Assembly (NCBI RefSeq): GCF_000337735.1
Contig: NZ_AOHX01000037.1
Coordinates: forward strand, 124,001 to 188,000
DNA: 64,000 nt
Source of the DNA: Natronorubrum sulfidifaciens JCM 14089
GTDB taxonomy: Archaea; Halobacteriota; Halobacteria; Halobacteriales; Natrialbaceae
Reading direction: 5' to 3'
The stretch's first letter is position 1. Every line of letters starts with the position of its first letter. Below the pieces are notes generated by a model. It was given only the letters and a program-made list of their open reading frames with translations, had not been told where the DNA came from and did not search any database. Both the position numbers and the translations under genes were made by a program. Positions 1-64,000 of the stretch are shown one piece after another.

Positions 1-521
1 GCGAGCATCGCGACACCCATCGACTTGATGCCGATGTCCTCGACACGACAGAGCAGGCCGTGACCGCCCTCGTGGACGACGAGTCCGACGAGGAGCCCAA
101 CGGCGATCCCAGGTGTCGCGGACAACGGCAGGAAGTCGTTGACACCGGGGAACGGGACGACGTTACGGGGTTGCTGGACGGACGAGCCGGTCGGCTGTGG
201 GGAAGTGACCGCAGAGATCGCTGCAAGGAGGAGGAGGACGAACATGGCCACCATCACGATGATTGCGATGCCGACGCCGAGGTTCGCCCACGCACGCCAG
301 AACCGTTTCGGACCCGAGAGCCAGTCGAGGAACTCACGGCCGCGTTTCGTATGGAAGGTGAGAATCGGGCCCTGGGTTCCGACGTACTCCGGTAAGAGAT
401 CAGCTCTCCGAAGTGCGATAACCCCGAACCAGTAGACGAGCAGGCCAATGAAAGCCCACGTCGCCAACTCAGAGCCGAAGAGTTCGGGAACCGAGACGAC
501 AGCGGGGAAACCGTGATCCAT
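1..521 (-). CDS. Site-2 protease-like M50 metallopeptidase, N-terminal part
   Basis: The gene runs off the left edge, so only about 173 N-terminal residues are visible. Reading from the ATG at 521 gives two hydrophobic segments (roughly residues 15-35 and 85-110) and then a third that contains HEGGH, the HExxH zinc motif of intramembrane site-2 proteases. The product is expected to cleave transmembrane or membrane-tethered substrates. The gene lies 77 nt downstream of lysS on the same strand and is probably the last gene of a pyrH-lysS-protease unit. The second metal-ligand motif lies outside the window, so activity cannot be judged. Confidence 0.8.
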   Translation of the reverse strand, partial: MDHGFPAVVSVPELFGSELATWAFIGLLVYWFGVIALRRADLLPEYVGTQGPILTFHTKRGREFLDWLSGPKRFWRAWANLGVGIAIIVMVAMFVLLLLAAISAVTSPQPTGSSVQQPRNVVPFPGVNDFLPLSATPGIAVGLLVGLVVHEGGHGLLCRVEDIGIKSMGVAML

Positions 522-598
522 CGCTCCTATCTCGGGGAGGCGTTCTCAAAGGGCTTTTGTCTATCGAGTCGACCAACTGCCGGGGCGAGCGGCTCGTG

Positions 599-2350
599 TT
601 ACTGCTCCCGACGCAGTCGGGCGACGACGAACCCTCGGTCGACTTTCGCGAGGAACGGGCCGAGCTTCGGCCCCTGCTCTTCGTCGAAAAAGAGCCGGTA
701 GCCCGCACTGAAGAAGTCGCCGACGTCGACGTCGTGTCGTCGCGCCGTCTCGTAGATTTCCCCCTGGATTTCCTCGGCGTCGTGGCCCGCCTCGATGAAG
801 TCCGCGAGGTCAGCGAGCGCCGCTTCGGTCGCGTCGTCGAAGTCGTGATCCGGAATCGCGCTCCGTTTGAGTTCGTAATCGAACTCGTTTTCGGTCCGTC
901 GGGCCCAGTTTCTGGCCTGTTCGACGCGTTTGAGCGCCCCTTCGACCGCCCACTCGGGGGCGTCCTCGGGGATGTGCCCCTCTCGGCGGGCAATCTCCTC
1001 GCGCAGGTCGGGGTCGTCGGTCATCCCCAACACGGCAGCGAAGGTGTACGGCAGTCGGATGCGCTCCTCACGTGGCTCCTCGACCACGAGCGGGTACACC
1101 CGTTTTGCGAACGCCGTCTCGTCGTCGCTGGCGTCGATCTCGTCGAAGTAGATCGCCTCGAGGCGGTCGAACTCGTCGACCAGCTGGTCGAGGCGCTCGA
1201 TGCTGAAGTCTCGAGCCTTCGACGGGTCCTTCGCGAAGAAGTAGCGCAGGACCTCCGGCTCGAGGAGTTCGAGCACGTCCGAGACGAGAATAACGTTTCC
1301 TGCCGAGGACGAAAACGGCTCGCCGTCGAGGGTGAACCACTCGTAGACCATCGGGACGGGTGGCTCGATCTCGAGGACGTTGCGTGCAACGTCTTGGCCA
1401 CTCGGCCATGAGCCTTCGGCGTGGTCCTTGCCGAAGGGCTCGAAATCAACGCCGAGGACCTGCCACTGGGCGGGCCACTCGAAGCGCCAGGGCATCTTGC
1501 CCTCGCGCAGGGTCGCCGTACCCTCGTGGCCACAGCCGTTAATCGTCTGGTCGCCGGCGTCCATATCGGTACACTCGTACTCGACGGTCGGCGGTTCAGC
1601 GTCCAGATCGACGCCAGTCACGGTCTCGGTGACCTTGCCACACTCCGCACAGATGGGGTTGAACGGGACGTAGTCCGCGTCGACTTTGTCCTGATACGCG
1701 GCGAGGACCTCGCGGGCGCGATCCTGATTCTCGAGGACGAATCGGGTCACGTCGTCGAACGCGCCGTCTTCGTACAGCTCCGTGTTCGAGAGCAGTTCGA
1801 TCGGGACGTCGAGTGCGTCCGCGCTGTGCTGGATGATCGTCGAGAAGTGGTCGCCGTAGGAGTCACAGCAGCCGAAGGGGTCCGGAATGTCGGTGTAGGG
1901 CGCACCGAGATTGCGGCCGAGCGCGCCGGCATCGACCTCGCCGAGGTCGACGAGATTCCCCTCGAGGTCACAGAGCGTTCGCGGGAGTCCACGCAGCGGG
2001 TCGCGGTCGTCGGCGGTGAAGACCTGCCGGACGTCGTGGCCGCGCTCGCGCAGGACTTCGGCGACGTAGTAGCCGCGCATGATCTCGTTGACGTTCCCGA
2101 GATGAGGGACGCCCGACGGCGAGATCCCGCCTTTGATGACGATCGGGTCGTCGGGGTCCTCGCTCGCGGATCGTTCCTTCCCGCTCGTCCCGTCCGTGGC
2201 CTTCCGACGGTCGGCCACGCGCTCCTCGACTCGATCCGCGACGGTATCCGCCCAGAAGGCGTGGCGTGCGTCGTCGTCTTCCTGCTGGAGGGTGTAGGGA
2301 CTGGCGACGTCCCGGTCGGCTGGCGACTCCGAAGCGTCGTCGTTACTCAT
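599..2350 (-). CDS. lysS: Class I lysyl-tRNA synthetase
   Basis: A 583-residue archaeal class I LysRS, which charges tRNA-Lys with lysine using ATP. The HIGH-equivalent loop is PSGVPHLGN (about residues 80-88), and the KMSKS-equivalent appears as FSSSAGN. A CAECG segment in the middle resembles a zinc knuckle. The ATG at 2350 was preferred to a longer reading frame because it overlaps the pyrH stop by 8 nt and begins with the acidic leader usual in haloarchaea. The overlap implies translational coupling to pyrH. A lysine-related catabolic block may follow at 3316-8330, but nothing links its regulation to lysS. Confidence 0.96.
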   Translation of the reverse strand: MSNDDASESPADRDVASPYTLQQEDDDARHAFWADTVADRVEERVADRRKATDGTSGKERSASEDPDDPIVIKGGISPSGVPHLGNVNEIMRGYYVAEVLRERGHDVRQVFTADDRDPLRGLPRTLCDLEGNLVDLGEVDAGALGRNLGAPYTDIPDPFGCCDSYGDHFSTIIQHSADALDVPIELLSNTELYEDGAFDDVTRFVLENQDRAREVLAAYQDKVDADYVPFNPICAECGKVTETVTGVDLDAEPPTVEYECTDMDAGDQTINGCGHEGTATLREGKMPWRFEWPAQWQVLGVDFEPFGKDHAEGSWPSGQDVARNVLEIEPPVPMVYEWFTLDGEPFSSSAGNVILVSDVLELLEPEVLRYFFAKDPSKARDFSIERLDQLVDEFDRLEAIYFDEIDASDDETAFAKRVYPLVVEEPREERIRLPYTFAAVLGMTDDPDLREEIARREGHIPEDAPEWAVEGALKRVEQARNWARRTENEFDYELKRSAIPDHDFDDATEAALADLADFIEAGHDAEEIQGEIYETARRHDVDVGDFFSAGYRLFFDEEQGPKLGPFLAKVDRGFVVARLRREQ

Positions 2351-3071
2351 CTTCGTTCTGTGCCCAGTAGGTCGGCTCCTCGCCCGCACCCTCCGGGATA
2401 ATGTCGGTTCCTTCGTGGTCGCCGTATCGAACCGCACGCGAGATCCGCTCGGGGTCGGTGCCGTCGAGGACGATCGTTCGCATTCCCGAGCGCTGGATGA
2501 CTTTCGCCGCCAGCAGGTCGACCGGGGACGAGGCTCCAGCGTTCATCTCGAGGTCGGCGATGACGTCGACGAGTTCCGTAGCGGAGAGTTCCGTGAACTT
2601 CGTCGCATCGTCGTTTTCGTTCGGATCATCGCTGTAGACCCCCGGCACGCTCGTCGCGTAGACGAGCAGGTCGGCGTCGACGTACTCGGCAAGCGCAGCG
2701 CCGACGGCGTCGGTGGTCTGGGCCGGCGCGACGCCGCCCATGACACAGACGTCGCCTCGGCGAAGCGCCTCGCCGGCTTCGTCGTAGTCCGTTGCCGGCG
2801 CAGTCACCGAATCTTCGTTCAATGCGGTGATCAGCAGCCGTGCATTGAGTCTCGTGACATCGATCCCCAGTTGATCGAGTTCGATTTCGTTCGCCCCGAG
2901 ATTACGAGCGGCACCGATATACTCACGTGCAACACCGCCACCCCCGACGACGGCACCGACGCGGCAGCCGTCCTCAACGAGGTCTTCGATGACGGCGGCG
3001 TGTTCGGCAACCCGATCCGCTCCGGGTTCGGGGACGAGCACGCTGCCGCCGATAGAAACGACCACTTTCAT
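2343..3071 (-). CDS. pyrH: Uridylate kinase (UMP kinase), archaeal type
   Basis: A 242-residue amino-acid-kinase-fold enzyme that phosphorylates UMP to UDP in pyrimidine nucleotide synthesis. It starts MKVVVSIGGSVL, the nucleotide-binding strand of PyrH, has a glycine-rich VGGGG loop near residue 40, and later AQTTDAV and the SVPGVY segment typical of archaeal UMP kinases. The start at 3071 is chosen because the family begins exactly there; upstream in-frame sequence is arginine-rich noise. It is the first gene of an operon with lysS. Confidence 0.95.
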   Translation of the reverse strand: MKVVVSIGGSVLVPEPGADRVAEHAAVIEDLVEDGCRVGAVVGGGGVAREYIGAARNLGANEIELDQLGIDVTRLNARLLITALNEDSVTAPATDYDEAGEALRRGDVCVMGGVAPAQTTDAVGAALAEYVDADLLVYATSVPGVYSDDPNENDDATKFTELSATELVDVIADLEMNAGASSPVDLLAAKVIQRSGMRTIVLDGTDPERISRAVRYGDHEGTDIIPEGAGEEPTYWAQNEDE

Positions 3072-3174
3072 GCTACAGCGGTGTAACCGCGAGCCAATCT
3101 TAAGGGTTGCCAACTGCCGGCAGCGCATGCGTCTCCCCCTCACGGGACGGCTTCTCGAGCCGTCTCGAGCGACT

Positions 3175-3197
3175 CGTGTGTCGGAAATCGACACACG
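3175..3197. other. Perfect 9-bp inverted repeat with 5-bp spacer
   Basis: CGTGTGTCG and CGACACACG flank GAAAT. It lies about 105 bp upstream of pyrH and 119 bp beyond the end of the permease gene, both on the minus strand. A second shorter inverted repeat (GACGGCT/AGCCGTC, 3146-3164) is next to it. It could be an operator for pyrH or a structure at the end of the permease transcript. No T-run follows on the minus strand, which argues against a simple terminator. Confidence 0.4.
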
Positions 3198-3315
3198 GCT
3201 CGGCTCTCGGAACAGGTCTCGCTCGTTACACCAGCCCGTCTGAGGCGTGGGCGCACTCGAGCGAAACTGTGCTGGAAAACTGTGATTTCGAAACCGATGA
3301 AGACGCCGGTCGCCG

Positions 3316-4725
3316 TCAGTCGTCGTCTAGCGCTTCGATTCGCTGGACGACTTCCTCGGATGTCTCGACCGATTTCTCGCCCGAGAGGGCATAGAAGACG
3401 ACGCCGAGGATACACCAGCCGAGGACGATGAGCCACTCGTAGGGCCAGACGAGCGCAGACTGGCCGCCGGGCAGGTAGAGCGTGATGAAGATCGCTGTCG
3501 CCACGAACGCGACGATACCGATGACAGGGCCGGCCGGAACCTTGTACGGCCGCTCCATCTCGGGCTCACGGTAGCGCAACACCAGAAACGAGACGACGAC
3601 GAGGAACCAGGCGATGACGATGCCCAGTCCACCGGCGTTGACGATCCACGTGAGCATCTGTTCGCCGAAAAACGGCGCAATTACCGACAGACCGCCGATG
3701 AACAGAATCGCGTTGCTTGGGGTGTTGTACTCCGGATGGACCTTCCCGAGCCATTCCGGAATCATTCCCGACTCGGCGAGTGCGAAGAGCGCGCGACTAC
3801 CGCCGATGATGAACGCGTTCCAACTCGTCATGATACCCGCAATGCCCGCGAGTGCCATCAACTGCCCCGCGACTGTGCTGTCGAACAGGACTTCCATCGC
3901 CTGAGCGGCGGGCAGCGAGCTATCGACGAGTTCCGCCCCTGGAAGGGCGCGACTCGAGCCCCAGATGACGGCCATATAGAAGAGAGCCGCCATACCAACC
4001 GACAGCATGATCAACAGTCCCAGCGTACGGGCTGGGATGTCGGCCTCCTCCGCCGACTGTGGAATAACGTCGAACCCGACGAACATGAACGGCGTCATCA
4101 ACACGACGGCGAAGATGCCGGCTGTACCCGCACCGAAGGACGGATCGGGCGATGGCTGGCCGCTGGTCACCGCGCCGGCGATCAACACGAGACCGGCGAA
4201 CGCGATGACGACGGTCATGATGATCTGGAACTGGGCGGCGATTCGAATGCCGATGTAGTTCAGGTACGTGATTCCGATCGTTCCCAGCACGCCGACGATG
4301 ATCCAGGTGGCGTACACCGGTTCTCCGGCGACGTTCCAGAGTGGAATCGCATCGAAGCCGGGGACGATAAACGCCATCGCGGACGGCAAGGCAACGGCTT
4401 CGAAGGCGGCCACCGTAACGTACCCGAAGATGATCGCCCACGTGCAGACGAACGACCCGATCGGGCCCAGCGCACGAAGGCTGTAGACGTGCTCACCACC
4501 GACCAGCGGCATCGACGACGCCAGTTCGCTGTAAATAATTGCGACGACCCCGACAACGATCCCACCCGCGACGAACGCGGTGATCGCACCCATTGGGCCA
4601 CCTTCATTGATCCAGTCGCCGGCGAGGATGATCCATCCCCAGCCGATCATCGCACCGAACGACAGGATCAGCATCTCTTTGCTACTCAACGCTTTTTCCA
4701 ATCCGCTCTGTGTTGTCTCTGACAT
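3316..4725 (-). CDS. APC-superfamily amino acid permease
   Basis: A 469-residue polytopic protein with about 12 hydrophobic segments and the APC signature near its N-terminus (LSFGAMIGWGWI, then SELASSMPLVGGEH). Such proteins import amino acids or amines with H+ or Na+, or exchange them. Substrate cannot be read from sequence. The gene is divergent from the aminotransferase/glutaryl-CoA dehydrogenase pair across a 457-bp spacer with two matching palindromic sites, so its substrate is probably the amino acid degraded by that pair. A TATA-like box on the minus strand lies near 4758-4766. The C-terminal tail is acidic and cytoplasmic. Confidence 0.88.
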   Translation of the reverse strand: MSETTQSGLEKALSSKEMLILSFGAMIGWGWIILAGDWINEGGPMGAITAFVAGGIVVGVVAIIYSELASSMPLVGGEHVYSLRALGPIGSFVCTWAIIFGYVTVAAFEAVALPSAMAFIVPGFDAIPLWNVAGEPVYATWIIVGVLGTIGITYLNYIGIRIAAQFQIIMTVVIAFAGLVLIAGAVTSGQPSPDPSFGAGTAGIFAVVLMTPFMFVGFDVIPQSAEEADIPARTLGLLIMLSVGMAALFYMAVIWGSSRALPGAELVDSSLPAAQAMEVLFDSTVAGQLMALAGIAGIMTSWNAFIIGGSRALFALAESGMIPEWLGKVHPEYNTPSNAILFIGGLSVIAPFFGEQMLTWIVNAGGLGIVIAWFLVVVSFLVLRYREPEMERPYKVPAGPVIGIVAFVATAIFITLYLPGGQSALVWPYEWLIVLGWCILGVVFYALSGEKSVETSEEVVQRIEALDDD

Positions 4726-4823
4726 TGTTGGCCCTTGACTTTCGTTACCGTATGGGCCATAAATACGACCCTTAATGTATCTTTCGCAAGTGTTGTATAT
4801 TCAGCAAGAATTGAACAATATGA

Positions 4824-4835
4824 TGGATTAGATCC
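4824..4835. promoter_or_regulatory. Putative operator, copy 1 (permease side)
   Basis: TGGATTAGATCC, a dyad with GGAT/ATCC arms around TAG. The same 12 bases recur at 5078-5089 in the same spacer. It lies about 100 bp upstream of the permease start codon. Lrp/AsnC proteins bind short dyads of this kind, and an Lrp-type gene is at 7812-8330, but binding is inferred. Confidence 0.5.
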
Positions 4836-5074
4836 TATTGTAATGTAGAATCTTGTAGGAATGGCAGCTATTTGGACGCCGTCTCTACTATTCGGGCAGT
4901 AAACACAAATGTTAATCCAAACCATGACTGTAATTGACATCGAACATAGTATCTGGTTGACTCGAGTCTCCGTCCCACTACCGTGATCGATCTGCGACCC
5001 GCCGCCGATTGGGAACTGCGGCTGGTCTCTTTCCGGTCCCCTCCCATGTCTGCTCGTACCCCATCACCCCATAC

Positions 5075-5093
5075 TGTTGGATTAGATCCAACA
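5075..5093. promoter_or_regulatory. Putative operator, copy 2 (aminotransferase side)
   Basis: TGTTGGAT-TAG-ATCCAACA, a perfect dyad with 8-bp arms and the same core as 4824-4835. It ends 56 bp before the aminotransferase TATA-like box and about 90 bp before its ATG. An upstream position of this kind fits an activator or an upstream-bound Lrp oligomer better than a repressor over the start site. Confidence 0.55.
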
Positions 5094-5148
5094 TCTGTGC
5101 ACTATCTTAGATTATTGCTGTCTAACGCAAACCACGTGAGATTTCGCA

Positions 5149-5160
5149 TCAAATATATAT
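5149..5160 (+). promoter_or_regulatory. TATA box of the aminotransferase operon
   Basis: The AT-only run AAATATATAT is centred about 28 nt before the ATG at 5183. Archaeal transcription starts about 25-28 nt after the TATA centre, so the transcript should be leaderless. This spacing supports the chosen start. Confidence 0.6.
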
Positions 5161-5182
5161 GTGGTGATGGAAATAGTATGGT

Positions 5183-6553
5183 ATGGCTGTAGGCCCGCCA
5201 ATCGACGACCTTCACTTCGCGATGGAACCATCGGTCGACGAGGTTCCTGGACCGAACTCACGGAGGCTCCTCGACCGACAAGCAGAGATCGACAGCAGCG
5301 CCGTTGCGTATCCCAAACGGATCCCGATCGCCCTCGAGGAAGCTCGCGGCGCGACGGTTCGTGACGTCGACGGCAACACGTTCCTCGACTTCTTCGCCGG
5401 GATCGGCGTCTTGAACGTCGGGCACTCGAATCCGTACGTTCTCGAGGGAACGCAAGACCAACTCGAGTCGGTCGCCCACACGGTTGATTTCCCGACCGAG
5501 GCGCGACTCGACCTCATCGACAAGCTTCGAGAGATCGCCCCCGGCGGGCTGGCTGGCTCGAGTAACGTCGTCTTCGGCGGTCCGAGCGGGAGCGACGCGA
5601 TCGAGGGCTCGATCAAACTCGCCAAACACAACACGGGCCGCCACGGGCTGCTCGGCTTCGAGGGGTCCTATCACGGGACGACCGCAGGCGCGCTCAGCCT
5701 CACGGCGGGCAAGAAGTACAAGAAGGGCTACGGGCCGCTGCTCGCGGATACCGTCCACGTCCCGTACCCGACCCGCAACGCGGGCGTCGGGAGTCAGGAC
5801 GCCTGCGAGCGCTGTCTCGACGCCGTCAAACGGAAGTTCGAGGCCCCTTACGGCGGCCACGAGACGCCGGCCGGTATCTGGGTCGAACCGATTCAGGGCG
5901 AGGGTGGCGTCATCGTACCGCCGAACGGTTTCCTGCAGGGACTTCGTGACATCGCGGACGACAACGACGCGATGTTGATCGTCGACGAGATCCAGACCGG
6001 ACTGGGCCGCACCGGCGAGTGGTTCGCTACGGACCACTTCGACGTGACGCCGGACGCGATCACGATGGCGAAAGCACTCGGCGGCACTGGCCTCCCGATC
6101 GGTGCGATGCTCTACCACGAGAAGTTCGACACGTGGGGGCCGGGCGGCCACGTCGGCACGTTCCGCGGCAACGCACCCGCGATGGTCGGCGGGCTACGTG
6201 CGATCGAGTACATCGAATCGCACGACCTGCTCGCACACGCGACGGAACTCGGCGGCTACCTTCGAGACCGGATCGCCGAAGTCGCGGAGACGACCCCGGA
6301 GATCGTCGACGTGCGCGGGAAGGGCCTGTTCGTCGGCGTCGAGTTCGAGGACGCCGACGGCAACCCCGATGCCGACATCGTCAAGGCGATTCAGGAGTAC
6401 TGTTACGAAAACGGCGTCCTCGTCTGGAGCGCCGGCCGACACGGGAACGTGTTGCGGCTCATCCCGCCGCTCGTTCTCACCCACGAACAGGCGGAATTCG
6501 GCATGGACGTCCTCTGTGAGGGCGTTCGTGCGACGACGGAGGATTCACACTAA
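5183..6553 (+). CDS. Class III aminotransferase (GabT/DavT/lysine aminotransferase type)
   Basis: A 456-residue PLP enzyme that moves an omega-amino group, usually to 2-oxoglutarate. Visible marks are the PLP-phosphate region [19 protein letters not shown] with the PLP-ring aspartate, and the Schiff-base lysine in ITMAKALGG (about residue 297). Length and motifs fit 4-aminobutyrate, 5-aminovalerate or lysine 6-aminotransferases, and these cannot be separated by eye. It overlaps the following glutaryl-CoA dehydrogenase by 1 nt (TAATG), so the two are cotranslated. That partner favours 5-aminovalerate or lysine over 4-aminobutyrate as substrate, by inference. Confidence 0.9.
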
Positions 6554-7716
6554 TGCTCGACTATCTCGACCTCGAGGCAGAGCTTACCGACGAAGAACGA
6601 CTGATCCGCGATACGGCACGCGAGTTCGTCGACGAACAGGTTCGCCCGGACATCGGCGACCACTTCGAAAACGGCACGTTCCCAAAAGAGCTAATCCCCA
6701 AGATGGGCGAGATGGGCTTTTACGCGCCCAACCTCGAGGGCTACGGCTCGCCGAACGTTTCCGAGACGGCCTACGGCCTGTTGATGCAGGAACTCGAGGC
6801 CTGCGATTCCGGCCTGCGGTCGATGGCATCGGTGCAGGGCGCACTCGTGATGTACCCGATCCACGCCTACGGCAGCGAGGAGCAAAAAGAGGAGTGGCTG
6901 CCGAAACTCGGCGCTGGCGAGGCCGTCGGCTGTTTCGGCCTCACCGAACCCGAACACGGCTCGAACCCCACGGCGATGGAGACGTACGCCGAACGCGACG
7001 CCGACGGCTACGTGCTCAACGGCTCGAAGACGTGGATCACGAACTCCCCCATCGCCGACGTTGCGATCGTCTGGGCGCGTGATCGCTCGAGCGACGATAC
7101 GCCGGTTCGCGGATTCCTCGTCGAGACCGATCGCGACGGCGTCAGCACGAACAAGATCACCGAGAAGCTGTCGCTTCGCGCCTCGATCACGGGCGAGATC
7201 GGCCTGAACGACGTCCACGTCCCCGAGGAGAACGTCCTTCCCGGCGTTTCGGGCATGAAAGGCCCGCTGTCGTGTCTCACGCAGGCACGCTTCGGCATCG
7301 CGTGGGGCGCAGTCGGTGCCGCTCGAAACTGTTTCGAGACGGCCCGCCAGTACGCGACGGACCGCGAGCAGTTCGGCGGCCCGATCGGTCGCTTCCAGCT
7401 CCAACAGCAGAAACTCGCGGAGATGGCCACCCAGATCACCCTCGCCCAGCTGCTCATCCACCGGCTGACGGAGCTCAAAGAACGCGGCGAGTTGCGGCCA
7501 CAGCACGTCTCGATGGCCAAACGCAACAACGTCCGCATGGCCCGCGACCAGTCCCGCGTCGCCCGCGAAATGCTCGGTGGAAACGGGATCACGACCGACT
7601 ACTCGCCGATGCGCCACATGGCCAACCTCGAGACGGTCTACACCTACGAGGGAACCCACGACATCCACACCCTCATCCTCGGCGAGGATCTGACCGGTAT
7701 CGCCGCCTACGAATAA
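6553..7716 (+). CDS. gcdH: Glutaryl-CoA dehydrogenase (acyl-CoA dehydrogenase family)
   Basis: A 387-residue flavoenzyme expected to oxidise and decarboxylate glutaryl-CoA to crotonyl-CoA, passing electrons to ETF. It is very like glutaryl-CoA dehydrogenases: GCFGLTEPEHGS, KTWITNSPIAD, ARFGIAWG, GGNGI and YEGTHDIH, where Glu366 is the expected catalytic base. The Arg-Ser of DSGLRS corresponds to residues known in the human enzyme to hold the second carboxylate, which supports glutaryl-CoA rather than a simple acyl-CoA substrate. It is translationally coupled to the aminotransferase. EtfAB, its likely acceptor, is at 59436-61177. Confidence 0.9.
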   Translation: MLDYLDLEAELTDEERLIRDTAREFVDEQVRPDIGDHFENGTFPKELIPKMGEMGFYAPNLEGYGSPNVSETAYGLLMQELEACDSGLRSMASVQGALVMYPIHAYGSEEQKEEWLPKLGAGEAVGCFGLTEPEHGSNPTAMETYAERDADGYVLNGSKTWITNSPIADVAIVWARDRSSDDTPVRGFLVETDRDGVSTNKITEKLSLRASITGEIGLNDVHVPEENVLPGVSGMKGPLSCLTQARFGIAWGAVGAARNCFETARQYATDREQFGGPIGRFQLQQQKLAEMATQITLAQLLIHRLTELKERGELRPQHVSMAKRNNVRMARDQSRVAREMLGGNGITTDYSPMRHMANLETVYTYEGTHDIHTLILGEDLTGIAAYE

Positions 7717-7727
7717 CCCACTCAAAC

Positions 7728-7754
7728 GCCTCGAGACGGTCTCACACTCGAGGC
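7728..7754. terminator. Hairpin between convergent genes
   Basis: GCCTCGAG and CTCGAGGC (8 bp each) flank an 11-nt loop, 12 nt after the glutaryl-CoA dehydrogenase stop and 57 nt beyond the end of the convergent Lrp gene. It could end transcription from both sides. There is no T-run, so the call is tentative. Confidence 0.35.
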
Positions 7755-7811
7755 CGCCTGTGACTTCGCCGGGGTGTGGTCGCACTGACTGTACACCGGC
7801 GTTCGATGCGT

Positions 7812-8330
7812 CTACTTGTCGTCAGCGGGCAACTGGTGAAAATTGAGCAGCGACTGCTGGCTGTAATCGCGAAGCGTTCCGATCCCCGTGTTTGTCTTGA
7901 TCGTCGAGATGACGAACTTCGAACTCGTGCGACGAATTTCGTCGATTGACTCGTAGTCGTCGACGAGGTCTTCGACCATATCCCGCGAGGTGAGCCGCCC
8001 GATGACGACGAAATCCGTCTCCCCCATCGTAAAATAGACCTGATTGACGCCCTCGATATCGGCGAGCTGTTCGCCGACGCGCTCGTGATAGCCCTCGCCG
8101 AACTCCGCCCAGATTTCGGAGATGATGGTGATGCCGAGACCGACTTTCTCGAGGTCGAGTTCGTACAGTTCGTTCGTGATGACGCCCTCTTCTTTGAGAC
8201 TCTGCAAGCGATAGTGGACCGTCGATTTCGGAATCCCTGTTTTCTCGTGGATGACTTCCGTGTTATCGGTTTCCTGTTCGGCGATCGTGAAGATGATCTT
8301 GACATCCCGCTCGTCCAGTGAGGTGCTCAT
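7812..8330 (-). CDS. Lrp/AsnC-family transcriptional regulator
   Basis: A 172-residue DNA-binding regulator. The N-terminus is a winged helix (MSTSLDERDVKIIFTIAE, then GIPKSTVHYRLQSL as the recognition helix) and the C-terminus is an alpha-beta ligand/oligomerisation (RAM-like) domain with GVNQVYFTMGETDFVV. Such proteins respond to amino acids and bind short palindromes as dimers to octamers. It is convergent with the glutaryl-CoA dehydrogenase gene and is the likely controller of the adjacent permease and catabolic genes through the paired sites at 4824-4835 and 5075-5093. That link is inferred from proximity. Confidence 0.92.
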   Translation of the reverse strand: MSTSLDERDVKIIFTIAEQETDNTEVIHEKTGIPKSTVHYRLQSLKEEGVITNELYELDLEKVGLGITIISEIWAEFGEGYHERVGEQLADIEGVNQVYFTMGETDFVVIGRLTSRDMVEDLVDDYESIDEIRRTSSKFVISTIKTNTGIGTLRDYSQQSLLNFHQLPADDK

Positions 8331-8463
8331 CTATGCGTCTGTTTGACGTAGCCCACCCTATTCCTTTTCGGTGATCGGCCGTCCGCCGCCGTCCGTGTCA
8401 TATTTCGCCGGCCGAACGATCGGAAACGATGGAGGAAAGCGGCTCGAGGACGCAGCGTCGGTA

Positions 8464-9738
8464 ATGGACATTCGATTTCTCGGCGGTGCCCGCGAGGTCG
8501 GGCGTAGCGCGATCCTCGTTAACGACGCGCTGTTGCTCGATTTCGGGATGCTGACCGCCAACCCGCCCCAGTTTCCCCTCGAGACGCCTGACCCTGAGGC
8601 GGTCGTCGTCTCACACGGCCATCTCGACCACGTCGGGACGATTCCGACCCTCCTCTCCGGTGATGGGCGACCGCCGATCCACTGGACTCCGCCGACGGCC
8701 GAACTCGCGCGCACGCTCGCTCGAGACACGCTGAAACTGCACGGCGGCTCGTACAACTGCCCGTTTACCGAGCCCGATCTCAAACGCGTCACGCAGGTCT
8801 CGGAGACCCACGATTATCGAGAGCCGTTCGAGGCCGCCGGCCACGAGATCACGTTCTACAACGCTGGCCACATTCCGGGCAGCGCTCACGTGCTCGTCGA
8901 CGACGGGGAGACGCGGCTGCTCTATACGGGCGATTTCCACATCGACGCTGCCTCGAGCGAGGCGAACGGACACGCCGACCCTGTGGTCGGACAGCGACTG
9001 GTCGCGGGGACCACCGCACGGCCTGACGCCGATATCGTCCTCTGTGAGAGTACGTACTCCGACGTCGACCACGAGCCTCGAGCCACCGTCGAGCAGCGCT
9101 TTGTCGAAAGCGTCGAGACGACGCTGTGGGACGGTGGCACGGTCGTCGTTCCGGCGTTTGCGATCGGCCGAACACAGGAACTAATGCTCGTCTGTGCGGC
9201 CCACGACATCCCGTGTTACGTCGATGGGATGGGGACACAGGTCACCGAGATGTTGCGTCAGTATCCCAGCTACGTCCGCGACGGCGAGGCGTTTCGGCGG
9301 GCGATCTCACACGCTCGCTTCGTCACCGGCCGCGACGGTCAGCGAAAACGGATCGTCGATCAGAAAGCCGCGATCATCACCACCAGCGGGATGCTTTCGG
9401 GTGGGCCGGCGATGACCTACATTCCCGAAATCCGGCGAAATCCGGCGAACAAGATCGCGATGACAGGGTATCAGGTTGAGGGGACGCCCGGCCGTGATCT
9501 GCTCGAGACCGGCAGCGCCGAGATCGACGGCCGAGTGATGCCCGTCAGCGCGCAGGTCGAGCAGTACGATTTTTCTGCCCACGCGGACCGAGACGGCCTT
9601 TTCGAGTTCCTCGAGTCCTACCGCGACAGTCCGGTCTTGATCAACCACGGCGACCGCTGTGAGGCGTTCGCCGAGGAGTTGCGAGCCGATGGAATCGACG
9701 CGAGTGCGCCCGAACTCGGCGACGTCGTCTCCGTGTGA
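8464..9738 (+). CDS. Beta-CASP metallo-beta-lactamase ribonuclease (aCPSF2/RNase J type)
   Basis: A 424-residue zinc nuclease likely to act in RNA processing or decay. It begins MDIRFLGGAREVGRS, carries the HxHxDH zinc motif SHGHLDH at residues 50-56, YTGDFH (motif 3) near residue 155, and beta-CASP motifs including AFAIGRTQE, TTSGML and a late FSAHADRDG histidine. It has no N-terminal KH domain, which separates it from aCPSF1. Choosing between aCPSF2 and archaeal RNase J needs a tree. The ATG at 8464 is used because the family starts at MxIxFLGGAxEVG. A TATTT run near 8401 would leave a leader of about 35 nt. Confidence 0.88.
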   Translation: MDIRFLGGAREVGRSAILVNDALLLDFGMLTANPPQFPLETPDPEAVVVSHGHLDHVGTIPTLLSGDGRPPIHWTPPTAELARTLARDTLKLHGGSYNCPFTEPDLKRVTQVSETHDYREPFEAAGHEITFYNAGHIPGSAHVLVDDGETRLLYTGDFHIDAASSEANGHADPVVGQRLVAGTTARPDADIVLCESTYSDVDHEPRATVEQRFVESVETTLWDGGTVVVPAFAIGRTQELMLVCAAHDIPCYVDGMGTQVTEMLRQYPSYVRDGEAFRRAISHARFVTGRDGQRKRIVDQKAAIITTSGMLSGGPAMTYIPEIRRNPANKIAMTGYQVEGTPGRDLLETGSAEIDGRVMPVSAQVEQYDFSAHADRDGLFEFLESYRDSPVLINHGDRCEAFAEELRADGIDASAPELGDVVSV

Positions 9739-9790
9739 GCGTCGGCGGAACGCATCGTGAATGTGTGACGGGAGGCGAACTGCGGGGGAG

Positions 9791-10531
9791 TCAGCTGGTC
9801 TCTCCTCGACGTTCTGCGAGCCGGCCACCGACGTACCCGCCGAGAGCGCCGAGGCCGGCACCGACGGTTGCGATGAGCAGTCCCGAAAAGAGTAGTGTGG
9901 CTCCGATGACGACCGCGTTTCCGGCCTGCCCGATGGCGAGTAGTCCGGACAGTAGACCGCCAAACACGAACAGGAGAATCAGCAGGAGTGGGAGCATGGG
10001 CAAGAGCCCTGCGAGCGCTCCGACGCTGACCGTCCGATCAGACTCGCCCCGCTCTAAGTAACCCGCAAGCGCGCCGCCAAACGCGGGCGAGACGGGAACG
10101 AACGAGAGAACGACAGTGGTCACGGCACCGAGAACGGCAACCGTCCCGAACGAGTCGACGGACTCACCTGCCCGGACTCGACGGTGAGCGCGGTGTCTCA
10201 CGACGACGTATCCGATCGCGAACAGAACCAGCCCGCCGCCGGTCAGGAGCAGCCCCGGCCCTAGCCACGAGACGACAGCGTCGGCGACCGTCAGCGACTC
10301 GGCGTCGGTGAGTTCGGTTGTGCCGACAGTGACCGTGACGCTTTCGTCTTCAATTCCCTCCGCGAGAAGCGCTCTGTCGACGAGGAACACGAGCACGCTT
10401 CCGCCGACGACCAGGAGCAATCCGCTCAGCGCGATGATGGCCCCGAACAGCCAGTCGACGAACTCCGGGAGTGGACTCCCGTTGACAGGGTGTCCCTCCG
10501 CGCTCGCACGCTCGGTTGGTGTACCCCCCAT
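9791..10531 (-). CDS. Haloarchaeal multipass membrane protein of unknown function
   Basis: A 246-residue protein with about five hydrophobic segments (residues 28-50, 90-110, 130-155, 170-195 and 205-230) and a short charged C-terminus. An extracellular-looking loop rich in Thr, Val and acidic residues follows the first segment. The AGYLERG-containing half resembles the DUF5518-type haloarchaeal membrane proteins, but this is recollection. It has no enzymatic motif and no clear operon partner. Confidence 0.7.
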   Translation of the reverse strand: MGGTPTERASAEGHPVNGSPLPEFVDWLFGAIIALSGLLLVVGGSVLVFLVDRALLAEGIEDESVTVTVGTTELTDAESLTVADAVVSWLGPGLLLTGGGLVLFAIGYVVVRHRAHRRVRAGESVDSFGTVAVLGAVTTVVLSFVPVSPAFGGALAGYLERGESDRTVSVGALAGLLPMLPLLLILLFVFGGLLSGLLAIGQAGNAVVIGATLLFSGLLIATVGAGLGALGGYVGGRLAERRGETS

Positions 10532-10561
10532 ACCACTGTATACTGCCGTGGCTCAGCTACG

Positions 10562-10708
10562 TTAAACCACAGCCTCGACCCACTCTGCAGTGACGAACTT
10601 GTGGCGACACCCTTCACAGAGCGTAAACTCGACGACTTGGCCTGTGGACAGATGGACGTGATAGCGTTCGATTGGGTACTCTGTCGCTCCGCAGTTGGTG
10701 CATGTCAC
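10562..10708 (-). CDS. Small CxxC/CxxC zinc-finger protein
   Basis: A 48-codon ORF from a GTG at 10708 to TAA at 10562. It encodes CTNC near the N-terminus and CEGC about 30 residues later, a complete four-cysteine zinc ribbon, with an acidic character. Many haloarchaeal zinc-finger microproteins have this size and layout. It lies just outside the right end of the TnpB element, only 44 bp from it, so its promoter region may have been split by the insertion. A TGA two codons before the GTG limits the start. Function unknown. Confidence 0.55.
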   Translation of the reverse strand: MTCTNCGATEYPIERYHVHLSTGQVVEFTLCEGCRHKFVTAEWVEAVV

Positions 10709-10751
10709 TGGTTGTCACTTCCGCCGGATACACCACCTACGGCTACGACCG

Positions 10752-10870
10752 ACTTGACATCCACCACGCCGTAAACGACGTGGAATCCCGACTGCCGTTG
10801 GGATATTACGGTTTACAGTCCACGACCTGTTCTCGCGGGGCGAAACGGCCCTCGTTACGATCGAACAGAT
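10752..10870 (-). ncRNA. Putative omega RNA / right-end RNA of the TnpB element
   Basis: TnpB nucleases are guided by an RNA that covers the 3' end of tnpB and the right end of the element. Here the stretch after the stop folds into a TCCC...GGGA stem (10786-10803) and the CCACG...CGTGG stem (10764-10783), then ends at GATGTCAAG, after which host sequence would serve as guide. The 5' boundary is a guess. Existence is inferred from the family and the hairpins. Confidence 0.4.
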
Positions 10871-12065
10871 GGACTGTAGGCTGTGCCAACCAGCCGTTAC
10901 TCCTATCCTCAGAAGGACTCGGAGTTACTTTTCGCCGGATGTTCTCCGCACCGTTCACGTCTGCGTTCGCCACCGTATCGCACTCCTCGCAAACGTACAA
11001 CCCGCGTTCAACACGCTGGGTTCCGTCCTTCGTTTCGCAGGCCGAACACGTCTTTGACGTATCGCGTTCGGACTCAACCGTTAGGTCGATACCTTCAGCT
11101 TCCGCCTTGTACTCGAGCATCGACGTGAAGCGGTCAAACGCCCATCCGTGAAGGTCGAGATTGCCGTGTTTGCCCCAGTTTCGGGACTCGCCGGTATCGT
11201 CGTCTCGGATACCGCCGAGGTCACCGATGACGATCGTCCCGACGTCCCTCTCGACGCACTCCGAAACGATGTGTTTTGAGAGGGTGTGCAAAAAGTGGGT
11301 TCGGCGTTCCGTGCGCTTCCGGTCCAACCGAAGCCGCTCGTTCGAACGGCTGTCGTCGCACTTCGCTTTCTTTCGTCCGAAGTAGTATTCGTCCTCTTTC
11401 AGCGCGTTACCGGGGAAGAGGATCGATTCACCGCCGAACGAAAGCGCGGCAACGTTCGAGATACCGAGGTCGATCCCGGCAGTCTCGTCTCCCGGTGGGT
11501 CGGGATCAATCGACTTTCGGCAGACGAAGTGGAGTCGCCACTCGTCGTACTTGTGGACGGTCCGAACCTGTTGGATGTCCCATTCGGAGAGGTCTACATC
11601 GGGACGTAGCTCGTACTCGCACAGCACGAAGTCCGAGCGGTGCTCCTTCAGGTTGCGTCCTTTCGAGAGGCGAACGCGGGTGAACTGTGCATCCTGCTTG
11701 AAGCCAGCCGCCTTGAACGACACAGTAGAACGCGGGTGGGAATCACCGCGCTTGCGGTAGCCGGGCGGTCGGGCACGGCTATCGCCGTTCCGACGCTTTG
11801 TGAACCAGCCGTTGAACGCTTCAGCGAGTTCTTCGAGAACGCGCTGACTGGATTGAGAATGAAGGTCCGTGTAGCGTTCGTGACCTTTGAGTTCGGATTT
11901 GAGTTCCCCGTCATCGGGGATCTCGCCCGTTTCGTCCCACTGCTCTTGTGCATAGTAGCGACCGACGTTCCAGAGCTTCGATGCAGCCCGTCCGAGTTGA
12001 TCGAGGTCGTCACTCACCTGCCGTGGGTTCGTGATCGACGCCTCGAATGTTCGGTGGATTCGCAT
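10806..12065 (-). CDS. tnpB: RNA-guided endonuclease TnpB (OrfB, IS1341 type)
   Basis: A full-length 419-residue TnpB with no stop or frameshift. The N-terminal wedge/REC part is followed by a RuvC-like fold with GIDLGISN (Asp199), IVIGDLGG (Asp282) and ADVNGAENI (Asp369), and a zinc ribbon with Cys340, Cys343, Cys359 and Cys362. In characterised TnpB proteins the second acid is a Glu in an E-(D/N)-L context. Here that position reads Gly281 and the acid is one residue later, so nuclease activity is uncertain. It sits in a TnpA-less element and must rely on transposase in trans to move. Confidence 0.92.
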   Translation of the reverse strand: MRIHRTFEASITNPRQVSDDLDQLGRAASKLWNVGRYYAQEQWDETGEIPDDGELKSELKGHERYTDLHSQSSQRVLEELAEAFNGWFTKRRNGDSRARPPGYRKRGDSHPRSTVSFKAAGFKQDAQFTRVRLSKGRNLKEHRSDFVLCEYELRPDVDLSEWDIQQVRTVHKYDEWRLHFVCRKSIDPDPPGDETAGIDLGISNVAALSFGGESILFPGNALKEDEYYFGRKKAKCDDSRSNERLRLDRKRTERRTHFLHTLSKHIVSECVERDVGTIVIGDLGGIRDDDTGESRNWGKHGNLDLHGWAFDRFTSMLEYKAEAEGIDLTVESERDTSKTCSACETKDGTQRVERGLYVCEECDTVANADVNGAENIRRKVTPSPSEDRSNGWLAQPTVHLFDRNEGRFAPREQVVDCKP

Positions 12066-12237
12066 CGGATTCTGGCCTCATAACCAGTTATGAACTCCGA
12101 AAGCATAATAGAACCGATTCAGTATAGAATATCCGGCCATGCAACAGGCGGTGGATTGTTGCATCAATTGACGGCGCGTATCCACGCCCTGAAGGGCGTG
12201 GTATTGCGCCTGTTCAGCGTATAATTCCCACGTGGGT

Positions 12238-12267
12238 GCAGTGATGATCGCCACTGGCGGTCACTGC
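12238..12267. other. Long imperfect hairpin upstream of the MFS gene
   Basis: GCAGT, a 3-nt bulge, GATCGCCA, one loop base, then TGGCGGTC and ACTGC form a 13-bp stem with one G-T pair. It lies between the end of the IS element and the MFS promoter. It begins about a dozen bases outside the estimated left end of the element, so it is either part of the insertion target or a regulatory structure. Confidence 0.4.
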
Positions 12268-12320
12268 ATGTCCGCTCACACGCCGACACGCGATCGGTGT
12301 GCTATCCGGTCGTATCGACC

Positions 12321-12352
12321 CATATAGCAACCTACTCGGTGTGCCAGCACAC
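12321..12352 (+). promoter_or_regulatory. MFS gene promoter with operator-like dyad over the start site
   Basis: CATATAG at 12321-12327 is a TATA-like box. The perfect dyad GTGTGC-CA-GCACAC follows at 12339-12352, where transcription would begin (about 12350), 10 nt before the ATG at 12363. A dyad at this position is classical for repression by blocking polymerase. The regulator is unknown. Confidence 0.45.
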
Positions 12353-12362
12353 ACTCCGATGC

Positions 12363-13574
12363 ATGGGTCATGGTACCGGTGGTCACCGGCAGGCGTACGC
12401 TCTCGTCGTCCTCGCCGCGGGGAGCTACACCTGCCTCATGTTCGTCTGGTTCTCGCTGCCGGCGTTTCTCTCGACGATTATTGCGGATCTCGACCTCTCG
12501 AGTACACAGGCTGGTGTGCTTGCCGGAGCCGTGCCGCTGACGTACATCCCGCTTGCGCTGCTTTCCGGGCTCGCCGTCGACCGAGTCGGGCCTGGCCGAA
12601 GCCTCGCTGTCGGTGTGCTGATCTACGGCGTCGCCCAGATCGTTCGAAGCACGGCCGGCGACTTTCCGTCGCTGCTTGCCGCGACGCTCCTGCTTGGTGT
12701 CGGCGCGACCGCCATTACGTTCGGCCTCCCGAAGTTGGTCGGCGTGTTGTTCCCGCCCGAGGCGACCGGTCGCCCGTCGGCGATCTATCTCATCGGGGCC
12801 TCGGCGGGCTCTGCGCTCGTCTTCGCGGTCGGCCGCCCGGTGTTGGGGCCGTGGCTCGGCGGCTGGCGGCCGCTGTTTTTCTGGAGTGGCGTCGTCGCCG
12901 TCGGCTACGGCCTCTGTTGGCTGTTCGTTACGTGGCGTGTCGACATCGACGGCCAAATGGCTGCCACCGACGCGTTTTCCCTCGAGTCGGTCGTCGACGA
13001 CCTGCGGCTGGTGCTTTCCCACCGTGAGCTCCGACTGGTCGTCGTCATCGGGACGATGTACCTGCTGTTACACCACGGCCTGCAAGGGTGGTTGCCGACA
13101 GTGCTCGAGTCACGCGGGTTCTCGGCTGCCGTGGCCGGGCAGGCCACGAGCCTGCTGATCGGTGCCTACGTCGTCGGCGTGTTGGTCGTGCCCACACTTG
13201 CCGATCGGTTCACTGCTCGGCGACTCGCGCTAATGAGCTGTGGCACTGTCGCGTTTCTCGGCGTTGTCGGACTGATCGTGGGTGGCGTGGGCGGTGCCGT
13301 CGTCGGAATCGTCTTCGCCGGGTTCGGGATCGGCGGCGTCTCACCGCTCGTCCGGGCGATTCCGCCGGCACTCGAGGGGATCGGAGCGCGGTTGACCGGG
13401 ACGGCGGTCGGCTTCATCTTCGCCGTCGGCGAGATCGGTGGCTTCTTCGGCCCGATGCTGATCGGTGTCTTCCACGACGTGACAGGGTCGTTCGTCCCCG
13501 GGCTGGTGATGCTGTCGGCCGGTGCACTCGTCGTCGTCCTCGCCGGAACCATGCTGCGATACGAGACCCGGTAG
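12363..13574 (+). CDS. MFS transporter (CynX/NimT-like)
   Basis: A 403-residue protein with 12 predicted membrane helices in two halves of six, and the MFS loop motif SGLAVDRVGPGR between helices 2 and 3. The charged central loop (about residues 195-220) separates the halves. Overall layout resembles the CynX/NimT nitrate-cyanate type group, though substrate cannot be told. The ATG at 12363 is chosen over an in-frame start 66 nt upstream because the upstream part is not hydrophobic and lies before the predicted transcription start. Confidence 0.85.
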   Translation: MGHGTGGHRQAYALVVLAAGSYTCLMFVWFSLPAFLSTIIADLDLSSTQAGVLAGAVPLTYIPLALLSGLAVDRVGPGRSLAVGVLIYGVAQIVRSTAGDFPSLLAATLLLGVGATAITFGLPKLVGVLFPPEATGRPSAIYLIGASAGSALVFAVGRPVLGPWLGGWRPLFFWSGVVAVGYGLCWLFVTWRVDIDGQMAATDAFSLESVVDDLRLVLSHRELRLVVVIGTMYLLLHHGLQGWLPTVLESRGFSAAVAGQATSLLIGAYVVGVLVVPTLADRFTARRLALMSCGTVAFLGVVGLIVGGVGGAVVGIVFAGFGIGGVSPLVRAIPPALEGIGARLTGTAVGFIFAVGEIGGFFGPMLIGVFHDVTGSFVPGLVMLSAGALVVVLAGTMLRYETR

Positions 13575-13660
13575 CGTCCTTCGGTCGCCGATCGTGTCTC
13601 GATAGAGGCCGACTATCGGTGCCGACCGCTCGAGCCGACGGTGCTGGCTCACCGCGAAGC

Positions 13661-13667
13661 TTTATTA
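13661..13667 (+). promoter_or_regulatory. TATA box of the aldolase gene
   Basis: TTTATTA is centred 26 nt before the ATG at 13690, which gives a leaderless transcript. Confidence 0.55.
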
Positions 13668-13689
13668 CGGCTCTGCTGGTCCGTCGACT

Positions 13690-14478
13690 ATGCCGACCAC
13701 TCCCCGCAGTAACCGGCTTCGACCATCACTCGAAGACGACGCCGTCGCACTCGGCATCCTCGAGAACACGTACAATCCGACGCTCGTCGAGTTCTACGGC
13801 GAGCTCGGGCTGGATTTCGTCTGGATCGACCTCGAGCACGCCGGCCCGAGTCCGTGGGACGGCGACCGACTCGAGGCCCTGCTTCGGGCCGCAGACGTAA
13901 CCGAGACCGAACTCCTCGTTCGACTGCCCGAACCCGACCCGGGGATGATCCGCAAGGCGCTCGACGCCGGCGTCCGCTCGCTGTTCGTCTCACGGATCGA
14001 GACGGCCGACGAGGTCCGGCAGGCACTCGAGGCCTCCCGGTTCGAGTACGACGGCGAGCCCGGAAGACGCGGCTTTGCGAGTCCCCGTGCGAGTCGCTGG
14101 GGGACGGCCGACGACTACGCCGGCACCGAAGACGACGAAATCGTCCTCGGCGTGACAATCGAGAATCCGACGGCGGTCGACAACATCGACGACATCCTCG
14201 CGGTGCCCGAACTGGGGTTCGTCTTCGCCGGTCCGCTCGACCTCGCCGTCTCGACGGGTCATCCCGGGGAGCCGACCCACGAGGCGGTCGAAGAGCACGT
14301 CGACCGGATTCGGGAGGCCGCACTCGAGGCCGACGTCCCGCTCGGCGGGCTCGGCTTCGGAATGGACGACGTCAACGAGAAGGCCGAATCGGGCTACCAA
14401 ATCCTGAATATCGGGAGTACTACCGGTGCCCTGCAGGGGACGGTACAGTCGTGGCTCGACGAGTACGGTGGTGGCTAA
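13690..14478 (+). CDS. HpcH/HpaI aldolase/citrate lyase-family protein
   Basis: A 262-residue TIM-barrel protein of the class II 2-keto-3-deoxy acid aldolase group (HpcH, GarL). Marks are LGLDFVWIDLEHA early on, then LFVSRIETADEV, IENPTAVDNI with the metal-ligand Glu, and FVFAGPLDLAVSTGHPG. Family members cleave 2-keto-3-deoxy or 4-hydroxy-2-oxo acids to pyruvate and an aldehyde with a divalent metal. The natural substrate is not evident, and neighbours (MFS transporter upstream, sensor-domain protein downstream) do not settle it. The MFS gene could import a related compound. Confidence 0.85.
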   Translation: MPTTPRSNRLRPSLEDDAVALGILENTYNPTLVEFYGELGLDFVWIDLEHAGPSPWDGDRLEALLRAADVTETELLVRLPEPDPGMIRKALDAGVRSLFVSRIETADEVRQALEASRFEYDGEPGRRGFASPRASRWGTADDYAGTEDDEIVLGVTIENPTAVDNIDDILAVPELGFVFAGPLDLAVSTGHPGEPTHEAVEEHVDRIREAALEADVPLGGLGFGMDDVNEKAESGYQILNIGSTTGALQGTVQSWLDEYGGG

Positions 14479-14681
14479 CAGGCCAGCGCAGGCACGCGAT
14501 GTGGCGGCTGGGTCGTGTACGGGCTCTCAGCGGCTCCCGCTGCCGTCCGGCTGAGGCTCGGTGCCCTGGATCGTCGGTGTTGTCCTCACACTCGAGTGGG
14601 AGTCGCTTCGGCCGGGGCAACTTCTGGTCCTGTAACTGGTCCCCAGTCCATTTAGGACTGCTGTGAGAACGCCGCTTCAGG

Positions 14682-15374
14682 ATGGCTCCATCAGAACGCA
14701 CGGGAGACGACAGCGGCTCTTCGATCGGCGGTATCGTCGGCGTCGTTGTCGACCGACAGACGTACAAAAATCTCTGTTACCTGGGAATCGCGTTCCCGCT
14801 TGCGATGGTGTACTCGATGCTGTTTCTGCTCGGGTTCGGGTTTGGGACGATCCTCTCCATGGTCGGCGTCGGCATCGTCCTGTTAGTTACTACCGTCATC
14901 GGCGCTCGACTGCTTGCGGGGTTCGAACGATGGCTCGCAAACGCCTTGCTGGCTGTCGACCTTAGACCGGCTGACGACGTCGACACGTCGGCGACGAACG
15001 GCCCGTGGGCGACGCTCAGAGCGTACTTCGATGCCCCGTCGACCTGGCGAGGGCTGGGCTTTCTCATGGTGAAGTTCTGGCTCGGGTTCGTCACGATCGT
15101 CCTGCTTTTTGTGTTCGTCACCGCGTTTTCGTTGCTCGCCGTCCCGTTTCGGTATCCGCACACAGAGGAGTTCTTCACGGTCAACGACCAGCCGATCGTC
15201 TGGACGATCGACACGCTTCCGGAGGCGGCGCTGGCAGTCCTGCTCGGTGGCGTTCTCGGACTCGCTTTCTTTCACCTCTCGAGCGCGTTCGCCTACGTCG
15301 CCGGCCGGATGGCAGTCGCTCTGCTCGGCGAGTCGGACGCACTCGAGCACTCACCGACTGACGCGACGGAGTGA
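14682..15374 (+). CDS. Sensor-domain membrane protein
   Basis: A 230-residue protein with four hydrophobic segments arranged as two hairpins (residues 30-50 and 58-78, then 130-155 and 178-200), separated by a soluble loop around FDAPSTWRGLGFLMVKFWLG. This layout and the WRGLxFLxxKF motif match the 'putative sensor' domain found at the N-terminus of some histidine kinases and in stand-alone form. No kinase domain follows. The end is acidic. It is codirectional with the PD-(D/E)XK gene 88 bp downstream. Function unknown. Confidence 0.72.
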   Translation: MAPSERTGDDSGSSIGGIVGVVVDRQTYKNLCYLGIAFPLAMVYSMLFLLGFGFGTILSMVGVGIVLLVTTVIGARLLAGFERWLANALLAVDLRPADDVDTSATNGPWATLRAYFDAPSTWRGLGFLMVKFWLGFVTIVLLFVFVTAFSLLAVPFRYPHTEEFFTVNDQPIVWTIDTLPEAALAVLLGGVLGLAFFHLSSAFAYVAGRMAVALLGESDALEHSPTDATE

Positions 15375-15462
15375 GCACCAGACCGGTCCCGGTCGAACGT
15401 ATCCTTCGTCTGACTCGTCATGCTGCCAGAACATTCTTGACTGCGGTCTCGAATCGAGAGAC

Positions 15463-16710
15463 ATGAGCACCGCGGCACGGCCGCTGTCGGAACCACAGGT
15501 GTTGGCCCACACCAAGCGACGGCTCTTTTCGAGCCGGGCCGACAACGACTCGCCGTCCTACGTGGTCGCCGACACACAGTTCTCGAAAGCTGAGTGGCTC
15601 CCCGGCCAGCCCGTCGATCCGGCCGTTCGGGATCGCCTCGCCCCCTTTAACCACGTCCAGATCGGTGGCGGCTACCCGGATCTCGTCGGCGTGCGCGCCC
15701 TCGAGTCAGACCTCTTGGCGGTCGACCGACTCGGTGACGAGCCGCCGCTGATCGCTATCGAAGCGAAAGGAGAGACGAGCGGCGGCGTCGACACCCAACG
15801 CGGAATCGTCCAGGCCTACGACCGGCTTCACGAGGCGAACGCGGCGTATCTCGCCGCGCCGACGGCCGCGATTTCGGAAACCGATCGCACCCTCGCGCGT
15901 GAGCTGAACGTCGGCGTCCTCGGCGTCGCTGCGTCGGGCGAGGTCGACGCCCTCGAGGTCCCCCGTGTCGTCGGTAATCGGACCTCGAGTGAGGCGACGG
16001 CGCTGCGGTTTCAGGCCGGGGCACAGGGTGTCACCGACGCCTCGTTCGGGCTGAACCATCCGAAGAACTATCTCGGCTATCCGCTCGCACAGTACGCAGC
16101 CGGGGACACTGAAACGTTGCTCTCGGCGTACAAGGTCGTCGGTGCGGCCGACGATGCCAGACGCGGCGCTGCCTTTCTCGGATTGATCGACCCCGGCCCC
16201 GTCCCGGAGTTAACGTCACTTGGGCAGGAGGTCGTCCGGTTCGCGATAGCACAGTACGGCTCCGTCGAGACGGCACTCACAGAGTTCGAGAACTGGTATC
16301 GGTCGTCGAAACGCTTCATCGACGTCGCGCCGGCGTGGGGGCGACTGGCTCGCCGCGTCCTGTTCGAGTATCCCGCGACAGAGTTGCTCGTGACGGAGCT
16401 TCAGACGATGCACGACGACATGAACCCGGAGCCGTCGCTGGTCGAGCTGGTCGTCCACATGCACGAACTCCATCCGACGTTCACCGTCGAGCTATTCATT
16501 CGGGGCGACGAGGCCGTTCGACGGCGGGTGTTGACCGAAGACGGCGCGCTTCGGCGCGCGGCGCTCGAGGACGGCACCGTCTATCACTCGCCGACGGTCT
16601 TCCAGCTAAAGGCGATGCTGTATCACACCGGGATTCTGACTGCTCGAGGGGCAGAACCACATCGACTCGAGCCGGCCGAGGACGTCTGGGCGCTTCGGGA
16701 GATCGTCTGA
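15463..16710 (+). CDS. Predicted PD-(D/E)XK nuclease-fold protein of unknown function
   Basis: I do not recognise a named family. The 415-residue protein has a plausible PD-(D/E)XK core: Tyr-Pro-Asp73-Leu-Val-Gly, then Ile-Ala-Ile-Glu100-Ala-Lys102-Gly, followed by a helix with TQRGIVQAYD that resembles the conserved Q/Y helix of such nucleases. The rest (about residues 180-415) is helical and could recognise DNA or a partner. The ATG at 15463 is chosen because the frame before it overlaps the preceding gene in another frame. No methyltransferase or other defence partner is nearby. The gene ends 2 nt before the convergent MFS gene. Confidence 0.65.
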   Translation: MSTAARPLSEPQVLAHTKRRLFSSRADNDSPSYVVADTQFSKAEWLPGQPVDPAVRDRLAPFNHVQIGGGYPDLVGVRALESDLLAVDRLGDEPPLIAIEAKGETSGGVDTQRGIVQAYDRLHEANAAYLAAPTAAISETDRTLARELNVGVLGVAASGEVDALEVPRVVGNRTSSEATALRFQAGAQGVTDASFGLNHPKNYLGYPLAQYAAGDTETLLSAYKVVGAADDARRGAAFLGLIDPGPVPELTSLGQEVVRFAIAQYGSVETALTEFENWYRSSKRFIDVAPAWGRLARRVLFEYPATELLVTELQTMHDDMNPEPSLVELVVHMHELHPTFTVELFIRGDEAVRRRVLTEDGALRRAALEDGTVYHSPTVFQLKAMLYHTGILTARGAEPHRLEPAEDVWALREIV

Positions 16711-16712
16711 TT

Positions 16713-17882
16713 TCACCGTCCGCGAACGGACACGAGCGCGACGAGGCCGAGCATGGCTGCCGTCGCCGCCGCGGCGAACACCCCGCGAACGCCGAACAGC
16801 GGGACCAGCGGGCCGAACAGTACCGGGGAGAGGAACTGTCCTGTATAGCCTGCCGACGCGAGATACGAGCTGAACTGTCCCTGTCGCCCGGCCGGGGCGA
16901 GCGCCTCGATCCAGGCAAAGGCCGACGGGAAGACCAGCCCGAGCCCAAGCCCGAACGCGACCACCGACGGGACTGCTGTTAGCGCTGATTCCGCGACGGT
17001 CGCACCCGTAAACGCGACGAGCCAGAGGCCAAGCGCCGTCGCGACGAGCGCGTGGCGACTCGTCCGTTCGATAAGGCGATCGTAGACCGCCGCCGAGACA
17101 CCGCCGGCGAGTCCGTTGGCGGCGAGATAGAGGCTGATCGACAGCGAAGAGGTGATCCCCAGTCCGGCCAGTAGCTGCGGATAGAACACGACGATGCTGT
17201 AGAGCAGGACGTTCGCCCCGAAGTACAGCAGGTAGACCGACAGAAGCCCGGGACGGCGTCGAAAGACGGCGAGAACTCCAGCGAGGCCGCTTTTCGTGTC
17301 CGTCTTCGCGCTGGTCTCTCGAACCCCCGTCTCGGGAACGGTCGCGATCGCGAGTAATCCGAGCGGGAGCGCGACCAGATAGACGCCGAAGGGGGCCTGC
17401 CACGAGAGGGTGCCGAGCGCACCGCCAACCAGCGGCCAGATTACCGCGCCGACGCTGTTGGCGCTGCTTCGCAGCCCTAGCGCTCGCTCCATTCGCTGGC
17501 CCTCGTAGAGTTGGTAGATAAGCACCGTGATCCCGGTGTAGACGAAAGCGACGCCGACGCCCAGCACCGCCCTCGAGGCGAGCAGCGGCCCGAACGAATC
17601 GACGACCAGCCCGGCCCCGCCGCCGACCGCGTACAGCAGGAGACCGACGATAAAGGGGCGACGGGGCCCGATCCGATCGATGAGCGCTCCCGCGATCGGG
17701 CTGACGAGAACGATAAGCGCGCCATGAGTCGTGATGATGAGGCCGGCGTTCGACTCCGACACCCCGAGGCTCGACTGGATCGCCGGCACGATCGGACCGA
17801 GGATCGCCCCAGCCATCACCGTCAACGTTGCCGATGCCAGAATCACCCACAGCGTCGCTCGTCTTTCCGACGCGTTCGTCAT
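16713..17882 (-). CDS. MFS transporter (drug/H+ antiporter-like)
   Basis: A 389-residue 12-helix protein. The loop 2-3 motif is GALIDRIGPRRP, the helix 4-5 region holds RAVLGVGVAFVYTG and there is a charged central loop near residues 195-210. Layout resembles multidrug effluxers of the MFS_1 group. It is convergent with the PD-(D/E)XK gene and divergent from the AT-rich stretch at 17883-18108. Substrate unknown. Confidence 0.85.
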   Translation of the reverse strand: MTNASERRATLWVILASATLTVMAGAILGPIVPAIQSSLGVSESNAGLIITTHGALIVLVSPIAGALIDRIGPRRPFIVGLLLYAVGGGAGLVVDSFGPLLASRAVLGVGVAFVYTGITVLIYQLYEGQRMERALGLRSSANSVGAVIWPLVGGALGTLSWQAPFGVYLVALPLGLLAIATVPETGVRETSAKTDTKSGLAGVLAVFRRRPGLLSVYLLYFGANVLLYSIVVFYPQLLAGLGITSSLSISLYLAANGLAGGVSAAVYDRLIERTSRHALVATALGLWLVAFTGATVAESALTAVPSVVAFGLGLGLVFPSAFAWIEALAPAGRQGQFSSYLASAGYTGQFLSPVLFGPLVPLFGVRGVFAAAATAAMLGLVALVSVRGR

Positions 17883-18043
17883 CGAGCCCTACTCGCGAGA
17901 GCAGGGCCAACACGGTTGTGGTTTCCGTGTCATACATCAGTTTGATGACGGTGGTCGCAGCCCGACTGTGTCCACTCCGGGGATCTGTACTAGTGCATGA
18001 AGTGTGTAAAAACACGATAAAAAGACTGTATTTAGAAAAAGAT

Positions 18044-18104
18044 TTTCAATATATTGGATATTGAAATTCAACTCGGATGGTTTTTCTCGATGTTCTGAAA
18101 AACC
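18044..18104. promoter_or_regulatory. Two inverted repeats in an AT-rich spacer
   Basis: TTTCAATAT-ATTGG-ATATTGAAA (18044-18066, perfect 9-bp arms) is followed by GGTTTTTC-10 nt-GAAAAACC (18079-18104, perfect 8-bp arms), which ends 4 nt before the lipoprotein start codon. The whole stretch 18000-18105 is far richer in A and T than its surroundings. It may be the promoter-operator of the now broken lipoprotein gene or imported DNA. Confidence 0.45.
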
Positions 18105-18108
18105 GTGT

Positions 18109-18332
18109 ATGGAAACACGCCGAACCGTGCTTCGGAGTATCGGAACTGCTGGCATCGTCGCGACCGCTGGCTGTCTTGGCGATGAGAGTGATGGCTCCTC
18201 CGAGACGGGTGCGGAGTCGAACTGTGAAACGGATACTACATTCGAGTCGAGAACGAGGCGCTGATGATGTCGGGGCAGTGGGATATCGTGCTTACGCTCG
18301 AGCGCGAGTACGACGAAGAAGTCTGTGAGTAG
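18109..18332 (+). pseudogene. Broken Tat lipoprotein gene
   Basis: From the ATG at 18109 the product has a twin-arginine leader (TRRTVLRSIG) and a lipobox (ATAGC) for lipid attachment at Cys, then a Ser/Glu/Asp-rich linker typical of haloarchaeal lipoproteins. The frame closes at 18264 after 51 codons. In another frame the coding character continues (VENEALMMSGQWDIVLTLE and an acidic end) to a TAG at 18332. The simplest reading is a frameshift in a gene already shortened by internal deletion. No solute-binding domain remains, so it is unlikely to work. Confidence 0.6.
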
Positions 18333-18411
18333 GGCTGTGTGGTCCGTCGAGCGGACGCCCGACTGTCACGTCTGGCGCTGACGAGTGTCCGACAGTGTTT
18401 CAAAACCAGCC

Positions 18412-18726
18412 TTACGCCGATCGCCCGGAATCAGCAACGCCGCGAGTGGTCTCGCCGTCGATCGTGATTGGCTCGAGCGAGAGTTCGACGCCAGCAGCGG
18501 ACTGTTCGACGACGACCGTATAACCCGCATACTCGAACGAGAGCGTGGAGACGCTATTCCCGGCGGCACAGAGGGAGTCGAGTGCTTCAGGATCGACCGC
18601 ATTGTAGAGTGGCTCGAGTTCGAGTGGATCCGTGTCGGTTACCGCTGCGACAAGAGAGACGACGGCCATACTTGGCCGTTGCTCGTCTACAGCCGTCACT
18701 GTCGTCGAGTGATCAGAGTGCATCAT
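18412..18726 (-). CDS. Stand-alone HalOD1 output-domain protein
   Basis: A 104-residue protein that is almost entirely one HalOD1 domain: SMAVVSLVAAVTDTDPLELEPLYNAVDPEALDSL followed by a beta-rich half with FEYAGYTVVVEQ. In haloarchaea this domain occurs as the output module of response regulators and as single-domain proteins; its target is not known. It lies between the broken lipoprotein gene and the 6-phosphogluconate dehydrogenase gene with no operon partner. Confidence 0.8.
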   Translation of the reverse strand: MMHSDHSTTVTAVDEQRPSMAVVSLVAAVTDTDPLELEPLYNAVDPEALDSLCAAGNSVSTLSFEYAGYTVVVEQSAAGVELSLEPITIDGETTRGVADSGRSA

Positions 18727-18982
18727 TGGGGACCTCGATATCGGGAGTAAAGAAAATACCCCAATATTCCACCACGGGTTGGACAGGCAAAAACACAGTT
18801 CGTACCCGTGATATCGGCCGCGTCAGTGGACGTTCCGAACAACACCGACAGTATCGTCTCCTCGAGACACGGGGCGGTATTGTCTGTCCGAGTCAACACT
18901 TACCGTCTCGTGAGCGGTGAGCGTCTCGTCGCCGCCGTGTGTCGGACAGTCGAAGATCGGTCGCGAATGTGCGACCGACGTC

Positions 18983-19882
18983 TTACTCCCGGCGTGGGAC
19001 CTCGTGGCGACCGAAGCCGTACCGGAGTCGGTTCGCCAGCCGCCGCGAGAAGCGACCGTCGTCGGCTCGAGAGCCAAACCGTTCGCCGAGCGCGGTGTAG
19101 ATCAGCGGCAGGGGCACTTCTTGCTCGAGGCCTTCTTGGACGGTCCAGGTCCCCGTCGAGCCGCCTTCGATGCGATCTGCGACGTCGCCAAGATCGGTTC
19201 CTTCCTCGCGGAACGCCTCCTCACAGAGTTCGAGCAGCCACGAGCGGATCACCGCGCCGTTGTTCCAGACCGAGGCGACCGACTCGAGGTCGAGATCGTA
19301 GCGGCCCTCGTGGAGCAGTTCGAACCCTTCGCCGTAGGTCTGCATCAGCGCGTACTCGACGCCGTTGTGAACCATCTTCACGTAGTGGCCCGAGCCTGCA
19401 GGGCCCATGCGCTCGTGGCCGTCGGGACCGGTCGCGACGGCGTCGAAGACGGGAGTGAGTTCGTCGTAGGCCCATTCGGGACCGCCGACCATCAGCGAGA
19501 AGCCCAGATGTGCGCCCGCGGGGCCACCCGAGGTCCCGCAGTCGAGATACGCTGCCGGCGTGCTCTCGGCCCGCCGGACGGAGTCCTCGAAGTAGGAGTT
19601 GCCGCCGTCGACGACCACGTCGTCCTCGTCGAGGTGGTCCTCGAGTTCCTCGAGCGTCGCGTCGACGGCCCCGCCTGCCGGGACCATCAGCCAAATGTGT
19701 TTGTCGTCGCCGAGTCGGTCAACGAGGTCGGCAACCGAGTCAGCCGGCTCTGCACCCGCGTCGGCGGCCGTCGCGACGGCCTCCGGCTCGAGGTCGAAGG
19801 CGACGACGTCGTGGCCTGCCTCGAGAGTGCGGTCGACGACGATCTGTCCCATACGTCCGAGTCCGATTACGCCTAGTTCCAT
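18983..19882 (-). CDS. gnd: 6-phosphogluconate dehydrogenase, NAD-type, decarboxylating
   Basis: A 299-residue short-form 6PGDH that oxidises 6-phosphogluconate to ribulose 5-phosphate and CO2, the oxidative pentose phosphate route used by haloarchaea for pentoses. The Rossmann motif is GVIGLGRMGQ, Asp of FDLEPE at the end of strand 2 suggests NAD preference, and the catalytic Lys is in GSGHYVKMVHNGVEY. The start at 19882 was preferred to one three codons upstream because the Rossmann strand begins there. It is monocistronic. Confidence 0.92.
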   Translation of the reverse strand: MELGVIGLGRMGQIVVDRTLEAGHDVVAFDLEPEAVATAADAGAEPADSVADLVDRLGDDKHIWLMVPAGGAVDATLEELEDHLDEDDVVVDGGNSYFEDSVRRAESTPAAYLDCGTSGGPAGAHLGFSLMVGGPEWAYDELTPVFDAVATGPDGHERMGPAGSGHYVKMVHNGVEYALMQTYGEGFELLHEGRYDLDLESVASVWNNGAVIRSWLLELCEEAFREEGTDLGDVADRIEGGSTGTWTVQEGLEQEVPLPLIYTALGERFGSRADDGRFSRRLANRLRYGFGRHEVPRRE

Positions 19883-20020
19883 GGGCGTCACTCGGCGGGG
19901 GTGAGAAGTAGTGGTTGTGATTTGTGGCTCACGCTGACTGCGGGAGCGGCGACCGTCGAGAACGGACGAGCGGATCGCAGTGGTCGCCGACGCAGGTGAT
20001 TCGAAGACAGTGTGTCGGGA

Positions 20021-20458
20021 CTACTGAATCGGCTCCTCGAGTCGCGCCCAGCCGATCGCATCGAGGACGACGATTCGGTCGCCGGAGTGGACGTAGACAC
20101 CGTTGTACTCGGTTCGGTCGCCGTCGTGATACGGCAGCGAGCCACGGATGGAGTCGACGACGGACCAGGCACCATCGTGCTCGATGGTGACGTGTTCCCA
20201 CTCGTCGTGGGCGTTGTTACGAACGGCGCGGTCGATCGCACGCCGTGCACCGGGGATCTCGCGCAGTCGGCGAGAGGTACCGTCGACGATGGTGGCCTCC
20301 GCTGGGATCTCGTCGTGGTCGACGATCCGTGCGCCGAGGTCGGCTTTCGACCGTGCGGCGCGGTCGGCCTGCTGGCTCGAGCGAAGTGCATAGCCGACAG
20401 CTGCAGCCGCCCCGACTGCGAGTGCCGACAGCGCCAGTTCTTTTCCCCTGATCATCAT
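20021..20458 (-). CDS. Membrane-anchored protein of unknown function
   Basis: A 145-residue protein with one N-terminal hydrophobic segment (residues 8-26) and a soluble part of about 115 residues with mixed alpha-beta pattern. I see no known motif. Conserved-looking features are DEWEHVTIEHDGAWSVVDS and SGDRIVVLDAIGWARL. It begins MM, so the start could be one codon later. It is codirectional with neighbours but 94-130 bp from each. Confidence 0.65.
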   Translation of the reverse strand: MMIRGKELALSALAVGAAAAVGYALRSSQQADRAARSKADLGARIVDHDEIPAEATIVDGTSRRLREIPGARRAIDRAVRNNAHDEWEHVTIEHDGAWSVVDSIRGSLPYHDGDRTEYNGVYVHSGDRIVVLDAIGWARLEEPIQ

Positions 20459-20552
20459 GGGAGTACGTTACAGTAACTGACTAAGTATCTTTCGTAAGAA
20501 TGTGCGCTTCCGAAATGTCAGTTGGGGAACTGAACACGGGGTAGTGGCCGGC

Positions 20553-21017
20553 CTACATGAGCCGCGCGACGTTCGTCGTGATCAGGCCAGCAACGACGAG
20601 CAACGCGATGGAGACGACCGCTGCTGCGCGGTACAGCGGCAAGGCGTCGCCCGCCGGTTCGCGCAGTTTCTTCCCGTTGAGTCCCGCCTCGAAGCGCTTC
20701 GCACCGACTTCGATGAGCCCAGCGAGGATCGCCCACAGCGCGACCATCACGAGCACGAGCTGTCCGTTGGTCGTATTAAACAGACGCTCTGCGGTGTATC
20801 CCGTACCTGCGAGATGCCCGCCGGTCACCAGCAAGACCAGTGCGCTCACGCGCGAAAGCATCGTGAGCTTCCCCGAGATGACCTCGAGGGGCTTCGTCGT
20901 ATTGAACGCGCCATCGCGGGCGAGTGGTAAGACGACCGCTGCGACGTAACAGACGCTGCCAGCCCAGAGGGCAGCGAATATCAGATGGATCGTCTGGGCC
21001 ACGAACGTATCAACCAT
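20553..21017 (-). CDS. CopD-like small membrane protein
   Basis: A 154-residue protein with four hydrophobic segments. The N-terminal TIHLIFAALWAGSVCYVAAV, with a His in helix 1, and the later helix-2 region with SALVLLVTGGHLAG resemble CopD/YcnJ and related quadruple-helix proteins tied to copper uptake or resistance, and also DUF2269-like proteins. Metal handling is an inference from the family. No CopC partner is visible nearby. Confidence 0.68.
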   Translation of the reverse strand: MVDTFVAQTIHLIFAALWAGSVCYVAAVVLPLARDGAFNTTKPLEVISGKLTMLSRVSALVLLVTGGHLAGTGYTAERLFNTTNGQLVLVMVALWAILAGLIEVGAKRFEAGLNGKKLREPAGDALPLYRAAAVVSIALLVVAGLITTNVARLM

Positions 21018-21083
21018 ACCGAGTCCCTTGGAGAGATGGCGTATCAGCGTTCCGACTCACCGCCGACCAGCCGCCGCGGTCGC

Positions 21084-21638
21084 TCACTCGAGCCAGTCGG
21101 GGACCCATGCGACCAGCTCCCGGCGAAAGAGTGCGTACACGAGCGACACGGCGACGCCGCCGAGGACCACGGCGCTGACCCACCCATCGAAGACGAGCAC
21201 CGCGGGGACGGCAAGGACGACCGCGAGTGCGGCGTCTTCGGGCGCGCCGTCGTAGCGAACCCATCGCCGCGGCCGAATCCACCGCCCGCGAACGTGGTCG
21301 TAGACGGCTCGCTCGCTTCGGTCGTTCCACGGGTCCATCTCGGGGCCGCCGCCGATGGCGTCGCTCGCGGCGTGGAGCCAGGCGGCGACGGCGAACGCCG
21401 CAAGCCCAACGGTGAGACTCGAGGGAACACTGACCGCGATGCCGACCGCTGGGACGACCACCGCGAGCCCACTGAGCGGGAAATGGAGCGTCCGTCGATG
21501 GACAGCGACGAGATCGAAATCCGGAGCAAGCCCGCCGAGGATCGCCCCGACCGCAAGCGCCATTGTAAACTCGGGGACGGCGTAAGCGATCGGGGCAACG
21601 ACAGCGAGCCCGGCGAAGACGTGTGTGGTCGCCATCAT
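21084..21638 (-). CDS. YdjM/DUF457-family membrane-bound metal-dependent hydrolase
   Basis: A 184-residue protein with about four hydrophobic segments. The motif THVFAGLAVVAP at the start, GGLAPDFD with acidic metal-ligand candidates, a His-rich cytoplasmic turn (HRRTLHFPLSG), and LHAASDAI are the usual set for this family, which is predicted to bind a metal and hydrolyse a phospholipid-like substrate. Activity is unproven for the family. It is codirectional with the dUTPase-like gene 57 bp upstream. Confidence 0.78.
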   Translation of the reverse strand: MMATTHVFAGLAVVAPIAYAVPEFTMALAVGAILGGLAPDFDLVAVHRRTLHFPLSGLAVVVPAVGIAVSVPSSLTVGLAAFAVAAWLHAASDAIGGGPEMDPWNDRSERAVYDHVRGRWIRPRRWVRYDGAPEDAALAVVLAVPAVLVFDGWVSAVVLGGVAVSLVYALFRRELVAWVPDWLE

Positions 21639-21695
21639 CGTTCGAACGTCCGACGGGAACGACCAAAACAGTACGCGACCCGGTGGTTTGTGGGA

Positions 21696-22178
21696 CTACT
21701 CGAGGTTTTCGCCCTGATAACTGCCGTCGTAGACGTCCTCGTGGTCGGCCTCGGCGAGGACCAGTTGGGCGATCCGGGCTCCGCGTTCAATCTCGATGTC
21801 GTGGTGGACCTGCAACAGCCCCTCGCCGCGGCCCTCGTAACCCGCGTCCCAGACGGCCGTATTCAACATACACGAGTTACGCATCAGCGACGAGCGCGGG
21901 TAGACGAAGCCAATGTGACCCTCAGGAATCCGAATCCGCTCATCGTAGCGGGCGACGTAGGCCCCTTCGGGCAGATAGAAGGTATCGGGGTCTTTCTGCT
22001 CGAGTTCCTCGAGTGGGCGCGCGATACGGTCGCCGATCTCTTTGCCGTCGCGACCGATACGCCCCGGCTCGAGTTGCTCGAAAACGACGTCTAACGTGAG
22101 GTCGACGCCGTTGGGCTGTACCTGTTCGACAGCCGTCGGCGAAACGTGGTCGGCAACGAACGCACCGGAACGGAACAT
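21696..22178 (-). CDS. dut: dUTPase/dCTP deaminase-family protein, probably dUTPase
   Basis: A 160-residue trimeric-fold protein that should remove dUTP, or deaminate dCTP to dUTP. Motifs seen are QPNGVDLTL, PRSSLMRNSC with the Ser-Ser of motif 2, AVWDAGYEGRG (motif 3), and ARIAQLVLAEAD (motif 4). The classic dCTP deaminase Glu context is not clear by eye, and the short length suggests dUTPase. It is divergent from aconitase across a 261-bp spacer that has no other gene. Confidence 0.82.
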   Translation of the reverse strand: MFRSGAFVADHVSPTAVEQVQPNGVDLTLDVVFEQLEPGRIGRDGKEIGDRIARPLEELEQKDPDTFYLPEGAYVARYDERIRIPEGHIGFVYPRSSLMRNSCMLNTAVWDAGYEGRGEGLLQVHHDIEIERGARIAQLVLAEADHEDVYDGSYQGENLE

Positions 22179-22406
22179 GTACGGAGAACACCGCGGCGGA
22201 GAGAAAAGGGTATCCGTTCATCACGGCCCGTTCGGGACGTGTACGCGTCACAATCAACTCGATGAACAGTCCAGTTTTTCGACTCGTCGAGCGGATGCAC
22301 TGTTTCCCGTACGGGTGTCCACGCCGATGGCAATAATTACTCGAAACGCGGAGACTTTTCCCCGGGTACACTCGAAACGGCCGCTTCCTCGTAGGAACAC
22401 GCTGGA

Positions 22407-22412
22407 TTTATC
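22407..22412 (+). promoter_or_regulatory. TATA-like box of the aconitase gene
   Basis: TTTATC is centred about 31 nt before the ATG at 22440, leaving a leader of at most a few nucleotides. Confidence 0.5.
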
Positions 22413-22439
22413 AGGACGGACGGCGCATTTCGTAGTGCT

Positions 22440-24410
22440 ATGGGACAGACTCTCACCGAGAAGATTCTCGACGACCACTTAGTCGAGGGCGAACTCGAGA
22501 CCGGCGAGGAGATCGGAATCGAGATCGACCAGGTACTTACCCAGGACACGACCGGGACGATGGTCTGGCTCCAGTTCGAAGCGATGGGACTGGACGAGGT
22601 CCAGACCGAAATCGCGGCCCAGTACTGTGACCACCAGACCTACCAGTTCGACTTCAAGAACACGGACGACCACCGTTTCCTCCGCTCCGCTGCCGGCACA
22701 TATGGCGCTCATTTCTCTCGCCCCGGCAACGGTATCTGTCACAACGTCCACCGCGAGAACTTCGCAGCCCCCGGGAAGACGCTGCTTGGCTCTGACAGCC
22801 ACACCCCAACGCCCGGTGGAATCGGTGAACTCGCCATCGGTTCCGGCGGGATCGACGTCACCGTCGCGATGGGTGGCGCACCCTACTACATCGAGATGCC
22901 CGAAATCGTCAGCGTCCGTCTCGAGGGCGAACTCCCCGAGTGGGCCACCGCGAAAGATGTCATCTTGGAGCTGCTCCGTCGCCTCTCCGTCAAAGGCGGC
23001 GTCGGCAAGATCCTCGAGTACACCGGCCCCGGCGTCGAGACGCTCACCGCACCCGAGCGGATGACGATCACCAACATGGGAACGGAACTCGGCGCAACGA
23101 CGTCGATCTTCCCAACCGATGAACAGACCCAGGACTACTTAGAGCGCGTCGGCCGCGGCGAGGAGTACGTCGAACTCCAGCCCGACGACGACGCCGAGTA
23201 CGACGACGAGATCGTCGTCGACCTTTCGGATCTCGAGCCGCTGATCGCACAGCCCTCGATGCCGGACAAGGTCGTTCCCGTCAGCGAAGTCGAAGGCGAG
23301 TCCGTCGAACAGGTCATGGTCGGCTCCTGTACGAACGGTGGCTACGAGGACATCCTCCCCGTCGCCAAGATGCTCGAGGGTCGCGAGACCTCGATGGAGA
23401 CCGAGACGATCGTCGCTCCCGGCTCCAAGCAGGCCTCCGAGATGCTCGCCCGTGAGGGCTGGGTCGCGGAGATGATGGCTGCTGGCGTCAACTTCTCGGA
23501 AGCCACGTGTGGTGCCTGTATCGGTATCGGCCACGTGCCTGCCTCCGATTCGGTCTCGCTGCGAACCTTCAACCGTAACTTCGAGGGTCGCTCGGGTATC
23601 GAAGACGACAACGTCTACCTCTGTTCGCCAGAGGTCGCGGCCGCCGCGGCGCTCAAGGGCGAAATCATCGATCCGCGCAACCTCGCCGACGAACTCGGCG
23701 ACCTCGAGGCACCCGGCGTCGAGCTTCCCGACGAGTACGACGGCTCCAAGACGGACCTCATCGCCCCTGACGAGGCCGTCGACGACGAGCTCATCAAGGG
23801 TCCGAACATCGGCGATGTCCCGCTGAAAGACCAGCTCGGCACCGATATCTCCGGCGAAGCGCTGCTCAAGATGGAGGACAACATCACGACCGACCACATC
23901 ATTCCTGCAACGCAGGACATCCTGATGTACCGGTCGAACGTCCCCAAACTGAGCGAGTTCACGCTCTCGCGTGTCGACGAGACGTTCGCCGAACGCGCCC
24001 TCGAGGCCGACGGCGGCTTCCTCGTCGCCGGCGAGAACTACGGCCAGGGCTCCTCGCGCGAACACGCCGCGCTTTGTCCGATGTATCTCGGCATCGAGGG
24101 TGTCCTCGCACAGAGTTTCGCACGCATCCACCGCGCGAACCTCTTTAACTTCGGGATCGTCCCGCTGACGATCGACGAGGACACCTACGAGTCGATCGAT
24201 CAGGGCGACGAGATCGAGATCGTCGACGACGTCTACGAGGCCGTCACGAGCGGCCAAGAAGAGTTCACGGTCCGCGTCGGTGGCGAAGAGTACACCGCCA
24301 CGCTGGACGCCTCCGAGCGCGAGCGCGACATCCTCGCCGCCGGTGGCAAACTCGCCTGGACGAAAGAACAGGCCGAAGGCGCAAGCGGCGCTGCCCCCGC
24401 CGACGACTGA
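22440..24410 (+). CDS. acnA: Aconitate hydratase
   Basis: A 656-residue aconitase that interconverts citrate and isocitrate in the TCA cycle with a 4Fe-4S cluster. Cluster ligands are visible as the Cys in GSCTNGG and the two in TCGACIGIG, the order found in homoaconitase/mitochondrial-type enzymes. DSHTPTPGG and the swivel-domain segment NYGQGSSREHAALCP complete the active site. The length is typical of this archaeal/bacterial short form. It stands alone, with the dUTPase-like gene divergent. Confidence 0.95.
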   Translation: MGQTLTEKILDDHLVEGELETGEEIGIEIDQVLTQDTTGTMVWLQFEAMGLDEVQTEIAAQYCDHQTYQFDFKNTDDHRFLRSAAGTYGAHFSRPGNGICHNVHRENFAAPGKTLLGSDSHTPTPGGIGELAIGSGGIDVTVAMGGAPYYIEMPEIVSVRLEGELPEWATAKDVILELLRRLSVKGGVGKILEYTGPGVETLTAPERMTITNMGTELGATTSIFPTDEQTQDYLERVGRGEEYVELQPDDDAEYDDEIVVDLSDLEPLIAQPSMPDKVVPVSEVEGESVEQVMVGSCTNGGYEDILPVAKMLEGRETSMETETIVAPGSKQASEMLAREGWVAEMMAAGVNFSEATCGACIGIGHVPASDSVSLRTFNRNFEGRSGIEDDNVYLCSPEVAAAAALKGEIIDPRNLADELGDLEAPGVELPDEYDGSKTDLIAPDEAVDDELIKGPNIGDVPLKDQLGTDISGEALLKMEDNITTDHIIPATQDILMYRSNVPKLSEFTLSRVDETFAERALEADGGFLVAGENYGQGSSREHAALCPMYLGIEGVLAQSFARIHRANLFNFGIVPLTIDEDTYESIDQGDEIEIVDDVYEAVTSGQEEFTVRVGGEEYTATLDASERERDILAAGGKLAWTKEQAEGASGAAPADD

Positions 24411-24591
24411 TCGGCACACTGCGACGATCGGTTTTCCACTTTTTCGGTGTCCGCTCGAGCGACAGCCACGTTCATCGGTCGCAGGTGGCGACACCGACGA
24501 TAATCCGACAAACTGCAGTCCACCAGTTCCGGGACAGCAAACCGAACCGACAACGGCAGTGTCATAGGGCCGCGTCCGATAGCGCACTCGA

Positions 24592-25512
24592 ATGTCGACT
24601 GGATACGAAAACGCCGGCTACCGACAGCTGTTCGACCACGAGGGGTTGACGTTCGGCGCTGGCTTTCCGCTGACGGGGACGAACCGATCGACGCCGGACG
24701 TCACCGAGGAACTGCGACTCGCAACGCACGCCGAATCGGTCGGCTTCGACGGCCTCTGGACCCGCGACGTCCCGACCTACTGGCCGAAGTTCGGCGACGC
24801 GGGCCAGACGTTCGACACCTGGCCGTGGCTCTCCCACGTCGCTGCCCACACCGACGACATCGCACTTGGCACCTCGAGTGTCGTGCTTACGCTTCGTCAC
24901 CCGCTCCACGTCGCGAAATCCGCGGCGACGGTCGACCAACTCTCGGATGGCCGACTCGTTCTCGGCGTCGCCTCCGGGGACCGGGACCCCGAGTTTCCGG
25001 CGTTCGACGTCGACCGCGAAGACCGCGGGCAACTGTTCCGTGAGTCCGTCGAAGCGATGCGAACCGTCTGGCGCGAGGAGTTCCCGGACCTCGAGGGCCA
25101 GTGGGGCCGACTCGAGGGCGACCTCGACGTGGTCCCAAAGCCGACGACGGAGACGATTCCGCTGTTGCCGACGGGGCACGCTCGCCAATCGCGTGAGTGG
25201 ATCGCCGACCACGGCGACGGCTGGCTGTTCTATCACCTGCCCGAGCGCACCCTCCAGAACTACCTCGTCGACTGGCGCGAGTCGGCGGGCGAGAAACCGT
25301 TCGCGATCGCGATCCGCGTCGAGTTGGCCGACGACCCAACGGCGGAGCCGGAGCCACTCCACCTTGGCTTTCACGCCGGCGTCGAGTGGTTCCAAGACTA
25401 CTTCCGGCGACTCGAGGAGTACGGCCTCGATCACGCAATCGTCGGCATTCAAAACGACGACACAGAAGCAGCGCTGTCGATGTTCGCCGACGAGATTATC
25501 GAGTGGCTGTAG
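24592..25512 (+). CDS. LLM-class flavin-dependent oxidoreductase
   Basis: A 306-residue luciferase-like monooxygenase. The TIM-barrel signs include AESVGFDGLWTRDVP, IALGTSSVVLTLRHP, SAATVDQLSDGRLVLGV and SGDRDPEFPAF. It may use FMN or F420; haloarchaea make F420 and the family does not allow a choice here. It sits 15 bp from the convergent sarcosine oxidase-like gene. Substrate unknown. Confidence 0.85.
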   Translation: MSTGYENAGYRQLFDHEGLTFGAGFPLTGTNRSTPDVTEELRLATHAESVGFDGLWTRDVPTYWPKFGDAGQTFDTWPWLSHVAAHTDDIALGTSSVVLTLRHPLHVAKSAATVDQLSDGRLVLGVASGDRDPEFPAFDVDREDRGQLFRESVEAMRTVWREEFPDLEGQWGRLEGDLDVVPKPTTETIPLLPTGHARQSREWIADHGDGWLFYHLPERTLQNYLVDWRESAGEKPFAIAIRVELADDPTAEPEPLHLGFHAGVEWFQDYFRRLEEYGLDHAIVGIQNDDTEAALSMFADEIIEWL

Positions 25513-25527
25513 CGGCGCGTCGACGCG

Positions 25528-26658
25528 TCAGAACCGATCCAGCGAGAACAGGTCGGTCGGATGGTCAGTCTCCCCCTCGAGTGCGAGATCAGCTAGTATT
25601 TCGCCGATCACGCTGGCGAATTTGAACCCGTGGCCCGAGAAGCCAGCGCCGACGGCGACTTGTGGGTGGTCGGGCAGCGTATCGAGGACGAAGTGATCGT
25701 CAGGCGTGTTGGTAAACAGGCACGTCTGGAGTCGCATCGTCGGCCCGGCTCCCTCGGGAAAGTACTGTTCGGCGAACGTCCGAAGCAGTCGTTCGTCCGC
25801 CTGTGTGGGTTCGCGCTCGAAGGCATCGGGATCGACCGTTTCTTCGCGATGGTTGTAGCGGCCGAACTTGAACCCCGGCACGTCGTGGACGGGGAAGCCG
25901 TAGTAACGGCCCTCTGGAACCTGCAGATTCCAGACCGGGAACCGCGCTGGCGTGAACAGGTCGGGCTCGTGGGGCTGGAGCCACGCGAGGACCTGCCGTT
26001 CGGGGACCGCGACTCCTTCGAGTGCGTCGACGAACTGGGCCGCCCAGGAACCCGCCGTGAGCACCAGTTTGTCCGCCTCGTATCGGTCGTAATCGGTTTC
26101 GACGCGAACGCCGCCGTCGGCCGTTGGCTGCCAGTCGACGACGCGTTCTCGAGCGCGGATCGTCGCGCCTGCCCGGTGGGCACGGTTGACGTGGGCGATG
26201 ATACATTGCTCAGGGACGAGATAGCCGCCGTCGGGCTGGTAGATCGCTTCGTAGTCCTCGGGCAACCCGTAGCCCGGATATCGCTCGCCGAGTTCCGCAC
26301 CCGAGAGCTGTTCGTACGTAAGGCCGTGTTCCTCACAGGAACGTCTCGATCCCTCGACGAGCGGGTCGCCGGCCGGCCCGGCATCGATCGAGCCGGTTCG
26401 GTAGCGGAGCTGCCGATCGTGGTCGGCCTCGAGGTTGTCCCACAGTTCGTACGCCCGTTCCAACAGCGGGACATAGGCGGGATGTTCGGCGTAGGCCAGC
26501 CGGATGATCCGGGTGTTCCCGTGTGAGGAGCCGTAGCTGTGTGGGATGTCGTAGCGCTCGAGGCCAAGTACGTCGACACCGCGTTCAGCGAGGTGTGCGA
26601 CAGTCGCGCTGCCCATGCCGCCGACGCCGAGGACGATCACGTCGTACCGGTCAGCCAT
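25528..26658 (-). CDS. solA: Sarcosine/N-methyl-L-tryptophan oxidase-family FAD oxidase
   Basis: A 376-residue DAO-fold enzyme that oxidatively removes N-methyl groups from amino acids such as sarcosine, giving formaldehyde and H2O2. The FAD Rossmann motif is VLGVGGMGSATVAHLAERG, followed by HSYGSSHGNTRIIRLAY typical of monomeric sarcosine oxidases. The Cys in QTCLFTNTPDDHF matches the residue that binds FAD covalently in this family, and SGHGFKF is near the C-terminus. Exact substrate is uncertain. Confidence 0.86.
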   Translation of the reverse strand: MADRYDVIVLGVGGMGSATVAHLAERGVDVLGLERYDIPHSYGSSHGNTRIIRLAYAEHPAYVPLLERAYELWDNLEADHDRQLRYRTGSIDAGPAGDPLVEGSRRSCEEHGLTYEQLSGAELGERYPGYGLPEDYEAIYQPDGGYLVPEQCIIAHVNRAHRAGATIRARERVVDWQPTADGGVRVETDYDRYEADKLVLTAGSWAAQFVDALEGVAVPERQVLAWLQPHEPDLFTPARFPVWNLQVPEGRYYGFPVHDVPGFKFGRYNHREETVDPDAFEREPTQADERLLRTFAEQYFPEGAGPTMRLQTCLFTNTPDDHFVLDTLPDHPQVAVGAGFSGHGFKFASVIGEILADLALEGETDHPTDLFSLDRF

Positions 26659-26982
26659 AGCGGACGATGCAACGACGAGCGCGAAAACAGTTGGTATTCA
26701 GACTGACTGACACGGGCAGTGACACTGTTCACGTATTCGTGCGGTTGGCGGGCTTCGACAGGCCCTCCCAGCGGTCGATCGCTTACTCCTCGGGCCGGCC
26801 TCGCGAAGTCGGTCTTCGGCGTCGCTTCACTCGAGGTCGTCGGGATCGGTCGGCAGATCCGTCGGACCACGAACACGCTGAAGACGGTTCAGGTGCGACG
26901 ACGGGTTCCGACGGTCGGAACTCGTGACTGTCTCGAGTCGAAACGCTATCGGCGGTCGACTCGGTAGTCGGTCGTGAACGCG
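26659..26982. other. Intergenic stretch without a recognisable gene
   Basis: About 324 bp between divergent genes. Open frames here are arginine- and serine-rich on both strands and show no domain, no coding bias and no promoter spacing, so none is called. A GTG at 26974 is an alternative start for the nuclease gene. I see no RNA-like fold. Confidence 0.5.
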
Positions 26983-28341
26983 ATGGCGATACTCGACGAC
27001 CTCTCGGGCTATGAGTTCGAGGACCTGATGGAGGACGTGTTTCGACACCTCGGCTACGAGAACGTCCGTCAATCACGGCGCACGGCCGACGAGGGCCGAG
27101 ACATCCTGATGGAGGAGGTCGTCGACGGCACCCGGCGGGCGGTCGTCGTCGAGTGCAAACACACGGCCACCGTGAGCCGCCCGGTGATCCAGAAACTCCA
27201 CTCGGCGGCAGCGACCTACGACTACGACGGCCCGGTTCGCGGGATGGTGGCGACGACCGGCCGATTCACCGACCCCGCCCGCGAGTACGCCCGCCAACTG
27301 GGAGCCGGCGACGGCGGCGTCGAACTCCTCGACGGGCAGGACCTCCGGGCGATCGGCGAGGAGATCGGCATGGACCTCTACAACGGCCGGATCGAGATCC
27401 TCTGTACCGAAACCCTCCAGCCGGTCCACCCCACCGCTGGCCGGGACGCCCCCGTCTTCGAGGCCGTCCGGGAGATCGACAATCTCGAGGCCGTGACCAT
27501 CCCCACGCCGGAGACGACGGTCTCACTCGAGCCGATGGTGACTGTCCGTGCGACGACGGATGCGACGTTCGAAACCTCAGTCGGCGTCATCCACCGGATC
27601 GACGAGACGAACGACCTCGTCGTCCACGCTGCCCGTGACGCGCCAGCGGTGGCGACCGGTGATCTGCGAGACCTCGTCGCCACACCGACGGCACCCCGGA
27701 TCGACCTCGAGGACGCGGCGCTCGAGGCGACGTTCGACGGCGTCGAGCGCAAGCGGTTCGGGCAGACCGAGACCGCGTACAAGGAGTGGGCGATCGACCG
27801 CCTCCGGCAGGCACAGACAACGACGGTCCACTACACGGGCGGGAACAACGTCGACTACGAGAAGACCTGCACGCCGGCCCACTCGGATATCTCGGTTCAG
27901 GAGATCGACCCAGTGTACGTCCCGCACGTCCGCTCGTTGCTCTCGCTCGGTTCCTACGAGTACGAGTACAGCTACTACGCCGCCGGCCCCTCGAGAGCGA
28001 CGACGACGAACGAGCTTCATGGGTGTGTTCACTGCGAGACCGCCGGCCCGAACGAGTCCTACACCTACTGTGCCAACTGCGGGAGCATCAACTGTGACGA
28101 CCACATCGAAACGGAGCGACTCGAGGGCGAGCCGGTCTGTCACGGCTGTGCCGTCACCGAACGCTTCGCGTTCAAAACGAAGTACTTCTCCGACGAGGCC
28201 AACCTCGAGGCGTTTCGCGAACAGTACGACGAGATGTCCGTCCTCGAGAAGGCACAGGAAAACGTCCCGCTGGCCGTCGGGGCGGTTCTCGCCTTGCTGG
28301 TCGTGACACTCCTCATCGCGAGTTCGGTCGGTGGCCTCTGA
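26983..28341 (+). CDS. Mrr-like restriction endonuclease with zinc fingers and C-terminal membrane anchor
   Basis: A 452-residue protein. Residues 1-130 are an Mrr_cat-type PD-(D/E)XK domain: GYEFEDLMEDVFRHLGY, the Asp40 of DEGRDI, and Glu57-Cys58-Lys59, then QKLHSAAATYD. A middle part of unknown fold (about 140-340) follows. Then come three CxxC pairs, CVHC, CANC and CHGC with a CDDH between, likely zinc-binding. The end (about 430-448) is a hydrophobic helix rich in Leu, Val and Ala. Mrr enzymes cut modified DNA, but membrane anchoring suggests a role at the envelope. The stop touches the convergent flavodoxin gene with no spacer. The start could be the GTG at 26974. Confidence 0.82.
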   Translation: MAILDDLSGYEFEDLMEDVFRHLGYENVRQSRRTADEGRDILMEEVVDGTRRAVVVECKHTATVSRPVIQKLHSAAATYDYDGPVRGMVATTGRFTDPAREYARQLGAGDGGVELLDGQDLRAIGEEIGMDLYNGRIEILCTETLQPVHPTAGRDAPVFEAVREIDNLEAVTIPTPETTVSLEPMVTVRATTDATFETSVGVIHRIDETNDLVVHAARDAPAVATGDLRDLVATPTAPRIDLEDAALEATFDGVERKRFGQTETAYKEWAIDRLRQAQTTTVHYTGGNNVDYEKTCTPAHSDISVQEIDPVYVPHVRSLLSLGSYEYEYSYYAAGPSRATTTNELHGCVHCETAGPNESYTYCANCGSINCDDHIETERLEGEPVCHGCAVTERFAFKTKYFSDEANLEAFREQYDEMSVLEKAQENVPLAVGAVLALLVVTLLIASSVGGL

Positions 28342-28899
28342 TCAGGGCTGTTCGGGCGCGTCGGGAAGCAACGTCGTGAACTCGTCGACGAACGCCTCGA
28401 GTTCGTTCCAGTCGGTGTACTCGTAATCGCGTGCGGTGTCGGTGTCGCCGCCGGCTTTCCCCGCGATTCGGCGCATGACGACGCGTTTCAACAGGCCGTA
28501 CTCGCTGTATTTGAGCGCGCCGCCGACCAGCAGCGTGGTGTTCGGTTCCCAATCCGCCTCCGTGAGGAACTCCTCGAGGATCTCTTGGGCCGGCTCGCGG
28601 TCGTCAGGGTCCGGGTGTGCGGCCGTCAGGCTGACCGAGAAAAACGCCGACGGGACGCGGTTCAGGGCCTCGCTGTGCTTGTCGACGAACGATTCGACGG
28701 ACGACTGGTGAGACCCCATATGGACCGATGCGCCGACGATGACGCCGTCGTAGCGCCCCGGATCGAGCTCCGCTGGCGGGTGTTTCGTGTTTACGACGAC
28801 GACGTCGTGGCCCGCTGCCTCGAGGACGTCACCGATCCGTTCGGCGATCGAGGCCGTCTGGCCCTCGCTCGAGCCGTAGACGACGAGCACACGCGCCAT
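28342..28899 (-). CDS. Flavodoxin-domain protein (HemG-like)
   Basis: A 185-residue flavodoxin fold. VVYGSSEGQTASIAERI is the FMN-phosphate loop; GVIVGASVHMGSH and FFSVSL match HemG-type protoporphyrinogen oxidases, which oxidise protoporphyrinogen IX in heme synthesis. FMN binding is secure and the HemG role is inferred. Its start codon overlaps by 1 nt (TGATG) the stop of a 28-codon ORF, so the two are likely cotranslated. Confidence 0.85.
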   Translation of the reverse strand: MARVLVVYGSSEGQTASIAERIGDVLEAAGHDVVVVNTKHPPAELDPGRYDGVIVGASVHMGSHQSSVESFVDKHSEALNRVPSAFFSVSLTAAHPDPDDREPAQEILEEFLTEADWEPNTTLLVGGALKYSEYGLLKRVVMRRIAGKAGGDTDTARDYEYTDWNELEAFVDEFTTLLPDAPEQP

Positions 28900-28985
28900 C
28901 AGCGACCACCTCGGCGGAGTCGAGCCGTGTGATCGACCGGGACGACCCCCTCGGGCGGACGGACGACACTCTCGAGGACGGTCAT
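28899..28985 (-). CDS. 28-codon ORF translationally coupled to the flavodoxin gene
   Basis: An ATG at 28985 opens a 28-codon frame that ends in TGA sharing its A with the flavodoxin ATG. The peptide starts MTVLESVVRPPEGVVP and is Arg-rich at its end. A TATA-like TTTGATA lies about 30 nt before the ATG (29013-29019), while no equally placed box precedes the flavodoxin ATG itself. This suggests the transcript is leaderless and begins at the small ORF. It is either a leader peptide or a small protein. Coding potential is too short to prove. Confidence 0.45.
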   Translation of the reverse strand: MTVLESVVRPPEGVVPVDHTARLRRGGR

Positions 28986-29051
28986 ACGCTAGGTTCGTGA
29001 TGGAGTGCTATCAAATGCTGCCGTCATTGCCCTGACCGTCTCGAAACTGGA

Positions 29052-31559
29052 CTACTCCTCGAGCAGCGACCGCGAGGCGTTGCCGACGATCAAGAGGGCG
29101 CTTGCGGCCAGCGCCACAGTCGTCACAACGGGGGTCAACAGCCCTGCCAGCGCGAGTGGGATCACGACCGCGTTGTAGGCGAGCGCAAGCCAGAGGTTCT
29201 GGACGATCCGTTCGCGGGCACCACGCGCGAGCTCGAACGCGCGCTCGACGGCCTCGAGGTCGTCTTCGACGATCGCGAGATCGGCCGCATCGGCGGCGAG
29301 CGCCGTCCCGCCACCGAGTGAGATGCCCAGATCCGCGGCGGACAGCGCGGGCGCGTCGTTCGTCCCGTCGCCGACCATCGCCACGCGGTTGTCGGCCCGC
29401 AGCCGTCCGATCGCCGCCGTCTTCCCCGTGGGTGAGACGTTCGCGAAAACGTGGTCGACACTCGAGTGGGCCCGAAACCGGGCTGTCGCCGAGTCGTCGT
29501 CACCAGTGAGGACGACGACGTCGAGACCGGCGTCGGAAAGCGCCGTCACCGTCCGTGCCCACGCCTCGCGTGGTTCGTCGCCGACGACGATGACGCCTTC
29601 GGCGTGGCCGTCGCGCCCGACGACGACGGGGAGGTGACCGTCGTCTCGAACGGCCGAAACACGCTGCTCGAGGCCGTCCTCGACGACCCACCCGTGGTCG
29701 CGAAAGAGGTCCGGATGGCCGACGAGCACTCGCTCGCCGTCGACGGTCCCCTCGACGCCGGTCGCGTGGCGTTCGAACGCCTGAATCTGTCCCTCGCGCT
29801 CGTCGTCTGCGCCCTCGTCCATGACACCGCCGTCGGCCCGTGTCGGGTCGCGCTCGAGTCCGTCGGCGAAGGCGGTCTCGATCGCCGCGGCGGCGGGGTG
29901 TGCGCCACGGCGTTCGATCGCGCCGGCCGCCGCGAGGAGATCACGTGGCGCATCCGCCTCGAGGACGGTCATCTCGCCGGTCGTCAGCGTCCCCGTCTTG
30001 TCGAAGACGACGACGTCGATCGCGCGGAGCCGTTCGAAGACGCTCTCGTCGAAGACGACGATCCCGGCCTCGAGTGCGTCCCGGATGTTGGTGGCGACCG
30101 AGTACGGTGTCGCAAGCGCGAGCGCCCACGGACTCACGGCGATGACGGCCAGCAGAACGGCCGTTGTGGTAAACAGGAGTCCGTTGCCCAGCAAGACTGA
30201 GCCCAGTCCGACGGCGACGATGATCCCCACGACAGGCAAGACCAGTCGCCCGACGAGTGCGTCTGCCCGGTGTTGGACGCCGTGGTCGGCGCTCTGAATG
30301 TTCCAGACGATGCGTGTCAACTGCTCGATGCTGCTCGTCGTTCGCTCGCCGACGGCGACGACGGCGGCGTTGCCTGTCACGACCGAGCCGCCGACGACCG
30401 GATCGCCGGTCGATTTCGAGATCGGGAGCGACTCCCCCGTGATGATCGCCTCGTCGACCGTACACTCGCCGTCGACGAGCGTCCCGTCGACCGGAATTCG
30501 CTCGCCCGCCCGAACCAGCAGCCGATCATCGGCCGCGACGTCTTCGACTGGCGTCTCACGGGTCGAGCCGTCGGCCTCGAGAACGCGAGCCGTTCCGACC
30601 TGCGAGACCGTGAGGTCGGTGAGTCGGTTCACCGCCGTCCGTTTGACCGTCTCCTCGTAGAAGATCGCGGCCATGACGGTGGCTGCGATGAGGATCGTCA
30701 GATCGTAGTAGATCCGTGGGTCGCCGACGACAAACGAGAGCGTCCCATAGCAGAAGGCAGCGATGATCGAGAGCGCCGCAAACAGGTGTGTACTCGGCCG
30801 CCGGAGCGTCAGGCTCACGTACGCCCCGCGCAACAGCGGCATCCCAGTCAGATAGAGGACGGCCCCGGTCACCACGAGGAAAATCGGCAGGAACAACATC
30901 CCGTCGAAACTCGCGAACGTCTCGCCGTAGCGCTCGAACAGCCAGTAGTCGGTGTACGCGGAGAGATACGCCGGATACAACACCGTGACGTACGGCACCA
31001 GCAGAAACGATCCGAAGACGATCCCGACGATGTATCGAACCTCGAGGACGTCTTCCGAACGGCGCTTTCGCATCCCCTGCATCTCGCGGGACCGCCGCGT
31101 CCGACTCGAGTCGGCCGCCGTGTCATCGCCGGTGGCCTCGTCCGTCGCCTCCTCGCGACGGTATGCCGTGTAGCCGGTCGTTGTCAGGGCGTCCTCGAGC
31201 GCCGCCGCCGAGACGCGATCGGGATCGTGGTCGACCCGTACGGCCTCCGTGACGTAGCTCGCATCGGCGTCCGACACGCCGTCGATGTCGTCGGCGACCG
31301 CCTCGAGATACGCCTCACACAGCGCCGAGTGCATCCCATCGACCCGGAAAAACGTGCGCGTGCTCTCCACGTCGGCGTCGCCACTCCGTTCCGTGACGGC
31401 CACATCGGCGTGTTCGTCGTCACCGTAGCCGAGCGTCGTGGCGATGTCACGACAGCCCCTCGAACAGAACGGGCCGTCGTCTCGCGTCTCCGTAGCCGTC
31501 TCGGTGACTGTCGTCCCACAGAGGCGACAGCGGTCGCTTCCCGCTCGCTGCTCGCTCAC
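29052..31559 (-). CDS. P1B-type metal ATPase, FixI/CcoI-like, with altered metal-site motifs
   Basis: An 835-residue transporter. It opens with a zinc-ribbon-like module, Cys11-x2-Cys14 and Cys32-x3-Cys36, as in FixI/CcoI ATPases, then an HMA-like domain (about 70-140) with GMHSALC where GMxCxxC is usual. Eight membrane helices carry the actuator TGES, DKTGTLT with the phosphorylated Asp, GAHPAAA (HP motif) and GDGTNDAP. The intramembrane metal motif, normally CPC, is SPW in AVSPWALALATP. FixI proteins export Cu+ for cytochrome oxidase assembly, but two copper cysteines are missing here. The start at 31559 (GTG) is chosen over one 39 nt upstream because MSEQRAGSD leads straight into the first cysteine pair. 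Confidence 0.85.
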   Translation of the reverse strand: MSEQRAGSDRCRLCGTTVTETATETRDDGPFCSRGCRDIATTLGYGDDEHADVAVTERSGDADVESTRTFFRVDGMHSALCEAYLEAVADDIDGVSDADASYVTEAVRVDHDPDRVSAAALEDALTTTGYTAYRREEATDEATGDDTAADSSRTRRSREMQGMRKRRSEDVLEVRYIVGIVFGSFLLVPYVTVLYPAYLSAYTDYWLFERYGETFASFDGMLFLPIFLVVTGAVLYLTGMPLLRGAYVSLTLRRPSTHLFAALSIIAAFCYGTLSFVVGDPRIYYDLTILIAATVMAAIFYEETVKRTAVNRLTDLTVSQVGTARVLEADGSTRETPVEDVAADDRLLVRAGERIPVDGTLVDGECTVDEAIITGESLPISKSTGDPVVGGSVVTGNAAVVAVGERTTSSIEQLTRIVWNIQSADHGVQHRADALVGRLVLPVVGIIVAVGLGSVLLGNGLLFTTTAVLLAVIAVSPWALALATPYSVATNIRDALEAGIVVFDESVFERLRAIDVVVFDKTGTLTTGEMTVLEADAPRDLLAAAGAIERRGAHPAAAAIETAFADGLERDPTRADGGVMDEGADDEREGQIQAFERHATGVEGTVDGERVLVGHPDLFRDHGWVVEDGLEQRVSAVRDDGHLPVVVGRDGHAEGVIVVGDEPREAWARTVTALSDAGLDVVVLTGDDDSATARFRAHSSVDHVFANVSPTGKTAAIGRLRADNRVAMVGDGTNDAPALSAADLGISLGGGTALAADAADLAIVEDDLEAVERAFELARGARERIVQNLWLALAYNAVVIPLALAGLLTPVVTTVALAASALLIVGNASRSLLEE

Positions 31560-31615
31560 ACGGCGACATCCACCCTCGAGAACAATAACTGTGACCACGC
31601 CCGCGCCGGTCGCCG

Positions 31616-33127
31616 CTACAGATAACCGAGATCCGCGAGTCGCTCTTTGGTCCCCTCGCGCATCTCGACGGCAGCCGCCGGTTCGGCATCCGCGAGCGGT
31701 TCGAACCGCTCCTCGAGGCGCTCACGGAGCGCTCGAACCTGTTCGGGGCCGTCGGCCGCAATATCGACGTGCTCGAGCGGGTCCGACTCGATGTCGTGCA
31801 GACGCTCGAAGCCGTCGTCACCCCGGACATACTTGTGCTTCGCCGTGCGGACGGCTCGCAGTCGCCGGTCGAACGCCCGCACGCGGTCGGGAATCTCGCC
31901 GAACCGTGCCTCGAGTCGTTCGATCGAGGGCTGCGGAGCGACGTACTCGGCGAAGACGGCGTCTCGTGGCTCCGCCGCCGACTGCGGATGAATCGAACGT
32001 CCCGATCCCTGCTCGAGCAGCGCCAAATCGTCGATGCCGACGCTCTCGAGCAGCGTTGCGGGGAGATCGAGCAACTGGACGAGGTCGCGTCTGCGGCCGC
32101 CATCGGTAAACGGCCCGCCGTGGACGACCAGCGGGACGTTGAGCAGCGTGTCATAGAGGTTGTACTGGTGGCCGAAAAAGCCGTGCTCGCCGACGTGTTC
32201 GCCGTGGTCGCCACAGACGACGAACAGGGTGTCCGTCCACTCACCGGCGTCCTCGAGTGCCGTCCGAAGCTCGGCGAGCTGGTCGTCGACGTAGGCCAGT
32301 TCGGCCCGGTAGAGGCCCCGAAGTAGCGCGAACTCACGATCTGAGAGGGTATAGTCCTCGCAGTCGTAGGCCCGCGGGTCCTGTCTGATCGCGACAGCCT
32401 CCTCGTAGCTCGCGTCCTCGGGGAGGAACTGCTCGGCGTACGCTTTCGGGGGATCGTACTCGACGTGTGGCTCGATGAAGTTACAGAACAGGAAAAAGGG
32501 ACGGTCGTCGTCTCGTCCCTCGAGCCAGTTGCGAATCCAGGTCGTCGATCGGTCAGCCCCGTCGTCGCCGGCTGGCTGGAACAGCTCGCTGTAGAGGATG
32601 TTCGCCGCGTTGACGATCGGGTTGCCGTCGAAAAGCCGTCGTCGCGTGGCCTGCAGTTTCTCTCGGAGGTCCTCGCCACGGACGACCGCCCCCATATCCG
32701 CGTCGGACTGGACGTACTGCCAGCCCTTGCGCAACTCGTCGAAGCCGCGGTCGAAGCCGAACTCCTCGGTGATCCACGTGTTGTTCGAGACGCCGACGGT
32801 CTCATACCCCGCGTCGGCAAACGCCTCGGGGAGCGTCCGCAGGTCGTCGTCGAGATACGTGTGTCCGCCGTGGGTGCCGTGCTCGGAGGGATACGTTCCC
32901 GTAAAGATCGAGGCGTGAGACGGCAGCGTCCACGGGGCCGTTGCAAAGGCGTTCTCGAAGGTCGTGCCCTCCGCCGCGAGCTGGGTCATCGTTGGGGTTG
33001 TCTCCGGGCCGGTGCTTTTCGCTCGAGCGGTATCGAGCACGACACACACGACGTTCCGCACAGTCGAATGTGACTCCGGGTCACGTCCGTTAGCCGACAC
33101 TGATTCGTGTCCGTTGGATTCCGCCAT
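31616..33127 (-). CDS. Sulfatase-superfamily hydrolase without the formylglycine cysteine
   Basis: A 503-residue alkaline-phosphatase-superfamily protein. Asp32 in VVLDTARA is a metal ligand, and the nucleophile region reads Thr67-Leu-Pro-Ser-His instead of Cys-x-Pro-Ser-Arg, followed by ASIFTGTYPSEHGTH. CGDHGEHVGEHG gives the distal Asp-His ligands. With Thr at the nucleophile it cannot be a formylglycine sulfatase in the usual way and may cleave phosphate or phosphonate esters. The start is set at 33127 because upstream sequence is not conserved-looking. It diverges from a Cys-type sulfatase across a 164-bp spacer. Confidence 0.85.
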   Translation of the reverse strand: MAESNGHESVSANGRDPESHSTVRNVVCVVLDTARAKSTGPETTPTMTQLAAEGTTFENAFATAPWTLPSHASIFTGTYPSEHGTHGGHTYLDDDLRTLPEAFADAGYETVGVSNNTWITEEFGFDRGFDELRKGWQYVQSDADMGAVVRGEDLREKLQATRRRLFDGNPIVNAANILYSELFQPAGDDGADRSTTWIRNWLEGRDDDRPFFLFCNFIEPHVEYDPPKAYAEQFLPEDASYEEAVAIRQDPRAYDCEDYTLSDREFALLRGLYRAELAYVDDQLAELRTALEDAGEWTDTLFVVCGDHGEHVGEHGFFGHQYNLYDTLLNVPLVVHGGPFTDGGRRRDLVQLLDLPATLLESVGIDDLALLEQGSGRSIHPQSAAEPRDAVFAEYVAPQPSIERLEARFGEIPDRVRAFDRRLRAVRTAKHKYVRGDDGFERLHDIESDPLEHVDIAADGPEQVRALRERLEERFEPLADAEPAAAVEMREGTKERLADLGYL

Positions 33128-33291
33128 GGATAGCACAACTCCGCCCCTCGTCGGGAAGATCATCAGCCCGGAGTATGCAGGTGGATCACTCAACTGGTGA
33201 CTAACGATCGCCCGACAGTCGTCGCCGAGAGACACTCTCCCGCTTGCTTTCGTCCGAACGCTTACTCTCGTCGTCACCGTAGCCTGTTGTC

Positions 33292-34680
33292 ATGCCCTCG
33301 CCACACATCGTCCTCATCCACTGTCACGATCTGGGGAAATACGTTGGCTGTTACGGCGCGGCCGTCGACACGCCGCGGATCGACGCCCTTGCGGCCGACG
33401 GCGTTCGCTTCGACCGCCACTTCGTGACCGCCCCGCAGTGTTCGCCTAGTCGCTCGAGTCTGTTCACGGGTCGCCATCCACACCAGAACGGGATGCTCGG
33501 GCTCGCACACGCCGACTGGGAGCTACACGACGACGAGCGCCTCCTCCCCGAACTGCTCGCCGAGGCCGGCTACGACACCCACCTGTTCGGCCTCCAGCAC
33601 GTCACGGAGTATCCCGACAGACTCGGCTACGACCGTATCCACACCGACCAGCCGCTGACGGCGGACACGCCGCCGTCGATCCACGAAACGGCGCGCGCGC
33701 GAACCGTTGCCGACGCGTTCGCGAGGATGCTCGCCGAGGGCGACCACGACGACCCCGTTTTCGCCTCCGTCGGCTTCTTCGAACTCCACCGTGTCGGGGA
33801 CGACGGCGAGTTCGGCTTCGACGGCGACCGCTACGAAACGCCCGCCCCCGAGACGGTCGATCCACTCGAGTTCCTCCCCGACCGGCCCGGCATTCGGTCG
33901 GATATCGCCGAGATGCAGGGGATGTTGTCGGCGATCGACGACGGCGTCGGGACGATCCTCGACGCCCTCGAGCGCGCTGGGCTCGCCGAGGACACCCTCG
34001 TCGTCTTCACGACCGAACACGGGCTGGCCATGCCACGGGCGAAAGGGAGCTGTTTCGATCCCGGCATCGAGGCAGCGCTTCTGGCGCGGTATCCGGGCGT
34101 CCTCGAGTCGGGTCGCGTCGTCGACGACCTCGTGAGCAACGTCGACGTCTTTTCGACGCTGCTCGAGTTTGCGGACGTGGCCGAACCCGATCTCGACGCC
34201 GACGATGGCGGAATCGTTGGCCGGAGTCTCGCGCCACTGTTGGTCGACGGGGCGGGTGCGGACGCTTACGACCCGCGTGATCGTGTCTTCGCTGGCATGA
34301 CCTGGCACGACCGATACAACCCGACTCGGGCGATCAGAACGGAGCGCTGGAAGTACGTGCGCAATCTTTGGCACCTCCCCGAGGTCTATTTGACGACCGA
34401 CATCTACTGCAGCGATGCCGGCCGCGAGGTCCACGAGGACTGTTATGGCACCCAGCGAGCCTACGAGGAGCTGTACGATCTCGAGGCCGACCCGCTCGAA
34501 CAGGACAATCTCCTCGCCGAGAATGGCCCCACCGACCCCGACCTTGGGACAACTCGAGACCGCCTCCGCGAGGAGCTACGCGAGTGGTTGACCGAGACGA
34601 ACGATCCGCTGCTCGAGGGACCAGTCCTGCCGGGTGACTGGGACGAACTCAGCCTGTCGTCGGTCGACGACAGTCGCTGA
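33292..34680 (+). CDS. Cys-type arylsulfatase-family hydrolase
   Basis: A 462-residue sulfatase with the canonical CSPSR motif (Cys50-Ser51-Pro52-Ser53-Arg54) followed by SSLFTGRHPHQNG. Cys50 must be converted to formylglycine, so the cell needs an FGE or a radical SAM maturase, neither clearly identifiable in this window. Metal ligands include Asp13 in HCHDLGKY and the TTEHG segment, where most family members have an Asp instead of Glu. It has no signal peptide, so it should act in the cytoplasm. The substrate is a sulfate ester of unknown nature. Confidence 0.88.
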   Translation: MPSPHIVLIHCHDLGKYVGCYGAAVDTPRIDALAADGVRFDRHFVTAPQCSPSRSSLFTGRHPHQNGMLGLAHADWELHDDERLLPELLAEAGYDTHLFGLQHVTEYPDRLGYDRIHTDQPLTADTPPSIHETARARTVADAFARMLAEGDHDDPVFASVGFFELHRVGDDGEFGFDGDRYETPAPETVDPLEFLPDRPGIRSDIAEMQGMLSAIDDGVGTILDALERAGLAEDTLVVFTTEHGLAMPRAKGSCFDPGIEAALLARYPGVLESGRVVDDLVSNVDVFSTLLEFADVAEPDLDADDGGIVGRSLAPLLVDGAGADAYDPRDRVFAGMTWHDRYNPTRAIRTERWKYVRNLWHLPEVYLTTDIYCSDAGREVHEDCYGTQRAYEELYDLEADPLEQDNLLAENGPTDPDLGTTRDRLREELREWLTETNDPLLEGPVLPGDWDELSLSSVDDSR

Positions 34681-34741
34681 CCCCTCGTGCCGCCGAGTCG
34701 ACGGCCCTAACACGGCCGCGCTCGTCGACGGAACTGAACCG

Positions 34742-35590
34742 ATGCGCGCCTTTCGGATCGCCTACGACGGCACCGGCTACTACGGCTTCCAGCGCCAGCC
34801 CGACGTCGCCACCGTCGAGGACACGATCTTCGATGCCCTTCGCTCGCTCGAGGTCCTTGCCCCCGACGCCGACAAGCCGGCGGGCTACGCTGCCGCCGGC
34901 CGAACCGACGCCGGCGTCTCCGCGCTCGCCCAGACGATCACCCTCGAGGGACCGGAGTGGCTGACGCCACGGGCACTCAACGCCGAACTGCCCGCCGCCG
35001 TTCGCGCCTGGGCGTTCGCCGACGTCGACGACTCGTTTCACGCCACCCACGACGCTACGCGGCGAACCTACACGTATCACCTGTACGCCCCCCCGGGCGC
35101 GGCTGACTCGAGTACAACGCCGGGTGGCGTCGACCGGGCGATCGACGACGACCGATTCCACGCCGCCTGTGAGGCCCTGTCGGGATCGCACGACTTTCAC
35201 AACCTCACGCCGGACGATCACAACACCGAGCGCTCGCCGACGCTGTCGGCGACCCGCGACGGCGAGTATCTCGTCGTCACCGTCACTGCCGGCGGCTTCG
35301 CCCGCGAACTCGTCCGGCGACTCGTCTCGCTCGCCCGAGCTGTCAGTACCGGCGCGGCCTCGCTCGAGAAAATCGAGCGAGCGTTCGCGCCCGACCCACT
35401 GCCCGGCCACGAGGGGATCGCCCCCGCGCCGGCGGAGCCGCTCGTGCTGGCCGATGTCGACTATCCGGGCCTCGAGTTCACGGTCGACGAGGACGCTGCC
35501 TCGAGCGCACGGGAGGTTTTCGAGACCCGGCGGATCGACCATCGAACCGGTGCGCGGGTCGCGGGGCAGGTCGCCGACGGCATCCAGTAA
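34742..35590 (+). CDS. truA: tRNA pseudouridine synthase A
   Basis: A 282-residue TruA that makes pseudouridine in the tRNA anticodon stem-loop. The catalytic Asp is in AAGRTDAGVSA near residue 60, with MRAFRIAYDGTGYYGFQRQ at the start and LVRRLVSLARA near the end. The ATG at 34742 follows the preceding sulfatase by 61 nt and fits the family start exactly; an earlier in-frame start overlaps that gene. Confidence 0.94.
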   Translation: MRAFRIAYDGTGYYGFQRQPDVATVEDTIFDALRSLEVLAPDADKPAGYAAAGRTDAGVSALAQTITLEGPEWLTPRALNAELPAAVRAWAFADVDDSFHATHDATRRTYTYHLYAPPGAADSSTTPGGVDRAIDDDRFHAACEALSGSHDFHNLTPDDHNTERSPTLSATRDGEYLVVTVTAGGFARELVRRLVSLARAVSTGAASLEKIERAFAPDPLPGHEGIAPAPAEPLVLADVDYPGLEFTVDEDAASSAREVFETRRIDHRTGARVAGQVADGIQ

Positions 35591-35632
35591 GTGGACGAGC
35601 GGTTTTTACGGTCAGAGCTAATTGTTCAGCGC

Positions 35633-35875
35633 ATGGAACTGTCACCCGAAGAGTACGGTGCCTACTGGCGGGCATCGGTCTACGTGGCCGCGGGGATCGT
35701 ACTCGGGTTCCTCGGGTATCGTCTGACGTCGCCGTTGCTCTCCCATCCCAATGCCGGGGCGGTCGGACTCGGCGTCTTTCTGTTCGTTACGGTCGTTTTC
35801 GCGAGTACGTTCATCGCGATGCTCGGGTTCGCCCGCGCCGTCCGAACCGCCGTCGACGCCGAGTTGCGCAACTGA
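35633..35875 (+). CDS. Small two-helix membrane protein
   Basis: An 80-residue protein with two hydrophobic helices (about residues 14-30 and 42-65) and short charged ends. It has no known motif. A TTTTTA box at 35603-35608 lies 28 nt before the ATG at 35633 and supports that start, leaderless, rather than a GTG at 35591. It follows truA by 42 bp and precedes the NifU-like gene. Confidence 0.7.
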   Translation: MELSPEEYGAYWRASVYVAAGIVLGFLGYRLTSPLLSHPNAGAVGLGVFLFVTVVFASTFIAMLGFARAVRTAVDAELRN

Positions 35876-35889
35876 CCGGTGAACAGAGA

Positions 35890-35895
35890 TTTATC
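35890..35895 (+). promoter_or_regulatory. TATA box of the NifU-like gene
   Basis: TTTATC is centred about 26 nt before the ATG at 35918, predicting a leaderless transcript and supporting that start. Confidence 0.55.
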
Positions 35896-35917
35896 GTCCC
35901 AGTCCGTTCGTGTTCCC

Positions 35918-36238
35918 ATGAACGACTCTGCCAACACGCAGTCTTCGGAAGACGCCGTCAGAGAAGCCGTCTCCCTGTTCCTCCAGCGGAACTTCCCCCA
36001 GATTCAGGCCCACGGCGGCGACTCCTCGATCACCGAGGTCGACCTCGAGAAGCGACACGTCTCGATCAACCTCACGGGAGCCTGCAGCGGCTGTGGCGTC
36101 AGCCCGATGACGACGCAGGCGATTCAACGGCGACTGCCGAGTGAGATCGACGAGATCGACCACGTCTCGGTGACGACCGGATTCGACGGACTAACCGAGG
36201 GAACCTCACGAAACATCTCAGACGACGTCCCGTTCTGA
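35918..36238 (+). CDS. NifU C-terminal-domain protein (Fe-S scaffold/carrier)
   Basis: A 106-residue protein built of one NifU-C domain with CSGCGVSPMTTQ, the CxxC that holds a bridging Fe-S cluster between two subunits. It should deliver Fe-S clusters, for example to the aconitase and radical SAM proteins of this genome, though that is a general inference. The N-terminus is acidic. An imperfect 15-bp inverted repeat begins at its stop codon. Confidence 0.88.
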   Translation: MNDSANTQSSEDAVREAVSLFLQRNFPQIQAHGGDSSITEVDLEKRHVSINLTGACSGCGVSPMTTQAIQRRLPSEIDEIDHVSVTTGFDGLTEGTSRNISDDVPF

Positions 36239-36303
36239 GACGGACTGCTGTAACTGCAAACGGGTCGCGGTCCCACCGGTACTGACAATACAGCAGACCG
36301 TCT
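36238..36303. other. 15-bp imperfect inverted repeat after the NifU-like gene
   Basis: AGACGGACTGCTGTA (36238-36252) pairs with TACAGCAGACCGTCT (36289-36303) with one mismatch and a 36-nt loop. It starts at the stop codon of the NifU-like gene. It may be a transcript 3'-end structure or a small mobile remnant. Confidence 0.45.
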
Positions 36304-36404
36304 GAACGGGTGGGTTCGGCTCCGCCACTGGTCGGCGACAGTACCGCTGTCCGGTATCTTCGGTGTTCGACACGTTTTACCACCTTCGTTCCGAAATCGG
36401 TGGT

Positions 36405-38219
36405 ATGAGTTCCGTTCCCGAACGCTCCGAGATCGACGAGGAGTATACCTGGGCCCTCGAGAGCATCTACGCGACCGACGACGACTGGCAGGCCGCCTAT
36501 GAGTCGGTCGCCGAGCGCGTCGACGAACTTGCTGCCTACGAGGGACAGGTCATCGACGACGCCGAAACGCTTCTCGCCGTGCTCGAGTTACGCGACGAGA
36601 TCATGCGCGAGGTGTCGACGGTCGCCGCCTACGCCCGAATGCGCCGCGACGAAGACACGACGAATCAGGAGTATCAGGCGCTGACTGCTCGCTCGCAGTC
36701 GCTTGCGGCTGACACCCAGTCTGCAGCCTCCTTCATCGAACCCGAGATTCAGGAACTGACCCGCGAGGCGTTCGAGACGATGGTCGAGGCCGAACCCGCC
36801 CTCGAGACCTACGACCACTACATCGACGACGTCCTCCGGATGAAACCCCACACCCGCTCGGCGGAAGTCGAGGAACTGCTCGCCGATCTGAGCGAGGTCA
36901 CGGGTGCAACGGGAGAAGTCTACACGATGCTCTCGAACGCCGATATGGAGTTCCCCACCGTCGAGGAGCCGCGAGACGGTGAGGCCGTCGAAATCACACA
37001 GAGTAACTTCGTCAACCTGCTCAAACGCCCCGACCGGGAGTTTCGCCAACAGGTCTACGAGGAGTACTTCGACGAGTGGGCGTCGGTCCGGAACACGGTC
37101 GCGTCCACCTACAAAAACAGCGTCAAAGCCGACGTCAAGACGGCACAGGCGCGAAACTACGACACCGCCCGCGAAGCCGCTCTCGACGGTCCCAACGTCC
37201 CCGTCGACGTCTACGACACGCTCGTCGACACCGTCCACGACAACCTCGATAAGCTCCACCGCCACGCCGAACTCAAACAACAGGCGCTCGAGGTCGACGA
37301 GCTTCAGATGTGGGACATCTACATGCCCCTGACCGGTGACGAAGGCCCCGAGGTCGACTACGAGCAGGCGACCGAGTACGTCGTCGACGCGCTCGAGCCG
37401 CTGGGCGAGACGTATCAATCACGCGTCGCCGAGGGACTCGACTCCCAGTGGGTCGACGTCTACGAGAACGAGGGCAAACAGTCCGGGGCCTACTCCGGTG
37501 GCACCTACGACACCCAGCCGTTCATCCTGATGAACTATCAGGACGACATCTCCTCGATGTACACGTTGGCCCACGAACTCGGCCACTCGATGCACTCGGA
37601 GCTCACGAAAGACGAACAGCCGTTTATCTACTCCGGCTACGAGATTTTCGTCGCCGAAGTCGCCAGCACGGTCAACGAAGCCCTGTTGACGAATCACTTA
37701 CTCGAGACCGTCGACGACCCCGAGTTCCGCAAACACGTCTTAAACGAGTTCGCAGAACGCGTCCGCTCGACGCTGTATCGGCAGACGCTCTTTGCGGAGT
37801 TCGAACACAAAGCCCACGAACTCGAGGAAGCGGGCGAGCCGCTGACGGCCGACCGACTCGACGAGCTGTATCAGGGGCTCAAAACGGAGTATTACGAGCC
37901 AGCAGCCATCGACGACCGCATCGCCACTGAGTGGATGCGTATTCCCCACTTCTATCGGGCGTTTTACGTCTACCAGTATGCGACCGGGATCTCCGCCGCG
38001 CTGGCCATCGTCGACGAAATTCTGCCCAACGGCGCCGGCGGCGAGCCGGACCGGGATGCGGCCGAGGACTACCTCGAGTTCCTCCGCCGTGGCTCCCGCG
38101 AGTATCCCCTCGAACTCCTCCAGATCGCCGGCGTCGACATGAGCACGTCCGAACCGATCGACCGGGCGCTCGAGACCTACGGCCAGCGACTCGAGGAGAT
38201 GGACGCGCTGCTCGAGTAG
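36405..38219 (+). CDS. pepF: Oligoendopeptidase F
   Basis: A 604-residue M3B zinc peptidase that cleaves short peptides in the cytoplasm. The zinc motif is LAHELGHSMHSEL with HELGH, and FVAEVASTVNEA provides the third ligand Glu. TTTTAC at 36375-36380 lies 28 nt upstream of the ATG at 36405, giving a leaderless start. It precedes the PAN gene and belongs with it to protein turnover. Confidence 0.94.
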   Translation: MSSVPERSEIDEEYTWALESIYATDDDWQAAYESVAERVDELAAYEGQVIDDAETLLAVLELRDEIMREVSTVAAYARMRRDEDTTNQEYQALTARSQSLAADTQSAASFIEPEIQELTREAFETMVEAEPALETYDHYIDDVLRMKPHTRSAEVEELLADLSEVTGATGEVYTMLSNADMEFPTVEEPRDGEAVEITQSNFVNLLKRPDREFRQQVYEEYFDEWASVRNTVASTYKNSVKADVKTAQARNYDTAREAALDGPNVPVDVYDTLVDTVHDNLDKLHRHAELKQQALEVDELQMWDIYMPLTGDEGPEVDYEQATEYVVDALEPLGETYQSRVAEGLDSQWVDVYENEGKQSGAYSGGTYDTQPFILMNYQDDISSMYTLAHELGHSMHSELTKDEQPFIYSGYEIFVAEVASTVNEALLTNHLLETVDDPEFRKHVLNEFAERVRSTLYRQTLFAEFEHKAHELEEAGEPLTADRLDELYQGLKTEYYEPAAIDDRIATEWMRIPHFYRAFYVYQYATGISAALAIVDEILPNGAGGEPDRDAAEDYLEFLRRGSREYPLELLQIAGVDMSTSEPIDRALETYGQRLEEMDALLE

Positions 38220-38251
38220 CACGCGAAAACCGTCCGCGACCCAAAGGCACA

Positions 38252-38257
38252 TTTATC
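38252..38257 (+). promoter_or_regulatory. TATA box of the PAN gene
   Basis: TTTATC is centred about 30 nt before the ATG at 38285. Confidence 0.5.
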
Positions 38258-38284
38258 GTGGGGGACTTACGAGCGTACGTCAGG

Positions 38285-39517
38285 ATGTCTCGAAGCCCGT
38301 CTATTCCAGACCGACCTCACCGCGATATCGACCCCGATCTTCCCGACGATGAGCGGCTCGAGGCGCTCCGCGGGCACTTTGCCGATCTCGTGGACGTCAA
38401 CGAACAGCTCTCCGACCAACTCGAGGCGGCCGACGAACGCCGCCAACAACTCCGCGAGCGTGCCGACCGCATCGAGCGCGAAAACGAGGCGCTCAAAAGC
38501 TCCTCGCTGTACATCGCCACCGTCGAGGACGTCCTCGAGAACGACGAGGTAATCGTCAAACAACACGGCAACAACCAGGAGGTGCTCACCGACGTCTCGC
38601 CGCGCATTCTCGAGGAAGTCAGCGCCGGTGATCGCGTCGCCGTCAACGACTCGTTTGCGATCCAGACGATTCTCGACGCCGAGACTGACGCGCGTGCACA
38701 GTCGATGGAGATCACCGAGAAGCCGGCGGTCACCTACGCCGATATCGGCGGGATCGACGAGCAGGTTCGTGAAGTTCGCGAGGCCGTCGAACAGCCGCTT
38801 GCCGAACCCGAACTGTTCGACGAAGTCGGTATCGAGCCCCCAAGCGGCGTGTTGCTGTACGGGCCACCGGGGACCGGGAAGACGATGCTCGCCAAAGCTG
38901 TCGCCCACGAGACCGACGCCACGTTCATCAAGATGGCTGGCTCGGAACTCGTCCGCAAGTTCATCGGCGAAGGCTCCCGGCTCGTCCGCGACCTCTTCGA
39001 GATGGCCCGCGAACGCCAGCCGGCGATCATCTTCATCGACGAGATCGACGCGATCGCGACCACGCGGACGGAGTCGAAAACCTCCGGCGACGCCGAGGTC
39101 CAGCGGACGATGATGCAACTCCTCAGTGAGATGGACGGCTTCGAGGCCCGTGGCGAGATCCGTATCATCGCCGCCACGAACCGTTTCGACATGCTCGATC
39201 GCGCGATCCTCCGCCCCGGCCGGTTCGACCGCCTCATCGAGGTGCCCGAACCCGACCGCGACGGTCGCGAGCAGATCCTCCAGATTCACACCCGCGGCAT
39301 GAACGTCGACGACGACGTCGACTTCGAGGCACTATCTGAAGAGACCGAAGGCTACTCCGGGGCCGAAATCGAAAGCCTCGCCACCGAAGCCGGCATGTTT
39401 GCTATCCGCGACGACCGTGACGAGGTCCACCACGAGGACTTCCTCGAGGCCCTAGAGAAAATCGAAAACGACGACTCGAGCGACGTGGTCTCCTCGGCCG
39501 GCTACTTCTACCAGTAG
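38285..39517 (+). CDS. pan: Proteasome-activating nucleotidase
   Basis: A 410-residue AAA ATPase that unfolds proteins and feeds them to the 20S proteasome. An N-terminal coiled coil spans about residues 30-75, an OB domain follows, then Walker A GPPGTGKT, Walker B IIFIDEID and ATNRFD. The protein ends FYQ, a hydrophobic-Tyr-X (HbYX) tail that docks into the proteasome. The ATG at 38285 gives the family's usual start. Many haloarchaea have two PAN paralogues; which one this is cannot be told here. Confidence 0.95.
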   Translation: MSRSPSIPDRPHRDIDPDLPDDERLEALRGHFADLVDVNEQLSDQLEAADERRQQLRERADRIERENEALKSSSLYIATVEDVLENDEVIVKQHGNNQEVLTDVSPRILEEVSAGDRVAVNDSFAIQTILDAETDARAQSMEITEKPAVTYADIGGIDEQVREVREAVEQPLAEPELFDEVGIEPPSGVLLYGPPGTGKTMLAKAVAHETDATFIKMAGSELVRKFIGEGSRLVRDLFEMARERQPAIIFIDEIDAIATTRTESKTSGDAEVQRTMMQLLSEMDGFEARGEIRIIAATNRFDMLDRAILRPGRFDRLIEVPEPDRDGREQILQIHTRGMNVDDDVDFEALSEETEGYSGAEIESLATEAGMFAIRDDRDEVHHEDFLEALEKIENDDSSDVVSSAGYFYQ

Positions 39518-39580
39518 GGCTACTGACGGGTTTTTCAGCCGGATCGCAACGCCTTACGCTGTCCGTCCCCGAACACGGAC

Positions 39581-40060
39581 ATGAGTCAGATTCGAGTCGT
39601 CTGGGGATCGGCATCTGCGCCGACCGAAATGGCCTCGTACGACGCTGCACTCGCAGCGGCTGGTGTCGAAAACTACAACCTCGTCTCCGTCTCCTCCGTG
39701 ATTCCAGCGGCAACTGCCGTCGAAGCCGTCGGTACCGCACCCAACCTCGGCCCTGCCGGCGAACGGCTGACCGTCGTCGAGGCTCGAGCCACCACGGCCG
39801 GCCCGGGACAGGTATCCGCGGCGCTCGCGTGGTCACAGTCCGTCGACGACGGGCCGGGGCTGTTCTACGAGGTCGCGGGTGAGACTGACGCCACGGACGT
39901 CGACCGGCGCGTTCACGAGGGACTGCGCGCGGGTCAGGAACTGCGCGACTGGACGTTCACCGACCCGAACGTCGTCGTCGAGAGCGAGCAGGCCGAGTCG
40001 GGAACGTACACAACAGCGCTCGTGCTGGCGGTGTACGGCGACAGCGACCCGATTTGTTAA
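39581..40060 (+). CDS. pdaD: Pyruvoyl-dependent arginine decarboxylase
   Basis: A 159-residue proenzyme that cleaves itself to create a pyruvoyl group and then converts arginine to agmatine. VSVSSVIPA carries the Ser-Ser cleavage site, with LFYEVAG and ARATTAGPGQ as further family marks. Agmatine is the substrate for tRNA-Ile2 agmatidine and for polyamines. CTTACG at 39553-39558 lies about 26 nt before the ATG. Confidence 0.92.
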   Translation: MSQIRVVWGSASAPTEMASYDAALAAAGVENYNLVSVSSVIPAATAVEAVGTAPNLGPAGERLTVVEARATTAGPGQVSAALAWSQSVDDGPGLFYEVAGETDATDVDRRVHEGLRAGQELRDWTFTDPNVVVESEQAESGTYTTALVLAVYGDSDPIC

Positions 40061-40143
40061 TCAGTGACAAGTCGGTCTGTCCGAATTGTCCGAAGGCGAA
40101 TCCTTTTTACCCGCCAGCCCATTGGTCCGGGTACACACTTCTC

Positions 40144-40542
40144 ATGAACGGAAATACGCCGTACGCAGGGCTGCCGGGAGAAACGGGTGCTGGTCAGCGT
40201 GCCGCGGCGGACGTTCCGGACCTCTCGCGGGCACAGAAACGTCTGCTTCACCGTGATGTCTCGCGAATCGCTGCCCGTACGCGAGAGTTCCTCCCCGACG
40301 AATACGTCGTCGACTCCGATATCTCCAGTGGGCTGACCGGTCCACAGGTCACCGTCGCTGTCCGACCGCCGATCGGCCACGCCGTCAGCGCTGGCTTTAC
40401 CCCGGACGTCGACGAAGTCCCAGCGGCCGAAGAAGTCATCACTGCTGCCGAACGCGACGAGGTCGCCCGTGGCCTCGCTGCAAGCGCCGCACTGCAGGTC
40501 AAACAGGCCGTCAGCGACAGCGTCACCCCGACCGCGAAGTAA
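40144..40542 (+). CDS. Conserved haloarchaeal protein (DUF5811-like)
   Basis: A 132-residue acidic protein starting MNGNTPYAGLPGETG, which I recall as a DUF5811 hallmark; no function is known. The middle (SRAQKRLLHRDVSRIA) is helical and the rest alpha-beta. TTTTTA at 40104-40109 implies transcription from about 40133 and supports the ATG at 40144. Confidence 0.72.
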   Translation: MNGNTPYAGLPGETGAGQRAAADVPDLSRAQKRLLHRDVSRIAARTREFLPDEYVVDSDISSGLTGPQVTVAVRPPIGHAVSAGFTPDVDEVPAAEEVITAAERDEVARGLAASAALQVKQAVSDSVTPTAK

Positions 40543-40623
40543 CCCCGCGTTCGATTCTCGGGCATCGTGCCCACACACGTTTTCACCAACCGAACAGCCA
40601 TGGCTCGAGTCGTCGTCGCGAAC

Positions 40624-41022
40624 TCAATACAGTAGCTGCTCGAGTTGGTGTCGTCGTCGCTCGAGGTCGATCGCTGGCTCCACCGTGGGAGTAGCACTGA
40701 GTCGATCGAGGACCAACAGCGGGTCCGTTCCCGCCCGCTCGACGTCCTCGAGCAGCGTCTCGATCGCCGATCGGTTGGTCGCAAGCGAGGAACACAGCCC
40801 CAGTGCAAGCGCCAGTGGGACCGCGGCGCTCGCCGTCGTCGGAAACGCATCACTGACGCGCGTGAAATCCGGCTCGGCGGCGGGCTCGGCCGACTCGGCT
40901 GCCTCGACGGTGAGACAGCGCGGACAGAACGTTGTGACTGTCGCGTTCGCCGGCGTATACTGTCGGTACGATTCGGGGACCGAAAAGACGATCGTCGACG
41001 TTCCACACTCTGAACAGGCCAT
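40624..41022 (-). CDS. Zinc-ribbon protein (DUF6276-like)
   Basis: A 132-residue protein with an N-terminal zinc ribbon, CSEC and CPRC about 30 residues apart, then an Ala-rich middle and a helical C-terminus. DUF6276 is a tentative name. It is 18 nt downstream of atpD and is likely cotranscribed, which makes it a candidate accessory to the ATP synthase, by position only. Confidence 0.72.
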   Translation of the reverse strand: MACSECGTSTIVFSVPESYRQYTPANATVTTFCPRCLTVEAAESAEPAAEPDFTRVSDAFPTTASAAVPLALALGLCSSLATNRSAIETLLEDVERAGTDPLLVLDRLSATPTVEPAIDLERRRHQLEQLLY

Positions 41023-41040
41023 CGTCGGTCGCAGACGTGC

Positions 41041-41760
41041 TCAGTCGTCGCCAGCGGGTGCCTGTTCGAGTTCCGACTCGTCGGCCTCCTCGGCCTCGGC
41101 GGCTTCTGCTTCAGCCTCCCGCTCTGCTTTCTCCTGTTGTTCTTTCTTCTCTTTGATCTTCTTCAGACGGAACGTCTCCTCGCGTTCCTGTTCCTCAAGT
41201 TTCTGCTCGATGTACTCCTGGTTCTCGTAGAGGTCGGGCAGGAGTTTGAACTCGAGTGCGTTGACACGGCGCTTGGTGGTCTCGATCTCTTTGAGCATCT
41301 TCTTCATCGCCGTCTCGACTTCGGCGGCGAGGATGATGCTTTCCAAGAGGTCTTCGTAGGCTTCGGCGGCTTCGTCGATGCGGGCAGAGGTGCCCATGAT
41401 CCCGTAGCCACGCTGATCTAAGCTCTTCGAGACTCTCGAGGACTCGATCTGCGGGACGACGACGCCCATGATGTTTTTCGACTCGGTGGTGATCTCGGGG
41501 TGTTCTTGCAGTGCAGCGGCGGCCCCGCGAACGGCGACGTCGCCTTCCATGGCTCGCGCCATGTTAATTTTCTTCTGGGCTGCGTTGTAGTCGTCGGCTA
41601 AGTCACCGCGAACGTCCTGGGCTTTGTCCAGGATGTCCATAAACTCCATAATCAGCCCGTCCCGTTTCTTCTCTAAGGTGCCATGCCCGCGCTCGGAGAG
41701 TTCGATCCGATCCTCGATCTCCATCAGGTTCTTGCGGGTGGGCTTGACGTCCTTGGCCAT
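41041..41760 (-). CDS. atpD: A-type ATP synthase subunit D (central rotor)
   Basis: A 239-residue coiled-coil subunit that forms the rotor shaft with F. It begins [19 protein letters not shown], the family start, has two long helical regions, and ends in an unusually acidic 40-residue tail rich in Glu and Ala. It is cut off from atpB by an acyl-CoA ligase gene and a 217-bp spacer, so it probably has its own promoter. A 14-bp palindrome (41791-41804) and a hairpin (41765-41783) lie directly before its ATG. Confidence 0.94.
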
Positions 41761-41764
41761 CTTG

Positions 41765-41804
41765 TGGGGGGATTGAGCCCCCAGTCGGATAACTGTTTAC
41801 AGTT
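41765..41804 (-). promoter_or_regulatory. Hairpin and palindrome in the atpD leader
   Basis: TGGGGG-7 nt-CCCCCA (41765-41783) sits 4 nt before the atpD start codon, and AACTGT-TT-ACAGTT (41791-41804), a perfect dyad, sits just beyond it, about 31-44 nt from the ATG. The dyad overlaps where a TATA box or start site would be. A role in control of atpD is inferred. Confidence 0.4.
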
Positions 41805-41977
41805 TTTTGCGTCGTGAGCCGTTGCCACGCCTCGACGGCCCCCTCCGAACCGGAGCTCTGTCGTCGACGGATTCATACTGTCTGCTGTATGCCAGCTCCG
41901 GCGGGATCGCGATCCGTCCTGTGATCCAACCGGTACATCGGGACCGAAACCGTATCAGCCGCTCGCTGGAAGCGTCG

Positions 41978-43591
41978 TTATCCCTGCCCGACCATCTGGT
42001 CTTCGTCTTCCCACTCCTCCTCTCGGAGTTCGTACTTCTGGACTTTCCCTGTCGCCGTCGTCGGCAACTCCGCGACGAACTCGATCCGGTGGACCGTCTT
42101 GTAGCCCGCGAGGTTGTCACGGGTAAAGGCGACGAGGTCCTCTTCGGAGACTCCCGGCTCGTCGGGATCGCCACTCGTCGGGACGACGAACGCCTTCGGC
42201 GTCTCGCCCCATTTCTCGCTCGGTGCTGGGATCACCGCCACGTCCGAGACCTCGGGGTGGTCGAACAGCGTGTCCTCGAGTTCGATACTCGAGATGTTCT
42301 CGCCGCCGGAGATGATGATGTCCTTTTTGCGGTCCTGGATCGCGATCATGCCGTGTTCGTCGATCGTCGCGAGATCGCCAGTGTGGTAGTAGCCCTCGAT
42401 ACGGTCGGTGAACGCCTCCTCGGTGGCGTCGGGTTTGCCCCAGTATTTTTCCATGATCTGGTTGCCACGGACGACGACCTCGCCGAGCGTTTCGTCGTCT
42501 CTCGGGATATCGTTGCCGTCCTCGTCGACGACTCTGATCTCGGTTCCCAAGAAGGCCAACCCCTGCCGTTTCTTGATTCGGAACCGATCGTCGCTGTCTG
42601 CCTCGAAGAGTCGTCCGGCGTCGGAGGTCGTGATCAGCGGTCCCGTCTCGGTCGCCCCGTAGACGTGTTTCAGATACCAGCCGAACTCGTCTTCGACGGT
42701 TCGGATCGTCGCCTCCGGCGGCGCGCTGCCGGCGGTCGCGAGTCGGACCGGGGCGTCGCCAGTCGTCTCGGGTTCGTGTTCGATGTAGTAGTCGACCAGC
42801 ATGTTCAACACCGTCGGCGCGCCGCACATGTACGAGACGTGCTCCTCGCGGACCGTCTCGAAGATCTCTGCGGCGTCGATGCCGCGCGTACAGACGTGGG
42901 TCGCACCGATTCCAGTGACGGCGAAGATGTGGCCCCAGCCGTTGGCGTGGAACATCGGCAGCGTCCACAGGTAGACGTCGTCGTCGCTGATCTCCTGGTG
43001 GGCGACCGTCAGATAGGCGTGGATCGTCTCCCCGCGATGTGTTCGACAGACGCCTTTCGGATCGCCCGTCGTCCCCGAGGTGTAGTTGATCGTAATGATC
43101 TCGTCTTCGTCCATCTCGGGCCGGTCGTACTCTGTCCCGGCATCCTCGAGGACGGCATCGAAACTCTCCCACTCTCCCTCGACGGCGTCGACGTCGTTCG
43201 TAATAAACGTCTCCGTTGGCACGTCGTCGCGAACCGCCTCGATGTTTTCGGCGTACTCGTAATCGGCGTAGATGGCGTCGACGTCGGCATCCGACAGGAT
43301 GTACGCGAAGTCATCCGGTGTGAGTCGGTAGTTCAGCGGGGTGTGGATCGCCCCTGTCTGCATGATTCCGTACGCCGCCTCGAGGTGGTAGTGAGTGTTC
43401 GGGTCCAACACCGCGACACGGTCGCCTTTCTCGATCCCACGCTCCTGCAGCGCTGCCGAGAACCGATCGGCCCGCTCGCCGAGTTCGTCGTACGTAAACC
43501 GTTCCCCCGTCGTGGCGATAACCGCCTCGCTGTCCCCGTAATGCGTTCGTGCCCGGTCTAAAAACTCCGGCACGAGCAGTGGCTTGTGCAT
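41978..43591 (-). CDS. Acyl-CoA synthetase (AMP-forming)
   Basis: A 537-residue ANL-family ligase that activates a carboxylic acid with ATP and CoA. Marks are INYTSGTTGDPKGV (phosphate loop), YGATETGP, YHTGDLA with the adenosine-binding Asp, and the C-terminal TATGKVQK lysine. Sequence style suits medium or long-chain fatty acids, but aromatic or short-chain acids are possible. It lies between atpB and atpD of the ATP synthase locus, which is not its usual place. The start may be the ATG at 43600 instead. Confidence 0.88.
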   Translation of the reverse strand: MHKPLLVPEFLDRARTHYGDSEAVIATTGERFTYDELGERADRFSAALQERGIEKGDRVAVLDPNTHYHLEAAYGIMQTGAIHTPLNYRLTPDDFAYILSDADVDAIYADYEYAENIEAVRDDVPTETFITNDVDAVEGEWESFDAVLEDAGTEYDRPEMDEDEIITINYTSGTTGDPKGVCRTHRGETIHAYLTVAHQEISDDDVYLWTLPMFHANGWGHIFAVTGIGATHVCTRGIDAAEIFETVREEHVSYMCGAPTVLNMLVDYYIEHEPETTGDAPVRLATAGSAPPEATIRTVEDEFGWYLKHVYGATETGPLITTSDAGRLFEADSDDRFRIKKRQGLAFLGTEIRVVDEDGNDIPRDDETLGEVVVRGNQIMEKYWGKPDATEEAFTDRIEGYYHTGDLATIDEHGMIAIQDRKKDIIISGGENISSIELEDTLFDHPEVSDVAVIPAPSEKWGETPKAFVVPTSGDPDEPGVSEEDLVAFTRDNLAGYKTVHRIEFVAELPTTATGKVQKYELREEEWEDEDQMVGQG

Positions 43592-43710
43592 ACATGCCAT
43601 AATTCAGCCACCGGGTATACGATTGTTTCGATATACTACCTCACAGTCATATTGTCAGATCGACACGCACCCGTCAGAGACGTACGCGTGTCTCGCCAGC
43701 GCGTATCCAT

Positions 43711-43740
43711 CGTAAAAAACGGGTTCCGCGGGAAACTGCA
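43711..43740 (-). terminator. Possible terminator of the atpHIKECFAB operon
   Basis: On the minus strand, GTTTCC-CGC-GGAAC is followed by CCG and six T's, beginning 8 nt after the atpB stop. A stem and T-run suit archaeal termination and would separate atpB from the acyl-CoA ligase gene. Confidence 0.4.
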
Positions 43741-43747
43741 GTGGTGC

Positions 43748-45166
43748 TCAGTTGGCCTGAACCGCTTCTGCTTCCTCGGTGTCTTCGCGGTAGTGCTCTT
43801 CGATGAGGTCCTCGTCGATGCGGTTGAGCGCCTCTTTCGGGAGGTCCGACAGCAGATCCCAGCCGAGTTCGATCGTATCGTCGATCGAGCGGTTGGTGTC
43901 GTACCCCTGCTCGACGAACTCCGTCTCGAAGCGGTCTGCGAAGTCGAGATACTTGTTGTCCAGTTCGGACAGCGCCTCGCGACCGACAATGTTCACGAGG
44001 TCGCGAAGGTCTTCACCCTCTGCGTAGGCGGCGTACATCTGGTCCGAGACGTCGGCGTGGTCACCGCGGGTGAGACCCTCACCGATCCCGTCGTCCATCA
44101 GCCGCGAGAGGCTTGGCAGGACGTTGATCGGCGGCTCGATACCCTGACTGTTGAGGTCCCGATCCATCACGATCTGGCCCTCGGTAATGTAGCCGGTCAG
44201 GTCAGGGATCGGGTGGGTGTCGTCGTCGCCGGGCATCGTCAGAATCGGAATCTGGGTGACCGATCCTTCCTTCCCCTCGATTCGACCGGCACGCTCGTAG
44301 AGCTGTGCCAGGTCAGTGTACATGTATCCGGGGTAGCCACGTCGGCCCGGAACCTCCTCACGTGCGGCACCGATCTCACGAAGCGCCTCACAGTAGTTCG
44401 TGATGTCAGTGAGGATGACGAGCACGTGGTAGTCCTTCTCGAAGGCGAGGTACTCGGCCGTGGTGAGCGCGAGTCGCGGCGTGACCGTCCGCTCGACTGC
44501 GGGGTCGTCCGCGAGGTTCATGAAGACGACCGATCGCTCGAGTGCGCCCGTGCGCTCGAAGTCGTCCATGAACTCGTTTGCCTCTTCTTGCGTGATTCCC
44601 ATCGCACCGAAGATGACTGCGAACTCCGAGCCATCTTCGTCGTCGCCTTCCTCTTCTTCCGGCACGGTTGCCTGCCGGGCGATCTGGAGTGCGAGGTCGT
44701 TGTGGGGGAGTCCAGAGCCAGAGAAGATCGGCAGCTTCTGGCCACGGACCAGGGTGTTCATCCCGTCGATACCGGAGACACCGGTCTGGATGAACTCTTC
44801 GGGGTACTCCCGGGAGAAGGGGTTGATTGCTTCGCCGACGATGTCTTCACGGGATTCGGGGACGATCTCCGGACCGCCGTCGATCGGCTGTCCGGACCCG
44901 TCAAGCACCCGACCGAGCAGGTCCTCGGTGACGGGCATCTTCATCGTCTCGCCGAGGAATCGAACGGACGCGTTGCGGTCGATACCGCCCGTCCCTTCGA
45001 ACACCTGGATCGAGACGAGTCCCTCGCTCGATTCCAGCACCTGTCCGCGGAGTGTTCGTCCGTCGTCGGTTTCGATTTCGACGATCTCGTCGTAGCCGAC
45101 CGGTTCGTCGACTTCGGCGAACACCAGCGGGCCGCTGATCTCAGTGATTGTCTGGTATTCTTTCAT
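43748..45166 (-). CDS. atpB: A-type ATP synthase subunit B (regulatory)
   Basis: A 472-residue non-catalytic nucleotide-binding subunit of the A1 head. The P-loop region reads GSGLPHND without the Gly-Lys-Thr of subunit A, as expected. [14 protein letters not shown] and [15 protein letters not shown] are family marks. It starts 2 nt after the atpA stop. No intein is present. Confidence 0.96.
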
Positions 45167-45168
45167 GG

Positions 45169-46932
45169 TTAGTACAGACTCCGAATCTGTTCTTCGAGAT
45201 CCGATTCGAGTTCGTCAATGAACTCGTTCCACTCATCGGACGTGTTCATCCGGTTCAGGCGTGGCGTGGCATCGACATCCTGAATCTCCTCGACTGGGAC
45301 GCCTGCCTCGAGTGCATCGAAGGCTTCGTCGTTGAACGTCTTGATCGCGAGAAGCATCCGGTAGGTCTTTTTCGGTTCACAGTAGGTGTCGACGTCGTGG
45401 AACGCGTTCTGCTGGAGCCATGCCTCACGCAGGTAGCGTGCGACTTCCAGCGTGAGCTGCTGGTCTTCCGGCAGCGCGTCTTTCCCGACGAGTTGGACGA
45501 TCTCTTGGAGTTCGTCCTCCTCGTCGAGCACGTCGACGGCCCACTGACGGACCTCCGGCCAGTCTTCTTCGACGTTCTCTCGGAACCACGGGTCGAGTTG
45601 CTGTCGATACAGCGAGTACGACTCGTTCCAGTTGATCGATGGGAAGTGCCGACGCTCTGCGAGGTCGGCGTCCAGTGCCCAGAACGTCTTGACAATACGC
45701 AGGGTGTTCTGAGTCACTGGCTCGGAGAAGTCGCCACCAGGTGGCGAGACAGCGCCGATCGCCGTCACCGAGCCTTCGGTCCCGTTGATGTTCTGGAACT
45801 TGCCGGCACGCTCGTAGAACTCCGAGAGCGAGGCGGCCAGATAGGCGGGATACCCCTCTTCGCCGGGCATCTCCTCGAGTCGGCTCGAAATCTCACGCAT
45901 GGCCTCTGCCCACCGGGAGGTGGAGTCGGCCATCAGTGCGACGTCGTAGCCCATGTCACGGAAGTACTCCGCGATGGTGATTCCCGTGTAGATACAGGAC
46001 TCACGGGCTGCGACGGGCATGTTGGACGTGTTCGCAATGAGACACGTCCGGGACATGAGCGGCTTGCCGGTCTTCGGGTCTTCCAGTTCAGGGAAGTCCT
46101 CAATGACCTCAGTCATCTCGTTGCCACGCTCACCACAGCCGACGTAGACGACGATGTCCGCGTCGGCCCACTTGGCGAGTTGGTGCTGGGTGACCGTCTT
46201 CCCGGAACCGAACGGACCGGGAATCGCGGCCGTCCCGCCTTTGGCGATCGGGAACAGACCGTCGAGGATGCGCTGGCCACTGACCAGCGGTACCGTCGGC
46301 GTTTCCTTCGTATCAGCAGGACGGGCCTGTCGAACGGGCCACTCCTGGTGCATCGTGATCTCCTCGCCGGAGTCGAGTTCGACGACGACTTCGTCGACCG
46401 TGAACTCGCCACTTTCAACCGACGTGACTTCGCCACCCTCGTAATCCGGCGGCACCATCACCTTGTGGGTGATGCTTTCGGTCTCGGGGACTTCACCGAC
46501 GATGTCACCGGAGCCGACGGTATCGCCTTCGTCGACGGTTGGCGTAAACTCCCACTCCGTCTCGAAGTCGATACCGGGGGCGTCGACCCCACGGTCCAAA
46601 AAGGCCGTTCCCATCTTCTCCTCGAGGACGTCGAGTGGACGCTGGACACCGTCGTAGATGGCGTCCAGCACACCCGGTCCGAGGTCGACGCTCAGGGGCT
46701 CGCCCGTGTTCTCGACGGGTTCGCCCGGTCCAACGCCGGAGGTTTCTTCGTAGACCTGAATTGTGGTCAGGTTCCCTTCGATCTCGATGACCTCTCCCAT
46801 CAGCCCTTCGTCGCCGACGTAGACGACGTCGTTCATCCGGGCGTCGAGGTCCGCAGCGGTCACGACTGGACCGCTCACGCTTTCGATTACACCGTCTTCG
46901 TCGACGGTTTCGATGTCTTCTGCCTGGCTCAT
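45169..46932 (-). CDS. atpA: A-type ATP synthase subunit A (catalytic)
   Basis: A 587-residue catalytic subunit. Walker A is GPFGSGKT, followed by [12 protein letters not shown] with the catalytic Glu and SRWAEAMRE. The non-homologous insert found only in A/V-type subunits precedes the P-loop. It sits between atpF and atpB, 4 and 2 nt away, and no intein interrupts it. Confidence 0.97.
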
Positions 46933-46936
46933 TGTG

Positions 46937-47266
46937 TTACTCGCTGTCTTCTTCCATTAGGTCGATACCGATCGCACGCTTGATCTGCTCGCGCAGTCCG
47001 CCGCCACCGGTTCCGCTGCCGATGGTGACGACGACCGGTTCGACGCTTGTTTCGACGGTCTGGCGCACGTTTCGCGACAGATACTCGAGGTCGTCGTCGT
47101 GCATGACGACGATTCCGACTCCCTCGTCATCGAGGACGTCAGTGACGGCATCGTCGAGCTCCGCTCCTTTGTCGTCGTCCGGGACGTTCTCGAACCGGCG
47201 GACGCCCGCAAGACGGAAGCCGGTCGTAAACTCCGGACTGCCAACGACTGCGATTTCCTGGCTCAT
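46937..47266 (-). CDS. atpF: A-type ATP synthase subunit F
   Basis: A 109-residue subunit of the central stalk with an alpha-beta fold: [20 protein letters not shown] and GIVVMHDDD. It overlaps atpC by 4 nt and stops 4 nt before atpA. Confidence 0.94.
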
Positions 47267-48330
47267 AGGATCACCAGCTCTTCTTCAATCTCGCTTTCCT
47301 CGAGGCCGACCTCTCGACCGCGCGCGATCGCACGGATGTTTTCGACCTCGCGTTCTTTCGCGAGGATATACGACAGCACGGCCGAGACGGAGGCCGGATA
47401 AATGCTCGAGAGCGTATCTGCGTACTCGAGCAACGCAGCGTCTAGTGCGTGCTCGAACTGGATAAGGCTGTCAGCATTGCGCAGCCGATCCATCGCCCCC
47501 GAGAGGCGCTTGCCGTAGCGTTTGTTCTCGCCGATGTGATCGACGAGCGCATCGTAGTCGTTGACGAGTCGGTTCAGCTCCGACTCATCGAACAGCACGC
47601 CGCCTTCGATGTAGTAGGACGCGGGGTCGAGATCGGCACCGCTGCGAGCGAGTCGCAGGGCGTTCCGGGCGTTCCGGAAGTCGATCTCCGCTTGCAGGAA
47701 CTCGACGTACTTCGCCTCCGGTCCCTCCTGTGGCTCGGCTGCCGGACCGCGGGAGAGATCGTCGAGCAAGTGCTCGTAGAACTCCCGGTCCAGCGCGTTC
47801 TCGAGCGGGACGAGCGCACCGGTCTCTTCGAACTCCTCGTAGGCGTCGGAGAGGGGCTCGTAGTAGATCGTCCGGTTGAGCACTTCGATCGCGTCCTCGA
47901 TCGTGTCGACTTCGAGCACACGATCGATCGTTGCCTCCTCGAGTTCGCCGGCCATGATCAGGTCCGTCCTGATCTCCTCGGGGTCGGTTTCGGTGTAGAT
48001 CCCGCGGATAATGGTCTTCAAGTTCCAGACGTCGAACTTTCGCAGGTAACGCGAGATGAGGTCGTACAGTTGCCCGTTCGACCAATCAAGCAGATCATGG
48101 AAGTGTTTTGCGAGATTCCGGTTGAGCGCGTACTCGATCAGGTCGACACCCGAGAAGCGTGCGCCGAGTTCGTTGATCTCGCGTTCGTACTCCGATTCTT
48201 CCATGAACCGTGCGATCCCGCTCGGCCCCATCCGGATCAGCTTCCGATAATCTTCGTCCGCGAACAACGAGGCTCGGCGTGACCGAACGCGAGCGTTCAC
48301 GTATTCCGGATTCGAGGCACCTACACTCAT
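47263..48330 (-). CDS. atpC: A-type ATP synthase subunit C
   Basis: A 355-residue, mostly helical subunit (the V-type d homologue) that links the rotor shaft to the c-ring. YEREINELG, three similar helical repeats and FDVWNLKTIIRG are visible. It overlaps atpE and atpF by 4 nt each. Confidence 0.93.
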   Translation of the reverse strand: MSVGASNPEYVNARVRSRRASLFADEDYRKLIRMGPSGIARFMEESEYEREINELGARFSGVDLIEYALNRNLAKHFHDLLDWSNGQLYDLISRYLRKFDVWNLKTIIRGIYTETDPEEIRTDLIMAGELEEATIDRVLEVDTIEDAIEVLNRTIYYEPLSDAYEEFEETGALVPLENALDREFYEHLLDDLSRGPAAEPQEGPEAKYVEFLQAEIDFRNARNALRLARSGADLDPASYYIEGGVLFDESELNRLVNDYDALVDHIGENKRYGKRLSGAMDRLRNADSLIQFEHALDAALLEYADTLSSIYPASVSAVLSYILAKEREVENIRAIARGREVGLEESEIEEELVIL

Positions 48331-48908
48331 TGCTCGAAGAGTTGGTTGCTGATCGTCCGAAGGTTGTCTTCCCAGACGTCCTCGAGAACCGAGTCGAACG
48401 TGTTGTTCACTCGGACTCGGGACTGTTCGCTCTCGACGACGACGCCGCCGAGACAGTCGTACTCGCCGGCGAACGAGTAGCCGTCGTACGACTCGAGGAT
48501 CTCCTCGAGCAGGTCCTCGTCGCTGGCACGACCGTAGACGCTGACGTCGTCGTCGGCGTCGAACTCGTCGCTTGCAGCCTCAAGCAGCGTCTGCGTCAGC
48601 TCTTTGCGGCTGTCTCCCTCGAGGGATGCGAGTTCGTCTTCGACCTGGTCGTGGACGTCGCCGAGGACGTCGCGGCGGGCCTCCAGACGCTTCTGTTTCG
48701 CCTCCAGCTTGGCGCTGGAGAGTCGCTGTTCACGCAGCTGTTCGATCTCACGATCGACTGCGTCTGCTGCGTCGGCGACGATCTCCTCGGCGTCCTCCTC
48801 GGCGGCCGATTCGATCTCTTCGGCGCGCGCTTCGCCCTCGGCACGGATGTCCTCCGCACGCGCGTGGGCCTCTTCTCGAATGTCTTCTACGACTGTGTCC
48901 AAACTCAT
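48327..48908 (-). CDS. atpE: A-type ATP synthase subunit E
   Basis: A 193-residue peripheral-stalk subunit: a long charged N-terminal helix (residues 1-100) rich in Glu, Ala and Arg that pairs with subunit H, then a globular C-terminal domain. It lies 22 nt after atpK and overlaps atpC by 4 nt. Confidence 0.93.
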   Translation of the reverse strand: MSLDTVVEDIREEAHARAEDIRAEGEARAEEIESAAEEDAEEIVADAADAVDREIEQLREQRLSSAKLEAKQKRLEARRDVLGDVHDQVEDELASLEGDSRKELTQTLLEAASDEFDADDDVSVYGRASDEDLLEEILESYDGYSFAGEYDCLGGVVVESEQSRVRVNNTFDSVLEDVWEDNLRTISNQLFEQ

Positions 48909-48930
48909 TGGTAAGAGAAGGGGTGCGGTT

Positions 48931-49194
48931 TTAGACGACGAAGACGACGACCAGCGCCAGGATCACGAGCGTCTCAGGAAGGACGGTCATGATCAGGCCT
49001 GGGACGAACATGTCGTCGTCCTCGGCGATTGCGCCGACTGCGGCTGCGCCGATACCACGTTCTGCATATCCTGCTGCGAGTGCGGCAAGACCGACTGCGA
49101 GTGCCGCTGCACCCTCGTTCTCGAGGGTTGGGCCGCTCATTTCTTCTGCTTGCAGTGCAAGTTCCGCCAGTTCTGGTACGTTTTCAATTGCCAT
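48931..49194 (-). CDS. atpK: A-type ATP synthase c subunit (proteolipid)
   Basis: An 87-residue hairpin of two membrane helices with a polar turn. The ion-binding Glu lies in the second helix in LPETLVILALV, so one hairpin holds one carboxylate. The N-terminal 25 residues are acidic and soluble, which is unusual for bacterial c subunits but seen in haloarchaea. Ion specificity is not evident. Confidence 0.92.
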   Translation of the reverse strand: MAIENVPELAELALQAEEMSGPTLENEGAAALAVGLAALAAGYAERGIGAAAVGAIAEDDDMFVPGLIMTVLPETLVILALVVVFVV

Positions 49195-49200
49195 TGTTAG

Positions 49201-51414
49201 TTAGTCCTCGCTGTGGTTTCGATCGGTTCCGAACGGTTCGTAGTTCTTTCCACCGCCTTCATAAAACTTCCCAAAGAACTCCACGTACTCGAGCCTGATA
49301 CCCTGCAATCCGGCACTTGTGATACCAAGTAACAAGACCACAATGTGTCCGACGACCAGCACGAGCACACCGACGATGAACGCCCCGATCGCGACGGCGC
49401 CATCGCCCATGTGGAAGAGTCCTTCGAACATTACCTGTCCGTCCTCAGCAGTGTATCCGGTCCACGGCGCCAGGAAGGGACGGTTCCCTTCGGGCGTCTG
49501 GATCCCGCCGAACACCAGCAGATTGACGACGAACGCCATCCCACCCTTTGCGAGCAGGACTGCAGCGATTCGGGCGTAGGAGACACCGTGAGCGAACGGA
49601 ATCGCGAACTCGGCGAGTTCGACGGGGTCACCGAGTGCGAGCAAGACGAGTCCGATAATGACCAACAGGAACGGGAGGGTCAGCTCGAAGCCGCCTGCAA
49701 TCGGCAGTTCGACGAGCGTCATCATCGGGAAGCCATCGAAACCGAGATCGAAGGCTGCGCCGTCGAACGTGGTGAACAGGAACTCAGGTTTGACGTCCGC
49801 TGCCTGTGGCGTGAACACCCAGATCCAGATCCCGTTGAGCATCAGCATCCACGAGCCGCTGTGGGTAAGTGCTCCCCAGAGACCGTGGCCGTGCTGGATG
49901 TTCTCGACGAAGTCCAGAATGTAACCGATGTTCAGGTGGATGATACCGAACAGGAGACTCACGATGAGCCACGCTAACGCGAAGTCAAGCGTGGCGGGTG
50001 AGAGTCCTTTGTCACCCATCGGTGCACCGGCATCTCCGAACAGGATGTAGCCGAGTTCGTGGATCCCGAAGATCTCTCCGAACAGTATGCCGAAGAAGAT
50101 CGTGAACCCACCACACCACATCGCAACACCGCCGAGACTCGTGATCCCGGGGCTGTCGAAGCTCTGGTACATGTAGAACCCGACCAGGACGTACAGCAGT
50201 CCGTAGCCGACGTCGCTGATCATGAACCCGAAGAACAGCGGGAACGTCAGGAACATGAAGATCGTCGGATCGAGTTCGTTGTATTTCGGTCGGTTGACTG
50301 CCTGAACGAGCGTTTCGAACGGCTTGGCAGCCGACGGGTTCTTCTGAATCGTCGGTGGCTGATCGTCCATCGTGACGGTCGAGCCACCGTCGGTGACGGC
50401 TTTCTGCTGTTTGCCGTCGTCTTCGGTGTCCGCTGTTGGCTGCTCGTCGTCGGCGACCGTTTCGTGGTGTGAGCCACCGTGTCGGTCGTAGCTCGCGCGC
50501 TCGAGTTCTTCGATCTCGACGCTGTCACCGACGGCGTCGTCGAGCGTTGCAACGAGGCGCTCGTACTCATCGCTCGGGATCCAGCCCTCAGCGATGAACG
50601 CGCGATCCGTCGTCGCGAACTGCAGCGGTGCTTCCGCACGCTGGACGTCGATGGTCAGCTTCTCTTCGACGCGAAGGAGGAAGCTGGCTTCCGCCAGCTT
50701 GATCTCCTCGAGTTCCGCGTCGATGTCTTCGATTTCGTACTCGAGTTCGCGTTTGCGCTCCTCGAGTTCGTCGACGTACGCACTCGGGGTCTGTTCGGTC
50801 TCCGGCACCGGATGCCGGGTAAACTCGATCCCGACGAGTGCATCGCCGAGCGGGTCCGAGCCGGCGCCGTCTGTCGGCGCGGCCACGATCGCCACGACGT
50901 CGCCACCGGTGAACAGTTCGAAGGCGTCGATGTCGTCTGCAGCGTCGACAGCCGCTTCGATCTGGTCCTGTGGCCCTTCGCCGACGACGATCTCGACCGA
51001 GTCATACCCCGACAGGAGGTCGAGGTCGATCCCCAGTTCCGCAAAGGGAGCGACACGGGTGATCTTCTCGTCGACCTGTCGAAGCTCCTCGCGGACCTCC
51101 GCACGCTGGTCGTCGAGTTCGTTGACTCGGGTTCGAATCTCCTCGATTCGGTCTTCCCAGTTGTCTCCGAGCGTCCCTGGTTCGGCCTCGTCGGCCGACA
51201 GCTCCAGGGTACTCTCGAGCGCTCGGACGGTGACCAGCTTCTGTGAGGCGTCGTCGGCACCCTCGATCGGGTTACCGTTGTCGAAGCCTTCCCAGGAACC
51301 GTCGTAGTCCGAGAGATGGACCAGGTTCAGTCCGTGTACCGTCTCGATGACCGTGGGCATGACGCCCTTGGAACCGGTCACCGAGACCTTGCTCATCCGT
51401 TCAGGTCTGAGCAT
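49201..51414 (-). CDS. atpI: A-type ATP synthase subunit I (stator a subunit)
   Basis: A 737-residue protein with a large cytoplasmic N-terminal half (coiled coil near 80-130 and 225-280, acidic linker near 340-375) and a C-terminal half with about eight membrane helices, which form the ion path with the c-ring. It starts MLRPERMSKVSVTGS, typical of haloarchaeal AtpI, and overlaps atpH by 14 nt. It ends 6 nt before atpK. Confidence 0.95.
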   Translation of the reverse strand: MLRPERMSKVSVTGSKGVMPTVIETVHGLNLVHLSDYDGSWEGFDNGNPIEGADDASQKLVTVRALESTLELSADEAEPGTLGDNWEDRIEEIRTRVNELDDQRAEVREELRQVDEKITRVAPFAELGIDLDLLSGYDSVEIVVGEGPQDQIEAAVDAADDIDAFELFTGGDVVAIVAAPTDGAGSDPLGDALVGIEFTRHPVPETEQTPSAYVDELEERKRELEYEIEDIDAELEEIKLAEASFLLRVEEKLTIDVQRAEAPLQFATTDRAFIAEGWIPSDEYERLVATLDDAVGDSVEIEELERASYDRHGGSHHETVADDEQPTADTEDDGKQQKAVTDGGSTVTMDDQPPTIQKNPSAAKPFETLVQAVNRPKYNELDPTIFMFLTFPLFFGFMISDVGYGLLYVLVGFYMYQSFDSPGITSLGGVAMWCGGFTIFFGILFGEIFGIHELGYILFGDAGAPMGDKGLSPATLDFALAWLIVSLLFGIIHLNIGYILDFVENIQHGHGLWGALTHSGSWMLMLNGIWIWVFTPQAADVKPEFLFTTFDGAAFDLGFDGFPMMTLVELPIAGGFELTLPFLLVIIGLVLLALGDPVELAEFAIPFAHGVSYARIAAVLLAKGGMAFVVNLLVFGGIQTPEGNRPFLAPWTGYTAEDGQVMFEGLFHMGDGAVAIGAFIVGVLVLVVGHIVVLLLGITSAGLQGIRLEYVEFFGKFYEGGGKNYEPFGTDRNHSED

Positions 51415-51733
51415 GCACGTCCTCCTGGAACAGTTCGACGACGTGGTCAGTCACTTCGTCGACCCGGCTTTGGGCGCGCTCGGCGAGTGCCTCGCGCTCC
51501 TGTTCTCCGCTCTCGAGGACGCGTTCGCTTTCCGCATCGATCTCCTCGCGCGCCTCCTCGAGACGGCGCTCTTTGAGATCCCGCGCTTCTTGTTCCGCTT
51601 CCGTGCGAATCTCCTCGGCACGTTTCCGGGCCTCGGCTATTCGCTCGTCGCGGTCGTTTTGTGCCAATGCGACGATCTCGTCGGCTTCCTCTTCCGCCGA
51701 CTTTATTCGTTCGAGAACCTCTGGCCTCGGCAT
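51401..51733 (-). CDS. atpH: A-type ATP synthase subunit H
   Basis: A 110-residue, nearly all-helical coiled-coil protein that pairs with E in the peripheral stalk; Glu, Ala and Arg dominate. First gene of the operon, overlapping atpI by 14 nt. Confidence 0.92.
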   Translation of the reverse strand: MPRPEVLERIKSAEEEADEIVALAQNDRDERIAEARKRAEEIRTEAEQEARDLKERRLEEAREEIDAESERVLESGEQEREALAERAQSRVDEVTDHVVELFQEDVHAQT

Positions 51734-51763
51734 ACTCTAAGCAAACGGATGTTTACCAGAGCG

Positions 51764-51770
51764 CGTATAT
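51764..51770 (-). promoter_or_regulatory. TATA box of the ATP synthase operon
   Basis: ATATACG on the minus strand is centred about 34 nt before the atpH ATG, leaving a leader of perhaps 7 nt. It is the only AT-rich box in a suitable place. Confidence 0.5.
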
Positions 51771-51891
51771 GGTAGTTGCGAAAGTCGTTCAGTATTTGCA
51801 AGGGGAAATCGGGTCGTTGCTCCTCGATTGGCCACGGGTTCCATCGCACGGAACAGCAGACCTATCCCGGTCCGGTCGAAACGACTGCATA

Positions 51892-52515
51892 ATGGGAATC
51901 CTCGAGAACAAGGCTCGGGCTCGACTGTTCTATAAGTACCTCTCGAAGGTCTACGACCAGATCAACCCCTTCATCTGGAACGAGGAGATGCGAACGGAGG
52001 CTCTCGAACTGCTCGAGTTCGAAGACGAGATGACCGTCCTCGACGTCGGCTGTGGCACCGGCTTTGCGACTGAGGGCTTACTCGAGCACGTCGACGAGGT
52101 GTATGCACTCGACCAGAGTGAACACCAACTCGAGAAAGCCTACGCGAAGTTCGGCAAGCGCGCACCACCCGTCCACTTCCACCGTGGTGACGCCGAACGG
52201 CTGCCGTTTGCGACGGATACGTTCGACGTCGTCTGGTCGTCCGGTTCGATCGAGTACTGGCCGAATCCGATCCTCGCGCTCCGGGAGTTCCGTCGCGTGT
52301 TGAAACCCGGTGGGCAGGTGCTCGTCGTCGGTCCGAACTACCCTGACAACGTGATCGCACAGAAACTCGCCGACTCGATCATGCTCTTCTATGACGAGTA
52401 CGAGGCCGATCGAATGTTCAAGGAAGCCGGCTTCGAAGACGTCAAACACATGTTCCAGGGTCCTGCGTACGACCCCGAAGTCGCGATCACGACGATCGGT
52501 CGCGCACCCGAGTAA
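51892..52515 (+). CDS. SAM-dependent methyltransferase (VTE3/MPBQ-like)
   Basis: A 207-residue class I methyltransferase. Motif I is LDVGCGTGFAT, followed by LDQSEHQLEKA, GDAERLPFA and FRRVLKPGG. The N-terminus (YDQINPFIWNEEMRTEAL) resembles plant VTE3-type quinol methyltransferases, which are considered of archaeal origin, so menaquinone ring methylation is a fair guess. It diverges from the ATP synthase operon. The substrate is unproven. Confidence 0.82.
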   Translation: MGILENKARARLFYKYLSKVYDQINPFIWNEEMRTEALELLEFEDEMTVLDVGCGTGFATEGLLEHVDEVYALDQSEHQLEKAYAKFGKRAPPVHFHRGDAERLPFATDTFDVVWSSGSIEYWPNPILALREFRRVLKPGGQVLVVGPNYPDNVIAQKLADSIMLFYDEYEADRMFKEAGFEDVKHMFQGPAYDPEVAITTIGRAPE

Positions 52516-52531
52516 CGGACGACTGCCGCGG

Positions 52532-53038
52532 TTATCTCGCCGTCGCCTCGAGCACTGCGATACGAGCGTCGTCGACGGTGAGCGTAACGGTGACCACGTC
52601 GCCGGTTTCGATGTGGGGGTCGTTCGTGTCGGCGACGACGACGGTTGCACGCTCTCCGGCCCGCCATTCGGAGTCCGTCGCCGCGTTGAACGGACCAGTC
52701 GGCGTTCCATCGAACCCGGTTGCACCGACGAACGGGACGGGTGGCTGGTTCGTCAGGTCCTCGTCGTCGACGGCAACCGTCATCGACAGCGCCGTCACAT
52801 CGATCGGTTCGCCACCGACGTGTTCGATCGTGATCGTCGACGTCTCGCCGTCGACAGCGAGGTCGAACGCTGTGGTCGGTGCGCCTGCTTCGAGCGAGAG
52901 CGCGCCGACGCCGACGGCGACGACGGCCGCCAATGCGACGGTGAGTGCGAGCAGGGCGACGAGACCGACGAGTGGACTGAGCCCTCGGCTCGCGCCGAGC
53001 GTGGCAGTCGGGTGGTTCGCATCTGGACGATCGGTCAC
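52532..53038 (-). CDS. Type IV pilin-like secreted protein
   Basis: A 168-residue protein with a class III signal peptide: a short charged N-terminus, RGLSPLVG at the likely prepilin peptidase site, then a hydrophobic helix of about 22 residues and a soluble beta-rich domain. This is the haloarchaeal pilin_N layout, used for surface filaments and adhesion. It starts with GTG at 53038, and a strong TATA-like run on the minus strand (53061-53069) is about 27 nt upstream, so it is leaderless. Confidence 0.82.
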   Translation of the reverse strand: MTDRPDANHPTATLGASRGLSPLVGLVALLALTVALAAVVAVGVGALSLEAGAPTTAFDLAVDGETSTITIEHVGGEPIDVTALSMTVAVDDEDLTNQPPVPFVGATGFDGTPTGPFNAATDSEWRAGERATVVVADTNDPHIETGDVVTVTLTVDDARIAVLEATAR

Positions 53039-53060
53039 GCACCGCTTTGGTTGCTCGTTC

Positions 53061-53069
53061 GAATATAAA
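53061..53069 (-). promoter_or_regulatory. TATA box of the pilin-like gene
   Basis: TTTATATTC on the minus strand, centred about 27 nt before the GTG start at 53038. Confidence 0.6.
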
Positions 53070-53207
53070 CGTTCGCTCGATCGTTATCACCGGCACTGCT
53101 CCCGTACTCCTCGAGTACCTACAAGAGCGTGCTCATACGGACTGTTGTCGTCGTGATCGTTGGTTACCAACCCAGTAATCGACGATAAAACGGGACCGCA
53201 GTCCGTA

Positions 53208-54410
53208 TCAGTTGCCGACAGTAACGTCGCTACTGCCCTGTTCGGTGGTTACTGACAACTGGTATGATTCGGCCGGCGGGACGAACCAGATGATCCCGTC
53301 ACTGTCGGTTTCACCGATCTCGAGCCCATCAACCGCGACCGTTGCTGTCTCGGAGACGGTGCCGTCGGCGTCGGTCACGATGAGCATGGTCGGGCCGTTT
53401 GCTGGCGTTTCGTTGAGCGACAGTCGGTGCTCACCGTCGACCCAGACCGTTTCGGTCTCCGTCGGCAGCGAGGTGTAACTCAGCTCCTGTACTTCACGGT
53501 GGACGTTCCCGGTCCCCCCGTCGAGATACGCCTCGAGTCGACCCTGATCGTGGGTGGCCTGAATCTGGTAGAGGTTCACCGCCGTGTGCTCCCGTGCGCC
53601 TGCGGACTGTCTGTTCTCGAACACCCACGGGTACAGCTCGCCAGCGTACTCGTAGGCATCAGAGATATCATCGAACTCGCTTCCCCACGCCGCCTCGCGG
53701 TTGTCGAATCTGGTCGTTTCACGGATGTACTCTCCGTCGAGCATCGAGAGCGTGTACCCAGTTTCGGATGTCTGGACCGTCACCATCGTCTCGGCTCCGA
53801 CGCCACGGGCTGCCGTTTCGAGGTGTGACCGAACTGGTGTCTGATGCATCTCGAGGGCGTTTTGTTCGTCTTGAACCGACAGCGAGTAGTCGGAAATCCG
53901 GTTCGTTCGCTCCTCGAGCGCGTCGAGGGTGTCCGTCAGGACTGCTGCCTCGTTGTGGTTTCGAAGCACGAGCTGGAGGAGTTCCGTCGTCGACAGCTCG
54001 CCTGCAGCGTGCGCTCTCACGGCGTCTTGCTCCCGTTGCTCGAGTTCGTCCGCCCGGTCCATGACCTGATCGTAGGCGTCCTCAACCAACACTTCACGTT
54101 TGGTCATGCTTGCGTCTTCGAACTCGTGGTCGACGATCGTATACTGGGCGTAGTCCGTTCGTAACTCGTCTTCCGTGCCCGCAAGCACCGTTCCGAGGTC
54201 GGGTCCGTACGTCACGGTATCGCTTCTCACCTCACCCTCGAGCGAGAGGCGGGTGGTCGTCTCGTCGGCCGCGTCGTCGTTCGTCGTCTGGTCTTGTAGC
54301 TCCGCCTGCAACTGGGCTTGCATCCCATCTCCAGGACTCGCTGCGACCGGGAGTGCGACGAGCGAGAAGACGAGAAGCAACGCGAGGAGGGCGGGGGTCG
54401 CGCTGTTCAT
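53208..54410 (-). CDS. Secreted coiled-coil protein of unknown function
   Basis: A 400-residue protein. It has a Sec-type signal peptide (hydrophobic run at residues 4-24 ending AAS), a Glu/Ala-rich helical region at about 85-160 that should form a coiled coil, a central mixed domain, and a C-terminal beta-rich domain resembling a carboxypeptidase-regulatory-like or Ig-like fold (VAVDGLEIGETDSDG). I do not recognise a named family. A TATA-like box on the minus strand lies about 27 nt before the ATG. The gene is divergent from the membrane winged-helix protein, and the two may act together. Confidence 0.7.
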   Translation of the reverse strand: MNSATPALLALLLVFSLVALPVAASPGDGMQAQLQAELQDQTTNDDAADETTTRLSLEGEVRSDTVTYGPDLGTVLAGTEDELRTDYAQYTIVDHEFEDASMTKREVLVEDAYDQVMDRADELEQREQDAVRAHAAGELSTTELLQLVLRNHNEAAVLTDTLDALEERTNRISDYSLSVQDEQNALEMHQTPVRSHLETAARGVGAETMVTVQTSETGYTLSMLDGEYIRETTRFDNREAAWGSEFDDISDAYEYAGELYPWVFENRQSAGAREHTAVNLYQIQATHDQGRLEAYLDGGTGNVHREVQELSYTSLPTETETVWVDGEHRLSLNETPANGPTMLIVTDADGTVSETATVAVDGLEIGETDSDGIIWFVPPAESYQLSVTTEQGSSDVTVGN

Positions 54411-54431
54411 CGATCCACTGTATGAACTCTT

Positions 54432-54442
54432 GATACAAAAAC
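54432..54442 (-). promoter_or_regulatory. TATA-like box of the secreted protein gene
   Basis: TTTTTGTATC on the minus strand is centred about 27 nt before the ATG at 54410 and supports that start over one 60 nt upstream. Confidence 0.5.
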
Positions 54443-54633
54443 TGGTCGCACTCACATCTACAGCGATCACACCGTCAGAGTCGTGAATTAAGCGTTGTTT
54501 ACCGCCGTTTCATCTCGTTTCGTCCGTATTCGAAGTTCCGTTCGGCCCACAGAGACGCTTTACAGCCGCTGGTAACGCTTTATTTTTCGATGGAAAGGGT
54601 TTTTTCCCCGGGGGGACCACCCTGTTGGTACGT

Positions 54634-56001
54634 ATGCGGGTATCCACCGCCATTAGAGTCGCCCTCGTAGTCCTCCTCACGACATCCCTCCTCGGGGCGG
54701 TGGTCGCCACACCGGCTGTTGCCGCCTCCACGTCCGAGCCGCTCCAGACGGACACAGCCGCCGATCGGCCACTGCTAGCGTGGTCTTCGACGACGCCCTC
54801 AGAGCCGACAACTGCGCCACAGTTGGCACCGACACAGGCGACAATCGACGAGCCCCAGTCAGAACAGGTCGTTCGGATCAACGTCACCGACTCCGGGGAT
54901 GCGAGATGGACGATCGAGAGCTACTTCCTCCTCACTGACGACGACGAACACGCGGTGTTTGACGAGTACGCCGACGAGGTGACACGCGGACAACGGGATG
55001 TGACGTACGACGTCCAGCAGTTCGAGCCGTTCCGCCAGACCGCCCAGCAGGCGACCGACCGTGAGATGTCACTCGAGAACGCGGACTGGGACGATCCACG
55101 GATCGTCTCACCCGAAGAGGCAGGTCTCGATGCGCAATCGCTACCTGAGACCGACGACGACTCCGAAATCCGTGTCGGCGTGATCGCTTACTCGTTCACC
55201 TGGACGAACTTTGCGGCCGTCGACGGCGACCGGATCTACTTCGGTGATGCCTTTCAGGCGGACACCGGCGTCTGGTTCTCGCTGACCGACGACCAGCGTC
55301 TCGTCATCGAATCGCCATCCGGCTACGCGCTCAGCGCGGAGGCATCGACCTCGCTCCAGTGGACCGGTCCCGCCCAGTTTAGCGACGACGATCTCCAGAT
55401 CATCTTCGTTCGCAGCGCCAGTGGGACCGGCGCTGGTGCCGTCCCGACAGCCGCCGTTCCCGACTGGCTGCTCGCTGGTGTTGTCGGACTCGTCATCGCC
55501 GTCGGTGTGGGCAGCTATCTCCTCGCGCGTCGACGGCCAGCCGGTGAGTTGCCGGCACCGATCGCTCGGCTGCGAGCACACGTCGTGACCCTTCCGGGTA
55601 TCCGCCAACTCCGTGCACGCGGGTCCGACGAGCAGCCACCCGACGCGTCGGTCACGCCCGACAGCGACCGCGACCAACTGCAGTCAGCCACCGAACGCGG
55701 GGCCGACGCTGCCGGTGTCGGCTCGCCCGCCGAATCCGGCACGCAACTCGAGTACGACGAGCCGGTCGACGACGGGATCGATCCCGAACTCTTGAGCGAC
55801 GAGGAGCGTGTCCTTCGGCTGCTCAAACGAAACGGTGGCCGAATGAAGCAGGGCTCGATCGTGTCGGAGACCGGCTGGTCGAACGCCAAGGTCTCACAAC
55901 TGCTCTCACAGATGGACGACGACGACGAAATCGAGAAGCTTCGGATCGGCCGCGAGAACCTCATTACGCTCCCCAACGTTGATCCAACCGAGATCAGATA
56001 A
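54634..56001 (+). CDS. Membrane-anchored winged-helix protein with extracytoplasmic domain
   Basis: A 455-residue protein. An N-terminal signal-like segment (residues 4-27) is followed by an extracytoplasmic domain of about 240 residues, a membrane helix at about 285-305 (WLLAGVVGLVIAVGVGSYLL), and a cytoplasmic part that ends in a winged helix (about 390-450: EERVLRLLKRNGG, QGSIVSETGWSNAKVSQLL). The topology is that of a transmembrane transcription factor that reads an external signal. TTTATTT at 54579-54585 predicts a leader of about 26 nt. Its TAA overlaps a 71-bp direct repeat. Confidence 0.8.
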   Translation: MRVSTAIRVALVVLLTTSLLGAVVATPAVAASTSEPLQTDTAADRPLLAWSSTTPSEPTTAPQLAPTQATIDEPQSEQVVRINVTDSGDARWTIESYFLLTDDDEHAVFDEYADEVTRGQRDVTYDVQQFEPFRQTAQQATDREMSLENADWDDPRIVSPEEAGLDAQSLPETDDDSEIRVGVIAYSFTWTNFAAVDGDRIYFGDAFQADTGVWFSLTDDQRLVIESPSGYALSAEASTSLQWTGPAQFSDDDLQIIFVRSASGTGAGAVPTAAVPDWLLAGVVGLVIAVGVGSYLLARRRPAGELPAPIARLRAHVVTLPGIRQLRARGSDEQPPDASVTPDSDRDQLQSATERGADAAGVGSPAESGTQLEYDEPVDDGIDPELLSDEERVLRLLKRNGGRMKQGSIVSETGWSNAKVSQLLSQMDDDDEIEKLRIGRENLITLPNVDPTEIR

Positions 56002-56070
56002 AAAGCCACTCGCTCGCTTTGCTCGCTCGTGGTCTGAAACCTACGCCAGCGGCGTCCGCTCGACGACCTG
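56000..56070. repeat. 71-bp direct repeat, copy 1
   Basis: Matches 56131-56201 with two substitutions (G/A at 56065, C/T at 56068). On the minus strand it encodes QVVERTPLA and a stop, then the terminator-like tail. Both substitutions are synonymous against the working copy. It begins within the TAA stop of the winged-helix gene. Confidence 0.9.
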
Positions 56071-56130
56071 CCACGTGTACCTTTTTCTCGTCGGATTCGC
56101 TTCGCTCACCCTCCTCCAAAAATCTACGCG

Positions 56131-56201
56131 AAAAAGCCACTCGCTCGCTTTGCTCGCTCGTGGTCTGAAACCTACGCCAGCGGCGTCCGCTCGACAACTT
56201 G
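56131..56201. repeat. 71-bp direct repeat, copy 2, holding the true 3' end of the radical SAM gene
   Basis: This copy contains the last nine codons and stop of the radical SAM gene (minus strand), then GC-rich low-complexity sequence ending in five T's (56131-56135) that should act as its terminator. The 60-bp spacer between copies has no gene. Confidence 0.9.
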
Positions 56202-57167
56202 TCCGTCGTAGCTCGGATACTGCTCGACGATTTCGCCGTCCTCGAGGTCGCCTTCTTCGATCATCTCCTCTAGGAGCCACCAAGCGACCTCGACGTGGTT
56301 CGTTTTGACGGTGTAGAACTCCTCGGGGACGCCAAGCGCCTCGAAGCGTTCGGGGTCGGCGTACGTCTTGCCGTAGACGAGCGTGCCGTCGTCGGTGACG
56401 TCGTCGAACTCCCGGCGGACGTTGCGGGCCATGCGTTTCAGCCGACGGCGGTGTTGGGCGGCGTCTTTGAAGACGGAGGTACAGAAGTAGACTCGCTCGT
56501 GGTCGCCCATCACGTCGAGGATGCCGTCGCGGTCGTTGTCGACGGCGCTCATGTGGTTTTCTTTGAGTTCGTACCCTTCCTTTTGCATGCGGCGATAGTT
56601 CCCGTCGCTCATCTCGAACTCGTTGACGTTACAGAACTCGGCTGCCCCCTCATCGAGGAACTCGAGGAACTCCGTTTCGGCGCGGATGCCGGGAATCTCG
56701 AACGCGGGTGTGAGTCCTTCCTCGCGGGCAATATACAGGATGTCCTCCCACTCGGTGCCGTGAAGCTCGCCCCACTGCTCGAGTGGCGGGTGGAACCGAA
56801 TCTCGTCGAGACCGGCCTCTGAGAGGCGGCGCATGTTCTCGCGGCCGCCCGTGATGCCGGTGTAGAGGTGGGTGTGGTGGTCCTCGCCGAACTCGTCTTT
56901 GAGCAGTTCGAGGTAGTGACAGGTGCGCTCGAGGGCTTCCTGTGGTTCACCGCCGGTGATCGACGTTCCCAGTGCATCCATCCGATGGGCTTCCTCGAGG
57001 ACGTCCTCGTCGCGTTCGACGCGGCGCTCGTTGGCGTAGACGTCGGTGACGTTCTTGCGGTTCTCACCGAGTGGGCAGTAAAAGCAGTCACGCTGGTCGC
57101 AGTATCCGTAGACGAACAGCACCATCTTGCCACCTTCCGCGCACTGCTCACAGCCCTTCGAGATCAT
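56172..57167 (-). CDS. Radical SAM protein with CX4CX2C cluster motif
   Basis: A 331-residue radical SAM enzyme. Its cluster cysteines are Cys23, Cys28 and Cys31 in YCDQRDCFYCP, spaced CX4CX2C instead of the common CX3CX2C; Cys6 and Cys9 form an extra CxxC. SITGGEPQ is the SAM-binding GGE motif. Reaction unknown. A sulfatase needing a maturase is present elsewhere (33292-34680), but the family resemblance is not to AtsB. The 3' end is duplicated downstream. Confidence 0.82.
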   Translation of the reverse strand: MISKGCEQCAEGGKMVLFVYGYCDQRDCFYCPLGENRKNVTDVYANERRVERDEDVLEEAHRMDALGTSITGGEPQEALERTCHYLELLKDEFGEDHHTHLYTGITGGRENMRRLSEAGLDEIRFHPPLEQWGELHGTEWEDILYIAREEGLTPAFEIPGIRAETEFLEFLDEGAAEFCNVNEFEMSDGNYRRMQKEGYELKENHMSAVDNDRDGILDVMGDHERVYFCTSVFKDAAQHRRRLKRMARNVRREFDDVTDDGTLVYGKTYADPERFEALGVPEEFYTVKTNHVEVAWWLLEEMIEEGDLEDGEIVEQYPSYDGQVVERTPLA

Positions 57168-57292
57168 TCAACGCTACATACTGGGCCGACTCACAAAAGC
57201 CGTGCGAAACGACCGTGGTGGCCTCGAGTGTCCGTCTCGCATTCTGTCGTCCCCAGAAGATGGAAATACCCTGCGCTCGAACGTGTGACCCA

Positions 57293-58423
57293 ATGCTGTT
57301 GGTCCTCTGTGTCGATCTCGACGACGACCTCGGCCGTAAAACCGGCTTCTCGACGCCCGTTATCGGCCGCGAGTCGGCGGAAGCGGCAGCCGTCGCGCTC
57401 GCGACTGCGGACCCGGAGGACTCCGACGTCAACGTGATTTTTCAGGGGCTGCACATCTACGACGATCTCGATGCCCGCGACGAGAGCGTCGAGGTAGCCG
57501 TCGTCACTGGCAACGACGAGGGCGATGTCAGCGCCAACCGCGAAGTCGGTGACGAGGTCGATACCGTCCTCGCGAGTCTCTCGACTGCCGAGGACGTGAC
57601 CGCGCTCGTCGTCACCGACGGCGCACAGGACGAATCCGTCATCCCGATTATTCGATCACGCGTGCCGATCGACGGTGTTCGCCGCGTCGTCGTCCGGCAG
57701 GCACAGAACTTAGAGTCGATGTATTATACGATCAAACAGGTGCTGAACGACCCCGAAACGCGCGGGACGGTGTTGATCCCGCTCGGTATCCTCCTACTTA
57801 TCTATCCGCTCGCGTTGATTGGGACCGTCCTCGAGATGCCGGGGTTCGTGCTCGGAACGACGTCGGCACTGCTCGGCCTCTATCTCATCTCCCGTGGACT
57901 CGGACTCGGCGAGCAACTCGACGACGCCGTCGAGCGCGCCCGCCGGTCGCTGTACGCCGGTCGGACGACGTTGCTCGCCTACGTCGTCGCCGCGACCCTG
58001 TTCGTCCTCGGCGGTGTCAGCGGGATAAACACCCTCGAGGCGGAACAGAACGCGACGACCGGCGACGTTGGCGTCCCGGTCATGCTCGCGGCAGTCGTCT
58101 ACGGCTCGATCCAGTGGCTCGCTGCGGCGGGTGTGACGACCAGTCTCGGCCAGATCACCGACGAGTATATCGCCGGCACGCTCGAGTGGCGCTATCTCAA
58201 CGCGCCCTTTTACGTTCTCTCGATCGCCGTCGTCTTGCACGCGGTGAGTGCCTTCTTCCTCGATGAGGTCGGGATCAGCTATCTGGCAGCCGCGCTGACG
58301 GCCGGCACGCTGTTGGGAATCGTGAGCACGCTCACCTTCGCTGTTGCCGAATCACGATTATCCGGGCCGGACGACGACGAGCAGGACACGGAGAGTGAAA
58401 CGCGACAACTCGGTCGCGTCTGA
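57293..58423 (+). CDS. DUF373-family membrane protein
   Basis: A 376-residue archaeal DUF373 protein. The soluble N-terminal domain (1-150) has VLCVDLDDDLGRKTG with an acidic cluster, NREVGDEVD and VVTDGAQDE, and looks like a nucleotide- or metal-binding fold. Six or so membrane helices follow. The role is unknown. It ends directly against the convergent idsA gene. The ATG at 57293 is used because the DUF373 start MLLVLCVDLDDD begins there. Confidence 0.84.
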   Translation: MLLVLCVDLDDDLGRKTGFSTPVIGRESAEAAAVALATADPEDSDVNVIFQGLHIYDDLDARDESVEVAVVTGNDEGDVSANREVGDEVDTVLASLSTAEDVTALVVTDGAQDESVIPIIRSRVPIDGVRRVVVRQAQNLESMYYTIKQVLNDPETRGTVLIPLGILLLIYPLALIGTVLEMPGFVLGTTSALLGLYLISRGLGLGEQLDDAVERARRSLYAGRTTLLAYVVAATLFVLGGVSGINTLEAEQNATTGDVGVPVMLAAVVYGSIQWLAAAGVTTSLGQITDEYIAGTLEWRYLNAPFYVLSIAVVLHAVSAFFLDEVGISYLAAALTAGTLLGIVSTLTFAVAESRLSGPDDDEQDTESETRQLGRV

Positions 58424-59266
58424 TTAGCGTTCGCGTTCGACGACGAACTCCGCGAGCTCGACCAGATACGCGCGGGCACTGGGATCAGCGACTTCGACCC
58501 GATCGAGGGCGTCGATCGCTCGGTCGGACTCGGCTCGAGCGCGGGCGTTGGCTTCCTCGGGGGTGAGATCGGTCACCTGGACGACCGACGGTCGCTCCAA
58601 AGCGGCGTCGTGGCCGGTCGGTTTCCCCAGATCATCGGCATCCGCGATTGCGTCTAGGACGTCGTCTCTGATCTGGAAGGCGACGCCGACCCGCTCGGCG
58701 TACTCCCCGAGCGCCTCGACGGTGACCGGATCGGAGCCGGCAGCGATGGCCCCGAGTTCGGCAGCGGCTCGAAAGAGTGCGCCGGTCTTTCGGCGAGCCA
58801 GTGTCATATACTCCGCTTCGTTCGTCGGCTGTGCCGAGAGTTCGGTCGCTTCGCCGACTCCGAGTTCGACCATCGCCTCGGCGACGACCTGCATCGCGTC
58901 AGGGTCGGCCGAAAAGAGGGCGAACGCTTCTCCGAGCAACCCATCGCTCGAGACGATCGCCGGACCGTAGCCGAACTCAGCCCATGCGCTGGTCGTGCCC
59001 CGACGGAGCTCCGAGCGGTCGATGATGTCGTCGATCACGAGCGAGGCGCTATGAACGAGTTCGATCCCAACACCGAAATCGACCGCCTCCTCGGCCGTTC
59101 CACCGACGGTTTCACAGGCTAACAGCGTCACCATTGGCCGGACGCGCTTGCCGCCCGACAGCGCCGTGTGGCGGACTTCCTCCCTGAGCGTGTCCGGCTC
59201 GAGGCCGTCGACCACCTCGACGAGACGCGTTTCGATCAGCGCCCGACGACGCTCCAGACGTTCCAT
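58424..59266 (-). CDS. idsA: Polyprenyl diphosphate synthase (geranylgeranyl-type)
   Basis: A 280-residue isoprenyl diphosphate synthase for archaeal lipid or quinone side chains. The first Asp-rich motif is VIDDIIDRSELRRG (DDxxD) and the second IRDDVLD. GGKRVRP binds the allylic phosphate. Chain length cannot be set from sequence by eye. It is short compared with typical IdsA (about 350) and may be a paralogue. Its stop abuts that of the DUF373 gene. Confidence 0.9.
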   Translation of the reverse strand: MERLERRRALIETRLVEVVDGLEPDTLREEVRHTALSGGKRVRPMVTLLACETVGGTAEEAVDFGVGIELVHSASLVIDDIIDRSELRRGTTSAWAEFGYGPAIVSSDGLLGEAFALFSADPDAMQVVAEAMVELGVGEATELSAQPTNEAEYMTLARRKTGALFRAAAELGAIAAGSDPVTVEALGEYAERVGVAFQIRDDVLDAIADADDLGKPTGHDAALERPSVVQVTDLTPEEANARARAESDRAIDALDRVEVADPSARAYLVELAEFVVERER

Positions 59267-59435
59267 TGCCAGCGCTTAGGACGGGGGTAAAAAGTAGGTG
59301 ACGGATCACAGTGCAGATTTTCTCCACGCGTTCGTATCTATCACTCCGTCTGAACGTCTCTTGGCGAGGACATTGCGTCCACTGCAGCCGCTCACGCGGT
59401 TCGAAGATCGCTCAAAAAAGCCGCGTGCGGCCCAG

Positions 59436-60389
59436 TTACTGGAACTCCTCGGTGAGCGCCGGGACGACGTCGAAGAGGTCGTCGTGGATCGCGTAGTCGG
59501 CGATGTCCATGATCGGGGCGTTGGGGTCGGTGTTGATCGCGACGATCGTATCGGAGCCTTTCATGCCAGCGACGTGCTGGACGGCACCCGAAATACCGAT
59601 CGCGATGTAGACGTCGGGCGTGACGACCTTCCCGGACTGGCCGACCTGCCGGTTCTTGGGCAGCCAGCCGTTGTCGACGATCGGGCGCGACGAGGAGACC
59701 GTCGCGTCGAGCGCCTCAGCGAGGTCTTCGATCAGCGGGATGTTGTCCTCCTCTTCGATCCCACGGCCGACGGAAACGAGCACGTCAGCTTCGCTGATGT
59801 CGACGTCGCCGCCGCCGACTTCCTCGAAGCCGGTGACGGTCGAGCCGATCGCGTCCTCGTCGATCTCAGCATCGAAGGCCTCGATCGAGGCGTCACCGGT
59901 GCCTTCGGCTTTGGGCCACTCGGCACTTCGAATCGTGACGACGGCCGCTCCCTCGAGTTCGTTGGTCGTCTCGACTTTGCCACCGTACATTTCGCGGGTG
60001 GCGAGCAGCGTCTCGCCGTCGGTCTCGAGACCGATCGTGTCGGTGACGATCGGGAGATCGAGTTCGTTGGCGACGGCAGGCGCGTAGTCGAGCCCGTTGA
60101 CGCTGTTGGGTGCGACGACGTACTGCGGGGCGAGCTCGTCGTAGAGCTGTGAGATCGCCTGCGTGTAGACGTCGTGGTTGAACTCCTCGCCGTGGTCGAC
60201 GGTGTGGATGGCGTCGACGCCCTCGCGGTTGAGGTCGTCTGCGAACTCGTCGACGGTGCCGCTGATGACGGCCAGGTGGAGGTTGCCGCCGGTCTCGTCG
60301 GCGAGCTCTCGGCCCGCGGTGATGATCTCGTAGCTGACGTCGCGGAGGTCGCCGCGGCGGTGGTCGGTGACTGCGAGGACGTCCGTCAT
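59436..60389 (-). CDS. etfA: Electron transfer flavoprotein alpha subunit
   Basis: A 317-residue EtfA/FixB. The FAD-binding C-terminal third shows [27 protein letters not shown] and [13 protein letters not shown]. It forms a heterodimer with EtfB and passes electrons from acyl-CoA dehydrogenases, such as the one at 6553, to an ETF:quinone oxidoreductase that is not in the window. It overlaps etfB by 4 nt. Confidence 0.95.
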
Positions 60390-61177
60390 TGTGCCACCCC
60401 CTTCTCGCGAAGCAGTTCACCCAGTTCCGCGGCGGTCTCGTCGGCGCTGCCTTCCCAGACCGTCACGTCGCTTTCGCTCTCTGGTTCGTACATCTCCGTC
60501 AGCTCGAGTTCGGATTCGATCGTCCCTTCGTCGACGCCGATGTCGGCGAGCGCCTGGACGTCGAGTTCCTTGCGCTGGGCCTGTCGAATGCCTCGCAGGC
60601 TCGCATACCGTGGCTCGTTGATCCCCGTCTGGATCGTCAGGACTGCGGGCAGGTCGATCTCGGTCAGCTCCTCGACGCCACCCTCGAGTTCACGCCGGAC
60701 CGAGGCGACGCCGTCCTCGAGGTCGTGCTCGAGGTGGTTGACGACGGCGCCCCACTGCGCGCCGATCTCTTCGGCCAGCGAAACGCCGGTCGCGCCGAAG
60801 CTGTCGTCGCCAGCCTGCACGCCCGTCAGCACGAGGTCGGGCTCTTCGGCCTCGACGACGGCGCTCAGGATCTCCGTCTTCGCGTTGACGTCGAGTAAGT
60901 CGACGCCCTCGAGGGCGTCGTCCCAGACGCGGATCGCGCGGTCGGCACCCTTTGCGAGTGCCTGACGGATGGTTTGTTCACAGTCTTCCGGTCCGATCGT
61001 GACCGTCACGACTTCGTCTGCGATGCCGTTTTCTTGCAGTTGCACGGCTTCTTCGACGGCGTAGTCGTCCCACTCGTTGAGGTCGGCACCGAGGTACTGG
61101 GATGCGATTTCAGTACCCTCGATCTCGAACTCGTCTTCGACGGTCGCGACTTCTTTGACCGTAACGAGGATTTTCAT
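60386..61177 (-). CDS. etfB: Electron transfer flavoprotein beta subunit
   Basis: A 263-residue EtfB/FixA. VTVKEVATVEDEFE at the start and the AMP-binding stretch with DLVLTGVQAGDDSFGATGV are typical. A minus-strand TATA-like TTTA (61203-61209) is about 29 nt before the ATG at 61177; an ATG one codon earlier is possible. First gene of the etfBA pair. Confidence 0.95.
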   Translation of the reverse strand: MKILVTVKEVATVEDEFEIEGTEIASQYLGADLNEWDDYAVEEAVQLQENGIADEVVTVTIGPEDCEQTIRQALAKGADRAIRVWDDALEGVDLLDVNAKTEILSAVVEAEEPDLVLTGVQAGDDSFGATGVSLAEEIGAQWGAVVNHLEHDLEDGVASVRRELEGGVEELTEIDLPAVLTIQTGINEPRYASLRGIRQAQRKELDVQALADIGVDEGTIESELELTEMYEPESESDVTVWEGSADETAAELGELLREKGVAQ

Positions 61178-61202
61178 CATCTATCACTGCTACGTCCGTA
61201 CC

Positions 61203-61209
61203 GTAAACC
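61203..61209 (-). promoter_or_regulatory. TATA-like box of etfBA
   Basis: GGTTTACGG on the minus strand centred about 29 nt before the etfB start, giving an almost leaderless mRNA. Confidence 0.45.
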
Positions 61210-61383
61210 TTTTCGAAACGGCCCGTCGGATGAGCGCCGTTCATTTACCAGCGTTGCCGATCTCCCGCTGGACGATTACGACTCCTTGCGTGTGTCGGGG
61301 GAGACGCTACCAGCGTTTCTAGTCGGTACGGGTTCGATCCTCGAGACGGAAACGGTTTAACGGCGCCACTGGTAGTACGCCGT

Positions 61384-61866
61384 ATGGCAGACTGTCCACT
61401 TTCCGACGACTGTCCGAGCTTCTCCGAACGGATCTCTGGAATGGGGTGTAGCCACTACGGAGATCGGGGTGGCAAGGAGTGGTGCAATCATTACAGCCAG
61501 CCGATCGAGGACCTCAAAACCCAACCTGTCAAGCCGGGTCAGGAGGTCATCGTCGACGTTGTCGACATGCACGAAAGCGGAGCTGGTGTCGGTCGGACCG
61601 ACGATGGCTTCATCGTGATGGTCGACGGCGTGCTTCCGGAAGCCCGCGCTCGAGTCGAAATCACCCGTGTTCACAGCAATCACGCACGTGCGAAGGAACT
61701 CGAGTTGCTGCCGATGGACCCCGATGAGGATGCCGATGCCGATGAAACGGACAGCGACGACACGGCGGCTGCTGGGGACGCCGAGACGGACGACTCCGAC
61801 GACGAAGACGCGAAAGAAACCCGGCGTGAACGGCTCGGCAGCCGCGATAACTTCTGGGGCTCATAG
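61384..61866 (+). CDS. TRAM-domain protein with N-terminal cysteines
   Basis: A 160-residue protein. Residues 1-36 hold four cysteines (4, 10, 22 and 34) and two histidines, a possible zinc or Fe-S site. Residues about 46-110 are a TRAM domain (GQEVIVDVVDMHESGAGVGR, FIVMVDGVLPEARARVEI), an RNA-binding beta-barrel. The rest is an acidic tail. Small TRAM proteins act as RNA chaperones in archaea, and RNA binding is inferred. GTTTAA at 61355-61360 predicts a leaderless start. Confidence 0.85.
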   Translation: MADCPLSDDCPSFSERISGMGCSHYGDRGGKEWCNHYSQPIEDLKTQPVKPGQEVIVDVVDMHESGAGVGRTDDGFIVMVDGVLPEARARVEITRVHSNHARAKELELLPMDPDEDADADETDSDDTAAAGDAETDDSDDEDAKETRRERLGSRDNFWGS

Positions 61867-61975
61867 GCGTCGAGTGCGTTCCGCCGAGTGGACAGTCACG
61901 GGAAGACGCTCGATCGCGATCTCGGTTTTTGGCAACAAGACGTAAGTATCAGTTGTGTCAACTGTAGCCTGATTG

Positions 61976-63253
61976 ATGGCTGCTGGATCGGAGCTGAGAC
62001 GACTGCTCGTGATGAGTGCCGTTCTCTGTGCTGTCTGTGGACTCGTTCTCGCCGCGAGTGCGATGCCGATGATCGCGTCGGAATCGCCGGCAAGCGAGTT
62101 CGTCGATCGCGATTCCGATGAACGGGAGACAGAGACGGAGACCGCGTTCGAACAGGACGAGCACGCGATGGACGTCGATGGCGCTGGGGGACCCCTCGAT
62201 ATCGACACAGAACTGCCAAATCTTCCTGGTGGAGCGGTCGGTGATCGTCCCGCCGAGAGCGAGCACTCGATCGCCGAAACGGCGCTGTACGGACTGACTG
62301 CGTTGTTCTCCGCGCTCGATGGTGACTCGAGCGGTGATATCGCTGGCGACAGTGGCGACGAGTTTGCTTCCAGCGGCGCTGAAGCGGATACTCCCGGCGA
62401 GGGGAGTTCGGACGACGGAAACGGTGCTGACGGACGGAGTGACACCGAAAGCGGTGCTGACGGACATCGCGACACCGAAAGCGGCGAGTCCGAACGCAGT
62501 GACAGTGAAAGCCATGTCGATGAGACCACCGATGAGCCCACAGCCGATGCGGACGCTGATGGCGACGACTCGAGTCTCGAGGACGCCGTCCCCGGCCTTT
62601 CTGACGGCGTGGTGATGGGCGGTCTCGTCGTGGGTGGACTCGTGGCTCTCGCGTACGTCTTCGCCACACGATCGAACCCGACCGCGGCGGTGCTCTCGAT
62701 TCCCGGCCGGCTCGTTTCGGCCGCGCTTTCGGGCGTCGTTGCCTGCTCGCAGGCGCTCGAGCGGGCGATCGGCGCACTCTACGGGCTGCGGTCGATCGCC
62801 GAGTTACCGGGGCTCGTGGCTGCGACGCTCGTCGGCGCGTTCCATAGGACAGGCGTCAGAATCCGAACTGTCGGCTCGTCGCTGTTCGGTGGCCGAGTCG
62901 ATGCGTCGACGGCTGACGCTGCCGGCGGACATGCCAGCGCACGCAAACGGATCGGAGCGGCGTTCGAGAGCGTAATCGACGCCGCACCGATGTCCCGTGA
63001 GCGTGTCGCCACGGCGACGCCGACCGACGTGGCCCGCAGTGCCCGCGATGCCGGTGCGCCCGACGAACCGGTCGAGACGATCACCCACTCGTTCCGGGAC
63101 GTGGAGTACGGCGGTCGTGATCCAGAGACGCACCTCGAGCGGACGACGACTGCACACGACCGGCTCCAGTCGGCGCTCGAGGCGACCGAATCGACGGAGA
63201 CGACCCCTGCCGCGGACGAAGCCGGCGGGCAGGAGGGTGAGACCGATGAGTAG
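61976..63253 (+). CDS. DUF4129-type transmembrane protein
   Basis: A 425-residue protein. The N-terminal hydrophobic segment (residues 9-30) is followed by a very acidic Ser/Asp/Glu linker with short repeats of the type D-(T/S)-E-S-G (about residues 150-180), a second membrane helix (about 220-240), and a cytoplasmic domain. The C-terminus around THSFRDVEYGGRD fits DUF4129, often next to transglutaminase or DUF58 genes. It overlaps the next gene by 8 nt. The leading TTG at 61973 was not used. Confidence 0.68.
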   Translation: MAAGSELRRLLVMSAVLCAVCGLVLAASAMPMIASESPASEFVDRDSDERETETETAFEQDEHAMDVDGAGGPLDIDTELPNLPGGAVGDRPAESEHSIAETALYGLTALFSALDGDSSGDIAGDSGDEFASSGAEADTPGEGSSDDGNGADGRSDTESGADGHRDTESGESERSDSESHVDETTDEPTADADADGDDSSLEDAVPGLSDGVVMGGLVVGGLVALAYVFATRSNPTAAVLSIPGRLVSAALSGVVACSQALERAIGALYGLRSIAELPGLVAATLVGAFHRTGVRIRTVGSSLFGGRVDASTADAAGGHASARKRIGAAFESVIDAAPMSRERVATATPTDVARSARDAGAPDEPVETITHSFRDVEYGGRDPETHLERTTTAHDRLQSALEATESTETTPAADEAGGQEGETDE

Positions 63254-63968
63254 AACGCCGTCGACGGTGGGACTCGTGTTGGGAACGCTCCTTGGCATGC
63301 TTCTCGTCGCGACTGGCGCCGTCGTCGCCGTTCGGCCGGGACTGCTCCTCGAGTCCGTGCCCGAACTCGGGGTGGTGCTCGAGGGCGTCGATCCCGAACT
63401 CGTCGTCCTCGGACTCGCCGTGGTGTTCGTGCTGTTCGCACCGACGCTCGGGATCACGGGACGCCGTCGGTCGTCATCGACGACTTCGCTCGTCGCTTCC
63501 GAGCCGTCACTCGAGGCCGAATCGCGGTTCGACGAGGGACCGTCCCAGTCCGACCGACAGCCCGTCGTCGGCGAGACTGCCGAGGAACTGGTTACCGTGG
63601 CGACGGCGTACGACGACGAACCGCGAGCCACTCGCGAAGAGGCGCGGCTGGCCCTTCTCGAGTCGCTTCGTCGGATCGCGGCGACGGCCTACGAAACCCA
63701 CACGGACCGTGGTGACGACGCGATGGCGGCGATCGAAGCCGGGACGTGGACCGACGATCCACGTGCGAGTGCCTTCCTCGCGACCGCGGACGGGCCGCGG
63801 ATGCCGCTGTGGCTCTGGCTGTTCGACCTCGTCAGTACTGGCGAGCCGTTCGAACGGAGCCTCGAGCGGACACTCGAGGAGATCGAGCGGATACAGTCGA
63901 CGACGGGGGCAAACACACCGACGGAGCCGACACCGGCAGATGGCGGGCTCGAGGGGGTGTCGTCGTGA
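63246..63968 (+). CDS. Two-helix membrane protein (DUF7269-like)
   Basis: A 240-residue protein with two N-terminal hydrophobic segments (about 8-30 and 48-66) and a helical cytoplasmic domain. It overlaps both neighbours (8 nt and 4 nt), so it belongs to a tight operon with the DUF4129-type gene. The DUF7269 name is from memory. Function unknown; in haloarchaea this block usually continues with a DUF58 gene. Confidence 0.68.
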   Translation: MSRTPSTVGLVLGTLLGMLLVATGAVVAVRPGLLLESVPELGVVLEGVDPELVVLGLAVVFVLFAPTLGITGRRRSSSTTSLVASEPSLEAESRFDEGPSQSDRQPVVGETAEELVTVATAYDDEPRATREEARLALLESLRRIAATAYETHTDRGDDAMAAIEAGTWTDDPRASAFLATADGPRMPLWLWLFDLVSTGEPFERSLERTLEEIERIQSTTGANTPTEPTPADGGLEGVSS

Positions 63969-64000
63969 CTGACACGAGTCGACAGGCACGCTGGCAGGCC
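63965..64000 (+). CDS. Start of the next operon gene (partial)
   Basis: A GTG at 63965 opens a frame (MTDTSRQARWQA) that overlaps the preceding stop by 4 nt (GTGA) and runs off the edge after 12 codons. By the usual gene order it may be a DUF58 protein, which cannot be verified here. Confidence 0.5.
   Translation, partial: MTDTSRQARWQA

Follow-up and report, generated by a model that had tools for sequence, protein, structure and literature searches.

A membrane-bound winged-helix regulator and the secreted protein encoded divergently beside it may together form an autoregulated, kinase-free one-component envelope sensor with a dedicated secreted partner. We put the probability of this reading at roughly 0.58. 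The two genes lie in a 64-kb piece (the window, which is the whole stretch analysed) of one contig of a 3.46-Mb haloarchaeal genome. Their domain families are already named in Pfam, and the pair resembles known membrane-bound one-component regulators with a partner; what is new here is a directional, near class-wide and locus-specific element in the regulator promoter.

The sequence-only reading of the window had described two divergent genes. Both are present (Table 1), separated by an intergenic stretch of 223 bp (54411–54633). The open reading frame of the secreted protein was originally listed as 53208–54470, with a GTG start at 54470; because the relatives of the protein start at the ATG at 54410, the start was moved to this codon, which, judged by sequence, is most likely the one used. 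No structured RNA family of Rfam was matched at E values up to 1 within 53000–56300. Between the regulator gene and a radical SAM gene, a stretch of about 65 nt appears by eye to be duplicated (56000–56064 and 56131–56195).

The regulator almost certainly consists of a signal peptide, an outer DUF7345 domain, one membrane helix, a linker and a cytoplasmic winged helix, as predicted from its sequence and a structure model. Pfam assigns DUF7345 (PF24036; E 4.7e-40, 137.2 bits against a curated cut-off of 27.5) and DUF7343 (PF24034; E 5.9e-31, 106.6 bits against 27.6), and the model, built with 25 sequences (mean pLDDT 72), contains a confident outer domain and a confident winged helix, with a disordered linker between the membrane helix and the winged helix. 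An outside domain, a single membrane helix and an inside DNA-binding domain had been proposed beforehand, and Pfam and the model bear this out. The modelled winged helix has the three helices and the wing of the MarR/ArsR/Z-alpha type. Foldseek matched it to HsmR (8za5_A) with a probability of 1.0 and an r.m.s.d. of 1.0 over 60 columns, at an E value of only 8.8e-3, and the VIA structure comparison gave a match with Z about 10 over residues 388–450. Searches by sequence for relatives of solved structure returned none that was convincing (best E values 0.13, 0.46 and 0.34). The basic residues R403, K419, K435, R437 and R440 are conserved in 32/32 core sequences of the winged helix, and K405 in 28 of the 32. 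These residues and the fold match to HsmR suggest that the winged helix binds DNA, and thus nothing favours its lacking a DNA-binding surface, which had been named as a finding that would count against the proposal. Among distant core regulators, identity is 78% in the winged helix versus 39% in the outer domain; by this measure, the regulator is a constant DNA-binding end joined to a changing outer end. Neither protein has a Pfam match to a histidine kinase or a receiver domain at E values up to 1, which supports the suggested one-component architecture without a kinase. For the outer DUF7345 domain and for DUF7094 of the secreted protein, fold searches that used the whole models as queries gave no settled match, the top Foldseek matches having query TM-scores of about 0.2 or less.

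The secreted protein matches DUF7096 (PF23379; E 1.5e-53, 182.2 bits), DUF7094 (PF23375; E 1.8e-34, 118.7 bits) and Fn3_arc (PF23374; E 2.1e-17, 63.4 bits), all above the curated Pfam cut-offs and all matched in 22/22 aligned members of its family. It had been called a protein of unknown family; this stands in so far as DUF7096 and DUF7094 are families of unknown function, but Pfam does name them, and Fn3_arc is not such a family. Its model (22 sequences, mean pLDDT 84) has three long helices followed by beta-rich domains. The helices are predicted at residues 72–97, 102–135 and 141–169, and the earlier term 'coiled coil' is a fair one for this N-terminal half. DUF7094 was compared with YpeB (5boi), giving Z 8.3 and an r.m.s.d. 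of 4.3 with 121 residues aligned, values within the range of chance arrangements, and the name PepSY is absent among the best 25 of 44 profile families. In the model organism Haloferax volcanii, where the gene order from HVO_0303 (idsA2) to HVO_0309 (menG) is described in the available text of PMC8305020, HVO_0306 and HVO_0307 are presumed, by gene order alone, to be the orthologous regulator and secreted protein. According to the available part of PMC8241124, HVO_0307 is an N-glycoprotein (three sites, 201 spectra) and HVO_0306 is an O-glycoprotein candidate (13 spectra). Their glycosylation supports export and the outside domain. A text match to HVO_0307 in PMC6801745, as far as that source was available, is not relevant: it concerns HVO_A0307, an Lrp gene.

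Table 1. Coordinates of the genes, predicted domains and promoter features, as positions in the window.
Feature	Position	Strand	Remarks
Type IV pilin-like gene	52532..53038	-	Downstream of secreted gene, same strand; Pilin_N E 1.9e-12
Secreted partner gene	53208..54410	-	400 aa; start moved to the ATG at 54410
Archaeal Fn3-like domain, residues 320-393	53232..53453	-	Pfam
DUF7094 domain, residues 210-316, alpha/beta	53463..53783	-	Pfam and structure model
DUF7096 region, residues 1-203	53802..54410	-	Signal peptide and predicted three-helix N-terminal half
TATA-like sequence of secreted gene, GTTTTTGTATC	54432..54442	-	By eye; centre about 27 nt before its ATG
TATA-like sequence, TTTATTTTT	54579..54587	+	Just upstream of element, by eye; conserved in the window's family, not class-wide
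Conserved element, GATGGAAAGGGTTTTTTCC	54589..54607	+	Regulator promoter; its ATGG 44 nt before the ATG
Membrane winged-helix regulator gene	54634..56001	+	455 aa; ATG start at 54634
Outer DUF7345 domain, residues 81-231	54874..55326	+	Pfam; model pLDDT mostly above 80
Predicted membrane helix, residues 277-299	55462..55530	+	Model; basic residues follow (positive-inside)
Predicted disordered cytoplasmic linker, residues 300-385	55531..55788	+	Mostly low pLDDT
Winged helix DUF7343, residues 386-447	55789..55974	+	Pfam, structure matches, conserved residues

The pair is adjacent and divergent in 188/194 Halobacteria genomes, apart in three and not found in three. The arrangement thus recurs beyond chance, and the refuting observation named by the sequence-only reading, that the genes often occur apart, fails. 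Profile searches with Pfam found DUF7096 in 193/194 and DUF7345 in 194/194 of these genomes. The first searches gave the best 150 places for each family, and the adjacent divergent pair was present in 114 of the 115 genomes with both families among the matches listed; the rest were resolved by further searches and by reading loci. Two more searches placed the divergent pair in 72 of the remaining 80 genomes (G029 being counted there), for a running total of 186/194, and reading of the eight leftover loci added G182, whose DUF7096 had been missed by the Pfam search, and G130, in which contig ends split the pair. Both genes are present but apart in G029, G068 and G149; in all three, the secreted gene is still beside the methyltransferase gene and the regulator gene lies elsewhere. 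Only paralogue-type genes were found in G021, G129 and G151. In G129, a single contig, the methyltransferase gene is followed directly by ids, and the pilin, secreted and regulator genes are missing together from that place. In G151, a contig ends exactly at the site, right after the methyltransferase gene, and the pair may only appear to be absent. Within the limits of profile matches, none of the 194 genomes has one core gene without the other. Outside Halobacteria (241 genomes, from a phylum sample of 294 that included 53 Halobacteria), DUF7345 occurs in 28 and DUF7096 in three, only one of which is over the cut-off.

Alignment of the intergenic regions revealed one block that is conserved class-wide, just before the regulator gene, with the core ATRGAAAGNRTTTT. 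The element starts 39–44 nt before the start codon in 35 of the 41 loci measured; of the other six, five have it at 49 nt, where the start codon may lie 6 nt upstream, and one (L050, start uncertain) at 47 nt. A first scan, in which some extraction windows were badly placed, used a threshold of at least 12 of the 14 core positions and found the element in 95/107 regions in the forward direction, one in reverse and three in the best of 20 shuffles. With the regions re-extracted and the threshold at 11 or more, it was found in 104/107 (the misses being G021, G129 and G151); the shuffle control covers the threshold of 12 only. The 19-nt form is a single site in the 3.46-Mb genome with up to three mismatches allowed. 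Across the 194 whole genomes, exact matches to two forms of the element numbered 17 and 55, and these 72 matches fell in 72 different genomes; every one of them precedes this DUF7345 gene and is oriented towards it, as judged by comparing printed coordinates by eye. Controls with the reversed patterns gave 0 and 1 matches. The element also stays with the regulator gene in all three genomes in which the pair is split. Such a constant, genome-unique element, located in the regulator's own promoter and retained by the regulator where the two genes have separated, fits autoregulation and makes it the first explanation to consider; we regard autoregulation through the element, as suggested by these sequence patterns, as likely.

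The look of the element (GGAAA..TTTCC) had raised the possibility of a dyad operator. Among 78 elements taken from outside the window's family, the outer pairs were complementary in 39/78 and 29/78, as the column composition predicts. Since there is no covariation beyond this composition, the dyad claim was dropped; the element is directional, unlike a typical dimer operator. It may be an operator, an unusual core promoter or both. A rival explanation is that a factor other than the regulator binds the element, or that the element is a BRE/TATA variant of the core promoter, and that the regulator acts elsewhere in the genome through weaker sites. The distance of 39–44 nt and the directional, non-dyad form suit this explanation, as does one family (f4) without a conserved TATA-like box upstream of the element. 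Nevertheless, a generic promoter would recur, and this element has one site in its own genome and all 72 exact matches at the locus. CdrS, a known haloarchaeal regulator that we considered as the binder, does not have HVO_0306/HVO_0307 among the 18 H. volcanii ChIP sites listed for it in the available text of PMC8406309. We consider this rival improbable. In a relative on an uncultured archaeal contig (L037), an inverted repeat, GATAGAAAGCTTTCTATC, lies about 254 nt upstream of the regulator gene; it resembles the haloarchaeal element and may be due to chance.

The neighbourhood of the pair is also conserved, in the order atpI, atpH, methyltransferase, pilin, secreted gene and regulator. As had been noticed, a pilin-like gene adjoins the secreted gene and has the same orientation (Table 1). 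This arrangement, with the pilin gene downstream, recurs in 44 of the 47 readable loci, and in 10 of these 44 no more than 23 nt separate the two genes; the methyltransferase gene is a neighbour in 45/47, and atpH and atpI in 41/47, some loci ending early. Our literature search found no paper on HVO_0308. That the regulator controls the pilin gene is possible. One could go further and suppose that a surface structure is built from the secreted protein and the pilin, that the regulator mainly switches this two-gene operon, and that the secreted protein is its target rather than its signal. The recurring adjacency of the pilin gene, the short gaps and the joint absence of pilin, secreted gene and regulator from their usual place in G129 speak for such an operon. 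Nevertheless, the element remains at the start of the regulator gene even where the secreted gene is elsewhere, and no second class-wide block was seen in the intergenic gap, in a profile that took the element as its anchor and would not necessarily reveal a block positioned relative to the secreted gene. We judge this surface-structure explanation unlikely.

As the whole neighbourhood is conserved, linkage of the pair alone is weak evidence of partnership. A second pairing of the same families, at paralogous loci, is stronger evidence. We read 14 paralogous loci, of which seven were picked with both matches already listed, six for two nearby DUF7345 matches and one for DUF7096 alone. The regulator adjoins a DUF7096-like gene in all 14, on the same strand in 13 and divergently in one, and several of the same-strand pairs have operon-like gaps under 20 nt. 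Seven loci (L125, L130–L133, L137 and L138) contain a third gene, which adjoins the DUF7096-like gene; its product, about 240 residues long, is a DUF7345 membrane protein that lacks a winged helix. The regulator tree and the DUF7096 tree group the paralogues alike. HVO_1944 and HVO_1945 are presumed to be such a paralogous pair in H. volcanii; in the available part of PMC8241124 both are N-glycoproteins, and the pairs of this species are annotated as a transmembrane glycoprotein/HTH domain protein and a conserved hypothetical protein. The cell-division regulator CdrS binds upstream of HVO_1944, according to the available text of PMC8406309. The remaining explanation, that the two genes are adjacent merely through conserved haloarchaeal gene order and do not work together, draws on the methyltransferase and atpH/atpI neighbours, which are conserved too, but it is very unlikely given the independent, operon-like pairing of the paralogues, the matching trees and the fact that, within the limits of the matches, no genome was found with one core gene alone. 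We consider a functional partnership of the regulator and the secreted protein highly probable. Four other membrane winged-helix relatives read in this genome (L121–L124) all lack a DUF7096 neighbour, and this kind of regulator can therefore exist without the partner. Two of the four are DUF7343 proteins whose surroundings were noted in passing: one (L123:1932–4339) is beside a long exported-looking protein, and the other (L124:5619–6374) is near genes that look, by eye, related to sugars or polysaccharides.

ToxR of Vibrio cholerae is a single-pass membrane DNA-binding protein with a cytoplasmic N-terminal winged helix and a C-terminal outer domain, and its dedicated co-activator ToxS, which is membrane-anchored, is encoded beside it. 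By description, the haloarchaeal pair is similar, as a membrane-bound one-component regulator with a dedicated outside partner. Unlike in the bacterial system, where the DNA-binding domain comes first, the domain order is reversed. CpxP is a helical secreted modulator of the envelope sensor CpxA, a histidine kinase. The secreted protein described here is likewise helical and is proposed to modulate an envelope sensor, although the present pair has no kinase; no homology is claimed. The archaeal systems closest in description are ArnR and ArnR1 of Sulfolobus acidocaldarius, membrane-bound one-component HTH regulators that control type IV pilus-like structures, as described in the available parts of PMC6396743 and PMC13286277. 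According to the same parts, their HTH domain is N-terminal (PMC13286277) and they are phosphorylated by ArnC (PMC6396743, PMC13286277). The haloarchaeal regulator has its winged helix last, after the signal peptide and the outer domain, instead of a HTH first with the membrane part following, and a secreted partner is encoded next door. Owing to a domain order opposite to both, we did not file the regulator under either the ArnR/ArnR1 or the ToxR/ToxS type. CsmR was also considered as a relative and set aside; the available text of PMC13286277 describes it as a small protein of 13 kDa, unlike the membrane proteins considered here. Our literature search found no functional study of the gene pair or of DUF7345, DUF7343, DUF7096 or DUF7094.

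In the sensor mechanism that we propose, the winged helix would bind the element in its own promoter and control its own gene. Because the distance of the element from the start codon is that of a core promoter, repression is the most likely effect. With about 85 disordered residues in the linker, the winged helix could remain tethered to the membrane and still contact the DNA. Being inherited together with the regulator, the secreted protein is a natural candidate for modulating the outer domain, and it may be the sensor's ligand or target, as the sequence-only reading suggested. This DUF7096 protein would alter the activity of the regulator by binding either the DUF7345 domain outside the cell or the cell-surface target that this domain recognises. 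We see even odds for direct contact between the two outer domains. The state of the envelope would then determine how much regulator is made; the expression of the secreted protein and of the pilin might follow it too, by way of the 223-bp intergenic region that the two divergent genes share. A bolder variant, which we regard as a long shot, is that a membrane-anchored regulator whose own promoter is its only strong site in the genome, a site kept across the class, would besides sensing tie its own gene to the membrane, as a one-gene, one-site circuit or a chromosome tether, with the secreted partner reporting the state outside; in the circuit form, transcription, translation and membrane insertion would be coupled.

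Little is known of how archaea that lack an outer membrane sense the state of their cell surface, and studies of membrane-bound regulators in archaea are few. The single conserved element offers a precise candidate binding site and a promoter to test. If the proposed sensor is correct, the pair would be a core haloarchaeal surface-sensing circuit, and it would give functions to DUF7096, DUF7094, DUF7345 and DUF7343.
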